Part shown: positions 1-56,543 of the stretch, piece after piece
Numbering within the stretch: the stretch's first letter is position 1
Layout of the letters: each line of letters opens with the position of its first letter
Origin: Gemmataceae bacterium
GTDB lineage: Bacteria; Planctomycetota; Planctomycetia; Gemmatales; Gemmataceae
Assembly (NCBI GenBank): GCA_009692005.1
Contig: SHZZ01000019.1
Location: 1 to 56,543 of the forward strand
Reading direction: 5' to 3'
DNA length: 56,543 nt
Position numbers and translations under genes: made by a program
Notes under the pieces: model-generated
Told to the model about the DNA's origin: nothing
Seen by the model: the letters and a program-made list of their open reading frames with translations, nothing else
The model's database searches: none

Positions 1-111
1 CTGTGGAAGACAAGCTCGGCAAGATCCTGTTGCGGATTACCCCCCTCAGCATTAACATAAAAAATTGTGGTTTCTCACCCGCCCGGCTTTCCTCCCTCAT
101 CAAAGGGTGTC

Positions 112-3100
112 ATGAAGAAATTGGTCTGCATCCTGATCGTTTCCTGCTGGTGGATTCCCTCGGCGCTGGGCGACGACGACACGCAGTTTTTTGAGGCCAA
201 GGTCCGCCCGTTGCTGGTGGAACACTGTTATGAATGCCATGGCAAAGAGGCCAAAAAAGTGCGGGGGGAACTGCTGCTCGACACTCGCGAGGGCTGGATG
301 AAGGGTGGAGAAAGCGGCGCGGTGATCGTGCCCGGCCAGCCGGAGAAAAGCCCTTTAATCAAGGCGCTGCACTACCAGGGCGCCATTCAGATGCCGCCCA
401 AGGGCAAGCTGGGGCAGAAGGAAATCGCGACGCTGACGGAGTGGGTGAAACGGGGCGCCCCGGATCCGCGGAGCGGCAAAGCCGCCGCCCCGGCCGCCCG
501 CAAGATCGACTTCGAAAAAGCCAAGAGTTACTGGGCCTGGCAGCCGTTGAAAAACCCAACCGTGCCTGCGCTGAATCAAACCGGCTGGGCCAAGAACCCC
601 ATCGACCACTTCCTTCTGGCTGCCATGGCCGGCAAGGGGATTCAACCCAATCCCCCGGCGGACAAAAGAAAACTGATCCGCCGCGCCTACCTTGACCTGA
701 CCGGGCTGCCTCCCTCCCCCCAGGAGGTGGATGACTTTGTCCGCGACAATTCCAGCGTAGCCTTTGCCCGCGTGATCGATCGCCTGCTGCAAAGCCGGCA
801 TTATGGCGAGCGCTGGGGCCGCCACTGGCTGGATGTCGCCCGCTTTGCCGAGAGCCACGGCTACGAGCAGGACTACGACCGGCCCAACGCCTACCACTAC
901 CGCGATTTTGTCATCCAGGCGCTGAACCAGGATCTGCCCTACGACACTTTCGTCAAGTGGCAGCTTGCCGGGGATGAATTGGCCCCTGACAACCCCATGG
1001 CCCTGATGGCCACCGGGTTTCTTGCCGCTGGCACTCACGCCACCCAGATCACTGCTAACCAGGCGGAGAAGGAACGCTACGATGAACTCGACGACATGGC
1101 TCGCACGGTTGGCACGACTCTGCTCGGCATGACGCTCGGCTGCGCCCGCTGCCATGATCACAAGTTCGATCCCTTCACTTCCAACGACTACTACCGGTTG
1201 ATCGCCACTTTCTCCACCACCGTGCGCTCCGATCAGGACATTCCACTCGACCGCGCGGGTTACCAAAAAGAGCTGGCGACCTTTCAGGAAAGGTTGCAGG
1301 GCGTGGAAGCAAAGCGGGCCGAATGGGAAAAGGACCACCTGGAGCAGCGCTTTTCCCAGTGGGTCAAGGCCGGAGCCAAGGAGGCGCTCACGGCGGAATA
1401 CATGATCCCTGAGGTGGTGTCGGCAAAGTCGAAGAACGGCGCCAGCCTGATGCAGGGGGAAAATGGCCTCATCACGGCCAGCGGCGCCAACGCCGACTCG
1501 GATACCTACACGCTTCAGTTGAGATCGCGGGATAAGCGCGTAGCTTTTTTGCGGCTGGAGGCGCTGGCCGATGGGAGTTTGGTCAAAGGCGGTCCGGGGC
1601 GTGCGCCGAACGGCAACTTCGCCCTCAGCAATCTGCAGGCCACGGTCACCCCGCTGGACCCCAGCGGCAAGCCGGCTACCGCCGACAAGCCGGCTACCGC
1701 CGACAAGCCAGCTACCGCCGACAAGCCGGCTACCGCCGACAAGCCGGCTACCGCCGACAAGCCAGCTACCGCCGACAAGCCAGCTACCGCCGACAAGCCA
1801 GCTACCGCCGACAAGCCAGTCAAGTTCAAGACCGCCCGCGCCACTTTCGAGCAGAAGGGGCTGCCCGTCAGCGCCATCCTCGATGCCAATATGAAATCGG
1901 CCTGGGCCATCGACCCGCAGTTTGGCAAGGATCACGCCGCTGTGTGCGAACTGGAGCAGCCGGTGGAAACCCCTCACGGGGCGCTGTGGTCCATCACCCT
2001 CGAGTTCAACAACAACAAGCAACACAACCTGGGCAAGTTCCGCGTGTCGCTGTCGGGGTCGCGGGAATGGCCTGCTCTGGCTGGCCTGTCCCTTCCTGGG
2101 AAAACGAAGGACATTATGGAACGGCTGAGTAACGGCGCCCCGGTGAATGATCAGGAGCGGGGCCAGGCGGCAGAGTGGTACAAGACCCGCAATGAGGAAT
2201 GGAAAAAGCTCAACAGCGCGGTTGATGAGGTGAAGAAAAGCGCGCCGAAGCCCAAACTGGTGAAAGCGCTGATTTCCAGCGAGGGAGTGCCTGCGGTGCG
2301 GCTGCATACTCAGGGGGCGGATTTCTACGACCCGGTGCATGTGCTCAAGCGCGGTGACTTGAATCAGAAAGTCGCCGTGGCACCTCAAGGCTTTCCCGTC
2401 GCGCTGGTGAAATCCAAGGAGGGGGACAAGAGCTGGCTGACTTCTCCACCCAAAGACTCGCCTCTGTCTTACCGGCGGACCAGCTTGGCCAAGTGGATCA
2501 CCGACACCGACCAAGGCGCGGGCATGCTGCTGGCGCGGGTGATGGTCAACCGCGTGTGGTATCTGCATTTTGGCCGGGGCATCGTGGCCACGCCAAGCGA
2601 CTTCGGCGTACAGGGGGAGAAGCCTTCGCACCCGGAGCTGCTCGACTGGCTGGCCTGGCGGTTTGTCCAGAGCGGCTGGAAGCTCCACGATCTGCACCGG
2701 CTGATCATGAATAGCGCCGCCTATCAGCAAAGCTCGCAGGCGGACGAAAACCGGCTGCAAAAGGACCGGGATAACGCGCTGGTCTGGCATTTCCAGGCCC
2801 GTCGGCTGGAAGGAGAAGTCATTCGCGATGCCATGCTTGGCGTCTCGGGTCTTCTCGACCCGGCGCAATTCGGCCCCGGTTTGCTCGACACCAATCACAA
2901 GCGCCGCAGCATTTATTTCTTTATCAAGCGCAGCAAGCTGGTCCCCATGATGATGCTGTTCGATGGGCCGGACACGCTGCAGGATCTTCCCGGGCGAGCC
3001 TCGACGACGATTGCTCCGCAGGCGCTAATGCTGTTGAACAGCCCGGTGGTGCGCGGTTACGCCGACGCCTTCGCCGCCCGAATCTCGCAGGGCGCCCCGG

Positions 3101-3297
3101 GGGAGGAAGAGCAGGTTCGGCGGGCCTATGAAATGGCCTTGTCACGGCCCGTGCGTGAAGAGGAAAAACTGGCGGCCCTGGCTTTTCTTCGTTCGCAGAA
3201 GGCACAGTACCGCGCGGAAAATAAAAAAGAGGACCTGGCGCTGGGCGACTTCTGCCAGGCCCTCTTCAGCCTTAACGAATTTGTCTTCCTGGATTAG
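112..3297 (+). CDS. Planctomycete cytochrome C protein (PSCyt1-DUF1549-DUF1553) with an internal (KPATAD)8 repeat
   Basis: Secreted 1061-residue protein. A signal peptide (residues 1-20) precedes a cytochrome-c-like domain with one CxxCH heme motif (C39-C42-H43, EHCYECHG). DUF1549 follows, with a second CxxCH-like motif (CARCHDHKFDPF). The C-terminal third is DUF1553 (RVMVNRVWYLHFGRGIV; later SIYFFIKRSKL). A longer frame opens at a GTG (67); I chose ATG 112 because it starts the signal peptide. Between DUF1549 and DUF1553, eight consecutive KPATAD hexapeptides (nt 1669-1812) form a Pro/Ala/Lys-rich linker that its paralogue at 24326 lacks. The DUF1501 gene follows with only a 9-base gap. The family is typical of planctomycetes and some Verrucomicrobia. 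A role in periplasmic redox or polysaccharide handling is inferred, not shown. Confidence 0.93.
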   Translation: MKKLVCILIVSCWWIPSALGDDDTQFFEAKVRPLLVEHCYECHGKEAKKVRGELLLDTREGWMKGGESGAVIVPGQPEKSPLIKALHYQGAIQMPPKGKLGQKEIATLTEWVKRGAPDPRSGKAAAPAARKIDFEKAKSYWAWQPLKNPTVPALNQTGWAKNPIDHFLLAAMAGKGIQPNPPADKRKLIRRAYLDLTGLPPSPQEVDDFVRDNSSVAFARVIDRLLQSRHYGERWGRHWLDVARFAESHGYEQDYDRPNAYHYRDFVIQALNQDLPYDTFVKWQLAGDELAPDNPMALMATGFLAAGTHATQITANQAEKERYDELDDMARTVGTTLLGMTLGCARCHDHKFDPFTSNDYYRLIATFSTTVRSDQDIPLDRAGYQKELATFQERLQGVEAKRAEWEKDHLEQRFSQWVKAGAKEALTAEYMIPEVVSAKSKNGASLMQGENGLITASGANADSDTYTLQLRSRDKRVAFLRLEALADGSLVKGGPGRAPNGNFALSNLQATVTPLDPSGKPATADKPATADKPATADKPATADKPATADKPATADKPATADKPATADKPVKFKTARATFEQKGLPVSAILDANMKSAWAIDPQFGKDHAAVCELEQPVETPHGALWSITLEFNNNKQHNLGKFRVSLSGSREWPALAGLSLPGKTKDIMERLSNGAPVNDQERGQAAEWYKTRNEEWKKLNSAVDEVKKSAPKPKLVKALISSEGVPAVRLHTQGADFYDPVHVLKRGDLNQKVAVAPQGFPVALVKSKEGDKSWLTSPPKDSPLSYRRTSLAKWITDTDQGAGMLLARVMVNRVWYLHFGRGIVATPSDFGVQGEKPSHPELLDWLAWRFVQSGWKLHDLHRLIMNSAAYQQSSQADENRLQKDRDNALVWHFQARRLEGEVIRDAMLGVSGLLDPAQFGPGLLDTNHKRRSIYFFIKRSKLVPMMMLFDGPDTLQDLPGRASTTIAPQALMLLNSPVVRGYADAFAARISQGAPGEEEQVRRAYEMALSRPVREEEKLAALAFLRSQKAQYRAENKKEDLALGDFCQALFSLNEFVFLD
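1669..1812 (+). repeat. 18-bp in-frame tandem repeat, 8 units
   Basis: Eight uninterrupted copies of AAGCCGGCTACCGCCGAC, each coding KPATAD, inside the planctomycete cytochrome C gene. Units differ only at the sixth base, G or A, in the order G G A G G A A A, which fits duplication of a multi-unit block plus single-unit duplications. Because 18 is a multiple of 3, any frame without a stop in one unit stays open through the array. This explains the long spurious frames seen here on both strands. Confidence 0.97.
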
Positions 3298-3306
3298 GTG
3301 AAACAC

Positions 3307-4764
3307 ATGAACCACATGCCACACTTTCACGCCGTGCCTGGCAACCGCAGGGAATTCCTTGGCCGCTCGGGGCAGGGCTTTGGCCTTTTGGCCCTGGCCG
3401 GGATGCTGGGCGAAGAGGCCCAGGCCCAGGACCGCGCGCTCCACCCCCTGGCGCCGCGACAGCCGCACTTCAATACCAAGGCCAAGCGAGTTATCTGGCT
3501 GTTCATGAATGGCGGGCAAAGCCAGGTCGACACCTGGGATTACAAACCCGCATTGGAAAAATACGACGGCAAGGAACTGCAAGGCTTCGACAAGTTTACC
3601 GGTTTCTTCTCGGCGGAAGTCGGCCCGCTCATGAAGTCCCCTTTCAAATTTGAAAAGAAGGGGCAGTCAGGCGCCTGGGTATCCGAGATCTTCCCCCACA
3701 TGGTTCCCCATGTCGATAACATGGCCTTCATCCATTCCTGCTTCACGGAAACCAACAACCACTCGCCGGCGCTGTTTCAAATCAACACCGGTTTCAGCCG
3801 CATGGGTTTTCCCTGCGTGGGCTCCTGGGTGACTTATGGCCTGGGGACCGAGAGCCAGAATTTGCCGGCCTTCGTGGTGATGTACGACACGCTCGGCCGC
3901 GGCCTGCCCAAGGGGCACGCTTCCAACTGGGGCGCAGGCTTCCTGCCGGGCATTTACCAGGGGACGGCGCTCAACCCGCAAGGGGCGGCCATCGACAATT
4001 TATCCCGACTGCCACACCTGAATGATAAAGAGCAGCGCAATCAGTTGGACCTGATCAACCGGCTGAACCGGCTGCATGGGCAGCAGTCGCCCGGCGAGGC
4101 CGCCATGGCCGCGCGCATCGAGAGTTTTGAACTGGCCTACCGCATGCAGATGGCGGCGCCAGAAGCCTTCGATGTCGACCGCGAGCCGGAGCACATCAAG
4201 TCTCTTTATGGGCTGGAAGACAAGAAGTGCGCGCATTTCGCTCGACAGGCGCTGGTGGCCCGCAGGCTGTTGGAGCGCGGCACCCGCTTCGTGCAAATCT
4301 ATTCCGGCGGCATGGAAAACGAGCGCAGTTGGGATGGCCACCGCGACCTCGAAGGGAACCACCGGCAGTTCGCCGGCGAAACCGACAAGCCAATCGGCGC
4401 ACTCCTCACCGATCTCAAGCAGCGCGGACTGCTCGATTCCACCCTGGTGATCTGCTGCGGCGAGTTCGGCCGACTGCCCATCGTGCAGAAAACCAAGGAC
4501 AAGAACTTCCTCGGACGCGATCACAACCCGCACGCCTTCACCACCTGGTTCGCGGGCGGCGGCATCAAGGGCGGAGCCCATTACGGCGAAACCGACGAGG
4601 TCGGCCACAAGGCCGCTGTCAATCGCGTCAGCGTCAACGATCTGCACGCCACCATTCTTCATCTTCTGGGTATCGACCACACCCGGCTGATCTACCGCTT
4701 CAGCGGCCGCGACTTCCGACTCACCGATGTCGCGGGGAATGTCGTCAAGGGCATCCTCGCCTGA
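3307..4764 (+). CDS. DUF1501 family Tat-exported protein (sulfatase-like fold)
   Basis: 485-residue protein with a twin-arginine signal (NRREFLGRSG, RR at residues 14-15, then a hydrophobic stretch ending near AQA), so it is probably exported folded. DUF1501 proteins are related to the alkaline phosphatase/sulfatase superfamily. Typical stretches are visible: WLFMNGGQSQVDTWDYKP near the N-terminus, a central FVQIYSGGMENERSWDGH, and ICCGEFGRLP near the C-terminus. Frame opens at a GTG (3298) abutting the upstream stop; ATG 3307 fits the Tat signal better, and ATG 3316 is also possible. It forms a two-gene unit with the planctomycete cytochrome C upstream. Its stop overlaps the next start (TGATG). 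Substrate unknown. Confidence 0.92.
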   Translation: MNHMPHFHAVPGNRREFLGRSGQGFGLLALAGMLGEEAQAQDRALHPLAPRQPHFNTKAKRVIWLFMNGGQSQVDTWDYKPALEKYDGKELQGFDKFTGFFSAEVGPLMKSPFKFEKKGQSGAWVSEIFPHMVPHVDNMAFIHSCFTETNNHSPALFQINTGFSRMGFPCVGSWVTYGLGTESQNLPAFVVMYDTLGRGLPKGHASNWGAGFLPGIYQGTALNPQGAAIDNLSRLPHLNDKEQRNQLDLINRLNRLHGQQSPGEAAMAARIESFELAYRMQMAAPEAFDVDREPEHIKSLYGLEDKKCAHFARQALVARRLLERGTRFVQIYSGGMENERSWDGHRDLEGNHRQFAGETDKPIGALLTDLKQRGLLDSTLVICCGEFGRLPIVQKTKDKNFLGRDHNPHAFTTWFAGGGIKGGAHYGETDEVGHKAAVNRVSVNDLHATILHLLGIDHTRLIYRFSGRDFRLTDVAGNVVKGILA

Positions 4765-5555
4765 TGTCCAACCCCGTTGAACAGGGTCCGCTGCAGAGCA
4801 AAACTCCCTGGTGGCTCTATGCCAATCTGCTGGCGCTGGACGCCCCAGCTGTGGCCGTCGTTTGGCAAATCTTTTTGGCCAAATCTTTCGCCCTTGAACT
4901 CCCCTGGCATGCCCCCCTGGCGCTGGCTCTCGTTGTCTGGGCTATTTACCTGGCCGACCGCGTCCTCGATTCCCGCCGTGGACAAGTGGCCGCGCCACGC
5001 CACCGTTTTGCCGGCCGACATCCGCGCCTGTTTCTATGCCTGGCGGCACTGGCTTCTCTTTCGGGCTTGGCCCTGGGACTGCTTTTGCCCAGAACGCTCC
5101 TTCTCGGCGGTTTGGCCTTGGGATCTTTCATGCCGGTGTACGCGGCGCTGGTTCATGGCCGGGCCAGGCCAGCTTCACTCCTGCCATTTCTCAAGGAAGC
5201 GCTGGTGGCGGCGGGTTTTGCCGTTGGCGTGTTCCTCCCCGTTGTTGTCCACCGGCCGCTGGAGGACTGGCTTATTCCCTGGGCTGCTTTCTTCCTCCTC
5301 TGCTGGATCAATTGCAGGCTGATCGACATCTGGGAATCTTCAGGGCCAAATCGAGCCGTAGGGATCGTGGTGTTATCCGGCGGGATGATTTTGCTTTCCC
5401 CTTGGGTTGTTCCTCAGGTTGCCCTTCCCGCTCTGGCCTCCTTGGCTCTGCTGCTGCCGCTTCACCTGACCCTGGGAAAAAGGAACCAAGCCCTGGCCAG
5501 GGTTTTTGCCGACGCTGTTCTCTTAACCCCCTTGGCCTTCTGGGCCTGGCCATGA
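4764..5555 (+). CDS. Polytopic membrane protein, UbiA-prenyltransferase-like
   Basis: 263-residue very hydrophobic protein with about seven or eight membrane segments. Start ATG 4764 shares its A with the TGA of the DUF1501 gene, so translation is probably coupled. The segment AIYLADRVLDSRR resembles the first Asp-rich helix of UbiA-type prenyltransferases, and CRLIDIWESSG could be a remnant of the second. Neither matches the canonical NDxxDxxxD or DxxGD motifs, so transferase activity is uncertain. The next gene is a methyltransferase overlapping by 4 bp, suggesting joint modification of a lipid or quinone-like molecule (inference). It could equally be an unrelated membrane protein. Confidence 0.75.
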   Translation: MSNPVEQGPLQSKTPWWLYANLLALDAPAVAVVWQIFLAKSFALELPWHAPLALALVVWAIYLADRVLDSRRGQVAAPRHRFAGRHPRLFLCLAALASLSGLALGLLLPRTLLLGGLALGSFMPVYAALVHGRARPASLLPFLKEALVAAGFAVGVFLPVVVHRPLEDWLIPWAAFFLLCWINCRLIDIWESSGPNRAVGIVVLSGGMILLSPWVVPQVALPALASLALLLPLHLTLGKRNQALARVFADAVLLTPLAFWAWP

Positions 5556-6202
5556 GTTGGACCGGCTTCGATCTCCTGGCGCCCCATTACTTTTGGCTGG
5601 AGTATTTCTCCTTTGGCGGCTTGTTGCGGCGCACCCGCGCCGCCTTGCTTCCCAACCTGGCTGGATGCCGACGGGTTCTCATTCTGGGCGAAGGGGACGG
5701 CCGCTTCCTTGAAGCTTTTCTCCTGGCCAACCCAACAGCGATGGTAGACTGCCTTGACCTCAGCCCCGGCATGACCTCCTTGGCCCTGGCCCGGATAAAA
5801 AAAATCCCCGCCGCCGAGAGCCGAGTGCATTTTCACCTTGGCGACGCCAGACAATGGAACTTCCCCCAGGCGCATTATGACTTGCTCGTGGCCAATTTCT
5901 TTCTCGATTGTTTTTGCCAACCGGAGCTGGCGCAGTTGCTTGAGCGGCTGGCAATTGCCCTGGCTCCCGGGGGTAAGTTGCTGGTCGGGGATTTTCACTG
6001 GCCCGAAGGTCGGCTGGCAAGGGCGCCAGCCCGCCTGGCTTTGAACCTGATGTACGGCTTCTTCAAGTTATTTACGGGGATAAGCGCGGGGAAGTTGGTT
6101 GATCCGGGGCCCGGACTGCAGGCGCTCGGCTTCACCCGTGCCCGCCAGGTGGATTTTCTCGGAGGATTTTTGCGAAGCTCCTTGTGGAGCGGGAAAGGTT
6201 GA
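5552..6202 (+). CDS. Class I SAM-dependent methyltransferase
   Basis: 216-residue Rossmann-fold methyltransferase. Motif I is VLILGEGDGRF (residues 43-53). An acidic strand end follows (DCLDLSPGM), then a post-I motif (FHLGDARQW) and a motif IV-like VANFFLDCF. The start ATG 5552 overlaps the stop of the UbiA-like gene by 4 bp (ATGA), so the DUF1501, UbiA-like and methyltransferase genes form one overlapping chain. The C-terminus (KLLVGDFHWPEG) resembles UbiE/quinone-type methyltransferases. With a UbiA-like partner, a lipid or quinone-like substrate is plausible but unproven. Confidence 0.85.
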   Translation: MSWTGFDLLAPHYFWLEYFSFGGLLRRTRAALLPNLAGCRRVLILGEGDGRFLEAFLLANPTAMVDCLDLSPGMTSLALARIKKIPAAESRVHFHLGDARQWNFPQAHYDLLVANFFLDCFCQPELAQLLERLAIALAPGGKLLVGDFHWPEGRLARAPARLALNLMYGFFKLFTGISAGKLVDPGPGLQALGFTRARQVDFLGGFLRSSLWSGKG

Positions 6203-6250
6203 GAATTCATCGCCGGTTGGCAGAAGTGGGGCGGATGATTGTTTTTTGTT

Positions 6251-6314
6251 GGGATCGCCGCGCAGAGAGCGCGGCTTCTTTTATTGCCAGGCTGGAGCCT
6301 GGCGTTCCCAGGGG
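6251..6314 (+). repeat. Dispersed two-hairpin element, copy 1 (order A-B)
   Basis: Hairpin A is GCCGCGC-AGAGA-GCGCGGC, flanked by GGGATC and TTCTT. Hairpin B is GCCAGGC-TGGA-GCCTGGC followed by GTTCCCAGG. The same pair recurs at 39615-39676 almost base for base, and in reversed order at 35397-35485. It sits downstream of the methyltransferase and facing the phosphate transporter, so it may act as a two-way terminator or REP-like element. Confidence 0.85.
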
Positions 6315-6336
6315 AAAAAATGGCCCCGCCTTTTTA

Positions 6337-6398
6337 CTCCCTCTCCACGCTGTCAAGCAGTGGGGGAAAGGGATTGAGGGTGAGGGGACCAAAAAAAA
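6337..6398 (-). repeat. Dispersed repeat C, copy 1 (inverted)
   Basis: Read on the minus strand this is a T-tract, then GG(T/C)CCCCTCACCC, then CCCCCACTGCTT followed by CAGCGTGGAGAGGG. It matches 39701-39761 on the plus strand closely. In both places it lies about 25 bases after the A-B element, but in opposite orientation. The core can fold as CCAC-GCT/AGC-GTGG inside CCCTCTCC/GGAGAGGG. Confidence 0.8.
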
Positions 6399-6538
6399 CG
6401 AAACTCGTCGCTCAAGCTTGGCCCCTTGGGGCCTCGGATGACAATGCAAGCTTGAATGCCTTGGCGTTCCCGGAGAAGAGAAAAAAGCCGAGCCCGGGGA
6501 TATTTTAGTATAAGTCCAACTAAATATTTGCGGCTATT

Positions 6539-7960
6539 TCACAAAATGGCGCGCAGGAAAGCAAAGAAGGCCCCGCCCTTGATCATGGAAACCGGCAGGG
6601 TGAGAACCCAGGCCAGGGCAATGGTGCGGACGGTATTCAACTGCAACCCAGCCTTGGAAGCGGCCATGGTGCCTGCAACTCCGGACGAGAGAATATGGGT
6701 GGTGCTGACCGGGGCGCCCCAAAGAACCGCCATGGAAATGGTGCCAGCGGTTATCATTTCCGCCGTGGCGCCCTGGGCAAAGGTCAGGTGCGATTTGCCA
6801 ATCTTCTCGCCCACGGTGACGACAATCCGTTTCCACCCAACCGTGGTGCCAATCCCCAGGGCCAGCGCCACCATGAGGATCACCCACCAGGGAACATACT
6901 CGGTCGATTTGGCCAGTGTTTTGCGGTTTTTGGAAAGGGTTTTGATTTCCTCTGGCGTGAAGTCGAGTTCCAAGGATTCCACCAGGTGCTTCACGGCATG
7001 ATTGGCCGTGATGACCTTTTCGCGAAAGAGCTTGCGGTCTTCAGCGACGATTTCCCTAAAAGAGGTTCTTCCCTCGAGCATGCTGGAGATGCCCACCAGG
7101 GTTTCCCGGGTGGCGGTCAACTGGCTGACCAGAAGGACCTTGCTGGAGGGCGGGTCGAAGCGGGTCAGGATCTGATCCATGCTGTTGGCAGAATTGCGGA
7201 AACTGTCGAGGTCGGCCGGTTTGGATTCCAAATTGACCGCAAAGAGCGAAGTCGCTGAACCGATCAGGATGAGCATGATCAGGCCCATGCCTTTTTGTCC
7301 ATCGTTGGACCCATGGGCGAAGCTGACGCCGGAGCAAGTTCCGAAAAGAATTAGCCGCATGGGCCAAGGCGGCGGTTTGCCATTGATTGGGGGAGTGTGC
7401 AAAATCGGGTTGGGAAAAAGTTTGATCACCAGGAGGAGTAGGCCGGCAGCGACAAAAAAGCCAAAAAGGGGAGAGAATAGCAGCGACAGACCAACATCGC
7501 GGGTTTTTTCCCAATTCACCCCGGTGCCAAATGGCCTACCGTGCAGGATGCCATTGGCCAAGCCCACGCCGAGGATCGCCCCGATCAAAGTGTGGGAACT
7601 GGAACAGGGGATGCCCAAATACCAAGTGCCAAGGTTCCAGGAAATGGCGGCCAAAAGCAGGGCCAGGACCATGGCCATGCCTTCTCTGGTATTAGTTTGC
7701 AGAAGGAGTTCGACCGGCAGGAGGTGGACAATACTGTAGGCGACGGCGATGCCGCCGAGGTAAACCCCCAGGAAATTGCAGAACCCGGACCACATGACGG
7801 CCGGCCAGGGTTTCATGGTGTTGGTGTAAATGACGGTGGCGACGGCGTTTGCAGTGTCGTGGAAGCCGTTGACGAACTCGAACCCCATGGCAATGAACAA
7901 AGCAATAAGCAGAAAGACCAGGTTGGAGAAGCCAATCCCGGGGTCGCCAAGGAATTCCAT
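6539..7960 (-). CDS. pit: Inorganic phosphate transporter, PiT family
   Basis: Low-affinity phosphate (metal-phosphate:H+ symport) permease of the inner membrane, 473 residues from the chosen start. The duplicated PiT signature is present: NGFHDTANAVAT near the N-terminus and FAHGSNDGQKGMG in the second half. About ten membrane helices are interrupted by a cytoplasmic loop of roughly 130 residues. The frame extends to a GTG at 8020, but ATG 7960 has GGAAG five bases upstream and places the first helix normally; ATGs at 7990 and 7984 are alternatives. It is convergent with the methyltransferase gene. No PhoU-like (DUF47) partner gene is present beside it, although one is common next to pit genes. 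Confidence 0.92.
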   Translation of the reverse strand: MEFLGDPGIGFSNLVFLLIALFIAMGFEFVNGFHDTANAVATVIYTNTMKPWPAVMWSGFCNFLGVYLGGIAVAYSIVHLLPVELLLQTNTREGMAMVLALLLAAISWNLGTWYLGIPCSSSHTLIGAILGVGLANGILHGRPFGTGVNWEKTRDVGLSLLFSPLFGFFVAAGLLLLVIKLFPNPILHTPPINGKPPPWPMRLILFGTCSGVSFAHGSNDGQKGMGLIMLILIGSATSLFAVNLESKPADLDSFRNSANSMDQILTRFDPPSSKVLLVSQLTATRETLVGISSMLEGRTSFREIVAEDRKLFREKVITANHAVKHLVESLELDFTPEEIKTLSKNRKTLAKSTEYVPWWVILMVALALGIGTTVGWKRIVVTVGEKIGKSHLTFAQGATAEMITAGTISMAVLWGAPVSTTHILSSGVAGTMAASKAGLQLNTVRTIALAWVLTLPVSMIKGGAFFAFLRAIL

Positions 7961-8278
7961 TTTCGCTTCCAGGAGAGGGGGCATGGCCATTTCTGGCGTG
8001 CGACCAACAGGATGCCCCACCCGGGGGGAGATTGCAAAGGAAATATTGGAAGAAACAAGTGAATGAGAAAAAAGGGCGCTGCCAAGCTTTGAAAAAAGGA
8101 ATTAGGAATTAGAATGGGTTGGAAAAATGGGACCGAGGCGGCGCGGGCAGATTTAGAAATGCAGGCGTAAACTCATGATTTGAAATGGTTTAGGGAAAGT
8201 AGTTTTTGGGGAAATAATTGAGGTTTGGAGGCGAATAGTTTTCTCGGGGGAGAAATATCTCATCTTGGGGGGAAGGTT
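7961..8278. other. Divergent intergenic region
   Basis: About 318 AT-richer bases between the divergent pit and orphan genes, which must carry both promoters. I could not pick a convincing -35/-10 pair. A run TTGGGGGGAAGG just before 8279 is the ribosome-binding site of the next gene. Confidence 0.5.
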
Positions 8279-8815
8279 ATGTCTTTATCCGCCTTCTTAG
8301 AAGAACAGCTGGAACAATGGAAAAATGGCGACTTCCAGGTTTCTCAAAGCCAAATCCTTTCCAACCTCTCCAACCGAGTTTCCAAGGCCCATGCACCGTT
8401 CGATTGGATTGAAAATGGCTTCCCCGGACTGAAAAACATGGCTGTCGAGGATTGCCTTGCTTACCTGACGGGAGCCAAGTTTGGTCTTGGGAAAAAATAT
8501 CTGCTCCCTGATGATCTGGAACCCGGGATGTTCGTCATTATGGTGAATTCCCGCACGATGAATTTGCAATATTGGGGACAAAGCTTCCGCCTGGCAGCAA
8601 TGGAACTTCCCTTTGTGCTGTTGGAGCCGGCCGTGAAAATATTGCACGGCTATGACCTGATTTCCGTGGAGGCACACGACCTAAAACTGATGCGGTGTTC
8701 GAAAAAATACTTCAACCTGCAACGGGCAGGAAACGGCCCTCTGCCCAGTGAAAGAAAACCAGTATGCCCACGGTGCGACGGCTCGGACATGAATATTTCT
8801 AGCGAGGATCCGTAG
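8279..8815 (+). CDS. Hypothetical protein
   Basis: 178-residue soluble protein I do not recognise. The frame opens at 8225, but ATG 8279 follows GGGGGGAAGG at good spacing and starts cleanly (MSLSAFLEEQ). There is no signal peptide or membrane helix. The middle holds LEPGMFVIMVNSRTMNLQYW and a hydrophobic AAMELPFVLLEPAVKI. The tail ends with a single CPRC knuckle (KPVCPRCDGSD), half of a zinc ribbon. The base composition is somewhat AT-richer than its neighbours. It precedes a sigma factor gene by about 390 bases; whether the two are linked is unknown. Confidence 0.75.
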   Translation: MSLSAFLEEQLEQWKNGDFQVSQSQILSNLSNRVSKAHAPFDWIENGFPGLKNMAVEDCLAYLTGAKFGLGKKYLLPDDLEPGMFVIMVNSRTMNLQYWGQSFRLAAMELPFVLLEPAVKILHGYDLISVEAHDLKLMRCSKKYFNLQRAGNGPLPSERKPVCPRCDGSDMNISSEDP

Positions 8816-9206
8816 CAAAAGAGAAGATTGGAAGAGGACTCACGGATCCCTTATTGGCCTGGAAAGACTTGCGAAAAAACATCGGTTTTGGAAAAACCTC
8901 GAGGCCTGAGACGAATAATAATGGTTGCCTCCAGATTGCCGCGCTTACCGGATTGGGTTTGTTTTAAAGGGGCCGGCAGGTTTCCATCCCCAGTTGCTTT
9001 TAACATGGTCCTGGAAAACTGGGGCAGTTTATCGGCCACCCGGCCTGTTACATAGTTTTGCCTGAAATTCGCGTTTACCTGTTGTTGGGTTAGGCAGCGC
9101 CTTTCCCGCCGAGGTGGTGTCGGCTTTCCTTCGAAAAAAGAGTAAGCCGCGGGAAGGTTACTGCCTTTTTCTAAATTGTTTTCTTTACCAAAGGAGGGCT
9201 TGATTT
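8816..9206. other. Intergenic region upstream of the sigma factor
   Basis: 391 bases without a credible gene; a 75-codon frame (8828-9055) has no ribosome-binding site and no family resemblance. It contains an inverted repeat CCCCAGTT (8988-8995) / AACTGGGG (9017-9024) around a 21-base loop. The last bases give a strong AAAGGAGG ribosome-binding site for the sigma factor at 9207. Confidence 0.6.
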
Positions 9207-9869
9207 ATGGCAGCGAAAGACAGCAGCGCTTTGAACCAGACCGCCTTAAAATTATACGGCGCATTCGACCAGGGAAAATCGAAGGAGGCCGGTGATTATT
9301 TTGAAACCCTCAGCAAACTTTTAGACCAGCCTTTGCTAAGCGCCCTCGCCTATGTTTTGCGAAATTACGGGAAGAAATTATTACAGCAGTCGGACGATGC
9401 GTTGCAGCAAACGCTGGAGACGCTTTGGAAATCAGCGAAAGATCCGAGGAAACGCTGGGATCCGGCACGAGGCGCTTCTTTTAAAACCTGGGCCTGTGGC
9501 ATCGCCAAGAATAAAGCCCATGACCAGGTCAGGAAATTCAACCGGGTAAAAAACCGGGATGGCTATTCCCTGTCCGAGGGGTTCTTTTCCTCAACTGGGG
9601 ACGAAATCCACTTCCCCGGTTTCCTGGTTTCCAATGAGCAAGGCCCCCTCGATGCCATGATTCAGAGGGAACGAGTTCGGCGTGTCCAGGAGGCCCTTTG
9701 CCAGCTACCGGAAAAACAGCAAATAGTTCTTATTGATAAGTTGAATAATATTTCTGGCAAAGATATTGCCAAGAAGATGTCGATCAGCGGCGCCAGCGTC
9801 ACCAAACATTATTACAACGGGATCAAAAACATGAAAGAGATAATTACCCGGGGCCGGTCGCAGTTTTAA
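9207..9869 (+). CDS. RNA polymerase sigma factor, sigma-70 family (ECF-like)
   Basis: 220-residue sigma factor preceded by AAAGGAGG. Region 2 is recognisable around residues 55-115 (DDALQQTLETLWKSAKD ... FKTWACGIAKNKAHDQVRK). Region 4 lies around residues 165-210 (ALCQLPEKQQIVLIDKLN, then the helix-turn-helix GKDIAKKMSISGASVTKHYY). Region 3 is replaced by a linker, as in ECF sigmas. No anti-sigma factor, zinc-finger partner or kinase adjoins it. Planctomycetes carry many such factors; target genes cannot be named. Confidence 0.88.
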   Translation: MAAKDSSALNQTALKLYGAFDQGKSKEAGDYFETLSKLLDQPLLSALAYVLRNYGKKLLQQSDDALQQTLETLWKSAKDPRKRWDPARGASFKTWACGIAKNKAHDQVRKFNRVKNRDGYSLSEGFFSSTGDEIHFPGFLVSNEQGPLDAMIQRERVRRVQEALCQLPEKQQIVLIDKLNNISGKDIAKKMSISGASVTKHYYNGIKNMKEIITRGRSQF

Positions 9870-10118
9870 CCGTACAGCGTTCCTGATTTCTTGCAGGCGG
9901 CGGGTCATCGGTCCCCAGAGGGTCGGCCCCGCCTTTGCAATTCAGCTTCGAAATCCCAATAATCCCCGTGATCTTTTCTCTCTCCTGGCGGTTATTTCCC
10001 CATGCGGGCGGCAGCCGGGTTTCTCCTTGCGCCAATGGGGTTTGTAACACTTGGTGAAGCGCCTCCGCATCCCTAATCTACCCCTGTCCTGGTTGACCGA
10101 AGATTTCCTGGAGTTTGC

Positions 10119-11276
10119 ATGTTGAAACAGCGTTTGATGACCCCCGGGCCCACCCCGGTGCCGGAGGAAACCCTATTGGAATTGGCCAAGCCGGTGACCT
10201 TTCACCGCTCCGGGCAATTCCGCGCTCTTCTGGCCGAGGTGCTGGAAGACCTCAAGTATGTTTACTGCACCAAGAACTTGGTTCTGCCTTTAACCTGCTC
10301 GGGCACCGGCGCCATGGAAGCGTCTGTATGTAACACCGCGCCCCCCGGTTCCAAGGCCATCTGCCTGATCGCGGGCCGCTGGGGCGAACGCTGGCGCAAC
10401 ATCAGCAAGGCCTTTGGCATCACGCCCATCGAGATCACAGTCCCTTACGGGAAATCGGTCGACCCATCGCAGTTGGAAAACGCCTTGAAGGAGCACCCGG
10501 AGGCGGAAATCGTCTGCTCAACGCTGAGCGAAACAGCCACCGGGGCGAAAAACGACATCGCGGCCTATGGCAAAATCCTCAAGGACAAGTCTCAAGTCCT
10601 CATCGTCGATGCCATCAGCGGGCTGGGCGTGGTCGAATGCCGCACCGATGACTGGCACATCGATCTGTGCGTGACCGGTTCGCAAAAAGCCCTGATGCTG
10701 CCAGCCGGTCTGGCCTTCATTTCCGTATCGGACAAGGGTTGGAAGAAGATCGACGCCAACAGTTCCCAGCAGCGGAGCTTCTACTACGATTTGAAGAAGT
10801 ACCGGGACAACTTGAAGAATAGCGATACGCCGTTCACACCTGCCAACACCCTGGTCAAGGCGCTGAAGGTGAGCTTGAAAATGCTGCGTGCGGAGGGAAT
10901 CGAAAACACCTGGGCGCGCCACGGTCGCATGGGGGCGGCCTGCCGCGCCGGCGCTGGCGCCATGAATCTCAAGCTGATGGGGGAAAATCCGGCGGACGGC
11001 CTGACGGTCATCCATGTGCCTGAGGGAATCGACGGGGTGGAGCTGCTGGGGAAGCTGGAAAAAAGGCATGGCGTGCGCGTGGCCGGCGGACAGGATGCCC
11101 TGAAGGGCAAGATCCTGCGCATCGCCCACATGGGCTACATGGATGTCTTCGATGTTTTAACGGCGCTGTCGGCGCTGGAGATGTCGCTGCTGGAAATGGG
11201 ATACAACCAGTTGGAACCTGGCGCTGGCGTGGCCGCGGCGCAAAAGGTTCTTTCCTCCTCCATCAAAAAAAACTAG
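10119..11276 (+). CDS. Class V aminotransferase, probable phosphoserine/serine-type transaminase
   Basis: 385-residue PLP-dependent class V (alanine-glyoxylate/serine-pyruvate type) aminotransferase. It starts with the family hallmark LMTPGPTPVPEETL. The PLP lysine is K190 in TGSQKALMLPAGLAF, with the cofactor aspartate in VDAISGLGVVE. serA follows 20 bases later in the same direction. In bacteria that lack classical serC, a class V enzyme beside serA is thought to convert 3-phosphohydroxypyruvate to phosphoserine; I infer that role here. Serine-glyoxylate or alanine-glyoxylate transamination is the alternative. Confidence 0.88.
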   Translation: MLKQRLMTPGPTPVPEETLLELAKPVTFHRSGQFRALLAEVLEDLKYVYCTKNLVLPLTCSGTGAMEASVCNTAPPGSKAICLIAGRWGERWRNISKAFGITPIEITVPYGKSVDPSQLENALKEHPEAEIVCSTLSETATGAKNDIAAYGKILKDKSQVLIVDAISGLGVVECRTDDWHIDLCVTGSQKALMLPAGLAFISVSDKGWKKIDANSSQQRSFYYDLKKYRDNLKNSDTPFTPANTLVKALKVSLKMLRAEGIENTWARHGRMGAACRAGAGAMNLKLMGENPADGLTVIHVPEGIDGVELLGKLEKRHGVRVAGGQDALKGKILRIAHMGYMDVFDVLTALSALEMSLLEMGYNQLEPGAGVAAAQKVLSSSIKKN

Positions 11277-11296
11277 AAGGCCCGGAGTAGCAAGGC

Positions 11297-12919
<1,623 letters not shown>

Positions 12920-12945
12920 TTTTCTTTTCCAAGGCAAAGTAATAA

Positions 12946-12974
12946 TTGACAAAAAGCGTTTCAAGCATCTTAAT
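12946..12974 (+). promoter_or_regulatory. Candidate sigma-70-type promoter for the HEAT-repeat gene
   Basis: A perfect TTGACA (12946-12951) is followed after 17 bases by CTTAAT (12969-12974), four of six matches to TATAAT. It predicts transcription starting near 12981, about 30 bases before ATG 13012. It overlaps the apparent TTG extension of the downstream frame, supporting the later start. Confidence 0.55.
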
Positions 12975-13011
12975 AGATGAGTTGCGGATCCCCATTCCCA
13001 AGGTTTCCCCC

Positions 13012-15240
13012 ATGTCCGGTAAGCTGTTCAAGTGCCTGATGTGCGATAAACAATTTCCCGTGCGGGATAGCGGAAAGATCAATCCCAAGTGCCCAAAGTG
13101 CAATAGGTTCATGGTGGTAGAATCGCCGGTTGAGGAAGTGAGTTCTCCTGGCTTCTTGAGTAAAAAAACTGCCCTCATTGGTGGCGGGGTCCTGGCGCTT
13201 GTCGTGGCCGTTGTCGGCCTCTCCTTGCTGTTTTTATCCAAACCCAAGCTCAAGCAGGATATCCCTCAGGTGGTGGAGAATGAAACCCCGCTGCCCGACC
13301 CCGGCGGCGCCAATACTACCGTTCCCCAGGCTGCCGATTTAACCGAATTAAGAACAAAGCTTGGGAAGGGAAACTCCACCGAGAAGATTCAAGCTTTGAA
13401 CCGTCTTGCAGAAATGGGCCCGGAGGCCTTGCCCCTGCTTGGGGACATCGCCTCCCAATTCACTCACGCCGACGAGGAAGTCAAGCTGGCCAGCTTGCGA
13501 GCCTTTGCCTCCTTGGGCCCGGTTGGCAAACCGGAATTGCCCAAGCTGATTGTTCCTCTGGCTGATAGCAATGTGAAGGTTTCTGCCGCCGCCCGGGAAG
13601 CGTTTATAAGAACCGGGCCCTTCGAGGAAAAAGATCTGCCTGTCTGCACGCTTTTATTCAACCAACCGCATGCGGGAACGAAATCTCTCGCTTGCCAAAC
13701 CGTGTCCCTGATTAAGCCCCCTGGCAACCAGGCCTTGTCCCTGATCTTGGGCGCCATGCACGATAAAGCAGGTGAAGTCCGTGAAGCCGCCGTGAAATCC
13801 TGCCAACCTTTCCTGGGTAAATTCCACTCGCGAGTGTTTCAGGAAGTCTTTTTATTTGCCAACGACGCGGAAGCTCCGGTGCGCCAGGCGGTGGAGAAAC
13901 TTCTCATGGCCATGCTCCCGCTGGCGCCGGGGGAATTGGGGAAGTTTGAGCCGTTTATTGGCTCGAAAACCCAGCCCAGGCTTCGCCTGCTAGGACTGCG
14001 GCTTTATGCCGCCATGGATGTCCGCCTTACCGGTAAGGAGAAAAGTTTACTGGAAGGGTTGACCGTGGAAGACCATGAGATCCAGTTGCAATCGTTGTCG
14101 GCGCTTACGCGCCTGCATCCTGAACCCCTGCCGGCCATGGTCCTTGGGGCATTGGCCCTGGGTGGAAAAAAGGATTTTGAAGAGTTGCATAAGCTGGTGT
14201 TGCAGGTGGTGGAAAAGGGCAAGATCGCCACCGCGGAAGAGTTGCAGGTGCTGGCGGCGTATTTACAGGAAAAAACTCCGGTAGAGGTCAAGTCCCTCGC
14301 CCTCAAAGTTTTGGCAAACTCCCCCGGGTTGAATTGGCAGCAAGTTCTTCCCGAACTGGTAAAGATTCTGAAGGCCAAGGATGCCACCCTGGCAAGCCTC
14401 TTGCTGCTGGCCCTGGCTCAGCAAAGTTCCAACCTGGGTGATCTGACCGGGCCAATTGGCGAATGGGCCAGAAGTCCGGATCAGGAAATGCAAACCCGGG
14501 CTTTTAATGCCTTGAGGGCCTGCGGCTTGAACCCGGAAGTTCTGGCGCTTTTACGAACAGGGCTGCTGGCCTCCGATCCGAAAATTAACCACGCCGCTTT
14601 ATCTTCGCTCCTTGCACTCAATCCCGAAGCAAAAGAACCTTATCCCTTGCTGTTGGAATTTTGCAAATCCAAGGCCTCGTTAACCGGAGAAAACTTCAAG
14701 GTGCGCCTGACGGCTTTGCGCGAAGCCCGCTTGCGCTACGCCAAGATCGAGGTCAAGTTGAACAGTGACAAGCTCAACGAGGCCGTGGTGGTGTTCGCTG
14801 ATTTCCTCGGTTGCGATGAAGCGCGGGTGGCGCAAGAAGTGTTGGAATTTCTAGGGGACATGGGGCCGGAAGCTTTGCCCGCCTTTCCCAAGATCGTCCG
14901 GGTTTTTCAAAAGGATAAAGAAGATTTGGTGGAAACCGCGGCGACGGCTATTGCCCGCATGGGTAAAAGCGCAATTCCCCCTTTGATAAAAATCATCGAT
15001 ATCAACTTGGAAAATTACGCGATGAAGGTGGGCGCGGTGCAGGCGCTGGGAAAGATGGGCCCGTTGGCCAAGGAAGCTGCCCCGTACCTCTTTCAGGTGA
15101 AAGCCCGCTACCAGCCGAAGAATATCAAGCTCGGACCGAACAACCCAGGGTACGCCACGGAAGTGGAGCGCTATGCCAAGTTGTCGAACCTGGCGCAAAA
15201 GGCCTATGAAGTGGTGTCGGCAAGCCCGCCGATGAAATAG
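13012..15240 (+). CDS. Zinc-ribbon, single-pass membrane, HEAT-repeat protein
   Basis: 742-residue protein. It begins with a four-cysteine zinc ribbon (FKCLMCDKQF ... NPKCPKCNRF, residues about 5-30). A transmembrane helix follows (about 60-80, ALIGGGVLALVVAVVGLSLL). The rest is a long array of HEAT/armadillo-like repeats: several begin LxxMGPEALP, as in EMGPEALPLLGDIA and DMGPEALPAFPKIV near the end. The frame extends to TTG 12946, but that triplet is the -35 box of a likely promoter, so ATG 13012 is preferred. Such scaffolds are common in planctomycetes; partners are unknown. It is convergent with a Ser/Thr kinase gene, 56 bases apart. Confidence 0.88.
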   Translation: MSGKLFKCLMCDKQFPVRDSGKINPKCPKCNRFMVVESPVEEVSSPGFLSKKTALIGGGVLALVVAVVGLSLLFLSKPKLKQDIPQVVENETPLPDPGGANTTVPQAADLTELRTKLGKGNSTEKIQALNRLAEMGPEALPLLGDIASQFTHADEEVKLASLRAFASLGPVGKPELPKLIVPLADSNVKVSAAAREAFIRTGPFEEKDLPVCTLLFNQPHAGTKSLACQTVSLIKPPGNQALSLILGAMHDKAGEVREAAVKSCQPFLGKFHSRVFQEVFLFANDAEAPVRQAVEKLLMAMLPLAPGELGKFEPFIGSKTQPRLRLLGLRLYAAMDVRLTGKEKSLLEGLTVEDHEIQLQSLSALTRLHPEPLPAMVLGALALGGKKDFEELHKLVLQVVEKGKIATAEELQVLAAYLQEKTPVEVKSLALKVLANSPGLNWQQVLPELVKILKAKDATLASLLLLALAQQSSNLGDLTGPIGEWARSPDQEMQTRAFNALRACGLNPEVLALLRTGLLASDPKINHAALSSLLALNPEAKEPYPLLLEFCKSKASLTGENFKVRLTALREARLRYAKIEVKLNSDKLNEAVVVFADFLGCDEARVAQEVLEFLGDMGPEALPAFPKIVRVFQKDKEDLVETAATAIARMGKSAIPPLIKIIDINLENYAMKVGAVQALGKMGPLAKEAAPYLFQVKARYQPKNIKLGPNNPGYATEVERYAKLSNLAQKAYEVVSASPPMK

Positions 15241-15296
15241 AAACTTTATCTGTTGGATGAATTCCACACGCACCGGTGAATTTCTCTCGGGGGCGG

Positions 15297-18200
15297 TCAA
15301 TCCTTGTTGAAGATATCGGGATATTTTTCCCTGAGGCGGGTCCAGATGGCCTGGGCTGCCTTGGGAGTTAGGTTCACCGTATTGGCGCCATCCTCCGTCA
15401 ATTGCATGGAGGATTGCATCTTGGCATATTCCTGAATGTCCTGAATTTCAAACTCCTCCTTTTTATTCAATTGCCAGGCATTCAAAAAAACCGTGTTGGA
15501 AGAACGGAGTAAAACTGGCAAGGTCGGATGGAGAAGACCAGGGCCGGCCAGCGCGCCCGGCAATTTCCTGGGGATTACCACCGGTTCGCCGGAATCGCAA
15601 TTCCACAAACGATTCATGCCATCGGTAGCCGAGGTCAAGAGCCAGTTCCCCTGGCGGTTGAATTGCAGCGAAAGGACCGTTCCCTTGTGCTTGAACGGAG
15701 GGAAAAGGCGAGCGCCATTTTGGAAATTCCAGAGGATGGCGACGTTATCCTCACCGCCAGTGGCCAGCACGCTTTCTCTGGGAGAGAAAAGGGCGGCGCT
15801 GATATTCGTCGCGTGTTTGATCTCCTCCTCCCAGGCCTGAAACATATCTTTGCCGTTTTCCAAATTCCAGACACGAGTGTTATGGGTGGTGGAAAGGCCC
15901 CAGGGCTTGCTTGGATGAAAGTAAAAGCCATTAATCACGCCGTCCAGAGGCAAGTCCTGGGGGTGTTGCAAGTCGGTGGGTTGGCCAAATTCAGAATAGG
16001 CAAATAGGGAACATTTCTTTTCCCCGCCGAACAGGGCAAGGAATTTTCCCTGTGGGTGGAAAGAGACCATGGCCTGATAGCGGGTCTTGCGGGGGAAGTC
16101 GAGGGTTTGATCGGGATGGGCCAGAACCCAGTGTCGGACACTGCCGTCGGTGAATCCAGCAATCAGCCCGGTTTCCGCCGGATGAAAAGCCAAGGAGGTC
16201 ACCTCGGTTTTCATCCCTGGACCGGGCACCAGGAGAGAAAGCGCAGGGGCTCCTAATTGCCAGGCCAGCACTTGACCCGCCTCGTTGCCAAAAGCCAGCC
16301 AACCCCCTTTGGAGGAAGCGGCGAAGGCCGTTGGCCTGGAAGTGGCTTTCTCCGGCAGGGAGAAGACGCGGGGGGGGATTTTCAGCGCTTCCATGGGATT
16401 GGCAAAACCGTTTTCCCAAAAGTACAGCTCCCCCTTGCGGGAGACGGCGGCAAGCCAGTTCCCCGCTTGGGAAAAATGTAAAAACTCCAGCGGCTCGCGG
16501 CCGTCGCCTGCCTTCATGGCCAGGACACCGGCTGGCTTTTCCACTTTCCAATAAGCGACCATGTGATCATCACTGCAAGAGAGAAGGTTGCTTTTTTGCG
16601 GATGGAATTTCAAATCATTGATGCAGCCGCTTTGCATCAAGGTCGAACCCAAAGGGCTTCCGGTGGCCATATCCCACAAGCGCACGGTATTGTCGTCGCT
16701 GCCAGTTGCCAGGATCTCGCCATCGTGGCTGATATCTGCGGATTCAATGTAACTCTCGTGGCTGACACTGAAGACAAATTTGCCGCTGGGAATTTCCCAC
16801 AGGATGGCTTGGCAGTCCTTGGAAAAGGTGACCAGGCTTTTTTCGCCCGGGGAAAAGCGGGCGCCCTGGACAGCGGCCTTGTGGGAAAGAACTGCCTTGA
16901 GCTGGCCGCTTTCGACTTCCCATAATTTTGCCGTGCCATTTTTGGAGGTTGTGGCCATCCACTTTCCCGAAGGGCTGAAAATGGCCCCCGTCAATTGGTC
17001 GTCGTGCGTGAAAAGCGTTTTTTCCGGTGAGTTCAGTGAAAAAAGATAAGCAGAGCGGCCGACGCAGGCGGCAAAGCGCCTGCTGTCCGGGTGGCAGGCC
17101 AGAAAATTGACCCCCTTTGCCACCTGCACCTTTTGTTCGATTACCCCGCGGGACAAGTCCCAAACCACGATGATGCCGTCGTTGGCGCTGGTGACTAAAC
17201 TTTTTCCGTCTGGCGCCAGCGCCATGAAGAAAGCATCCGGGCCGCGGTCCGTGCCGTGAAACAGCAGCTGGCCCAGGGGTTTATTTTCCTTGATGCTCCA
17301 GAGGAGGACGGCGGCATCCTCGTAAGAGGCGAGAAAGCGATCGTTATCCACAAGAGCGATATCGAGAATGGGGATGGGGTCGCCGGGAATCGCCTTGTGC
17401 CTGAAAAAATCGGTTTTCACCCCATCGCGGACAAACTGCACACCTCCCTCAGACCCGGCAGTGAGAAAACCTGTTCCGTCAGGAAGGAATTTTCCCTTCA
17501 CCACGGGGCCATCGTGGACGCCGAGGTAAAGGTAAAAAGGAATCTGGTCGAGGACGGCGCCGAGGCGGTAGCGCAACTCCTCGAGCCGTTCCTTGCTGGC
17601 ACCAAGCTCGGCTTCTTTTTCCAGCGCCGAGGCCAGCCACAGCGCCGCCTGGCTGAAATCCCCCTGTTCCATCATGGAGATGCCCTGGTTGATTTGCAGT
17701 TGCACGATTTGCTTCAGGTTCTTCCGTTCCCGGTAATGTTGGAAGAAGAAAAGGGAAATCAAAACGAGCGCGGCGCCCAGTAGAGCCGAGGCCCGCCAGG
17801 GGTGGCGGAAAGTCCAGCGGGAAAGGCGTTCCCAGGTGGTTGGGGCGCGGGCCTGGATATGGTCGCCAGATATAAACGCGCGCAGGTCGCTGGCCAGGGC
17901 GGCAGCATCGGCATAGCGCTTCTTGGGATTCTTCTCCAGGCACTTCAGACAAATGGTTTCCAGATTGCGGGGAATTCCCGGGCGGAAAGTACTGGGGGAA
18001 ATTGGGTCATCGTAAACGACCTGGCGCAAGGTTTCCATGATCGTGCCGCCTAAGAAAGGCGGCTTGCCAACCAGCATTTCATACAGAATGGCGCCAAGGG
18101 AATAGATGTCGGTGGCGGGACCAATGGCGCCGAACTGCGGATTGGCCTGTTCGGTGGCCATGTAGCATGGGGTCCCTACGATGGCCCGTGTGTGGGTCAG

Positions 18201-18956
18201 TCTTTGCTGGCTGTCCATTTTTTTTGCCAGGCCAAAATCGCTGATCTTTCCGGTAATCCCCTGCAGGTCCTCGAGTTCAAGTTCTTGGGTTGCCTTGGCC
18301 ACCTTTTTCCCTCCCGCCAAGAGGATGTTTCCGGGTTTCAGGTCGCGATGAATCACGCCGCGCAGGTGCGCCGTTTGAATGCCCTCGGCCAGGCTGACCA
18401 GCAGGGTGGCGGCGGCCTTGGGCGAGAAAAGGCGGTTGGCCAGCACCACCTCCAGACCCACCCCATCGACCAATTCCATGACCAAGAAGGGCATCTCCCC
18501 AACTTCATTGACATCAAAAATCTGCACGATGTTGGCATGTTGCATCATGCCCAGCGCCGCCGCTTCCATTTTCAAACGAGATTTCAAATCGGCGGAAAGG
18601 TGCCCGCCCTGGAACAAGGTCTTGATAGCCACTTCCCGGCCGAGGCTGGGCTGGACGGCTCGGTAGACGACTCCCATGCCGCCACGACCTATCTCCCCTT
18701 TGATCTCGTAGCCTGGAAAATGGAGCACCCCTGGCGCCGGGCTTTCCAGATTCTTGGGGATATCTCCCAGTGGGAGCGGCTGGAATTGGGTGTCCAGTTC
18801 TAAGGTCAATGTGGGATTGCCTTGCAGGACTTTTTTCGCTTGATCGAGAAGATCGGTGTCCCCAGCGCACAGTTCTTCCAGCCGGACGGTCACTCCCTGG
18901 CACAACTTTTCCCGGTAGAGCTTGAGAATCGACTCTAGTTTGTTGTCAGGGTTCAT
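15297..18956 (-). CDS. Membrane Ser/Thr protein kinase with WD40 repeats
   Basis: 1219-residue Hanks-type kinase. The kinase domain spans about residues 83-365. It shows the Gly loop GEIGRGGMGVVY (87-98), VAIK lysine (K112), catalytic HRDLKPGN (203-210), DFGLAK (240-245) and a GTPCYMATEQ activation-segment end. A transmembrane helix lies at about 388-406 (ALLGAALVLISLFFF), then a short TPR-like segment (QGDFSQAALWLASALEKE). About 700 residues of WD40 repeats follow, many ending in GTAKLWE, NTVRLWD or VAILWN. Catalytic residues all appear intact. The architecture is characteristic of planctomycetes. The kinase should face the cytoplasm and the propellers the other side, if the single helix is the only one. 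Confidence 0.95.
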   Translation of the reverse strand: MNPDNKLESILKLYREKLCQGVTVRLEELCAGDTDLLDQAKKVLQGNPTLTLELDTQFQPLPLGDIPKNLESPAPGVLHFPGYEIKGEIGRGGMGVVYRAVQPSLGREVAIKTLFQGGHLSADLKSRLKMEAAALGMMQHANIVQIFDVNEVGEMPFLVMELVDGVGLEVVLANRLFSPKAAATLLVSLAEGIQTAHLRGVIHRDLKPGNILLAGGKKVAKATQELELEDLQGITGKISDFGLAKKMDSQQRLTHTRAIVGTPCYMATEQANPQFGAIGPATDIYSLGAILYEMLVGKPPFLGGTIMETLRQVVYDDPISPSTFRPGIPRNLETICLKCLEKNPKKRYADAAALASDLRAFISGDHIQARAPTTWERLSRWTFRHPWRASALLGAALVLISLFFFQHYRERKNLKQIVQLQINQGISMMEQGDFSQAALWLASALEKEAELGASKERLEELRYRLGAVLDQIPFYLYLGVHDGPVVKGKFLPDGTGFLTAGSEGGVQFVRDGVKTDFFRHKAIPGDPIPILDIALVDNDRFLASYEDAAVLLWSIKENKPLGQLLFHGTDRGPDAFFMALAPDGKSLVTSANDGIIVVWDLSRGVIEQKVQVAKGVNFLACHPDSRRFAACVGRSAYLFSLNSPEKTLFTHDDQLTGAIFSPSGKWMATTSKNGTAKLWEVESGQLKAVLSHKAAVQGARFSPGEKSLVTFSKDCQAILWEIPSGKFVFSVSHESYIESADISHDGEILATGSDDNTVRLWDMATGSPLGSTLMQSGCINDLKFHPQKSNLLSCSDDHMVAYWKVEKPAGVLAMKAGDGREPLEFLHFSQAGNWLAAVSRKGELYFWENGFANPMEALKIPPRVFSLPEKATSRPTAFAASSKGGWLAFGNEAGQVLAWQLGAPALSLLVPGPGMKTEVTSLAFHPAETGLIAGFTDGSVRHWVLAHPDQTLDFPRKTRYQAMVSFHPQGKFLALFGGEKKCSLFAYSEFGQPTDLQHPQDLPLDGVINGFYFHPSKPWGLSTTHNTRVWNLENGKDMFQAWEEEIKHATNISAALFSPRESVLATGGEDNVAILWNFQNGARLFPPFKHKGTVLSLQFNRQGNWLLTSATDGMNRLWNCDSGEPVVIPRKLPGALAGPGLLHPTLPVLLRSSNTVFLNAWQLNKKEEFEIQDIQEYAKMQSSMQLTEDGANTVNLTPKAAQAIWTRLREKYPDIFNKD

Positions 18957-19099
18957 ATGTGGTTTGGAAAACCTCGGGCCTGGGTCGATGGACGGGCGCT
19001 GGCCAATATGGAATCGTCACTTCCTCCATAGGGTAAAGTATGTCTCACGCCTACAGTGAGGGAAAAATCATCTCGCCAGTCCAGAGGAATACTCAAAAT

Positions 19100-19140
19100 C
19101 CCCTGTGCGCAGAGGGGACGGCCAGACTATAATTATCTGG
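19100..19140 (+). promoter_or_regulatory. Candidate promoter/operator of the homogentisate operon
   Basis: A consensus TATAAT (19128-19133) lies inside an inverted repeat, CCAGA-N9-TCTGG (19122-19140). A second inverted repeat, CCCCT-N8-AGGGG (19100-19117), covers the expected -35 area, which itself has no good TTGACA match. This looks like an activator- or repressor-controlled promoter about 75 bases before the hpd start. Nothing in the window encodes an obvious regulator for it. Confidence 0.4.
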
Positions 19141-19214
19141 TAAAGCATTTCCCGCCCATCGCGGCAATTGGCGCTGTGGTTAGTACTAGAAGCAGGTTTT
19201 TCAAAGGAAGACCC

Positions 19215-20351
19215 ATGGCCAGCACAGCAAGCCCGGGCCCGACAACGATCAAGGCGGATGCCCCGCAAGACATCGGCATCATCCGCGTTCACCATGTGAA
19301 TTTTTATGTCAATGACATTGGCGACTGGGCCAATTACTTCATTCACCGGATGAATTTCCGCGAGGTGGCGCACGGCGGACCCTACTCGGGCAAGGGAGAC
19401 CGCGTCTGTCGGGTGGTCGGCCACGGACGCATCCGCTTTATCCTGACCCAGGCCGCCTACCGTGAAAGCGTGGTGGCCGGTTTTCTGCGCAAGCATCCGC
19501 AAGGGGTTGCGGACATTGCCTTTTTAGTCCACGACGCGGCGACAGCGCTGGAGGAATGCGCCCGCCGCGGCGCCACCGTGGTCGCCGAACTGGAATCCCA
19601 CCACTTTGAACGCGGCCGCATCCGTTTTGGTTCCATCGCCGCCTATGGCGATGTCACCCACACCCTGATTGATGTGCGGGGCGAGCCGCCCTTCGGCCCC
19701 GGCTACCACGACATTTCCGATGCCGAACTCAAACAGCCCGATCCCAGCGGCTCGACCTTCGCCATCGTCGATCACATGGTGGCCAATGTCCCCGCCGGAG
19801 AGATGGACCGCTGGGTGGAGTTTTACGAAAGGGTCTTCGGTTTCAAGCAAACCAGGCATTTCGACATCCGCACCAAGCGCTCGGCGCTGATGAGCAAGGT
19901 GCTGACAGCGCAGCACGGCTACATCCAGATGCCGATCAATGAACCCTCCAGTGAAAACTCGCAGATCCAGGAATATTTGAACGCCAACCATGGGCCGGGG
20001 GTGCAGCACATTGCCCTGTTGACCAAGTCGATCATCTCGACGATCGACGACCTGCGCCGCCGGGGCATGTCGTTTCTGTCGGTCCCGGACGAGTATTTTG
20101 ACATGGCGTCGGCCCGAGTTGGCCCCATTGACGAAACGATGGAGGAACTTCGCCGCACTGGCATCCTGGTCGACCGGGAAAATAACGAAGGCTACTTGTT
20201 GCAGCTCTTCACCAAGCCGGTCTTCGCCGAACCGACCTTGTTCTTTGAGATCATTCAACGGCACGGGCTGGCCCGCGGCTTTGGCGAGGGAAATTTTCGC
20301 GCCCTGTTTGAAGCCATCGAGAGGGAACAGATGAATCGCGGCACGCTGTAA
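19215..20351 (+). CDS. hpd: 4-hydroxyphenylpyruvate dioxygenase
   Basis: 378-residue Fe(II) dioxygenase converting 4-hydroxyphenylpyruvate to homogentisate in tyrosine breakdown. It has two vicinal-oxygen-chelate domains. The iron ligands are in place in the C-terminal half: H187 (VDHMVANV), H265 (GVQHIALLT) and E345 (LFFEIIQR). The frame extends upstream to 19056, but ATG 19215 follows AAAGGAAGA and starts the conserved part. It is the first gene of a four-gene operon, with FAH-family, homogentisate dioxygenase and flavin reductase-like genes following at 20-36 base spacing. Confidence 0.96.
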   Translation: MASTASPGPTTIKADAPQDIGIIRVHHVNFYVNDIGDWANYFIHRMNFREVAHGGPYSGKGDRVCRVVGHGRIRFILTQAAYRESVVAGFLRKHPQGVADIAFLVHDAATALEECARRGATVVAELESHHFERGRIRFGSIAAYGDVTHTLIDVRGEPPFGPGYHDISDAELKQPDPSGSTFAIVDHMVANVPAGEMDRWVEFYERVFGFKQTRHFDIRTKRSALMSKVLTAQHGYIQMPINEPSSENSQIQEYLNANHGPGVQHIALLTKSIISTIDDLRRRGMSFLSVPDEYFDMASARVGPIDETMEELRRTGILVDRENNEGYLLQLFTKPVFAEPTLFFEIIQRHGLARGFGEGNFRALFEAIEREQMNRGTL

Positions 20352-20384
20352 TCCATCATTCAAGGGCGCGGCCCGAGGAGTGCG

Positions 20385-21278
20385 ATGCGGTTTTGCTTTG
20401 TCCACCTTGCCGGTGAACCTTCTCCCCGCCTGGCGGTGGAACGCGGCAACCAACTCTTTTCCCTCCCTTTTCAGGGGGGATTGCGCAAGGCCCTGGAGGA
20501 ACTCGGGCCGGAGGCGCTATTCAATAGCGGGGCGGAGGCAACCAAGGCCATTCCTTCTGAGCAGGTCAAGGCCTGGCTGCCGCCGGTTCATGATCCACGA
20601 ACCCTGCGCGACTTCTACGCCTTTGAACAGCATGTGAAAACCTGCCGGGCCAACCGCGGCCTGCCCATGCCTCCTGAATGGTACCAGGCGCCCGTCTTTT
20701 ATTTCTCCAACCCCACGACTTTGAAAGGGCACAATCAGCCGGTTCGCCGTCCGCGAAATACCCAGGAACTAGATTTTGAACTAGAGATCGCCGCCGTCAT
20801 TGGAAAAGAGGTGGTTAATGTCTCGGGGCAGGCAGCCGAGGATGCGATTTTCGGCTACACGATTTTCAACGACCTGTCAGCGCGGGACATCCAGCGCCAG
20901 GAGATGAAATGCGGGCTGGGGCCGGCCAAGGGGAAGGATTTCGCCTCCGTCCTTGGACCGGTGGTGGTGACTTGCGAGCATCTGGCGCCTCGCCGACTGG
21001 CACCGGGCCGTTATGACCTGTCCATGAAAGCGCGAAAGAACGGTGTGGAAATCTCTCGCGGCAACATGAAAGAGATCCACTTCGACTTCACCCGCTTGGT
21101 GGAAAGGGCCTGTGCCGATGCCCCGCTTTTCCCGGGAGACATTTTGGGTTCCGGAACCGTGGGCACCGGCTGTATCCTGGAGTTAGGACCGGAAAAAACC
21201 GGCGGCTGGCTGCAACCAGGCGATGTCCTTGAGTTGGAAATTGAACGGATCGGCGTGCTGAGGACCTCCATTGTTTGA
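20385..21278 (+). CDS. Fumarylacetoacetate hydrolase family protein
   Basis: 297-residue FAH-superfamily enzyme. The metal-binding acidic residues are visible in LDFELEIAAVIGKE (two Glu) and FNDLSARDIQ (Asp), and the C-terminal GTVGTGCILELG fits the family core. GAGGAG lies four bases before the start. The position between hpd and hmgA suggests it hydrolyses fumarylacetoacetate or maleylacetoacetate in the homogentisate pathway. It is much shorter than classical FAH (about 420 residues) and belongs to the broader family that also contains acylpyruvases, so the exact substrate is inferred from context. Confidence 0.9.
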   Translation: MRFCFVHLAGEPSPRLAVERGNQLFSLPFQGGLRKALEELGPEALFNSGAEATKAIPSEQVKAWLPPVHDPRTLRDFYAFEQHVKTCRANRGLPMPPEWYQAPVFYFSNPTTLKGHNQPVRRPRNTQELDFELEIAAVIGKEVVNVSGQAAEDAIFGYTIFNDLSARDIQRQEMKCGLGPAKGKDFASVLGPVVVTCEHLAPRRLAPGRYDLSMKARKNGVEISRGNMKEIHFDFTRLVERACADAPLFPGDILGSGTVGTGCILELGPEKTGGWLQPGDVLELEIERIGVLRTSIV

Positions 21279-21314
21279 TCCGCCGACAATCCACCGATTA
21301 GCGAAAGTGGCGCC

Positions 21315-22481
21315 ATGTACTACATGAAACTGGGGCAGGTTCCTGCCAAAAGGCATACCCAACTCTTGGGGCCCAAGGGCGAACTGCGCTACGAACAGGT
21401 GGTCACCACCCACGGCTTCGATCACCGCTATGCCTGCCTTTACCACCTCCACCCGCCAACCCGCGTGATGGAAGTGGTGGAACGCCCGCCACAGCCAATT
21501 GAACTCGTTCCCCAAAAAGTCAAGCGGCATGTCCACCTTCGGCCCCTGGGGTTGAAGCCCGGAGGCGACGCAATCAGCGGGCGCAATCCGCTGCTTGCCA
21601 ACGCCGATGTCACACTGGCCATCTGCAGACCTACGGAGAAAATGGCTTACTTTTATCGCCCGGGCGATTGCGACGAAATCATCTTCATCCACCAGGGCCA
21701 AGGCACGCTGCAAACCTGGCAGGGCAACATTCCCTTTGCCGAGGGCGACTACCTGGTGATCCCGCGCGGCACGACCTACCGCTTTGACTTCAGCGGTTCT
21801 GCCGACCCCGAAGCCCTGGCGCGCATGCTCGTCATCCGCACCCCAAGCATGATCCGCTTGCCCAGCCGGTATGTGAACCCCGCCGGGCAGCTCCGCCTGG
21901 GCGCCCCCTTTTACGAACGCGACATCCGGCCCCCATCCCTTTTACAAACCCATGAGGAAACTGGCGGGCCGTGGGAAGTGCGCGTGCAGACCGGCGATCA
22001 GTTCACCGGCTACTTATTCGACTTCCACCCTTTCGATGTCGTGGGCTGGGACGGCTACTGCTACCCCTGGGCCTTCAATATTTACAACTACGAACCGCTG
22101 GCCGGCCGCGTGCATCTGCCTCCGCCCTTCCAGCAAACCTTTCAGGCCGACCGCTTTGTCGTCTGCAGTTTCTGCCCGCGCATGCTGGAAGATCACCCCC
22201 AGGCCATCAAAGTCCCTTATGTTCATTCCAATGTCGATTCTGACGAAGTGCTTTATTATGTGAACGGGAATTTTTCCTCGCGGCGTGGCATCGGCGTCTC
22301 CTCGATCACCCTGCATCCCTCGGGCATTCCTCACGGCCCGCACCCCGGCGCAATCGAGGCCTCCTTGAAAGCCACGCGGACCGAAGAACTTGCCGTCATG
22401 GTCGACACCTTCGCCCCACTGCAACTCACCACCGAAGCCCTGCAGTGCGATCAGGCCGATTACCCCATGTCGTGGAAATGA
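21315..22481 (+). CDS. hmgA: Homogentisate 1,2-dioxygenase
   Basis: 388-residue cupin-fold iron dioxygenase that opens the homogentisate ring to maleylacetoacetate. The iron ligands can be read by comparison with known HGDs: His and Glu in YVHSNVDSDEVLYY, and His in LHPSGIPHGPHPG. The N-terminal part (HTQLLGPKGELRYEQVVTTHGF) is also typical. The protein is somewhat shorter than eukaryotic and proteobacterial forms (about 430-445). Gene order hpd, FAH-family, hmgA, flavin reductase supports the assignment. Confidence 0.93.
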   Translation: MYYMKLGQVPAKRHTQLLGPKGELRYEQVVTTHGFDHRYACLYHLHPPTRVMEVVERPPQPIELVPQKVKRHVHLRPLGLKPGGDAISGRNPLLANADVTLAICRPTEKMAYFYRPGDCDEIIFIHQGQGTLQTWQGNIPFAEGDYLVIPRGTTYRFDFSGSADPEALARMLVIRTPSMIRLPSRYVNPAGQLRLGAPFYERDIRPPSLLQTHEETGGPWEVRVQTGDQFTGYLFDFHPFDVVGWDGYCYPWAFNIYNYEPLAGRVHLPPPFQQTFQADRFVVCSFCPRMLEDHPQAIKVPYVHSNVDSDEVLYYVNGNFSSRRGIGVSSITLHPSGIPHGPHPGAIEASLKATRTEELAVMVDTFAPLQLTTEALQCDQADYPMSWK

Positions 22482-22500
22482 TCCCGCAAGAGGAACCCTC

Positions 22501-23130
22501 GTGAATTCTTTTCCCCACTACAAGACCCTGGCTGTTGACCAGCGGGAAATCCGCCAGAACTACAGCACCCTGGTATCGTGCGTGGTGCCCCGGCCCATCG
22601 CCTTCGTGACGACGCTGTCACCCAGCGGCGTTGTCAACCTGGCGCCTTTCTCCTTTTTCAACGGAGTGGGTGGCAATCCCCCGGCGATCATGTTTTCTCC
22701 TTGCAACAATCGGGCCGGCCAACCGAAGGACACCCTGGTGAACTTGCGCCACCTGGGCGAGTTCGTTGTCAATATTGTCCCGCACGCCATCGCCAAGGAG
22801 ATGAACCAGGCCTCGTTTGAGTATCCCCCCGAGATCAGCGAGTTAGAAAAGTGCGGTTTCACGCCGCTGGCCAGCGAGCGGGTCAAGCCGCCTCGGGTGG
22901 CGGAGTCGCCTGTTCATCTGGAATGCCGCCTGGTGCAAATCGTGCCGGTGGGCGTCGGCCCTTTGGCCGCGAACATCTGCATTGGCGAGGTGCTTTGTTT
23001 TCATGTGGCCGAGGGATATTTACAGCCGGATGGCACGGTGGACATTGCGAAACTGGATCCGGTGGCGCGCCTGGGCGGGGAACTTTACAGCCTGGCCCGC
23101 GAGCGTTTCTCCCTCCCCCGACCGGGGTGA
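22501..23130 (+). CDS. Flavin reductase-like (FMN-binding split barrel) protein
   Basis: 209-residue protein of the flavin reductase-like/flavoredoxin group: VVPRPIAFVTTLSPSGVVNLAPFSFFNGVG and the later GEFVVNIV are its usual core. The start is GTG 22501, with GAGGAA seven bases upstream; the frame before it overlaps hmgA and is not conserved. It is the last gene of the hpd operon. Such proteins bind FMN and are often of unknown substrate. A flavin or electron-supply role in aromatic degradation is a guess from position. Confidence 0.87.
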   Translation: MNSFPHYKTLAVDQREIRQNYSTLVSCVVPRPIAFVTTLSPSGVVNLAPFSFFNGVGGNPPAIMFSPCNNRAGQPKDTLVNLRHLGEFVVNIVPHAIAKEMNQASFEYPPEISELEKCGFTPLASERVKPPRVAESPVHLECRLVQIVPVGVGPLAANICIGEVLCFHVAEGYLQPDGTVDIAKLDPVARLGGELYSLARERFSLPRPG

Positions 23131-23144
23131 GCATCCTTGGTTGC

Positions 23145-24170
23145 CTACCCCACCGCCACCACAGCCTTGATCACGCCCGTTTCTGGCTTCAACCATTGCG
23201 GGAAGACATCGATCATGCCTTCCAGCGGCGCCTGATGCGTGATCCACGGCTTGGTGTCGATCTTGCCTTCCTCGATCAGGCGGATAGTGTTGGCAAAATC
23301 CCCCGGCAAGGCGTTGCGACTGGCGAGAAAAGTCATTTCGTGACGGTGCATCAGCGGGTGCTTGAACACCACTTCCGACATGGTGATGCCGACAAAAACC
23401 AGCCGACCGGCATAGCCGACAAAGTTGTAAGCGTTGCTCATGGAGGCATTGGAGCCGGTGGCGTCGATGACGACATGCGCCAGCCGACCATTGGTCAGTT
23501 CCTTCAAAGCGTCAAGTTCCTTGCCATCGCCCTTGGCCAGGATGGTGTCCTTCACATTCATTTTGTCGCGGACAAAGGCCAGGCGTTGCTCGTTCATATC
23601 CATGACAATGGGCCTGCAACCGGCGACCTTGATGAACTCCAGGTTTGAAAGGCCGATGGGGCCGGCGCCGATGATCAGGGCGTTTTCCCCCGGCATGGCC
23701 TTGGCCCGGTTGACGGCATGGCTGCCGATCGCCAGCGTTTCCACCAGGGCCAGTTGTTCAAAAGTGAGTTTTTTACTTGGGAACAGTTTGCGAGCAGGAA
23801 GGATGAAATACTTGCGCAAGCCGCCGTCGGCCATCACGCCAAGGGTTTTATTAAACTCGCAGGCGTTGGTGTGGCCGCGTTCGCAGCTATGGCATTTTTG
23901 GCAGTTGATGTAAGGCTCTACGCAGCAGCGGTCGCCCACTTGGACATGGGTCACGCCTTCGCCAAGCGCGGCGATTTCCACGCCGAGTTCGTGTCCTGGG
24001 ATGCGCGGGTAAGTGTAGAAGGGCATTTTTCCCAGGTAGCCGCTGTAGTCCGTCCCGCAGATCCCCACGCTATGCACCCTGAGCAACGCCTCGCCCGGGC
24101 CAGGCTTGCCCGGCTCCGGCGTGTCGATCATCTGAAAGTTCTTCGGTTCTTGTAAGAGGATGGTCTTCAT
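23145..24170 (-). CDS. Zinc-dependent alcohol dehydrogenase (MDR family)
   Basis: 341-residue medium-chain dehydrogenase/reductase. Catalytic zinc site: CGTDYSG and GHELGVE. The structural-zinc cysteines form CQKCHSCERGHTNAC. The NAD(P) Rossmann motif is NALIIGAGPIGL. It resembles sorbitol/threonine/galactitol-type polyol dehydrogenases. It is convergent with the homogentisate operon, only 14 bases from its end, so the two transcripts run into each other unless they terminate inside coding sequence. Substrate not determinable. Confidence 0.92.
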   Translation of the reverse strand: MKTILLQEPKNFQMIDTPEPGKPGPGEALLRVHSVGICGTDYSGYLGKMPFYTYPRIPGHELGVEIAALGEGVTHVQVGDRCCVEPYINCQKCHSCERGHTNACEFNKTLGVMADGGLRKYFILPARKLFPSKKLTFEQLALVETLAIGSHAVNRAKAMPGENALIIGAGPIGLSNLEFIKVAGCRPIVMDMNEQRLAFVRDKMNVKDTILAKGDGKELDALKELTNGRLAHVVIDATGSNASMSNAYNFVGYAGRLVFVGITMSEVVFKHPLMHRHEMTFLASRNALPGDFANTIRLIEEGKIDTKPWITHQAPLEGMIDVFPQWLKPETGVIKAVVAVG

Positions 24171-24225
24171 GTTGGTTCCCTGGTAGAGGTGATCTTTAGA
24201 GCAATCATATCGGCAAGGAGAGCCG

Positions 24226-24246
24226 TTGGGGATTATTTTTCCCCAA
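24226..24246. promoter_or_regulatory. Palindrome in a divergent promoter region
   Basis: Perfect inverted repeat TTGGGGA-N7-TCCCCAA between the divergent alcohol dehydrogenase and planctomycete cytochrome C genes. It lies 56 bases upstream of the dehydrogenase start, where an operator would be. No regulator gene is adjacent. Confidence 0.35.
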
Positions 24247-24325
24247 GGTTTCCCTCAACAAACCCCATAGTTCCGGGTACAATTTCTTGGTGAAATTAAT
24301 CCTGCCTGCCAAGTGAAACCCTGCC

Positions 24326-27300
24326 ATGCGTAAATATCTTCTCCTTGCTCTGCTGATCGTTGGAACTTCCCCGGTCTTGGCCGAGGACAAGCCTCTGGAA
24401 TTCAACCGGGACATCCGGGCGATTCTTAGTGAAAACTGTTTCGCTTGCCATGGCCCCGACCCGGGGACCAGAAAGGGCGGGTTGCGCCTGGACACCGAGG
24501 TCGGCGCCAAGGGCGACGGCAAAACCAAGGGCGCCATCGTCCCGGGAAAACCCGAGGACAGCGAACTCTACTGGCGGCTGATTGCCACCGACGCATTGGA
24601 AATCATGCCTCCGGTCAAGACTGGGAAAAAACTCAGCGACCAGGAAAAGGCTCTGCTGCGCGAGTGGATTAGTGAGGGGGCGCCCTGGGATGGGCATTGG
24701 TCCTTCATCCCCATCAAGAAAACTGCGCCGCCTACAGTTGCTCCTTCCAGTTTCAATCGCAACGACCTCGACCGCTTTATTCTGGAAAAACTGGCGCAAC
24801 AAGGAATGAAACCCTCGCCGCCAGCCGACAAGGTCACCCTCTTGCGCAGGCTTTCCTTCGACTTGACCGGCCTTCCCCCCACGCCCGAAGAAACGCAAAA
24901 GTTTCTCAACGATGGCAGCAGCCAGGCTTATGAAAAACTGGTGGACCGTTTGCTGGCCTCGCCCCACTTTGGCGAACGCATGGCTGTTTGGTGGCTCGAC
25001 CTGGTCCGCTATGCCGACAGCGTGGGTTACCACGGCGACCAGCCGGTTTCCGTCTGGCCCTTCCGCGACTGGGTGATCAACGCCTTCAATAGCAACATGC
25101 CTTTCAACCGCTTCACGATTGAGCAGGTCGCGGGAGACTTGCTGGCGAATGCCACGCTAGAGCAGAAAGTGGCGGCGGGTTACAACCGCCTGGGGATGAT
25201 GAGCGCCGAGGGAGGCGTGCAAGATAAAGAATACCTGGCGAAGTACGCGGCAGAGAGGGTGCGCAACCTGGGCGGGGCCTGGCTGGGAACCACGCTCGGC
25301 TGCGCCGAGTGCCACGACCACAAGTACGACCCCTTCACCATGAAAGACTTTTATTCCCTGGAGGCGTTTTTCTCGGACATTACCGAGAGAGGCCTGTATA
25401 GGGGCAGCGACTTCGGGCCGGTAATGCGGCTGCCAACGGCGGGGCAAAAAGCGGAGCTGGAATCGCTGGAGAAGCAAGCCGCGGATCTTCGTTCACTCTT
25501 GGACAAGCCCACGCCGGAACTGGTCTCGGCCCAGGCCGCCTGGGAAAAGTCGCTCGCCAGCCAGGAGCCCTGGACCATACTCAAACCTATCAAGGCGGTT
25601 TCCAAGGGAGGCGCCAAGCTGGAAATCCAGGCCGATGGCGCGCTGCTTGCCACGGGAAAGAAAACCGACAAGGACACTTACACCCTGACAGTGAAGCTGC
25701 CCAAGGGGACCTTCACCGCCTTGCGCCTGGAGGCCTTGCCGCACCCGTCCCTTCCCGCTGGCGGGCCCGGCCGAGCCGCGAACGGGAATTTTATCCTGAC
25801 GGAAATTGCCGCCGCCATGCAGGGCGCGACCCTGGCCCTGAGCGATCCTTCCGCCACCTTCGAGCAAACTTCAGGCGCCGAGAAAAGCCCTTATAAATCC
25901 TGGACAGTGAAGGCGGCCATCGATGGCGACACTCAAGGGGCGAATTGGGGCTGGGCCATCCTGCCCGAAGTGAACAAGCCGCAGCACGCGGTCTTTCAGT
26001 TCAAGGAAGATTTAAGGGTGGATGGGGACAAGGAACTGACCCTGACCCTGGCGCAGAACCACGAGAATAAACACACGCTGGGCCACTTCCGCCTGTCGAT
26101 AACGGCAACCACTCGGCCGGTGAAGGCTGGTCAGGGGCAGAGCCTGCCGCAGGATATTCTCGCCATCCTGGCCGCCGCGCCGGAGAAAAGGACCGCGCAG
26201 CAGCAAAGCCAGATGGCGGCGCATTACCGCTCAATCGCGCCGGAGCTGGCCGCCACGCGCAAGGAACTGGTCGCGGTCGAGGCCAAGAAAACCAATCTGG
26301 AAAAGAGTTTTCCCACCACCCTGGCCACCATCAGCCGTGCGCCGCGGACCATCCGCTTGCTGCCCCGTGGCAACTGGATGGACGATTCCGGCCCCATTCA
26401 ACCGCCCGCCGCCCCCGCTTCCTTGCCCCCCATGGTTTCAGGCAAGCCGCGCCTGGACCGACTCGACCTGGCCAACTGGCTCGTGGGCGAAACCAACCCG
26501 CTTACTTCCCGCGTCCTGGCCAACCGCCTTTGGAAGCTCTTTTTCGGCCAGGGGCTGTCGAGGAGACTTGACGACATCGGGTCGCAAGGCGAATGGCCCA
26601 GCCATCCCGAACTGCTCGACTGGCTGGCGGCCACGATGAGGGAAAGCCAGTGGGATTTGAAAAAGGCCATCAAGCTGATGGTGATGAGCGGGACATACCG
26701 GCAGTCTTCGCTGGCCAGCGCCGAGCAAATGGAAAAGGACCCGCTCAACCGCTGGCTTGGGCGGCAGGGACGCTTCCGCATCGAGGCAGAATTCGTCCGC
26801 GATGCTTCCCTGAGCATCTCTGGCCTGATGGTCGACCGCCAGGGTGGGCCAAGCGTGAAGCCTTATCAGCCGCCAGGCTACTGGGCCTATTTGAATTTCC
26901 CTACAAGGGAATGGCAGAAGGACCAGGGCGACTCGGTCTACCGCCGCGGGCTGTACACCCATTGGCAACGGCAGTACCTGCACCCGGCCATGATGGCTTT
27001 TGACGCCTCGTGCAGGGAAGAATGCTCGCCCGACCGCATTCGCTCCAACACGCCGTTGCAGGCGCTGGCGCTGTTGAACGACCCCAGCGCGGTGGAGGCG
27101 GCGCGCGTGTTCGCGGAAAAAATCGTGCGCCGGGGCGGGCCAGCCGACCGCGAGAAAATAACCTTCGCTTTCCAGCGAGCCGTTTCCCGCGCTCCCCGGC
27201 AGGCGGAACTCGCCCTCCTGACTTCCTTGTTGGAAAAGGAAAGGAAACGCCTGGCAGGTGCGCCTCAGTTGGCCAAGGAGTTTTTGTCTCAAGGCGACCA

Positions 27301-27397
27301 GCCGGTTCCAAAGGACTTGAACGAGGTTGAACTTGCCGCCTGGACTACCCTGGCCCGGGCCCTGCTCAACCTGCACGAAACCATCACCCGCAACTAA
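24326..27397 (+). CDS. Planctomycete cytochrome C protein (PSCyt1-DUF1549-DUF1553), second copy
   Basis: 1023-residue paralogue of the gene at 112. A signal peptide (residues 1-19, ending PVLA) precedes CxxCH (C38-C41-H42, ENCFACHGPDPG). DUF1549 carries WWLDLVRYADSVGYHGD and CAECHDHKYDPF. DUF1553 follows (LANRLWKLFFGQGLSRRLDD; RRGLYTHWQRQYLHP). The inter-domain linker has no KPATAD repeats. A DUF1501 gene follows after nine bases, repeating the arrangement at the left end of the window. Confidence 0.94.
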   Translation: MRKYLLLALLIVGTSPVLAEDKPLEFNRDIRAILSENCFACHGPDPGTRKGGLRLDTEVGAKGDGKTKGAIVPGKPEDSELYWRLIATDALEIMPPVKTGKKLSDQEKALLREWISEGAPWDGHWSFIPIKKTAPPTVAPSSFNRNDLDRFILEKLAQQGMKPSPPADKVTLLRRLSFDLTGLPPTPEETQKFLNDGSSQAYEKLVDRLLASPHFGERMAVWWLDLVRYADSVGYHGDQPVSVWPFRDWVINAFNSNMPFNRFTIEQVAGDLLANATLEQKVAAGYNRLGMMSAEGGVQDKEYLAKYAAERVRNLGGAWLGTTLGCAECHDHKYDPFTMKDFYSLEAFFSDITERGLYRGSDFGPVMRLPTAGQKAELESLEKQAADLRSLLDKPTPELVSAQAAWEKSLASQEPWTILKPIKAVSKGGAKLEIQADGALLATGKKTDKDTYTLTVKLPKGTFTALRLEALPHPSLPAGGPGRAANGNFILTEIAAAMQGATLALSDPSATFEQTSGAEKSPYKSWTVKAAIDGDTQGANWGWAILPEVNKPQHAVFQFKEDLRVDGDKELTLTLAQNHENKHTLGHFRLSITATTRPVKAGQGQSLPQDILAILAAAPEKRTAQQQSQMAAHYRSIAPELAATRKELVAVEAKKTNLEKSFPTTLATISRAPRTIRLLPRGNWMDDSGPIQPPAAPASLPPMVSGKPRLDRLDLANWLVGETNPLTSRVLANRLWKLFFGQGLSRRLDDIGSQGEWPSHPELLDWLAATMRESQWDLKKAIKLMVMSGTYRQSSLASAEQMEKDPLNRWLGRQGRFRIEAEFVRDASLSISGLMVDRQGGPSVKPYQPPGYWAYLNFPTREWQKDQGDSVYRRGLYTHWQRQYLHPAMMAFDASCREECSPDRIRSNTPLQALALLNDPSAVEAARVFAEKIVRRGGPADREKITFAFQRAVSRAPRQAELALLTSLLEKERKRLAGAPQLAKEFLSQGDQPVPKDLNEVELAAWTTLARALLNLHETITRN

Positions 27398-27406
27398 GAG
27401 GCCGGC

Positions 27407-28819
27407 ATGATTCCCGAAATGTTTCCCATGGCTCGCAGAGCCTTCCTGCAACAGTCGGGCGGGCTGGGCGCCTTGGCCCTTGGCTCGCTGCTGGGGGAAT
27501 CCCGCGCCGCCGATTTGGCCGCGCCCAGGGGCATCGTCCATCCGCTGCATCATCCGGCCAAGGCCAAGCGCGTCATTTATCTTTACATGGCGGGCGGCAT
27601 GACCCATTTGGAAACCTGGGACCCCAAGCCGGAGCTGGCCAAGAGGAACGGGGCTCCGATGCCCGAGTCGATCACCAAGGGGCAGCAGATCGCCCAGCTG
27701 CAAGGGGCGAAGCTTAATTGCCTGGGACCGCAGCATCCTTTTCAAAAATATGGAAAGAGCGGCCTGGAGTTCAGCTCCATCTTTCCGGAACTTGGCGCCC
27801 ACGCCGCCGACCATATGTGCATTCTCCGCGGCATGCGCACCGAGGCGATCAACCACGACCCGGCGCACACCTTCATGAACACCGGCACCCAGATCCCCGG
27901 ACGGCCGTCGATGGGGTCGTGGATCTGGTACGGCCTCGGGTCGGAAACGCAGAACCTGCCAGGCTTCGTCGTCATGGTCTCCACCGGGCGCTTTGGCCAA
28001 AGCCAGCCGATCGCCGCCAGGCAATGGCACTCCGGCTTTCTCCCGAGCAGATTCCAGGGGGTGCAATTCCGCGGCACCGGCGAGCCGGTCCTTTACATTC
28101 GCAATCCCAAGGGGATCGACTCCGCCAGCCAGCAGGAACTGGTGCGCTCTATTCAGGCACTCGACCGGTTGGAAAACGCCGTCGTCGCCGACCCGGAGAT
28201 TGAGGCCCGCGTGGCACAGTATGAACTCGCCTTCCGCATGCAAACCAGCGTGCCCGACCTCATGGATGTCTCCAAGGAACCGAAAAAAATCCTCGATCTC
28301 TATGGCTCCACTCCAGGCGACGGATCCTTTGCCAGCAATTGCCTGCTGGCCCGCAGACTGGCCGAGCGCGGCGTGCGCTTTATTCAGCTCTATCACCGCG
28401 ACTGGGACCACCACGGCTCGGTCAAGGATCATTCGCTCGGCACAGCCAAGGAAGTCGATCGCGGAGCCTCCGCCTTGATCCAGGACCTCAGACAGCGCGG
28501 CATGCTCGACGACACCCTGATTGTCTTCGGCACCGAGTTCGGACGCACACCCATGGCACAGGGCAGCGGACGCGACCACCACATGAAGGGCTTTTCCCAG
28601 TGGCTGGCCGGCGGCGGGGTCAAGGGAGGCATCTCCCGCGGAAGCACCGACGAGTTCGGCTACAACGCTGTTGAGAAAATCACTCCCGTTCATGATGTCC
28701 AGGCCACCATCCTGCATCTTCTCGGCATCAATCATTTGAAGCTGGTGATCCGCTCGCAGGGGCGCGACTTCCGCCTTACCGATGTCAGCGGCCAGGTGAT
28801 GAAAGACATTTTGGCTTAA
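27407..28819 (+). CDS. DUF1501 family exported protein, second copy
   Basis: 470-residue paralogue of the gene at 3307. The N-terminus MARRAFLQQSGGLGALALG is a Tat-like signal. Family stretches seen: YLYMAGGMTHLETWDPKP near residue 60, FIQLYHRDWDHHGSVKDH, and VFGTEFGRTPMAQGSGRDHH. The Asp/His-rich segments match the metal sites of the alkaline-phosphatase/sulfatase fold. It starts nine bases after the planctomycete cytochrome C stop. A small amidotransferase-like gene follows, 21 bases from stop to chosen start. Confidence 0.93.
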   Translation: MIPEMFPMARRAFLQQSGGLGALALGSLLGESRAADLAAPRGIVHPLHHPAKAKRVIYLYMAGGMTHLETWDPKPELAKRNGAPMPESITKGQQIAQLQGAKLNCLGPQHPFQKYGKSGLEFSSIFPELGAHAADHMCILRGMRTEAINHDPAHTFMNTGTQIPGRPSMGSWIWYGLGSETQNLPGFVVMVSTGRFGQSQPIAARQWHSGFLPSRFQGVQFRGTGEPVLYIRNPKGIDSASQQELVRSIQALDRLENAVVADPEIEARVAQYELAFRMQTSVPDLMDVSKEPKKILDLYGSTPGDGSFASNCLLARRLAERGVRFIQLYHRDWDHHGSVKDHSLGTAKEVDRGASALIQDLRQRGMLDDTLIVFGTEFGRTPMAQGSGRDHHMKGFSQWLAGGGVKGGISRGSTDEFGYNAVEKITPVHDVQATILHLLGINHLKLVIRSQGRDFRLTDVSGQVMKDILA

Positions 28820-28840
28820 AAGTTGAAAAGGAAATGCCTC

Positions 28841-29590
28841 ATGCGCCTGGCGGGGTTGCTTCTTGCACTGGGATTGACCCTTGGCCTTTGGGCCGAGGAA
28901 ACCAGGCCGGTGCGCGTGGGGCTTTACGACGACATCGGCGTCGGCAAGGGTGTTAAAGAGTTTCATGAAAGCCTGAAGAAACTGCCCGGGTTGAAAGTCA
29001 CGCTGGTCAAGGCCGCGGAGATTCAAAACGGCATTCTCAAAGATTTTGACATTCTCATTCAGCCGGGCGGCTCGGGCGGCGGGCAGGGCAAAGCGCTTGA
29101 GGAAAAAGGGCGAGAGAATATTCGCCAATTTGTCAAAGTCGGCGGCGGCTATCTCGGCATCTGCGCCGGCGCTTACCTCGCCACCTGCGATTACGACTGG
29201 TCGTTGCACCTGCTCGATGCCAAGGTCATTGACAAGAAGCACTGGGCCCGCGGCTTCGGGCCGGTGGAGGTCGGCTTCTCTTCCAAAGGGAGCAAACTTC
29301 TGGGCCTGAACAAGGATAAGGCGACTATTTATTACCACCAGGGGCCGCTGCTAGCCCCGGCGAATAATCCCCTCATCCCCGATTACGAGAACCTGGCGAC
29401 TTTCGAGTCGGAGTTGGCCAAGAACGGCGCGCCCAAGGGCGTGATGGTGGGAACGACCGCGGTAACCGCTTCCACTTTTGAAAAGGGAAGAGTCTTTTGT
29501 TTTTCCCCACACCCGGAAAAGACCGAAGGCCGCATGGACATGGTCCTGCGCGCCATCCTGTGGACGGCGGGAAGAAACGCCAAAGAGTAA
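28841..29590 (+). CDS. Secreted glutamine-amidotransferase-like protein (BPL_N domain)
   Basis: 249-residue protein with a signal peptide (MRLAGLLLALGLTLGLWAEE). It has a class I glutamine-amidotransferase-like fold of the kind found at the N-terminus of some biotin-protein ligases. The nucleophile elbow is GGGYLGICAGAYLA, and a later FSPHPEKTEG supplies the His-x-Glu-like pair. No ligase domain is present. Start ATG 28841 follows AAAGGAAA; a TTG at 28823 would extend it by six residues. It is the third gene of the planctomycete cytochrome C/DUF1501 unit. Export makes a normal amidotransferase role unlikely; function unknown. Confidence 0.82.
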   Translation: MRLAGLLLALGLTLGLWAEETRPVRVGLYDDIGVGKGVKEFHESLKKLPGLKVTLVKAAEIQNGILKDFDILIQPGGSGGGQGKALEEKGRENIRQFVKVGGGYLGICAGAYLATCDYDWSLHLLDAKVIDKKHWARGFGPVEVGFSSKGSKLLGLNKDKATIYYHQGPLLAPANNPLIPDYENLATFESELAKNGAPKGVMVGTTAVTASTFEKGRVFCFSPHPEKTEGRMDMVLRAILWTAGRNAKE

Positions 29591-29623
29591 CTTTTTGAAA
29601 TTAGCCCGCCGAGCGGACCCACA

Positions 29624-29650
29624 TCCCGGGAACGCCTCGGCATTCGAGGT
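29624..29650 (-). repeat. Variant of dispersed hairpin B
   Basis: Read on the minus strand: CGAATGCCGAGGCGTTCCCGGG. It resembles the AATGCCTTGGCGTTCCCGG near 6453 and the GGCGTTCCC flank of hairpin B. It fills most of the 60-base gap between the convergent BPL_N-like and PqaA-like genes. Confidence 0.45.
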
Positions 29651-30952
29651 CTATTTCTTCCCTTCGTGCACATACATTTGGGTAGACAGGCGGAAGGCTG
29701 TGCCATCGATTTCAAAATCTAATTCCCCAAAGCAGGCCTGGCAGCCTTGCTTGGGAACAGGGATTAGCGCATCCAACGATTTTCCCTTCACGCTGGCCGG
29801 CTGCTCCACCCATTTGGCTTTGCGGAAATCCAAAGAATCCGCCTGGGCCACCCACAAGCGCCCGCCCTGGATAGTGGCATCGCTTTGCACCTGCAGTTTT
29901 TTCCCCTCGCCCTCCGAGACATAACCCCACTGCAATTTCGGCATGGTTTTATGGTGAATCTGAAACTTGGCGAAGGCCGTCAGGGCGCCGATCGCCCGCT
30001 CCCTGTCTTTTTTGCCATCGGCTTTTTTCTCTTCCAGATTGTGCCCGGCGTTGGGGACATAAAGCACCCACTTGTCTCCCTTTAAACCGTCCCAGTATTT
30101 GTTCAAGGCATCGACCGCCCAATAGGGATCGTTGGCGCCATTGATGATCAACTTGGGCAAGGTCAACTGGTCGCGGTAAAAATAGGGGTCGACCCAGGAC
30201 CAGAGGAGGCGCGCTTCTTTCGTATCAGGAAGGGGCACCAGGCCGCGGCTGGTGTAATCAATAATCATGTCGCTGTACTTGCCGTAGGACTTCAGCTGAT
30301 GCGGCATCTGTTCCGGAATGTTGAGAGTGTCGATGACCAAAGGGACAGCAGCCATGACGCGCTTGTCAGCTGCAGCCGTCAGCCAGGAAGTCCAGCCACG
30401 CTTCGATGCCCCGGAAACGACAAAGCTATCCACCTGCGTTTTCAACTCCTCCTTGGTAAACTCCTGCAAGGCATCCATGGCTTTTACCAAACTTTTCACC
30501 ATGGGGAAGAGAAGGGGCCAGTCGGCGTCCTTGGTTTCCAAGAAACGGACAAAAGTCTCCGCAATGAGCTTGTCTTCGGTTTTGCCCTCAAAGAGCGGCT
30601 GCTTGGGGATGCCAAAGAGCAGGGCGCAGGGCGCCTGTGCCCGCCGGGCCAGTTCCAAACCGAAGGCGCCGCTGGTGAGCGAAGCTTTTCCCCCCTGGTT
30701 CCACAACAGCATGGTCGAGGCAGGCTTGGCGCCAGGTGGAACACAGACCTGGATCTGATGCTCCCAGTTGATTCCTTGCCAGCATTGCGAGGTCAGCGCC
30801 AGTTCGTACACCGTGCCCAGGGGCGTGGGTGTTTTGCTTTTCAGCTTCCAGGCGTAGCAGGCTTCGGGTTTTTTCACATAGGAGAAGAGGTCAGCGCTGG
30901 CGGACGCGGGAAACCACGCCATCAAAGCCGCCAGGATGAGGATTTTTCTCAT
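29651..30952 (-). CDS. PhoPQ-activated pathogenicity-related (PqaA-like) secreted protein
   Basis: 433 residues with a signal peptide (residues 1-20, ending ASA). It matches the PhoPQ-activated pathogenicity-related family, an alpha/beta-hydrolase fold. The likely nucleophile is Ser in VSGASKRGWTSWLTAA, with acid in INGANDPYWAVDALN and His in VPNAGHNLEEKK. The name comes from Salmonella PqaA; no virulence link is implied here. Downstream of a convergent BPL_N-like gene and followed upstream by lipoprotein genes on the same strand. A secreted esterase/peptidase-like role is possible, but the substrate is unknown. Confidence 0.88.
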   Translation of the reverse strand: MRKILILAALMAWFPASASADLFSYVKKPEACYAWKLKSKTPTPLGTVYELALTSQCWQGINWEHQIQVCVPPGAKPASTMLLWNQGGKASLTSGAFGLELARRAQAPCALLFGIPKQPLFEGKTEDKLIAETFVRFLETKDADWPLLFPMVKSLVKAMDALQEFTKEELKTQVDSFVVSGASKRGWTSWLTAAADKRVMAAVPLVIDTLNIPEQMPHQLKSYGKYSDMIIDYTSRGLVPLPDTKEARLLWSWVDPYFYRDQLTLPKLIINGANDPYWAVDALNKYWDGLKGDKWVLYVPNAGHNLEEKKADGKKDRERAIGALTAFAKFQIHHKTMPKLQWGYVSEGEGKKLQVQSDATIQGGRLWVAQADSLDFRKAKWVEQPASVKGKSLDALIPVPKQGCQACFGELDFEIDGTAFRLSTQMYVHEGKK

Positions 30953-30990
30953 GCGCGCATTCCTTGATTGAAAGAAAGGGGAAGATTAAT

Positions 30991-31416
30991 TCAATTGGCG
31001 GTCAATTCAAAGGTGCCGAGGTCTTTGCCTTGTTTGTCGATGGAGACCTTGAACTTTGACCCTTCAATGTTCTTGTATTTATCCTTGAGGCGATCAGGGC
31101 CTTCGAACTGAGTTTTGAAAGTCCCCGAGCGCCGGGGCCATTCAAAAGTGATGATGAAATCCCCGGTGGGAGAGCCATCGCCGGTGATGTAGGAGTTCAG
31201 GTTGAAATTTCCCTGCTCATCGGCCTGGGCGAAAGGGACGACGCGCATGGGATCGTTCTTATCGACCGGGTGAAACCAAATGAAGGCCTCGAAGGCGGGC
31301 TGGCCATCGACCAGGATTTTCCCTTTCACCGGGTAGGTGGGCTTCCTCCCGTCGGAGCAGCCACCAGCGACAAAGAGAAAGAAAAGGGGAAGGAGGAGGA
31401 AAGTAAACTTTTTCAT
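30991..31416 (-). CDS. Lipoprotein, duplicate of its neighbour
   Basis: 141-residue lipoprotein: signal MKKFTFLLLPLFFLFVAGGC with lipobox cysteine at residue 20. The single domain runs from VKGKILVDGQP to GKDLGTFELTAN. It aligns throughout with the lipoprotein at 31487 (shared FHPxDK, TFEWP, DKxKxKYK, GKDLG). It looks like a carboxypeptidase-regulatory-like or transthyretin-like beta-sandwich (GKI-VDG ... G-F ... PTGDFIITFEW). The longer frame to 31563 overlaps the neighbour and is rejected. It probably belongs to the DUF1559 operon. Confidence 0.8.
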   Translation of the reverse strand: MKKFTFLLLPLFFLFVAGGCSDGRKPTYPVKGKILVDGQPAFEAFIWFHPVDKNDPMRVVPFAQADEQGNFNLNSYITGDGSPTGDFIITFEWPRRSGTFKTQFEGPDRLKDKYKNIEGSKFKVSIDKQGKDLGTFELTAN

Positions 31417-31486
31417 GGAGAGAAATAACCACCCTTCCGGGCCAATCCCGGTCGCAATGCCATTGACATATGTCTTGCACCGAAAT

Positions 31487-31951
31487 TTACTTGGTGGAAA
31501 GTTCGATAACACCCAAATCCTTGCCGCCCTTGTCAATAGTGACCTTGTGCTTGGAATTATCACGGTCTTTGTATTTGCCTTTCAACTTATCCGGGATGGT
31601 GTCCTGGGATTTGAAAGGGTTGACATCGGGCCATTCGAAAGTAAGGGTGTATTCCCCCGGTGGCAAACCATCGCCGGCCTGGTAGGTGCTGACCTGAAAA
31701 CCCCCTTCTTTATCGACGGTGGCGGAAGCCGATTTGCTCTTTTTGTCGGCCGGATGGAACATAACCATGGCCCCATCGCCAGGCTTGCCATCGATCATCA
31801 GTTTACCCTTTGCGGCCGCGGTGGCTTGCCTGATTTCGCCACTGCCGCCGCCCCCTCCGCAGCCAATCAAGGCGCAAATAGCCAAAGAGGAAACTACAGA
31901 AAGGCCCCCTCGCAAAACGCGAAGGGGCATGAAGTTGTTGATGGAAATCAT
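31487..31951 (-). CDS. Lipoprotein coupled to the DUF1559 gene
   Basis: 154-residue lipoprotein: lipobox in AICALIGC, then a Gly run, then the same beta-sandwich-like domain as the next gene (GKLMIDGKP ... [12 protein letters not shown] ... [13 protein letters not shown]). Its ATG at 31951 overlaps the TGA of the DUF1559 gene (ATGA), so translation is probably coupled. MPLRVLRGG (31930) is an alternative start. The partner of a prepilin-like protein may be a pseudopilus- or surface-associated factor; inferred from position only. Confidence 0.82.
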
Positions 31952-32898
31952 TCGGAAATCACTTCGCCTTTCTTACGGGTGGTCATGTAGATGAAATTCT
32001 TGGAATTCATGTTGGCGGAAAGGAAGCGGACGGCGCCGTCGCCCATGACAACATTGGCGCCGCCGGAATGGAAAGCGTAAATGCCGCGCCCGCTGATGTT
32101 TGTGCAGTTGATGACGCACGGCCCTTGGTTGCCAGTGCCATCATAGAGCGAGCCAGCAATCCAGTTTTCGCCGTTATAGGGGTTGCCCCAGCCGGCGCCG
32201 ACAGTTAAGGGGAAACCATTGGCGGCGATCTTTCTGGCGCCCTGCCAAACTTCCGGCCGACCGGCCAACTCCGCCAGCAGGATGGTGCTGGAAGTGCCGT
32301 CTGCGGCATCAATCAGCTTGGTGGTTTCATTGGCACGGAGAATGCCCTCGCGGTCGCCGCCGGAAGGCGGGCCGACGATAACATCCCAACCGCGGCCGAT
32401 AACGCCAGAGACCACGGAATAGTCCGCGGCAGAGCAAGTAAAATTCATGGCCGGGGAGCCGGCGAAAATCGCATTAGCGGGAATCGGGCAGGGTTCCACC
32501 CGGTCTTGGCTTGGGGTGGATGGACACTTCATGACCTTGAGGTGAGTCTGAATCACTATGGCATTGGTCGCCGCGGTTAAATTCTGTTTGAAATCGTACA
32601 TCTTGTAAAGGTTTTCCTGTTCCACATAGGGAAGAATCATCGGCCCCCAAGCGTAGGCGATAAAAGGGTTGTTATTGGGTGGAACGGTCAGGAAATAAGG
32701 ATAGGGCAGTTTGCCATAGGCGCCTTCATAATTATGAAAGGCCAAGCCCAGCTGTTTAAAATTATTTTGGCACTGTGAACGAGCTGCCGCTTCGCGCACT
32801 TTTTGCACCGCGGGCAGCAACAAGCCGATCAAGATGGCAATGATGGCGATAACCACGAGGAGTTCAATGAGTGTGAACCCCTTTTTTCGAAGCAACAT
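31948..32898 (-). CDS. DUF1559 domain prepilin-like protein
   Basis: 316 residues. The N-terminus is a type IV prepilin/pseudopilin signal: [28 protein letters not shown], to be cut by a prepilin peptidase after Gly, leaving Phe first. DUF1559 follows; this family is greatly expanded in planctomycetes. The typical ending [19 protein letters not shown] is present. GGAGGATATGTC precedes the ATG. A good promoter lies at 32968-32996. It heads a three-gene unit with two lipoproteins. Role in a type II/IV-like envelope machine is inferred from the family. Confidence 0.95.
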
Positions 32899-33233
32899 GA
32901 CATATCCTCCAGAAAAGGAAAAAAAGGAAATATTAGGAACACAATGGCGAGCAGAAGTTTCCCATACAGTATTTTGTAAACAATTAAGTATGTCAAGGGA
33001 ATAATCTTCTCCACCTCAACAATTAATATTTTTCTCCTGTTAAAACGAACAAGGCGCCGCGGCTGGCGCACGATTTCCCCCACCTGGTTCTTCTTAAGGC
33101 CGGTTCTTTTGGCCTTGGCCCCTTGGGGGCCTTAATTCCAGGGCGATATTCAGGAACCAAAGTGTTGCGTCTGGTCTTGCGACCCGGTAGCCTGTATTAC
33201 CTTGCCAACACCCTGCCACCAGGAGAAAAACCG
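32899..33233. other. Divergent intergenic region, AT-rich
   Basis: 335 bases between the DUF1559 unit and the beta-propeller pair. It carries the DUF1559 promoter (32968-32996), a GC-rich hairpin near 33053-33066, and at 33115-33134 a TTGGCCCCTTGGGGGCC sequence similar to one at 6418. AGGAG at 33221 is the ribosome-binding site of the next gene. No gene is seen. Confidence 0.6.
32968..32996 (-). promoter_or_regulatory. Candidate sigma-70-type promoter of the DUF1559 operon
   Basis: On the minus strand: perfect TTGACA (32996-32991), 17-base spacer, AATACT (32973-32968), four of six matches to TATAAT. The start of transcription would be near 32961, giving a leader of about 60 bases with a strong GGAGG site. 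Confidence 0.55.
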
Positions 33234-34301
33234 ATGCGCCGTCGAACTTTTATTAAAACCACTGCCGCCTCGATTGCCGGCGCCCCCATGATCCTTGGCG
33301 CCGAGGACAAGGCCGGATCGAAACCCCTGGTGGTGGGGGAAAAGGAGCACCAGTTCCAGGTTTATCACGATTGGGCCCACCTGCCGTCACGCTACACCTG
33401 GCAGACCACCCATAATGTCGCCGTCGATAAATCCGGCTGCCTCTATGTCATTCACGAAGGAAGGGAAAACCTCAAGGACCACCCTTCCATCTTCGTTTTT
33501 GACACCGAGGGAAAATTCATCCGAGCCTTTGGCCAGCAGTTCCAGGGTGGCGGGCACGGCATCGAGATCCGCGAGGAAGCCGGCTCGGAATTCCTTTATG
33601 TCTGCGCCTACCAACAAGTGAAGTCGTTCGCCAAGATGGATCTCAAAGGGGAAACCCTGTGGCAGAAATACGCCCCCATGGATTCCGGCCTTTACGCCAA
33701 GGATGAAGACAAGAAACCGATGAAGGTCTGGGGACGCGACCGCTTCATGCCGACCAACTTCGCTTTCCTTCCCGATGGCGGCTTCCTCCTGGCCGATGGC
33801 TACGGCGCCTGGGCCGTGCATCGCTATGACAAAGACGGGAATTGGAAATCGTCGTTTGGCGGCCCGGGAATGGGCCTGGGAAAATTCAACACCCCGCATG
33901 GCGTATGGGTTGATAACCGCACGGGAAAAAAGCCCACCATCGTCGTTTGCGACCGCGCCAACCACACCCTGCAAATCTTCGACATGGAAGGGAAGTACCT
34001 GGAAACCATCAAAGGGTTCGGCCTGCCCGCCAACGCCGAGACCTGGAAAAACCTCCTCGTCGTTCCCGAACTCCACGCCCGCCTTACACTTTTAAACGAG
34101 AAGAACGAAGTGGTGGCCCTCCTGGGCGATGATGTCAAGCGGGTGACAGGCAAGGACGGGGGCGGCATCCGCAGCGATGCCAAGAAGTGGCAGGACGGCA
34201 AATTCGTCCATCCCCACGATGCCTGCTTCGATGCTGCGGGGAACATCTATGTCGCCGAGTGGGTCGCCACCGGCCGCGTCAGCAAACTGAAACGACTCTA
34301 A
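33234..34301 (+). CDS. Tat-exported NHL-type beta-propeller protein
   Basis: 355 residues with a twin-arginine signal (MRRRTFIKTTAASIAGAPM). The body is an NHL/six-bladed propeller: repeated LxVxxxG(x)LYV-like strands, GGPGMGLGKFNTPHGVWVD and CDRANHTLQIFD are typical of the family that includes peptidyl-alpha-hydroxyglycine lyase-like domains. The frame reaches back to 33123, but ATG 33234 follows AGGAG and starts the Tat signal. The next gene is a clear paralogue. Extracytoplasmic; ligand unknown. Confidence 0.9.
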   Translation: MRRRTFIKTTAASIAGAPMILGAEDKAGSKPLVVGEKEHQFQVYHDWAHLPSRYTWQTTHNVAVDKSGCLYVIHEGRENLKDHPSIFVFDTEGKFIRAFGQQFQGGGHGIEIREEAGSEFLYVCAYQQVKSFAKMDLKGETLWQKYAPMDSGLYAKDEDKKPMKVWGRDRFMPTNFAFLPDGGFLLADGYGAWAVHRYDKDGNWKSSFGGPGMGLGKFNTPHGVWVDNRTGKKPTIVVCDRANHTLQIFDMEGKYLETIKGFGLPANAETWKNLLVVPELHARLTLLNEKNEVVALLGDDVKRVTGKDGGGIRSDAKKWQDGKFVHPHDACFDAAGNIYVAEWVATGRVSKLKRL

Positions 34302-34321
34302 CCTTGAACCGGAGAAAATGC

Positions 34322-35362
34322 ATGAGCGAGTATCTATTTCCGAAACGGCAAACGCGCCGGGACTTTTTAGCAGCTGGCGCGGCGCTGGCGGTTTTGCCGG
34401 CCTTTTCACCCGCCGACGAAAAAAACTCCTTGAAGCTGACGGTCGATCCCACCTGGGGCCGCCTTCCCGCCGGGATGAAGTTCGGCCTCGGCTGCGCTGT
34501 CGTTGCCGATGGCAAGGACCGCATCATCGTTACCTCGCGCTCCACCAATCCCTGCGTGGCCATCTTCGACACCAAGGGAACTTTGCTGGAAACTTGGGGT
34601 AAGGAAATCAGCGACAAGATCGGCTACGACTTGGGGCAATACACCGCCACCGCTCATGGACTGTACTGGAGCAAAGAACCCGACGGGGAATTCCTTTATT
34701 GGACGGAAAATGTGTCGGCGCCCAAAGGGGGCAAGCGCATCGGCGCGCGAGTTTACAAAACCGATATGCATGGGAAGATCCTCTTTCAAATAGGCAATGT
34801 GCCCGAAGAGGGCACCAAGGCAGTGAAATGGGATTTCACCAATCCCACCGATGTTGCCGTCGCAGCCAATGGCGACATTTACATTGTCGATGGCTACGGC
34901 AGCCAGAAAGTGTTTTTGTTCGACAAGGATTTCAAGCACAAGAAAACGATTGGCGGGCGTGGAAAGGAACACGGGCTATTCAACACTTGCCATGGGGTTT
35001 GGATCCGCACTTTGGGAAAAGAGCCCGAAGTCTATATCGCCGACCGCGCCAACAACCGCCTCGAGATCTTTTCCCTCGATCTGCAATACAAGCGCAGCAT
35101 CGAAGGAGTGCGCACGCCCTGCTGCTTCTACCAGCACGACGGACATCTTTATGTTCCGGAGCTGGGATCTCGCGTCACGGTGATTGATGAACACGACAAG
35201 ATCGTGTCGCAGTTTGGCGACGGCTCGATGATCAAGGACGACATCACCATGCACCCGGGTAAGTTCAAGGCGCCCCACGCCTTGACCCTGGATTCCAAGG
35301 GCAACCTTTATGTGCTGGAGTGGCTGCCCAACGGCCGAATTCAAAAATTCAGCCGGGGGTAA
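34322..35362 (+). CDS. Tat-exported NHL-type beta-propeller protein, paralogue
   Basis: 346 residues; Tat signal KRQTRRDFLAAGAALAVLPAF. Its second half aligns with the neighbour: PTDVAVAANGDIYIVDGYG, GLFNTCHGVWI, ADRANNRLEIFS, FKAPHALTLDSKGNLYVLEW. It starts 20 bases after the first propeller, with GGAG nearby. This is a tandem duplication of an exported propeller. The pair ends at a dispersed hairpin element facing aconitase. Confidence 0.9.
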   Translation: MSEYLFPKRQTRRDFLAAGAALAVLPAFSPADEKNSLKLTVDPTWGRLPAGMKFGLGCAVVADGKDRIIVTSRSTNPCVAIFDTKGTLLETWGKEISDKIGYDLGQYTATAHGLYWSKEPDGEFLYWTENVSAPKGGKRIGARVYKTDMHGKILFQIGNVPEEGTKAVKWDFTNPTDVAVAANGDIYIVDGYGSQKVFLFDKDFKHKKTIGGRGKEHGLFNTCHGVWIRTLGKEPEVYIADRANNRLEIFSLDLQYKRSIEGVRTPCCFYQHDGHLYVPELGSRVTVIDEHDKIVSQFGDGSMIKDDITMHPGKFKAPHALTLDSKGNLYVLEWLPNGRIQKFSRG

Positions 35363-35396
35363 AACCGCAGCAACAGTTTCGGGAGGAAGGGTTTAA

Positions 35397-35485
35397 TTGC
35401 CAGGCTGGTGCCTGGCGTTCCCGGAAAGGGTGAAGCGTTCTTCCCTGGGATCGCCGCGCTCCAGCGCGGCTTCTTCTCTTTGCCA
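35397..35485 (+). repeat. Dispersed two-hairpin element, copy 3 (order B-A)
   Basis: Hairpin B, GCCAGGC-TGGT-GCCTGGC with GTTCCCGG, comes first (about 35397-35424). Hairpin A follows, GGGATC then GCCGCGC-TCCA-GCGCGGC then TTCTTC (about 35447-35480). The parts are the same as at 6251 and 39615 but in the reverse order. It lies between the convergent propeller and aconitase genes. Confidence 0.8.
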
Positions 35486-35510
35486 TTTCCAGAAAGGGGA
35501 AACCCGTTGC

Positions 35511-38225
<2,715 letters not shown>

Positions 38226-38320
38226 GGAATGCATCCTGGAGGGTGAGGTCAGGGTTATTGTAAGGAAAAACTTTGCCGGTGGAATTAGGTCGCCCGGGGC
38301 CATTTTTCCATTGCAAAAGC

Positions 38321-38335
38321 AAGGAAAGTTTCCTT
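38321..38335. promoter_or_regulatory. Palindrome in the acnA/DUF1559 divergent region
   Basis: Perfect 15-base palindrome AAGGAAA-G-TTTCCTT in the 192-base gap between divergent acnA and the second DUF1559 gene, about 95 bases from each start. It could be an operator; no regulator is adjacent. Confidence 0.35.
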
Positions 38336-38417
38336 ACTATGGAGGAGTAAAATTCGTTGAGTTGTCTGGCGTTTCTCACCCGTCTAATGAACTGTTATTT
38401 GTTTCAGGAGGTTTGAA

Positions 38418-39389
38418 ATGTTCCGCCGCGCTTTTACTCTCATTGAACTCCTGGTCGTCATTGCCATAATCGCCATCCTGATCGGTTTGCTCCTGCCCGC
38501 GGTGCAAAAAGTCCGCGAGGCCGCCAACCGCGCCACCTGCATCAACCATTTGAAGCAGATCGGCGTGGCCCTGCATAATTACATGAACACCTTCGACACC
38601 TTCCCTTCGGGAAGTTTAAACTCCGGCAGCTGGGGGCCCAGCCCTTTGGTTTTCCTCATGCCCTACATCGAGCAAGAGGCGATCTTCCGCGGTTATCAGA
38701 TCAACCAGGCATCCGGCGCATCGGCCAGCCCCAACGACCCCGTCTCCATTTTTAAATTGAAACTGCTTCTGTGCCCCTCGGATATTAATCCGACGGCTTC
38801 CACTTACTACGGCTGGAGCAACTATCACAGCAATCATGGTTCCTGGGTGGTTCCCTCGGGCTGGGACGGGACCTTTGGGCCGAACTTTTCCGCCGGCGGG
38901 AAAGCCGCCGCTCCCATCTGCGGCTTTAAAGACATTAGAGACGGCATGAGCAACACTTGCGCTTTCGCCGAAGTCTGCAACGGCCCCTACGACATGAGCG
39001 CCGCCTGGGATGCCAAAACCGATTGCTTTGAAGGGGACAACAACGCCAGCACGACCACTGCCGCCGCCAGGGCTTACTTCCAGGGGCTCAACTGGCGCAC
39101 GGCGGGTGGCGCCGCAGGATGGACCACTTGGCGCTACCGCGGCTACCCTTGGAGGGAAGGCTCCGTTTGGCGCAGTGGCTACAACCATTTGCTGCCGCCC
39201 AACAGCCCATGCTGGCGGCCCAATGGCGACTGGTGGCATCTGGTCACCCCCGCCAGCAGCTTCCACTCTGGCGGCGCCAACGCCGTCATGTGCGACGGCA
39301 GCGTCCGCTTTTACCAGGAAAGCATCGATGCCAATACCTGGACAGCGCTTGGCACCCGCGACGGCGGCGAAGTACTTTCCGCTCCTTAG
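38418..39389 (+). CDS. DUF1559 domain prepilin-like protein, second copy
   Basis: 323 residues. Prepilin signal [21 protein letters not shown] followed by [18 protein letters not shown], then the DUF1559 body, ending [19 protein letters not shown] and a C-terminal [13 protein letters not shown] strong AGGAGG site precedes the ATG. It shares domain order with the copy at 31948 but is clearly diverged. A 54-residue lipoprotein gene follows 22 bases later, giving the same prepilin-plus-lipoprotein arrangement. Confidence 0.95.
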
Positions 39390-39411
39390 ATTTTTTACCG
39401 GAGGTTGGCTC

Positions 39412-39576
39412 ATGCCCTTTTGCAGGAATCTGTTTTTCGCGATGACACTTCTTGGTTTTTTGCCGGGCTGCGGCGGAGGAGACAAGCCGATCGACCAGGG
39501 CAAGCTCGAGACCGAGTTCAAGGACTTGCAAGATGCGCGCAAAAAGGAAGACCCCTTTGCCGGTAAAAGAAAATAA
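39412..39576 (+). CDS. Small lipoprotein
   Basis: 54-residue protein, MPFCRNLFFAMTLLGFLPGC then GGGDKPIDQ, with a lipobox (LPGC, Cys 20) and a charged 34-residue tail ending DPFAGKRK. GGAGG lies seven bases before the ATG. It follows the DUF1559 gene and is closed by a Rho-independent terminator, so it is a real expressed unit despite its size. Compared with the lipoproteins at 30991 and 31487 it lacks the beta-sandwich domain. Function unknown. Confidence 0.8.
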   Translation: MPFCRNLFFAMTLLGFLPGCGGGDKPIDQGKLETEFKDLQDARKKEDPFAGKRK

Positions 39577-39577
39577 C

Positions 39578-39607
39578 GGCCGAGCCCCAAGGGACTCGGC
39601 TTTTTTT
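39578..39607 (+). terminator. Rho-independent terminator
   Basis: Stem GCCGAG ... CTCGGC around CCCCAAGGGA, followed by TTTTTTT, immediately after the stop of the small lipoprotein. It ends the DUF1559-lipoprotein transcript. Confidence 0.85.
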
Positions 39608-39614
39608 CTACCCT

Positions 39615-39676
39615 GGGATCGCCGCGCAGAGAGCGCGGCTTCTTCTCTTGCCAGGCTGGAGCCTGGCGTTCCCAGG
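39615..39676 (+). repeat. Dispersed two-hairpin element, copy 2 (order A-B)
   Basis: Nearly identical to 6251-6314: GGGATC, hairpin A with loop AGAGA, TTCTTC, hairpin B with loop TGGA, GTTCCCAGG. It sits between a terminator and a convergent membrane-protein gene. Confidence 0.87.
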
Positions 39677-39700
39677 AAAATAGTATGTGACGGGTGGCTT

Positions 39701-39761
39701 TTTTTTGGCCCCCTCACCCCGCCCTCTCCCCCACTGCTTCGCAGCGTGGAGAGGGGGAAAG
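39701..39761 (+). repeat. Dispersed repeat C, copy 2, with neighbouring hairpins
   Basis: T-tract, GGCCCCCTCACCCC, then CCCCCACTGCTT and CAGCGTGGAGAGGGGG. It is the inverse of 6337-6398. Just after it lie another hairpin, ACGGCGC-CAAA-GCGCCGT (39766-39783), and CCGAGGGCTGCGCCTCGG (about 39784-39801, read on the minus strand), which could stop the convergent transcript. Confidence 0.8.
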
Positions 39762-39815
39762 AAAGACGGCGCCAAAGCGCCGTCCGAGGCGCAGCCCTCG
39801 GTTCCAACCGAGCGA

Positions 39816-40847
39816 TCATTCGGCTTTAGTAAACTTCGGCGTGATGCCGTCGCGGATGTTTCTCACCAAAATCATGTACCAAATCAGCAATCCCAGGGCG
39901 AATATGCCCAGCGCCACCACCCCAATCAGCACGCCAATCCCCAAGGTTTGCACCCAGGCGATCACGGCTTGCCTTCCCCCGCCCCGAGGCGCCGATTCCA
40001 CCAAGAAAAAAAACACTCCCCCAAAAATAAACATGGAAAGCACATAACCCAGGTTGGCGAACATGAACCCAGTGGCGCTGCCTGCCAGGTCCTTCCTTTT
40101 CATCAGCAAGCCAACGCTGCGCAGGAAAAAGAGGTACAGCACATGCGCGGCAAGGAGCAAGAAGGGCGCTATGATGATCAAAATAAACCCAATACAAACC
40201 AGGGTCAGGGGAAAACCCAGAATGTAAAACCCGATGCCGATGCACCAAAAAATGAAAGTGAGCAAGGCCAGCGTCTTGGTGGAATATCCTTCTTTTTTGG
40301 GTACGTACAGACAGAAACCGAGGCCTACTGAATGCACAATGAACGCCGCCAAACCCAGGATGACGCAGATAATCAGCAAGGTAATAATGGTGTAAATAAT
40401 GGTCGGACTGGGCGGTTCCCCGGGCTTAAGCAAAAAGCCCAGAAGCCGGACCAAAAGCATGGAGCAAATCTGCAGGATGATTCCGCTCAGATACAAATAA
40501 GAAGCGATCAAAAGCAGATTGAATCCAGTTCGGGTGGCCTGCCAGCCCAGGCGGGTTTCCTTGGCAGCCACCTTCTTATTGACCGATCTTTCCTCGCCGG
40601 TTTCTTCACGCTCCTCGCCTTTGTCCTCCTCCTCTGCATTCGATTTACCTGCCATGGCCGAAAGGCTTGCCATGGCGCGAGTCGCTTTGGGGCTGGGCAT
40701 CGGTGGAATCGATGGGGCAGAGGCGGCGCCATCGGCAACGGCGGTGAAAATCCCCGCGCAACCGGGGCATTTCACCCGTTTACCCAAGATTTCATCGTTG
40801 ACCTTGAGCTTTTTTCCGCACGATTGGCAAGTGACCAAAACGGCCAT
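39816..40847 (-). CDS. Zinc-ribbon polytopic membrane protein
   Basis: 343 residues. An N-terminal four-Cys zinc ribbon (VTCQSCGKKLKV ... RVKCPGCAGIF, residues 7-32) precedes a Pro/Ser/Ala and then Glu/Lys-rich linker (about 40-95). About six hydrophobic helices follow. No transport or enzyme motif is recognisable. Such ribbons joined to membrane domains are frequent in planctomycetes and occur again at 13012 with HEAT repeats. Function unknown; cytoplasmic ribbon assumed. Confidence 0.8.
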   Translation of the reverse strand: MAVLVTCQSCGKKLKVNDEILGKRVKCPGCAGIFTAVADGAASAPSIPPMPSPKATRAMASLSAMAGKSNAEEEDKGEEREETGEERSVNKKVAAKETRLGWQATRTGFNLLLIASYLYLSGIILQICSMLLVRLLGFLLKPGEPPSPTIIYTIITLLIICVILGLAAFIVHSVGLGFCLYVPKKEGYSTKTLALLTFIFWCIGIGFYILGFPLTLVCIGFILIIIAPFLLLAAHVLYLFFLRSVGLLMKRKDLAGSATGFMFANLGYVLSMFIFGGVFFFLVESAPRGGGRQAVIAWVQTLGIGVLIGVVALGIFALGLLIWYMILVRNIRDGITPKFTKAE

Positions 40848-40890
40848 TTACGATACCTTTCAATAATCAGAATTGGTGGGTTCAATTCCG

Positions 40891-40929
40891 AAGGGATAGA
40901 GTTAAAGGTCATGATAGTATCCCTTTTTT
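40891..40929 (+). other. Hairpin with T-tract upstream of the pseudouridine synthase
   Basis: AAGGGATA (40891-40898) and TATCCCTT (40918-40925) form a perfect 8-bp stem with a 19-base loop, followed by TTTT. It has terminator form on the plus strand but lies in the gap upstream of the plus-strand gene, so it may be a leader attenuator or a chance structure. Confidence 0.35.
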
Positions 40930-40977
40930 CACTTTCCCAACAAAATTTCCCAGGTTACTTATTGGTTACAATTTGAC

Positions 40978-41703
40978 ATGACCATGCCACAACGCGTTAC
41001 TCTCAACCGCGCCCTATCCAAACTCGGCTTCGGCTCGCGAACCCAGGCCATGCTCTGGATCCGCCAGGGAAAAGTCCGCGTCGATGGCAAAGTTATTACC
41101 AACCCTTTAAGCTGGGTGGAAATCGGGCAAAAGATCCTTCTCCAAGAGCAAGGCCCCACCCGAAAAGAATCCCTGGCCCTGGTGATGAACAAACCTTGCG
41201 GCCTGGTCACCACCCGCAGTGACGAACTCGGCAGGAAAACCGTATTTGACCTTTTGCCCAAGGAACACGGCTACTTGTTTCCCGCTGGCCGACTCGACGC
41301 CGACTCCGAGGGCCTTCTTCTCTTTTCCAACGACTCCTCGCTTACCCACGCGCTGACCGAACCGGGGCACGAGGTGGAAAAAACTTATTGGGTAATGGTG
41401 CGCAATGCCTTGGATGAACCGGCGCTGGAGAAACTCCGCCGCGGCGTGAAACTCGGGGACAAGGTCACCCGGCCTTGCAAGGTTAAATTCCTTGCCGAGG
41501 AGAAGGGACATCAGGTTTTGCAATTCATTCTGCAGGAAGGGATGAACCGGCAGATTCGCAACATGGTGCGGGCTATGGGAAGCAAGGTCCTGCGGTTGGT
41601 GAGAACAGCGATCGGCGCCATTCAACTGGGAGAGTTGCCTGTGGGAAAAACCAGGGTGTTAAATAAACAGGAACTCGCCGCCTTGCGGCGGGCCAGGTCT
41701 TAG
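40978..41703 (+). CDS. rRNA pseudouridine synthase, RsuA/RluB family
   Basis: 241-residue enzyme isomerising uridine in ribosomal RNA. An N-terminal S4 RNA-binding domain (residues about 5-60: LNRALSKLGFGSRTQAMLWIRQGKVRVDGK) precedes the catalytic domain. The catalytic Asp is in GRLDADSEGLLLFSND; the later EGMNRQIRNMVRAMG is also typical. Start may be ATG 40978 or 40984. A TACAAT six bases before ATG 40978 suggests a promoter very close to the start and possibly a leaderless transcript. Whether it modifies 16S or 23S RNA cannot be told. pdxH follows. Confidence 0.93.
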   Translation: MTMPQRVTLNRALSKLGFGSRTQAMLWIRQGKVRVDGKVITNPLSWVEIGQKILLQEQGPTRKESLALVMNKPCGLVTTRSDELGRKTVFDLLPKEHGYLFPAGRLDADSEGLLLFSNDSSLTHALTEPGHEVEKTYWVMVRNALDEPALEKLRRGVKLGDKVTRPCKVKFLAEEKGHQVLQFILQEGMNRQIRNMVRAMGSKVLRLVRTAIGAIQLGELPVGKTRVLNKQELAALRRARS

Positions 41704-41766
41704 GTCATGTAAGAGGCGGTCGCACGGGTGAAAAGGGCCTAAGATAACCTAATAAGGAGGTGGGCC

Positions 41767-42399
41767 GTGGCTTCTTTGTCTCAGATGCGAAACGAGTATT
41801 CTCAAAAAAGTCTGGCCGAATCCCAGGTTCACCCCGATCCGGTCCGCCAGTTCGCCATTTGGATGGAGGAAGCTCTGGCCGCTGAAGTGAAAGAGCCCAC
41901 TGCCATGACCCTGGCCACCTGCACGGCGCACGGCGCGCCTTCCGCCCGCATCATTTTGTTGAAGCTCTTTGATGAGCGCGGTTTCACTTTCTTCACCAGT
42001 TATGAAGGGCGCAAGGCGGTGGAGATCGAGGAAAACCCGCGCGGGGCCCTGGTGGCTTTCTGGCCCGAATTGGAAAGGCAAGTGCGGCTGGAGGGAACCA
42101 TCACCCGAGTAAGTGGGGAAGAATCGGACGCGTACTTCCGCTCGCGGCCGCTGGGCAGCCAGATTGGGGCCTGGGCCTCGAAACAAAGCCAGCCGGGCAG
42201 CCGAGAGGAATTGGAAAAACAGTGGAAAGCGTACGAGGAGAAGTTTGGCATGGATGTGCCGCGCCCTGATAACTGGGGCGGTTACCGCTTATTTCCAACG
42301 ATGATTGAGTTTTGGCAAGGCCGACCCAGCAGGCTGCACGACAGGATTGTTTACACCGGCGCCGGCACAGGCTGGTCCATCACGCGCCTCGGCCCCTGA
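41767..42399 (+). CDS. pdxH: Pyridoxamine 5'-phosphate oxidase
   Basis: 210-residue FMN enzyme making pyridoxal 5'-phosphate, the cofactor used by the aminotransferase at 10119. Visible signatures: [32 protein letters not shown], and near the end [28 protein letters not shown], followed by the usual W-x-x-x-RL-x-P end. The start is GTG 41767 after AAGGAGG. It lies 63 bases downstream of the pseudouridine synthase in the same direction and ends at a terminator. Confidence 0.96.
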
Positions 42400-42419
42400 G
42401 TAGAAAATAAACCTTCGGT

Positions 42420-42454
42420 CGCCGGTTGAGGCCCAACCAGACCGGCGTTTTTAT
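42420..42454 (+). terminator. Rho-independent terminator of pdxH
   Basis: Stem CGCCGGT (42420-42426) / ACCGGCG (42441-42447) followed by TTTTTATTT. It overlaps the last codon of the convergent adaptor gene. Confidence 0.75.
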
Positions 42455-43818
42455 TTCTCCACCTGCACGGCGATGCCGTCGGCCAGTTCACTCAAGTCCA
42501 CCAGGATGACCGAGTCCTTTTCGGTGAGAGGCACCCATTCACTTCCCTCGAGGCGGGCGCTCACGACTTGGTAGGCGCCATCCGAGGCGCCCACCCGTAA
42601 AGGCGTCAGCACCGCTTTGCCATCCCGGTAGAGGTAGCAAATCGACTGGTCGCCTTTTTCGCCAATCACCCGCGTGGGCAAAGTGATGAAGCTGGGCCTT
42701 TCGATCTTCACATAGCCATAGGCGTACATGCCGGGTAGAAGTTTCGCATCGGGGTTGTTGAGATCAACTTCGGCGCGCAGGGTGCGGCTTTTGACATTGA
42801 GAGCCCAGGCCGTGCGGGTGACCTCGGCGGGGATTTCAAAATCGCGGAAGGCCTGCACGCGCACCGTGGCCTTGGTTCCCTGGCGCACGAAGTTGGCGTC
42901 AATCTCGGGGATATCGACAAAGACCCGGACGACATCGGTGCGGGCAACGACATAAATCGGCGCACCCCTGGAGGAAGACTGGTCGGAGCTTTTGCCCGGC
43001 GCCGATTGGTCGCCGGTGGTGCCTTGAGCGAAGTCGCCCGTGTTGGCGTTGCGAGCAATGACAATCCCTTCATAGGGAGCAGTGATCTTGGTGTAGCCGA
43101 CCAGCGCCGCCAGCCGTTTTTCATCCGCCTGAGATACTCGGACCCGGGCCTCGGCTTCCAAGACATCGATCCTGGACTTGTCCAGGTTGGCGCTTTGAGC
43201 CAGTCGGTCGGCGTCGGCAACCTTTACCCCGGCTCGCGACGCGTTTCGCGACGCCTCGCTCGAACGCAATTGCTTTAGCGACTCATCCAGAATCTGCTTA
43301 TCCACCACCCGCTGGGTCACCAGGTCGGTCAGGCGCTTCACCTCTGACGACCAGCGTTCGACCTCGGCCTGATACTTCCCGACATCGGCAGTGGCCAGTT
43401 CCACCTTGGAAACCGCGGCTTTGAGGACGCTATCGGCGACTTCGACGAGTTTTTGCGATTGGCTAACGCGCACTATGTCGAGGTCCACCGTGGCTTTTTT
43501 CTGCTTGTGCTCCTCAATCAACTCGGGAACAAACAAGGTGGCCAGAACCTGGTCCTTCTTCACCTTGTCGCCTATGTCCACATCCCACTTTTCAATGTAA
43601 CCGGAGATCTTGGGGAAAAGTGAAGTCTGTTCGTAGGCCTCGACAAAGCCGGGCTGGCCGACCGTGCGCAGGATGACCCGCTTTTCCGGCTGCACCAGGC
43701 GGACGATGGGAATCGTGGTCACGGGGGGCGCGGCCTTATCCCCTTTTTCGCAGCCGAGGGGAAGGGCCATGCAGGTGATCAAGAGAAGCAGGCAGGTTTT
43801 TTTTCCAGGTAGAATCAT
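42451..43818 (-). CDS. RND efflux periplasmic adaptor (membrane fusion) lipoprotein
   Basis: 455 residues. Signal MILPGKKTCLLLLITCMALPLGC with a lipobox Cys, then the HlyD/AcrA adaptor layout. First come a lipoyl-like half (GYIEKWDVDIGDKVKKDQVLATLFVPEL) and a long alpha-hairpin of Ala/Lys/Glu/Val helices. The second lipoyl half (YTKITAPYEGIVIARNANTGDF) and beta-barrel domains follow. The frame to 44004 overlaps the pump gene; ATG 43818, just after the pump's stop, fits the lipoprotein signal. It works with the RND pump upstream; no outer-membrane TolC-like gene is in the window. Confidence 0.92.
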   Translation of the reverse strand: MILPGKKTCLLLLITCMALPLGCEKGDKAAPPVTTIPIVRLVQPEKRVILRTVGQPGFVEAYEQTSLFPKISGYIEKWDVDIGDKVKKDQVLATLFVPELIEEHKQKKATVDLDIVRVSQSQKLVEVADSVLKAAVSKVELATADVGKYQAEVERWSSEVKRLTDLVTQRVVDKQILDESLKQLRSSEASRNASRAGVKVADADRLAQSANLDKSRIDVLEAEARVRVSQADEKRLAALVGYTKITAPYEGIVIARNANTGDFAQGTTGDQSAPGKSSDQSSSRGAPIYVVARTDVVRVFVDIPEIDANFVRQGTKATVRVQAFRDFEIPAEVTRTAWALNVKSRTLRAEVDLNNPDAKLLPGMYAYGYVKIERPSFITLPTRVIGEKGDQSICYLYRDGKAVLTPLRVGASDGAYQVVSARLEGSEWVPLTEKDSVILVDLSELADGIAVQVEK

Positions 43819-43825
43819 GGTGCGT

Positions 43826-46800
43826 TCATCCTGTTGGTCCATGGGCTGGACTGGTGGCAGACCCAGGCCCAGAGTGCAAATCCTCGCGCCCCTCGTGGTC
43901 GTAATACTTTCCTTGCGGATCATCCGGATCGATGGAGATGGGGTGCGGCTTGCGCTCGCCCAAAAGCAGGCTGAACACAGCCGGCAGCACCAGCAGCGTG
44001 GCAAAAGTGCTGCAGACCAGCCCGCCGATCACGGCCCGGCCCAGCGGCGCCTGCATTTCACTCCCTTCCTCCAGGGCCAGCGCCATCGGCAGCATGCCCA
44101 CGGTCATGGCGCAGGCGGTCATGAGAATCGGCCGCAGTCGGCCCGCCGCTCCCTTAACCGCCGCTTCCCTCACCGGCAACCCCTCCAGCCAGCGGTCGGT
44201 CATGAAGGTCACCAGCATCACCGAGTTCGAAACCGAAACGCCGATGCACATGATCGAGCCCATGAAGGACTCAATATTGAGGGAGGTGTGGGTGAAGTAC
44301 AAGGTGACGACCACGCCGGAGAGCACGCCCGGTACGGCGGCAATGGAGGTGATGGCCAGGCGGGGCATCTGGAAGTAAGCGGTCAGCATGACCAGGATGA
44401 CGAAGACGGCGACGGCGAGGCCGATGGCCAGCGACTTGAACATTTTAGTCATGGGGTCGAGCTGACCGCGGACTTCCAGGTGGACGCCGCGGGGGGGTTG
44501 CCCGGCGTCAACAATGGCTTTTTCCACCAGCCGCGACGCCCGCCCCAGGTCGGTGTGTTCCAAATTCGCCGTGATGCTGAGGTACCTCTGCGAGGACAGC
44601 CGGTCAATCTGCCCGGGCATGACTCCGGTTTTCACCTGCGCCACATCGCGCACCATCAGGTTGACCAAATTGTTCACATCGATCAGGGGCAGGGTTTCCA
44701 CTTGCAAGGGCGAGGTCATGCGCTGAGTAGGCACCAGGACTTCCACCTGGTAATCGAAGCCGGTCCTGGGGTCTTGCCAGTAATTCAAAGCGATGAAGCG
44801 GCTGGAGGAAGTGGCCACGATGACCGAATTCCCCACCTGCTGCACATTCACGCCGCTGAGCCCAGCCTTCTCACGATCGATGTTGACTTCCACCGTGGGG
44901 TAATCGAGCGACTGGTGGAACTGGACATCGCGCAGGCAGGGGACCTGGGCCATGAGGCCTTTTAACTTGGTGGCATGGGTGCGGACATCGACAAGGTTGG
45001 TGCCAAAGACCACGATCTCGATCGGAGTGGCAGAGCCGAAGGTCATCACCTTGGAGACCATGTCGCCAGGCTCGAAGCCGAAGGAGATTTCCTTACAGCG
45101 GATCTTGGCGTCGGCGGCAGGCACGCCGTTTTGTTGCATTACTTCCGCCAGCCATGGAGCGATCTCTTGCGGCAGGACTTTCCGCAGCTTTTCCCTAAAG
45201 GCGTCAAGTTCGATGCCGCTGCCCTTGCGCAGCGCCACCCGCAGCATGCCGTCGTCCGGCCCGCGCATGAACAGGACCATGTTGTTCATGCCAAAGTTCG
45301 GCGCCACCTGGCCGGCGAAGCCAATGCTAATGGCCACCTTCTTTTCGCCGGCTTCCCTCTGGATGATCTCTAGCGTTTTCTGCGCCATCATGCGGGTGAT
45401 TTCGAAGTTGGTGCCGGCCGGGGGGCGGAAGCGCAGCACGAACTGCCCCGAATCGATCTGGGGAAAGAGCTCCGTTCCCAGTTGGGAACCAACGAAAAAG
45501 AGCGTGGCGCCCGTTGCAGCCAGGTAAACCGACACCACCGCCCAGCGCAACTTCACGGTCCAGCCGGATAGCCTTTCAAACAGCCCTTCCACCTTGTCGA
45601 AGAAAGTTTTCTTCTCCTCGACATGATGCCCATGCGCTTTCAGCAACCACACCGCCATGACCGGCACAAAGGTGGAGGAGAGCAAATAGGAGGAGATCAT
45701 GGCGAAGCCGACCGCCAGCGACAGGGGCATGAAGAGCGAGCGCAGCGGGTCTTGCATAATGAAGGCGGGAATGAAAACCGAGAGGATGCAGAAGAGGGCG
45801 AGCAAGCGAGCCACGGCAGTGATATCGTTGCCGCGACGCACCGCCCGGGCCAGCGACGGCGTTTTCCGCATCTGCGCGTGAATGTTTTCAATCTCCACCG
45901 TGGCTTCGTCCACCAGGATGCCGATGGCCAGCGCCAGCCCGCCCAGCGACATGATGTTGATCGTGTTGCCGGTGGCGTACAAACCAAACAGCGAGCCCAA
46001 AAGCGCCAGGGGAATGTTGCAGACCACGACGATGACACTGCGGATGTCGCGCAGGAAGATCATGATCATCAGGCCGGTCAGACCCGCGCCGATTAATCCT
46101 TCCGTGGCCACACTGCGGATGGCGGTCACCACCGCGGGCGATTCATCAAACTCAAACGACATCTCCACATCCTCGGGCACCGCCTGCTTGAAGTACTCCA
46201 TCGCCTTGTGAATGTCCGCCACCACCGTCAAGGTGGACGCTGTATCCTTCTTGACGATCGGCAAATAGACCGACTTTATGCCGTTGACCAGGGCGTGGCC
46301 GTAATTCACATCGGTGGCATCCTCGATGACAGCGACATCGCGAATGTAGACATTCGAACCCAGTTTCAAGGGGATTTTGCCCAAGTCTTGGATGTTCGTC
46401 ACCAGGGCATTGGTCGGCACCAGCGGCATGCGGTCCTGGATGTACAGGTTCCCAGCCGGGATCACCACATTCCCTTTCATGATGGAATCGACCACATCCT
46501 GAGGCGACAGATTGTAGGTGCGCAGTTTGTCCGGGTTGACATTGACGAGAATGGAGCGGACATTGGGGCCGAAAGGGGAAATGGCCACGGTGCCGGGGAC
46601 ATATTTTTGCACCAGCGGACGAATCATGTTCTGTGCCAGATCGGCCAGCAATCCCCGCGGCGTTTTCTTGCTGCTCATGACCAGGTAGCCGACGGGAAGG
46701 CTGCCAGCATCCAGCCGCATGACCATGGGGGGTAAAGTTCCCGGCGGCATGCGCGACATGGCTCGGTTCGCCATGGCCACCACTTGACCCATGGCCTGGC

Positions 46801-47104
46801 CCATGTCGGTGCTGGGGAAAAAAGCAATCTTCAACAAGGCCACTTGCTGGATGCTGCTTGATTCGATCGTTTCCACATTGTCCACATACTGGAATAGCAG
46901 CTCGAACTGATTGACAATCAGCCCTTCCATCTGCGCCGGGCTCATGCCGCCGAATTGCAGAAAGACATAGATGCGCGGCATGTTGAGCGAGGGGAAAATA
47001 TCGACCCGCATGCCTTTCAACGCCAGGGCGCCGCCCGATAGCAGCGCAATCACCAACATCATCACGGTGATGGGATGGCGCATGGCAAAGACAATGGGAT
47101 TCAT
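43826..47104 (-). CDS. RND (AcrB/HAE1-type) efflux transporter
   Basis: 1092-residue proton-driven inner-membrane pump. The first helix starts MNPIVFAMRHPITVMMLVIA. Two large periplasmic loops separate two sets of helices. The first set has GGLALAIGILVDEATVEIEN with the conserved Asp of RND pumps; the second ends near MCIGVSVSNSVMLVTFMTDR. The frame extends to 47182, but the ATG at 47104 begins the conserved part. The adaptor gene follows after seven bases. Pump-before-adaptor is the reverse of the usual order. Substrate not predictable; the closest look is to CusA/CzcA- or HAE1-like pumps. Confidence 0.93.
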   Translation of the reverse strand: MNPIVFAMRHPITVMMLVIALLSGGALALKGMRVDIFPSLNMPRIYVFLQFGGMSPAQMEGLIVNQFELLFQYVDNVETIESSSIQQVALLKIAFFPSTDMGQAMGQVVAMANRAMSRMPPGTLPPMVMRLDAGSLPVGYLVMSSKKTPRGLLADLAQNMIRPLVQKYVPGTVAISPFGPNVRSILVNVNPDKLRTYNLSPQDVVDSIMKGNVVIPAGNLYIQDRMPLVPTNALVTNIQDLGKIPLKLGSNVYIRDVAVIEDATDVNYGHALVNGIKSVYLPIVKKDTASTLTVVADIHKAMEYFKQAVPEDVEMSFEFDESPAVVTAIRSVATEGLIGAGLTGLMIMIFLRDIRSVIVVVCNIPLALLGSLFGLYATGNTINIMSLGGLALAIGILVDEATVEIENIHAQMRKTPSLARAVRRGNDITAVARLLALFCILSVFIPAFIMQDPLRSLFMPLSLAVGFAMISSYLLSSTFVPVMAVWLLKAHGHHVEEKKTFFDKVEGLFERLSGWTVKLRWAVVSVYLAATGATLFFVGSQLGTELFPQIDSGQFVLRFRPPAGTNFEITRMMAQKTLEIIQREAGEKKVAISIGFAGQVAPNFGMNNMVLFMRGPDDGMLRVALRKGSGIELDAFREKLRKVLPQEIAPWLAEVMQQNGVPAADAKIRCKEISFGFEPGDMVSKVMTFGSATPIEIVVFGTNLVDVRTHATKLKGLMAQVPCLRDVQFHQSLDYPTVEVNIDREKAGLSGVNVQQVGNSVIVATSSSRFIALNYWQDPRTGFDYQVEVLVPTQRMTSPLQVETLPLIDVNNLVNLMVRDVAQVKTGVMPGQIDRLSSQRYLSITANLEHTDLGRASRLVEKAIVDAGQPPRGVHLEVRGQLDPMTKMFKSLAIGLAVAVFVILVMLTAYFQMPRLAITSIAAVPGVLSGVVVTLYFTHTSLNIESFMGSIMCIGVSVSNSVMLVTFMTDRWLEGLPVREAAVKGAAGRLRPILMTACAMTVGMLPMALALEEGSEMQAPLGRAVIGGLVCSTFATLLVLPAVFSLLLGERKPHPISIDPDDPQGKYYDHEGREDLHSGPGSATSPAHGPTG

Positions 47105-47308
47105 GGAAACCACTCGTGACGGGTTCAAGGCGCATGGCCATTGGCTTCCCATGGTAATCAATTCCTGCCCTGGGTAAACCAAGAAAACCTCAGGCCAAAA
47201 GAAACGAGTTGGTTCTTTCCCAAGAGCGGCGCGGCAGGTTCGTCTTCCTTTTTTAGACCGGAAAAAATTACACTTCCTGTTTGGTTGTCCTTTGCTTGAG
47301 GAGAAGCG

Positions 47309-50137
47309 ATGAACGGCGCTCTTTTACTTTGCGGCGCACTGGCCTGGTCGAGCCCGGCCTGGCCGGGGGATGAGGCGGCCTTAAAGGCCTACCTGGCCAT
47401 ACCCCAAAAGATCAAACAGGGGACGCCGATCGCTGCGCTGCAAACACTCTGCTTCGCCGCCGACGGCTACTCCACCCACCCCATTCTTATCAAGGAAGCG
47501 ATTAATTGCCTCGACATCGACCAGGCCGCCGTTCCCATCAAGGTCGCTGGGCTGCTCGCCCTTGAACTCGAGGAAATCCTCGACGACCTGGGGATCAACC
47601 TCGGCGGGCTGGCCATCAACCAGGGGAAGGACCGCGAGGTGGTTCACGAGGAACCCGGGATTTCCATCGCCATGGAAAAAGGGAAGGACGGGTTGTGGCG
47701 GTTCAACCGGCAAACGGTGGCGCGCATCCCGGCCATGCGCCAGGCCGCCACCAGCAAGGTCAACGCCATGATAAAAAGCGCCAACCAGCTCCTGCACGGC
47801 CGCACCGACCCAACCACGACCATGGTTACTTTTCTGGCCCATGTGTGGCAAAAGGAGTTCGATGCGGCGACAGAACACCTCGATTTGAATTTTCTCTCTC
47901 CGTTGGAAAAACAAAAAAAGGGCCGCATGCTGGCCTGGAAACTCGCCTGTGTCATTCAACGCCGCGGCTATGTTTACAGCCAGGAAGTCCCCGGCGACCC
48001 AGAATCGCCGCCCTTCACCTGGCTGGCCGAGGCCGACGGGCGCATCAGCGTGCGACGAGTCAAGCAACTGCTGGGCAAAGATTCCTGGCTCTTCGACCAG
48101 GACACCACCAGGGCCATCGAGACCATGTGGGAAAATGTCAAAATGGCGCCGGTGGACCAGCGCTACAAAATTCTCGGCCGTGAAATACCTGCGCCGCCGA
48201 ACCAAGAGAACTTTCCTGTGGAGATCATGCGGGAGAAACCGGCATCGGTGCCGGACAAGTTCTCCACTCCCCGGCGCATGGTGCGCGCTTTCTTCGCCGC
48301 CTGCCTTGAAGCCGAATTCGATGATGCTGCCTTCAATTCCCTGGGCGATTTCCTCGACCTGCAAGATCTGTCGCCAGAAGACCGTGGCAACCTCGGGCCA
48401 AAGCGCGCTGGCATGCTCGAAGCCATTCTCCGAAAAATGAGCCCAGACACGAACACTCTGGCCGACTCTTGGGCCTCACCCACGCAGACCCTGAAAGGCG
48501 ATGACGGGTTATCCGTCGATATTGTCCGGGACCCGGACGGCTACTGGCGTTTCGGCGGGGAGCCTTTGGCGCGGTTGGAAGAGCTTTATAAAAAACTCGA
48601 TTCCAAGGACCGCATGCCCAACTTGTCGTTTCAGGGGCAGACGAATCCGCGGCAGTTGATGTTCCACTTTCTCGTCCAGGTCAACCGCGGCCTCGATGAT
48701 ACCGCTGCCGCTTGCCTCGATCTTTCCACTCTTCCCGCGCCCGCCATCAACGATATCGGCCCCATTCTCGCCTTCAAGTTGAAATACATCATCGACCGAC
48801 TGGGCACCATTTACTTTCAGGAAATCCCCAACGACCCCAACCTGCGCTTGTATGTGATCTACCGCGGCCAGCATGGCAAGATCACCTTGGCGCCGGAAAT
48901 CAGCGAGGGCAAGGCCCCAGTTTGGAAATTCACCTCGGCAACCGTGGCCCAGGTGGAAACCATGTTCCGCGCCCTGGCCGGCACCCCGGTGCGCAAGGAG
49001 CTGGAAACCATGTCGCTGGTGCGCACCGAGCCTTACTTTTGGCTCGAGCCCGGCATCTGGATCTACCTGCGCATTCCACGCCACTTTCACAGAGAATTCC
49101 TCGGACTGGAGGTGTACCAGTGGATCGGCTGCGTCCTCGTCATCCTCGCCGCCTCGTCCTTGTCTTATGTCCTCGGCGTGGGCGTCCGTTTCCTCTTCAC
49201 CTGGTTTTTCCCACATGCCGATAAGCCCGCCTTCCGCAGGCGCTTCCGCCGAAACCTCCGCGCTTTCCGCTTTTTGTTCTTCTTCACACTCCTCTACCAG
49301 CTCATTCCCTGGATCGATCTGCCTCTGAGCCTGGCTGCTCCCTTATATTTTCTGGAAAAAGTGGGAATGACGCTGACACTCGGGTGGTTCGGCCTGCAGG
49401 TGATCGAACTGGTGGCGCTTATTTACGACGCACCGGACTCGGAAGATAAAACCGGCATAATCCTGCCCATGATGATGCCCTTTATCACCCGCATCGCCAA
49501 GGTGGTGGTGGTGGTGTCGGCGATTTCACTCCTGATCATGCATTTGGGCAAAGCCGAGGCGCTCGGTCACTTTCTCGCCGGCCTGGGCATCCTAGGCATC
49601 GGAATCTCGCTCGCCGCCCAGGACTCCCTGAAAAACCTCTTCGGCACCCTGCTGATCATCGGCGACCGCACTTGCAGGGTTGGCGATCACATTATCGTCA
49701 ACGATAAAGAAGGGGTGATCGAAGAGGTGGGTTTCCGCGCCACCAAAATGCGCACCCCGGATGGATCGCTCTTAATTTTTCCCAATGGCATGCTGGCCGC
49801 GTCGATTGTCGATAATTTGGGTTTGCGGATTCACCGCCGCGTCCGCTTGCTGTTTAGCCTGGACATTACCACCCCGCTGGAAAAGATCAACGCCGTAGAA
49901 AAGCACCTGATGGAGTTTCTCAACCAGCAGCCGAACATCGTGACATCAAAGACGGCGGTGGTGTTTTTCAAGTTTGGCGAAACCGGGCTCGATTTCGAAA
50001 TCGTCGTCTATGCCGAGGTGCCCACATCCGACGCCGAGCAGATCCTGCGCGAAAGCATTCTTGAAGGTGTGATCCAAATCACCTTGGAGAAGGAAGCCCG
50101 CGTGGTGCCCTTGAAGGTGAGTAAAAAAGCTTCTTAA
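47309..50137 (+). CDS. Large MscS-family mechanosensitive channel with periplasmic repeats
   Basis: 942 residues. Signal peptide (1-19), then a periplasmic region of about 550 residues made of four related modules (about 37-145, 164-278, 318-430, 443-555). Each module has a helix-rich start, an LDL or LDI, and a W-x-F-x-x-x-T ... VE-x-M(F/W) end. Several membrane helices (about 620-760) and the MscS pore/beta domain follow: LGILGIGISLAAQDSLKNLFG, then DHIIVNDKEGVIEEVGFRAT and RTPDGSLLIFPNG. GAGGAG precedes the ATG. It should open under membrane tension; the modules may sense the envelope. Divergent from the RND pump genes. Confidence 0.93.
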   Translation: MNGALLLCGALAWSSPAWPGDEAALKAYLAIPQKIKQGTPIAALQTLCFAADGYSTHPILIKEAINCLDIDQAAVPIKVAGLLALELEEILDDLGINLGGLAINQGKDREVVHEEPGISIAMEKGKDGLWRFNRQTVARIPAMRQAATSKVNAMIKSANQLLHGRTDPTTTMVTFLAHVWQKEFDAATEHLDLNFLSPLEKQKKGRMLAWKLACVIQRRGYVYSQEVPGDPESPPFTWLAEADGRISVRRVKQLLGKDSWLFDQDTTRAIETMWENVKMAPVDQRYKILGREIPAPPNQENFPVEIMREKPASVPDKFSTPRRMVRAFFAACLEAEFDDAAFNSLGDFLDLQDLSPEDRGNLGPKRAGMLEAILRKMSPDTNTLADSWASPTQTLKGDDGLSVDIVRDPDGYWRFGGEPLARLEELYKKLDSKDRMPNLSFQGQTNPRQLMFHFLVQVNRGLDDTAAACLDLSTLPAPAINDIGPILAFKLKYIIDRLGTIYFQEIPNDPNLRLYVIYRGQHGKITLAPEISEGKAPVWKFTSATVAQVETMFRALAGTPVRKELETMSLVRTEPYFWLEPGIWIYLRIPRHFHREFLGLEVYQWIGCVLVILAASSLSYVLGVGVRFLFTWFFPHADKPAFRRRFRRNLRAFRFLFFFTLLYQLIPWIDLPLSLAAPLYFLEKVGMTLTLGWFGLQVIELVALIYDAPDSEDKTGIILPMMMPFITRIAKVVVVVSAISLLIMHLGKAEALGHFLAGLGILGIGISLAAQDSLKNLFGTLLIIGDRTCRVGDHIIVNDKEGVIEEVGFRATKMRTPDGSLLIFPNGMLAASIVDNLGLRIHRRVRLLFSLDITTPLEKINAVEKHLMEFLNQQPNIVTSKTAVVFFKFGETGLDFEIVVYAEVPTSDAEQILRESILEGVIQITLEKEARVVPLKVSKKAS

Positions 50138-50194
50138 TTTTCCGGCTTGCCAGCGCCGCCCTCCATGGCAACGGCAGCGTCAATGTCACCAGGC

Positions 50195-50228
50195 AAAAAA
50201 AAGAGCCATCCCGGGGGAGGGATGGCTC
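50195..50228 (-). terminator. Rho-independent terminator of the Hsp20 operon
   Basis: On the minus strand: GAGCCATCCC-TCCCCC-GGGATGGCTC, a perfect 10-bp stem, followed by TTTTTTTT. It lies about 50 bases past the stop of the second Hsp20 gene. Confidence 0.92.
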
Positions 50229-50279
50229 GAGGGTTAACGGCGCATCCTGCGCCTTGATCCCATCCACTGGAGGACTTAG

Positions 50280-50678
50280 TTAACCTGCCTTGACCTCGAT
50301 CTGCCTGGAGCGAGCCGATTCCGCCTTGGGCAAGTGAATCACCAAAACGCCTTGTTTATATTCCGCCGTGATCTTCATCGCGTCGATGCTTTCATCGACG
50401 GAGAAAACGCGGTGGAAATCGCCATGGGGGGCCTCGTCGAGGAGTAAAGTCCCCTGGATTTCCCTCGGTGCGGTTTTGCCCAAGAGTATCAGTTCCCCTT
50501 TTTCAAAGTGGAGCTGGACCTGATCCGAGCTCACGCCTGGCATCTCGGCGTACAGTGTCAGTTCGCTGGCGTTTTCGGTGATGTCCACCCGGGGAGTAAT
50601 CACCCTGGCGCCACAGGTCGGTTCCGGACGGGAAACCACGGAAACTTGGGGGGCTTTGCATTCAGCATTCATGTTCAT
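50280..50678 (-). CDS. Hsp20/alpha-crystallin family chaperone (second gene)
   Basis: 132-residue small heat shock protein that holds unfolding proteins. The alpha-crystallin domain begins PRVDITENASELTLYAEMPG and ends with the motif KQGVLVIHLPKAE (residues about 110-122), then a short Lys/Arg tail. The start is ATG 50678 or 50672, after AAAGGA. Part of a two-gene operon with the Hsp20 at 50707 (28-base gap), followed by a strong terminator. The two proteins are diverged, as in IbpA/IbpB pairs. Confidence 0.93.
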   Translation of the reverse strand: MNMNAECKAPQVSVVSRPEPTCGARVITPRVDITENASELTLYAEMPGVSSDQVQLHFEKGELILLGKTAPREIQGTLLLDEAPHGDFHRVFSVDESIDAMKITAEYKQGVLVIHLPKAESARSRQIEVKAG

Positions 50679-50706
50679 TTTCCTTTCACTCGATTGTTTG
50701 AGGTTC

Positions 50707-51147
50707 TTAGTTGATTCTCACGGGGATCCTGCGGCCCTTGGCAGCTTCGTGCCGCGGCAACATTATTTTCAAGACACCATGTTCAAGCGACGCTTCCACC
50801 TTGTCGCCAGCGATCGGGAAGAGCAGCCTCAGGGTGCGGGAGAATTTCCCATGCTCCCTTTCCCGGCGGTGCCAGGTACCCTTCTCTTCGACCTTTTCCA
50901 CGGTCTGTTCTCCCTTGATCGTTACTTCGTTGGAGTTACTGACCGTGATTTCGAGGTCCTTCATGTCCATTCCGGGCACGAGCGCCTCCACGCGAATGTT
51001 GTCGCCTTCTTCCCAGACCTTCAAAGAAGGGAAAGTAGGGGCCGGGCTGGCCAAGTCCAAGTCACGGCCAAAGATTTGGAACAAGTTCGTGTGGCCTTTT
51101 AGCCCACTCAACCAAGGCAGCACCTGATTCAAACGGTTCACCGGCAT
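50707..51147 (-). CDS. Hsp20/alpha-crystallin family chaperone (first gene)
   Basis: 146 residues. The alpha-crystallin domain runs from FPSLKVWEEGDNIRVEALVP through VTIKGEQTVEK to the conserved EHGVLKIMLPRHE, with an I-x-V tail (RIPVRIN). The frame opens at a TTG (51165), but ATG 51147 has GGGAGG seven bases upstream. The predicted leader is about 140 bases, from a sigma-54-type promoter at 51297-51313. This would place the chaperone pair under an enhancer-binding protein instead of the usual heat-shock controls (no CIRCE or HAIR element seen). Confidence 0.93.
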   Translation of the reverse strand: MPVNRLNQVLPWLSGLKGHTNLFQIFGRDLDLASPAPTFPSLKVWEEGDNIRVEALVPGMDMKDLEITVSNSNEVTIKGEQTVEKVEEKGTWHRREREHGKFSRTLRLLFPIAGDKVEASLEHGVLKIMLPRHEAAKGRRIPVRIN

Positions 51148-51296
51148 GATATTTCCTCCCTTCAAAGTTTGGGCACGAAGTTTCCCCGTAGCCGCTACAA
51201 GCAGCTTATTTCCTGCCCTTTTTTCAGGGCCGTTTCAGGAAGGGTTAACTTTCCCAAATGGTTTCGATACACACTTTGTGAACGAGGAATAGTATT

Positions 51297-51313
51297 AGCA
51301 ACCGCTGTGCCAA
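51297..51313 (-). promoter_or_regulatory. Sigma-54-type (-24/-12) promoter of the Hsp20 operon
   Basis: On the minus strand: TTGGCAC-AGCGG-TTGCT. It matches the consensus YTGGCACGRNNNTTGCW at all positions but one, with exact -24/-12 spacing. Transcription would start near 51286, about 140 bases before the first Hsp20 start. No TTGACA/TATAAT alternative of similar quality is seen in this gap. Confidence 0.7.
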
Positions 51314-51391
51314 TTCGTTTTTCAAGATATTTATTTTCGTAACCAATTGATTTGAAACAACTTATAAAAAACCATCCTTGGCTCTTGTTTA

Positions 51392-51408
51392 GATGCCATT
51401 TTGGCATC
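51392..51408. promoter_or_regulatory. Palindromic site 1 (candidate activator site)
   Basis: GATGCCA-TTT-TGGCATC, perfect palindrome of 17 bases, centred near 51400. That is about 114 bases upstream of the predicted sigma-54 transcription start, the usual place for an enhancer-binding protein. It shares the core TGCCATTTTGGCA with site 2. Confidence 0.6.
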
Positions 51409-51444
51409 CAGGTCAGGTTGCGATGATTGAACCATCCAACAAGG

Positions 51445-51457
51445 TGCCATTTTGGCA
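51445..51457. promoter_or_regulatory. Palindromic site 2 (candidate activator site)
   Basis: TGCCA-TTT-TGGCA, identical core to site 1, 51 bases further upstream (centre about 165 bases from the predicted start) and eight bases past the stop of the sulfatase gene. Both sites are preceded by AACCATCC on the plus strand, so the two may be a duplicated unit. Confidence 0.6.
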
Positions 51458-51465
51458 TGTTTGAC

Positions 51466-53184
51466 CTATTGCTTCTTCTTTTCCTTCCCTTTTTTGGTTC
51501 CCTCTTTTTCACCCCAGATCCACGGCAAGACCTTGGCCCGGTAAGCCCACTTTTCCCACTGCGTTGACAGTTCACTTACTTTCTTGGGGTTCTCACTCGC
51601 CAGGTCATTCAACTCCACACGGTCGGTCTTCAAATCGTAAAGTTCCCACTTTCCATTAGGCCCCTTGGCCACCAATTTCCAGTCTCCCTTGCGGATGGCC
51701 CGGTTCCCTTCGTGTTCCCAATAAAGGGCTTCTCGTTCTAGCGGCTTGTTGGCAAAAGCCGGGACCAGACTTTTCCCTTCAGGGGGAAGGGTGGCAGCGT
51801 TGGCCCGGCGGGCGGGAAACTGGGCCCCGCCAACATCGATGCAGGTGGCCATCAGATCGATGAGGTGGCCAGGCTGATGGCGCAACTCCCCCGGAGCTTT
51901 AATTCCCTCAAGCCAGTGAGCGATCAGCGGGGTTGAAATTCCACCTTCATGCACCCAGTGTTTGAATTCCCGGAAGGGAGTGTTGGAAACATTGGCCCAA
52001 CCGGGGCCGTAGGCGATCCAGGTGTCGGGTCCGCCCGGCATCACTTTTTTCCCCATCAGCACCGGAAAGCCGTCACGAGTAGACTTGGGAATCATCATGG
52101 GCCAGCGGTAGGCCAAATCCACGGCGGGAAGAGTTGGCTTATCCAGGCGCGCTTCTTCGGGATGTTCCTTGGTTCCGGTGCGACCAGAGCCTTCGGCACA
52201 GCCGCCGTTGTCTTGTAAAAAGAAAATCAGCGTGTTCTCGAATTCTCCCGTGCTTTTCAAGGCTTGAACAATCCGGCCGATGCCCTGGTCAAGCCGGTCG
52301 ATCATGGCGGCGTAAACCTCCATGCAGCGGGCTTCCCAGGCTTTATCCGGCAAGGCATCCCAGTTTTGGGTGGTGGCGCTCATGGGCCAGGCCGCATCGA
52401 TGACACCCAGCTTCCTCGCCTTTTCCAATCGCGCCTTGCGGATCGGTTCGAATCCGCCAGCGTACTTGCCCTTGTACTTGGCAATGTCTTCCTCCAAGGC
52501 GTGCATCGGCCAATGGGCGGCGGTGAAAGCGGCGTAAAGGAAAAGTGGCTTATCCCCATGGTTTTGGTGATGGTCCACGATAAAGCGGGAAGCGTGATGG
52601 GCTATGGCGTCGGTGTAATAGAATTTTTTGGGCTGGAATTGCGGGTCGGCAAAAGCAGAGATGGGGGTATTGTCGCGGGTGAGAGTGTAAGGGTCGAAGA
52701 AGCTGCCGCCGCCCTGCAAGGTGCCGTAGTAGTGGTGAAAGCCGCGCTGCAAGGGCCAGTTGTGGCGGGAAGCCTCTTCCCCCGTGTGGCGGGTGACATG
52801 CCATTTTCCCACGGCATAGTTGCGGTAGCCGGCCGTGCCAAGAACCTCGGCTATAGTCGGAGTGTTGGCATTGAGGTCGCCCTTGTAACCGGGCCAGACG
52901 GTTTCGTTCATCATGTGGCCGATGCCGGCCTGATGCGGGTACAGGCCGGTGAGAAGCGAGGCGCGGGTGGGGCAGCAGCGAGCAGTGTTGTAGAACTGGG
53001 TGAAGCGCAAACCGCCTTCAGCCAGCCGGTTGAGGTTGGGTGTAAGGATCTCGCCGCCAAAACAGCCGAGGTCGGAAAAGCCCATGTCATCGGAGAGGAT
53101 AATGACAATGTTGGGCTGTCTGGCCCAAGAAGGAAAGGCCAGAGAGAAAAAAAGCAGCCCGCAAAAAACAACTCTGGAACCCAT
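51466..53184 (-). CDS. Secreted arylsulfatase (FGly, Cys-type)
   Basis: 572 residues: signal peptide (1-21, ending SWA), then the sulfatase fold. The metal-binding SDDMG is at residues 31-35. The FGly motif C70-C71-P72-T73-R74 followed by ASLLTG gives a Cys converted to formylglycine. GKWHVTRH supplies the second signature. The Lys-rich C-terminal tail is unusual. The frame extends to 53259, but ATG 53184 starts the signal peptide. It follows a second sulfatase gene on the same strand after an 81-base gap. Resembles arylsulfatase A-like enzymes acting on sulfated polysaccharides. Confidence 0.94.
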   Translation of the reverse strand: MGSRVVFCGLLFFSLAFPSWARQPNIVIILSDDMGFSDLGCFGGEILTPNLNRLAEGGLRFTQFYNTARCCPTRASLLTGLYPHQAGIGHMMNETVWPGYKGDLNANTPTIAEVLGTAGYRNYAVGKWHVTRHTGEEASRHNWPLQRGFHHYYGTLQGGGSFFDPYTLTRDNTPISAFADPQFQPKKFYYTDAIAHHASRFIVDHHQNHGDKPLFLYAAFTAAHWPMHALEEDIAKYKGKYAGGFEPIRKARLEKARKLGVIDAAWPMSATTQNWDALPDKAWEARCMEVYAAMIDRLDQGIGRIVQALKSTGEFENTLIFFLQDNGGCAEGSGRTGTKEHPEEARLDKPTLPAVDLAYRWPMMIPKSTRDGFPVLMGKKVMPGGPDTWIAYGPGWANVSNTPFREFKHWVHEGGISTPLIAHWLEGIKAPGELRHQPGHLIDLMATCIDVGGAQFPARRANAATLPPEGKSLVPAFANKPLEREALYWEHEGNRAIRKGDWKLVAKGPNGKWELYDLKTDRVELNDLASENPKKVSELSTQWEKWAYRAKVLPWIWGEKEGTKKGKEKKKQ

Positions 53185-53265
53185 GGCGCGCCTCCCAAAA
53201 AATCCCTGGTTTGAAATCAACACGGACAATTGAACCTTACCCTTTTTCAGACACAACAAGAAAGT

Positions 53266-55233
53266 TCAAGGCTTGCCCGCCCCGCTGTAAATCCGCAAAG
53301 AATCTATCAGGCCATGGAAGTACCCGCCGCCGCGGTTTTCTGTCACGGCGCTGCCAGTGTCGGCGCCAACCTGCAGGGAATCAGCAGGGTCGCGGCCGAG
53401 GAATTCCCCTGCCTGCGAACGCGCCTCTTCCACCCCGTTTACCACCAGAAACAACTCCTTTTTGGCGTTAATGCCCGCCTGAATATCCGCCCACTGGTTA
53501 ACCACCTTCGACTTTCCCTTGAGGATTTGAACCTTGCCGTTGTTGACCACGGCGAGGGAAGGGATTCCTTCATCCAGGTAGAGGCAGTAGCCGAAGGAGG
53601 CGCCTCCCCGCGAAACTATCGCGCCTGCCCGGGCTTCCGCTTGCACCCGCGCTTCAACCCTCCAGGGAATTCCCGCCGGGTTGAGCGACTCCGACTTGGC
53701 CACATCGATCCGCCCCTTGCCGCCCAGGGCCAAGGCTGTCTTGCCCTGGCCCCCTTTGCCATAAGAAACTTCCACGGCGGTTCCATGATTGTTGCTCCCC
53801 GACTGATCCGCGATCCGCCCTTTGCTTTCCTTGGCAAAGCGGAAATCGAGGACATATTTATCGAGGGCTTTGTTATTGACCACGGCAACAGGCTCCTCGG
53901 GCGGGTCTTTGTAATCCACCGCCTTGGCCTGCGCAGCGTACTCGGCTTCCAACTTTTTCAATAAGCCCGCCGAACCTGGATCCTTGATCAAGTTTTTCGT
54001 CTCATAGGGGTCCTTGCCCAGGTCGAACAGTTCGTTCCATTGCGGATTGCCGGGGTACTTGACCAGCTTGGCGGTCTCGGTCCGCACGGCGGTGACCGTG
54101 GGCGTGAAAAAAGCGGCCTCGCGAAAGTATTCGTAAAACCAGGCGGTCCGCCAGGGCGACGCCTTGCCTTCCAAGAGCGGCTTCCAGCTTTTACCTTGCA
54201 TTGACGAGGGAATGGCCACACCAGCGAAATCGAGCAGGGTCGGCGCCAGGTCGATGTTCAACGCCATCTGATCCAGGGTTTTCCCCTGACCCAGTTTCGG
54301 GTAGCGCACCAACAAGGGAATGCGCAGGCTTTCCTCGTATGCCGACCGCTTGTCGCCCAGGGTGTGTTCCCCCAAGTAATAACCATTGTCGCTGGAGTAA
54401 ACCACGACAGTGTTGTCGGCAAGTTTGAGTTCATCGAGCGCTTTGAGAACGCGGCCGACATTTTCATCAACGCCGGCGATCATGCGAAAGTAGCCCAGGT
54501 TGGCATTAACTTGCGGGCCTTCCTGCTTGGGCGGGCGAGGCATCGGCACGGGGAACGGGGGCAGCAGGTCAAAGTTCGGCGTCTTCAGCGCCGTCTTGCC
54601 TTCAAAATCTTTTTCGTGCCTGGTGGCCGGCTGGTAGGGCCCATGCGGCGCCTTGAACCCCAGGCACAGAAGGAAGGGCTGGTCCTGATTTTTCTTGATG
54701 AAATCAATCGCCATGCCAGTGGTGACATCGTCGATCCACCCTTGAGTTTCCTGCTTCACGCCATTCACTTCCACCGGGCAGTCGAAGTATATGCCCTGGC
54801 CAACGAAACTGGCCGACCAGTCGAAGCCCGGGCGCTGGCCCGATTGCATGCCCATGTGGAACTTTCCCGCGTAGCCGGTGGTGTACCCGGCTTTCTTCAA
54901 TTCGCTGGCGTGAGTGATGGCGGTTTGCGGAAAGGGGGTGCGGTTGTTGACGATGCCATGCTTGTGGATGTATTGCCCGGTGAGGAAGCAGGCGCGGCTG
55001 GGGGAGCACAAGGCGGTGACGACGAAGGCGTTGCGGAAGCGGAAGCCCTCGCGGGCAATGCGGTCCATGTTGGGAGTTTGAAACCAGGGGAAGCGCGCTT
55101 TTTCCCCTTGTTCCTTTTGCACCACGCCGAGAGCGTCGTGGCGCTGGTCGTCGGAGTAAAGAAAAACGAAGTTGGGTTTACCGGCGGCAGGCGCCGTGGC
55201 CAAAAGGGCGGTCAAAACCAGGGAAGAGAGCAT
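53266..55233 (-). CDS. Secreted sulfatase with a C-terminal LamG-like domain
   Basis: 655 residues: signal peptide (1-18), then a sulfatase domain to about residue 455. It shows YSDDQRHDALG, the FGly motif C76-S77-P78-S79-R80 followed by ACFLTG, and AGKFHMGMQ. The final 190 residues form a concanavalin A/LamG-like domain (LDFRFAKESKGRIADQSGSNNHG ... GYCLYLDEGIPSLAVVNNG ... GLIDSLRIYSG), probably carbohydrate-binding. It sits first in a two-sulfatase operon. No sulfatase-maturing enzyme gene is in the window. Resembles iduronate/heparan-type sulfatases, but the substrate is open. Confidence 0.94.
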   Translation of the reverse strand: MLSSLVLTALLATAPAAGKPNFVFLYSDDQRHDALGVVQKEQGEKARFPWFQTPNMDRIAREGFRFRNAFVVTALCSPSRACFLTGQYIHKHGIVNNRTPFPQTAITHASELKKAGYTTGYAGKFHMGMQSGQRPGFDWSASFVGQGIYFDCPVEVNGVKQETQGWIDDVTTGMAIDFIKKNQDQPFLLCLGFKAPHGPYQPATRHEKDFEGKTALKTPNFDLLPPFPVPMPRPPKQEGPQVNANLGYFRMIAGVDENVGRVLKALDELKLADNTVVVYSSDNGYYLGEHTLGDKRSAYEESLRIPLLVRYPKLGQGKTLDQMALNIDLAPTLLDFAGVAIPSSMQGKSWKPLLEGKASPWRTAWFYEYFREAAFFTPTVTAVRTETAKLVKYPGNPQWNELFDLGKDPYETKNLIKDPGSAGLLKKLEAEYAAQAKAVDYKDPPEEPVAVVNNKALDKYVLDFRFAKESKGRIADQSGSNNHGTAVEVSYGKGGQGKTALALGGKGRIDVAKSESLNPAGIPWRVEARVQAEARAGAIVSRGGASFGYCLYLDEGIPSLAVVNNGKVQILKGKSKVVNQWADIQAGINAKKELFLVVNGVEEARSQAGEFLGRDPADSLQVGADTGSAVTENRGGGYFHGLIDSLRIYSGAGKP

Positions 55234-55377
55234 ATCAGCACCTAAATAATGGTAAGATTTCCACTCCCCAGGATAGAAAAGAGGGCTCCTGAGGGGAAAT
55301 TAATTTTGGCCCATTTTGGGCAATTCGCGCGCTTACATAAATACGGGGTTCTCTGTTCCACCGCCAGGAGCCTTTCC

Positions 55378-56340
55378 ATGCTGACCCTTGCCGCGCTTTT
55401 TTCCTTTTGCTTGAACAACCCGGCCCAGCTTGCCAAAGAGGAAACCAAGGGGCCGCAAAAAATCAAAGCCGGGGTTTACATTACCCAGGTCTTTGGCCTG
55501 AAAAGCAATGCCGAATTCTTTCAAGCCGATTTTTGGTTTTGGCTGAACTACCCGGGCAAGCCGGTTGACTATTTCAGCAAGATGGAATTTTTCAATTCCC
55601 TGGAAGCGAGGCAAATCACCCGCGATACGGAGGAGATCCAGGGGGTCAACTGGGATGCCGCCAAATATTCCAACAAAATCGCCAAATCCTGGGATGTGGC
55701 CCATTTCCCTTTTGACAAACACACCCTGGAACTGCAGATCGAATCGACCCGGCCTATCAGTGAAATTATTTTAGAACCCGACACCAAGGACTTTGGAATA
55801 AATCCCACCATCGCCATGGATGGCTGGAAAGTGCTGGGCAAAAGGTTGCGCGTAGACCGGGCCAAATACACCTCGCGCTTTGGCGCGCCCAACCCGGAGA
55901 ATGGCGAGGAATTCCACCGCGCCATCCTCAGCATCGAAATCCGGCGCGATGCCCTCAGCCTTTTTTTTAAACTGCACGCCGGCGTTTATGTCACCTTTGC
56001 CATCACCATGTTGTCCTACTTCATGAGCCCGGCGGGGGATGATATTTTCAGCGCCCGCATGGGGCTCATTGTCGCCATGTTGTTCGCTTCCCTGGTCAAT
56101 TTGCAAATCGTCGACAATACCATTGGCCAGACCAACTCTCTTTCGCTTCCCGACAAGATTCACATCTTCACCATGATCAATCTGTTGGTGGCAGTTGCCG
56201 CGACACTTTATTCCAGGCGCTTTTGCGAGAGGGGAAAAAAAGTTTTTGCCAAGGAATTCGACCGCATCTGTTTGGGGCTGCAGTCTCTGGCCTACTTGGG
56301 CCTAAACATTATTTTGATTCTTCTGGCAGCGTATTCTTGA
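55378..56340 (+). CDS. Prokaryotic pentameric ligand-gated ion channel (Cys-loop receptor homologue)
   Basis: 320 residues. Signal peptide (1-19), then an extracellular beta-sandwich domain (about 25-195) containing VAHFPFDKHTLELQIES, the FPFD-centred loop of pentameric ligand-gated channels (FPFD at 110-113). Four membrane helices follow: M1 about 195-216, M2 about 223-246 (ARMGLIVAMLFASLVNLQIV), M3 about 259-279, M4 about 299-319. The M3-M4 loop is only about 20 residues, as in bacterial members such as GLIC and ELIC, and the loop cysteines are absent, also as in bacteria. The frame extends to 55249; ATG 55378 follows CAGGAG. Ligand and ion selectivity unknown. Confidence 0.78.
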   Translation: MLTLAALFSFCLNNPAQLAKEETKGPQKIKAGVYITQVFGLKSNAEFFQADFWFWLNYPGKPVDYFSKMEFFNSLEARQITRDTEEIQGVNWDAAKYSNKIAKSWDVAHFPFDKHTLELQIESTRPISEIILEPDTKDFGINPTIAMDGWKVLGKRLRVDRAKYTSRFGAPNPENGEEFHRAILSIEIRRDALSLFFKLHAGVYVTFAITMLSYFMSPAGDDIFSARMGLIVAMLFASLVNLQIVDNTIGQTNSLSLPDKIHIFTMINLLVAVAATLYSRRFCERGKKVFAKEFDRICLGLQSLAYLGLNIILILLAAYS

Positions 56341-56543
56341 TTCCTACCCGCGCTTCGGTTTAACTTAAGAACATTCCTGTCCGGACCTTTTTTTAATCCT
56401 AATCAAAAATCCAATGTCCCCTGCTTGCTCTCTGTTGCCGCCGGAACGATGCTCAGCTTTATCAACTCCGGCCAGCATATTACCAGGCCGTTGTACGAAA
56501 GCGCCTCTCCAGCCCATTTCTTCCTTTCACATAAGCTATAGAG
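56341..56543. other. End of window, no clear gene
   Basis: 203 bases after the channel gene. No gene is called with confidence. A 50-codon minus-strand frame (56365-56517) has AAAGGAAG before its ATG but no recognisable product. Confidence 0.5.

What the first reader, a model, noticed from the sequence alone, without database searches (positions are those of the whole stretch)
55378..56340. Cys-loop-type ligand-gated channel homologue in a planctomycete
The FPFD loop, the four-helix layout and short M3-M4 loop fit bacterial pentameric channels. M1 lacks the usual proline, and M2 (with an acidic DD before it) differs from GLIC/ELIC, so gating and selectivity may differ. It is next to, but divergent from, two sulfatases, so environment sensing is possible.
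Basis: partly seen in the sequence, partly recalled or inferred. Interest (0 to 1): 0.6.

Follow-up and report, generated by a model that had tools for sequence, protein, structure and literature searches.

The report
Bacterial cousin of nerve receptor channels
A planctomycete bacterium carries a very divergent relative of the channels that animals use for nerve signalling; it belongs to a widespread microbial branch that lacks a membrane-helix proline thought essential for opening these channels, so it offers a natural test of how such channels work.

Summary
The finding is real. [quoted passage not shown] Pfam's two pLGIC models miss it. A profile of its relatives matches GLIC over the full length at about 1e-30. 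AlphaFold2 gives a confident beta-sandwich plus four helices (pLDDT 90.9) that superposes on GLIC, GABA-A, GluCl and glycine receptors at Z about 24. The missing M1 proline is not a quirk of this protein. The protein falls in a multi-phylum clade (37 sequences sampled) in which 35 lack that proline and all 37 have Phe at the 9' pore gate. Fifteen planctomycete loci found independently through Pfam all keep the proline, and none has Phe at 9'. That proline is needed for function in GLIC and is described as conserved throughout the superfamily (PMC4813548), although the M1 site was listed as 'proline, glycine or serine' in 2004 (PMC549065). The window protein also has an altered pre-M2 filter (DDIFSAR). 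It is the only pLGIC detected in its genome. Channel activity, ligand, selectivity and pentamer formation were not tested. The sulfatase link is not supported.

The parts
55366..55370 (+). AGGAG, putative ribosome-binding site
   Evidence: sequence, seven bases before ATG 55378
55378..56340 (+). pLGIC (Pro-loop receptor) subunit gene, 320 aa
   Evidence: family profile vs GLIC E about 1e-30; AF2 fold; Z about 24 to pLGICs
55378..55440 (+). hydrophobic N-terminus, probable signal peptide (inferred)
   Evidence: sequence MLTLAALFSFCLNNPAQLA; low-confidence helix 2-12 in model
55456..55947 (+). extracellular beta-sandwich domain (residues 27-190), no cysteines
   Evidence: DSSP of AF2 model, superposition
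55705..55716 (+). Pro-loop motif F110-P111-F112-D113
   Evidence: P111 invariant in the family alignments
55954..56022 (+). M1 helix (residues 193-215); Gly202 (55981-55983) replaces the conserved proline
56038..56058 (+). pre-M2 segment D221-D222-I-F-S-A-R227: extra residues against relatives, no acid at -2', Arg at 0'
   Evidence: AF2 M2 helix starts at 221
56038..56124 (+). M2 pore helix (residues 221-249); Gly229 = 2', Ala233 = 6', Phe236 = 9' gate, Val240 = 13'
56146..56229 (+). M3 helix (residues 257-284)
56239..56334 (+). M4 helix (residues 288-319), joined to M3 by three residues

Best explanation
The gene encodes one subunit of a bacterial pLGIC. Inferred working: the subunit is exported and forms a homopentamer in the cytoplasmic membrane, with its beta-sandwich domain in the periplasm. 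A small ligand or ion at subunit interfaces in that domain pulls on the Pro-loop and the M2-M3 link. This moves the five M2 helices and opens a gate formed by Phe 9'. In this clade the coupling must work without the M1 proline bulge; a small residue at that site (here Gly202) and a small-residue-rich M2 are the likely substitute. Shown here: homology, predicted monomer fold, residue identities and clade membership. Inferred: export, pentamer, gating, conduction, ligand. Selectivity is open: I lean slightly to cations (about 0.5) because of D221/D222 at the cytoplasmic mouth, against anions (0.35), because S-A-R-M-G-L resembles the anion-channel P-A-R-V-G-L, or no conduction (0.15).
For: Profile of 34 family members vs PDB: GLIC, positions 42-335 of 339, E about 1e-30. 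The same clade profile detects planctomycete proteins that pass Pfam Neur_chan_LBD, such as L040 (about 1e-37), over the whole core. AF2 pLDDT 90.9 with a strand-rich domain then four helices. Foldseek E 2e-20. VIA-align Z about 24, about 280 residues at 2.1-2.8 A, against GLIC, GABA-A, GluCl and GlyR. Pro-loop proline invariant. 0' arginine present and 9' Phe in 37/37 clade members. Only one pLGIC found in the genome, consistent with a homomer.
Against: The single sequence matches no pLGIC family model above cut-off. It sits on a very long branch, with best identity 30%. It lacks the M1 proline that GLIC, nicotinic and 5-HT3 receptors need (PMC4813548). There is no close homologue with which to test for purifying selection. 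No pentamer could be modelled with these tools.
Confidence: 0.85

Rival explanations
1. A pLGIC-fold protein that no longer conducts: a ligand-sensing or membrane protein whose M1 and M2 have drifted, so the M1 proline loss reflects relaxed constraint.
For: Proline substitutions abolish current in GLIC (PMC4813548); long branch of the window protein; Phe 9' and Val 13' make a hydrophobic constriction.
Against: M2 is among the most conserved parts of the clade (0' Arg 36/37, 9' Phe 37/37, 6' Gly 33/37), which is not expected after loss of conduction. The clade spans many phyla.
Confidence: 0.12
2. A subunit that works only in a hetero-pentamer with a second pLGIC that keeps the M1 proline.
For: Some clade members sit directly beside a second pLGIC gene that has the proline: L050, L053, and dCache-fused partners at L061, L062, L077.
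Against: No second pLGIC was found in the window genome by three searches, though the assembly is in 99 contigs and the A4 search had no positive control. About three quarters of the loci examined have a single gene within the flanks held.
Confidence: 0.1
3. An unrelated beta-sandwich plus four-helix membrane protein that only resembles pLGICs.
For: No single-sequence match to Pfam pLGIC models.
Against: Full-length profile match to GLIC at 1e-30 and full-length superposition at Z 24.
Confidence: 0.01

Closest known systems
GLIC (Gloeobacter ligand-gated ion channel, proton-gated)
   Same: Fold, order of domains, Pro-loop, short M3-M4 loop; full-length profile match, 18% identity in the structural alignment
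   Different: GLIC has the M1 proline, Glu just before M2 and Ile at 9'; the window protein has Gly202, S-A-R and Phe 9'
Metazoan anion channels (GABA-A, GlyR, GluCl)
   Same: Fold (Z about 24); pre-M2 and M2 start S-A-R-M-G-L resembles P-A-R-V-G-L of GlyR
   Different: No Cys-loop cysteines, no M1 proline, no long M3-M4 loop; 11-14% identity; similarity at the filter may be convergence
Flavobacteriales and Bacteroidetes homologues L044, L045, L046 (uncharacterised)
   Same: Nearest relatives in the tree (98 support for a five-row group); no M1 proline, Phe 9', LPDKIH at M2-M3 shared with L044/L045
   Different: Keep an acid just before the 0' Arg region; no extra residues before M2; about 30% identity
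Prokaryotic pLGICs fused to sensor domains (PBP, Cache), as in Tasneem 2004 (PMC549065), and DeCLIC with its extra N-terminal domain (PMC9897478)
   Same: Same core module
   Different: The window protein has no added N-terminal domain

Membership tests
pLGIC / Pro-loop receptor superfamily | Extracellular beta-sandwich followed by four transmembrane helices, full length | tested here: met
   AF2 pLDDT 90.9; Z about 24 over about 280 residues
pLGIC / Pro-loop receptor superfamily | Conserved proline in the beta6-beta7 loop (absolutely conserved per PMC4795631) | tested here: met
   F110-P111-F112-D113; P111 invariant
pLGIC / Pro-loop receptor superfamily | Sequence homology to known members | tested here: met
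   Single sequence: phmmer 0.011 to GLIC, no Pfam pLGIC hit, TIGR00860 0.038. Family profile: GLIC 1e-30
pLGIC / Pro-loop receptor superfamily | Basic residue at M2 0' (79% in PMC4795631) | tested here: met
   Arg227; 36/37 Arg in the clade
pLGIC / Pro-loop receptor superfamily | Proline in M1 (common, not defining: P, G or S in PMC549065) | tested here: not met
   Gly202; absent in 35 of 37 clade members
pLGIC / Pro-loop receptor superfamily | Pentameric assembly around an M2-lined pore | not testable with these tools
   Only single chains can be predicted here
pLGIC / Pro-loop receptor superfamily | Ligand-gated ion conduction | not testable with these tools
   Needs electrophysiology or flux assay
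Cys-loop receptors (strict sense) | Disulfide-forming cysteine pair in the loop | tested here: not met
   No cysteine in residues 27-190 (sequence); usual for prokaryotic pLGICs

The most novel reading that the evidence does not exclude
The clade is a distinct class of pLGICs that gates by a different internal route: no M1 proline bulge, a ring of Phe at 9', and a glycine- and alanine-rich M2. The window member in addition carries a rebuilt charge filter on a longer M2.
Probability: 0.3. Interest if true: 0.65.

Novelty: new variant of a known kind. Interest (0 to 1): 0.42.

Why it matters
The M1 proline is described as the most conserved residue of the pLGIC membrane helices (PMC4795631), and conventional mutants at that site are dead in GLIC (PMC4813548). 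A broad natural clade without it, in which Phe at the 9' gate is invariant, lets one ask whether the proline bulge is a mechanical necessity or one solution among several. These proteins are also largely invisible to routine Pfam annotation: in 392 planctomycete genomes the Pfam model rang in 14 and the window protein in 18, with only two genomes shared between the two lists, so such channels are under-counted.

Tried and rejected
Direct Pfam and NCBIfam scans of the protein alone: no significant pLGIC match, so intermediates and profiles were needed. PF02931 against the own genome: nothing, with no positive control. Viral contigs with the protein and with an alignment: no relatives. A conserved non-channel neighbour (sulfatase or other): none recurs in the 10 kb around relatives, apart from an ABC-ATPase-like ORF in three loci, an ORF cluster shared by L044, L045 and L046, and antisense ORFs of the channel itself. 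Reading an M1 kink from predicted structure: M1 is one unbroken helix by DSSP both in the window model and in a proline-bearing relative, so this does not separate them. Predicting selectivity from the pre-M2 motif: not safe in prokaryotes according to PMC4795631. Sampling pLGICs from other phyla with the genome search failed because only genome handles are accepted as centre. Paper searches for planctomycete pLGICs and for pLGICs with Cache domains returned nothing in the library.

Full report
What is there. The ORF 55378-56340 (+) is intact and encodes 320 residues. AGGAG lies seven bases before its ATG. The protein starts with a hydrophobic stretch, continues with about 165 residues rich in beta strands, and ends with four hydrophobic helices. 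The window contig ends 203 bases after the stop, so the downstream neighbour is unknown. The window carries typical planctomycete genes (PSCyt1/PSD1, DUF1501, DUF1559).

Is it a pLGIC. The protein alone is too divergent for standard models: no pLGIC hit in Pfam, TIGR00860 at 0.038, and phmmer to GLIC at 0.011. Searches of planctomycete genomes brought in relatives at 20-29% identity, most of them matching over nearly the full length, and a scan of bacterial and archaeal genomes brought in 43 more loci from many phyla. Several of the planctomycete relatives pass Pfam's Neur_chan_LBD (L036, L040, L041), and the profile of the window's clade detects these over the whole core at 1e-28 to 1e-37. 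The family profile A3 matches GLIC chains in the PDB from position 42 to 335 of 339 at about 1e-30. AlphaFold2 with that alignment gives mean pLDDT 90.9, with a strand-rich domain followed by helices 193-215, 221-249, 257-284 and 288-319. Foldseek's best match is GLIC (2e-20), and VIA-align gives Z about 24 over about 280 residues to GLIC, GABA-A, GluCl and glycine receptors. The Pro-loop proline, P111, is invariant among the aligned relatives. This settles membership of the pLGIC superfamily by sequence and predicted fold. It is not a Cys-loop receptor in the strict sense, since the extracellular domain has no cysteine.

The M1 proline. In an alignment that includes GLIC, the GLIC M1 proline falls on Gly202 of the window protein. 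In a tree of 68 sequences built without that column and without the pre-M2 columns, the sequences lacking the proline need only three label changes, against 22.9 in shuffles. They form, with two proline-bearing members (L071, L031), one clade of 37 rows, support 96. A tree from the extracellular domain alone needs four changes, so the grouping does not come only from the pore. The clade holds Planctomycetota, Bacteroidota, Myxococcota, Pseudomonadota, Acidobacteriota, Actinomycetota, Thermodesulfobacteriota and a methanobacterial archaeon. At the M1 site it has Gly 13, Thr 8, Ala 8, Ser 6 and Pro 2.

The pore. All 37 clade members have Phe at 9', the usual hydrophobic gate; outside the clade one sequence does (L016). 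The clade also has Arg 0' (36/37), Gly 6' (33/37) and usually an acid followed by proline just before Arg 0'. As a check on sampling, fifteen planctomycete loci found independently with Pfam PF02931 all have the M1 proline; 9' is Leu in fourteen and Val in one. Because the loss is essentially one event on the tree, the joint pattern of proline loss and Phe 9' is a clade signature, not proof of co-evolution. The clade was also collected with a clade-derived query, so its boundaries may move with wider sampling.

What is special in the window protein. It has extra residues before M2 (SPAGDDIFSAR against KPTDLD-PR), no acid at -2', Ala instead of Pro at -1', Ala instead of Gly at 6', and Val at 13'. 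AlphaFold2 starts M2 at D221, six residues before Arg 0', while in the proline-bearing relative L074 it starts three residues before. So M2 is predicted to be about one turn longer at the cytoplasmic end. The filter sequence S-A-R-M-G-L resembles P-A-R-V-G-L of the glycine receptor, but this is not a safe guide in prokaryotes (PMC4795631), and the two aspartates at the mouth point the other way.

How it most likely works. Inferred from family knowledge: secretion, homopentamer, periplasmic ligand site between subunits, coupling through the Pro-loop and the M2-M3 link, and opening of the Phe 9' ring. A homomer is favoured because no second pLGIC was found in the genome. The A4 search had no positive control, and the genome is in 99 contigs. 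The sulfatases next door are transcribed away from this gene, and no shared pathway neighbour was found near relatives, so the neighbourhood gives no clue to the ligand. The gene is patchy: 3 of 102 genomes of the order have a detectable copy, which suggests loss and lateral transfer.

What was known. Prokaryotic pLGICs have been known since 2004 (PMC549065), and that paper already listed the M1 helix-bending site as usually proline, glycine or serine. Phe at 9' in 13% of sequences was reported in 2016, together with the M1 proline as the most conserved membrane position (PMC4795631). A 2015 study found the proline essential in GLIC and described it as conserved throughout the superfamily (PMC4813548). 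I found no paper in the library that names this clade or ties the two features together, but only a few searches were made and most subscription papers are not held. The protein itself is a new, very divergent member; the clade is best called a variant within the superfamily.

Noticed in passing
L061 2676-5912; L062 1297-5909; L077 523-3828; L078 1573-4772: Proline-less pLGIC genes lie directly downstream of a second pLGIC gene fused to a dCache sensor domain (Pfam matches shown for L061, L062, L077) that keeps the M1 proline; L062 has a third pLGIC gene before it. These look like operons for hetero-oligomeric sensor channels.
   Followed up: partly
L046 4944-7019; L050 54-2161; L053 3835-5900; L085 3666-8301: Tandem pLGIC genes. 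At L046 both copies lack the M1 proline; at L050 and L053 the upstream copy keeps it.
   Followed up: partly
L016 499-2436; L024 1429-3336 (minus strand): Planctomycete pLGICs with a long N-terminal extension; in L016 it is a TAXI/NMT1-like solute-binding domain (TRAP_TAXI E 1e-67), and L024's looks similar but was not scanned. L016 also has Phe at 9' outside the main clade.
   Followed up: partly
L083 2084-4426; L085 3666-5894: pLGICs fused to a type I periplasmic binding domain (Peripla_BP_6).
   Followed up: no
L061, L062, L063, L065, L071, L076, L077, L082: A sub-clade has a hydrophobic N-terminal helix followed by a roughly 50-residue linker rather than a plain signal peptide, suggesting a membrane anchor and five-helix topology.
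   Followed up: no
window 47309-50137: A 942-residue protein ending in an MscS-type mechanosensitive channel domain, so a second channel-type gene lies a few kb from the pLGIC.
   Followed up: no
window 15297-18956: Protein kinase fused to a long run of WD40 repeats.
   Followed up: no
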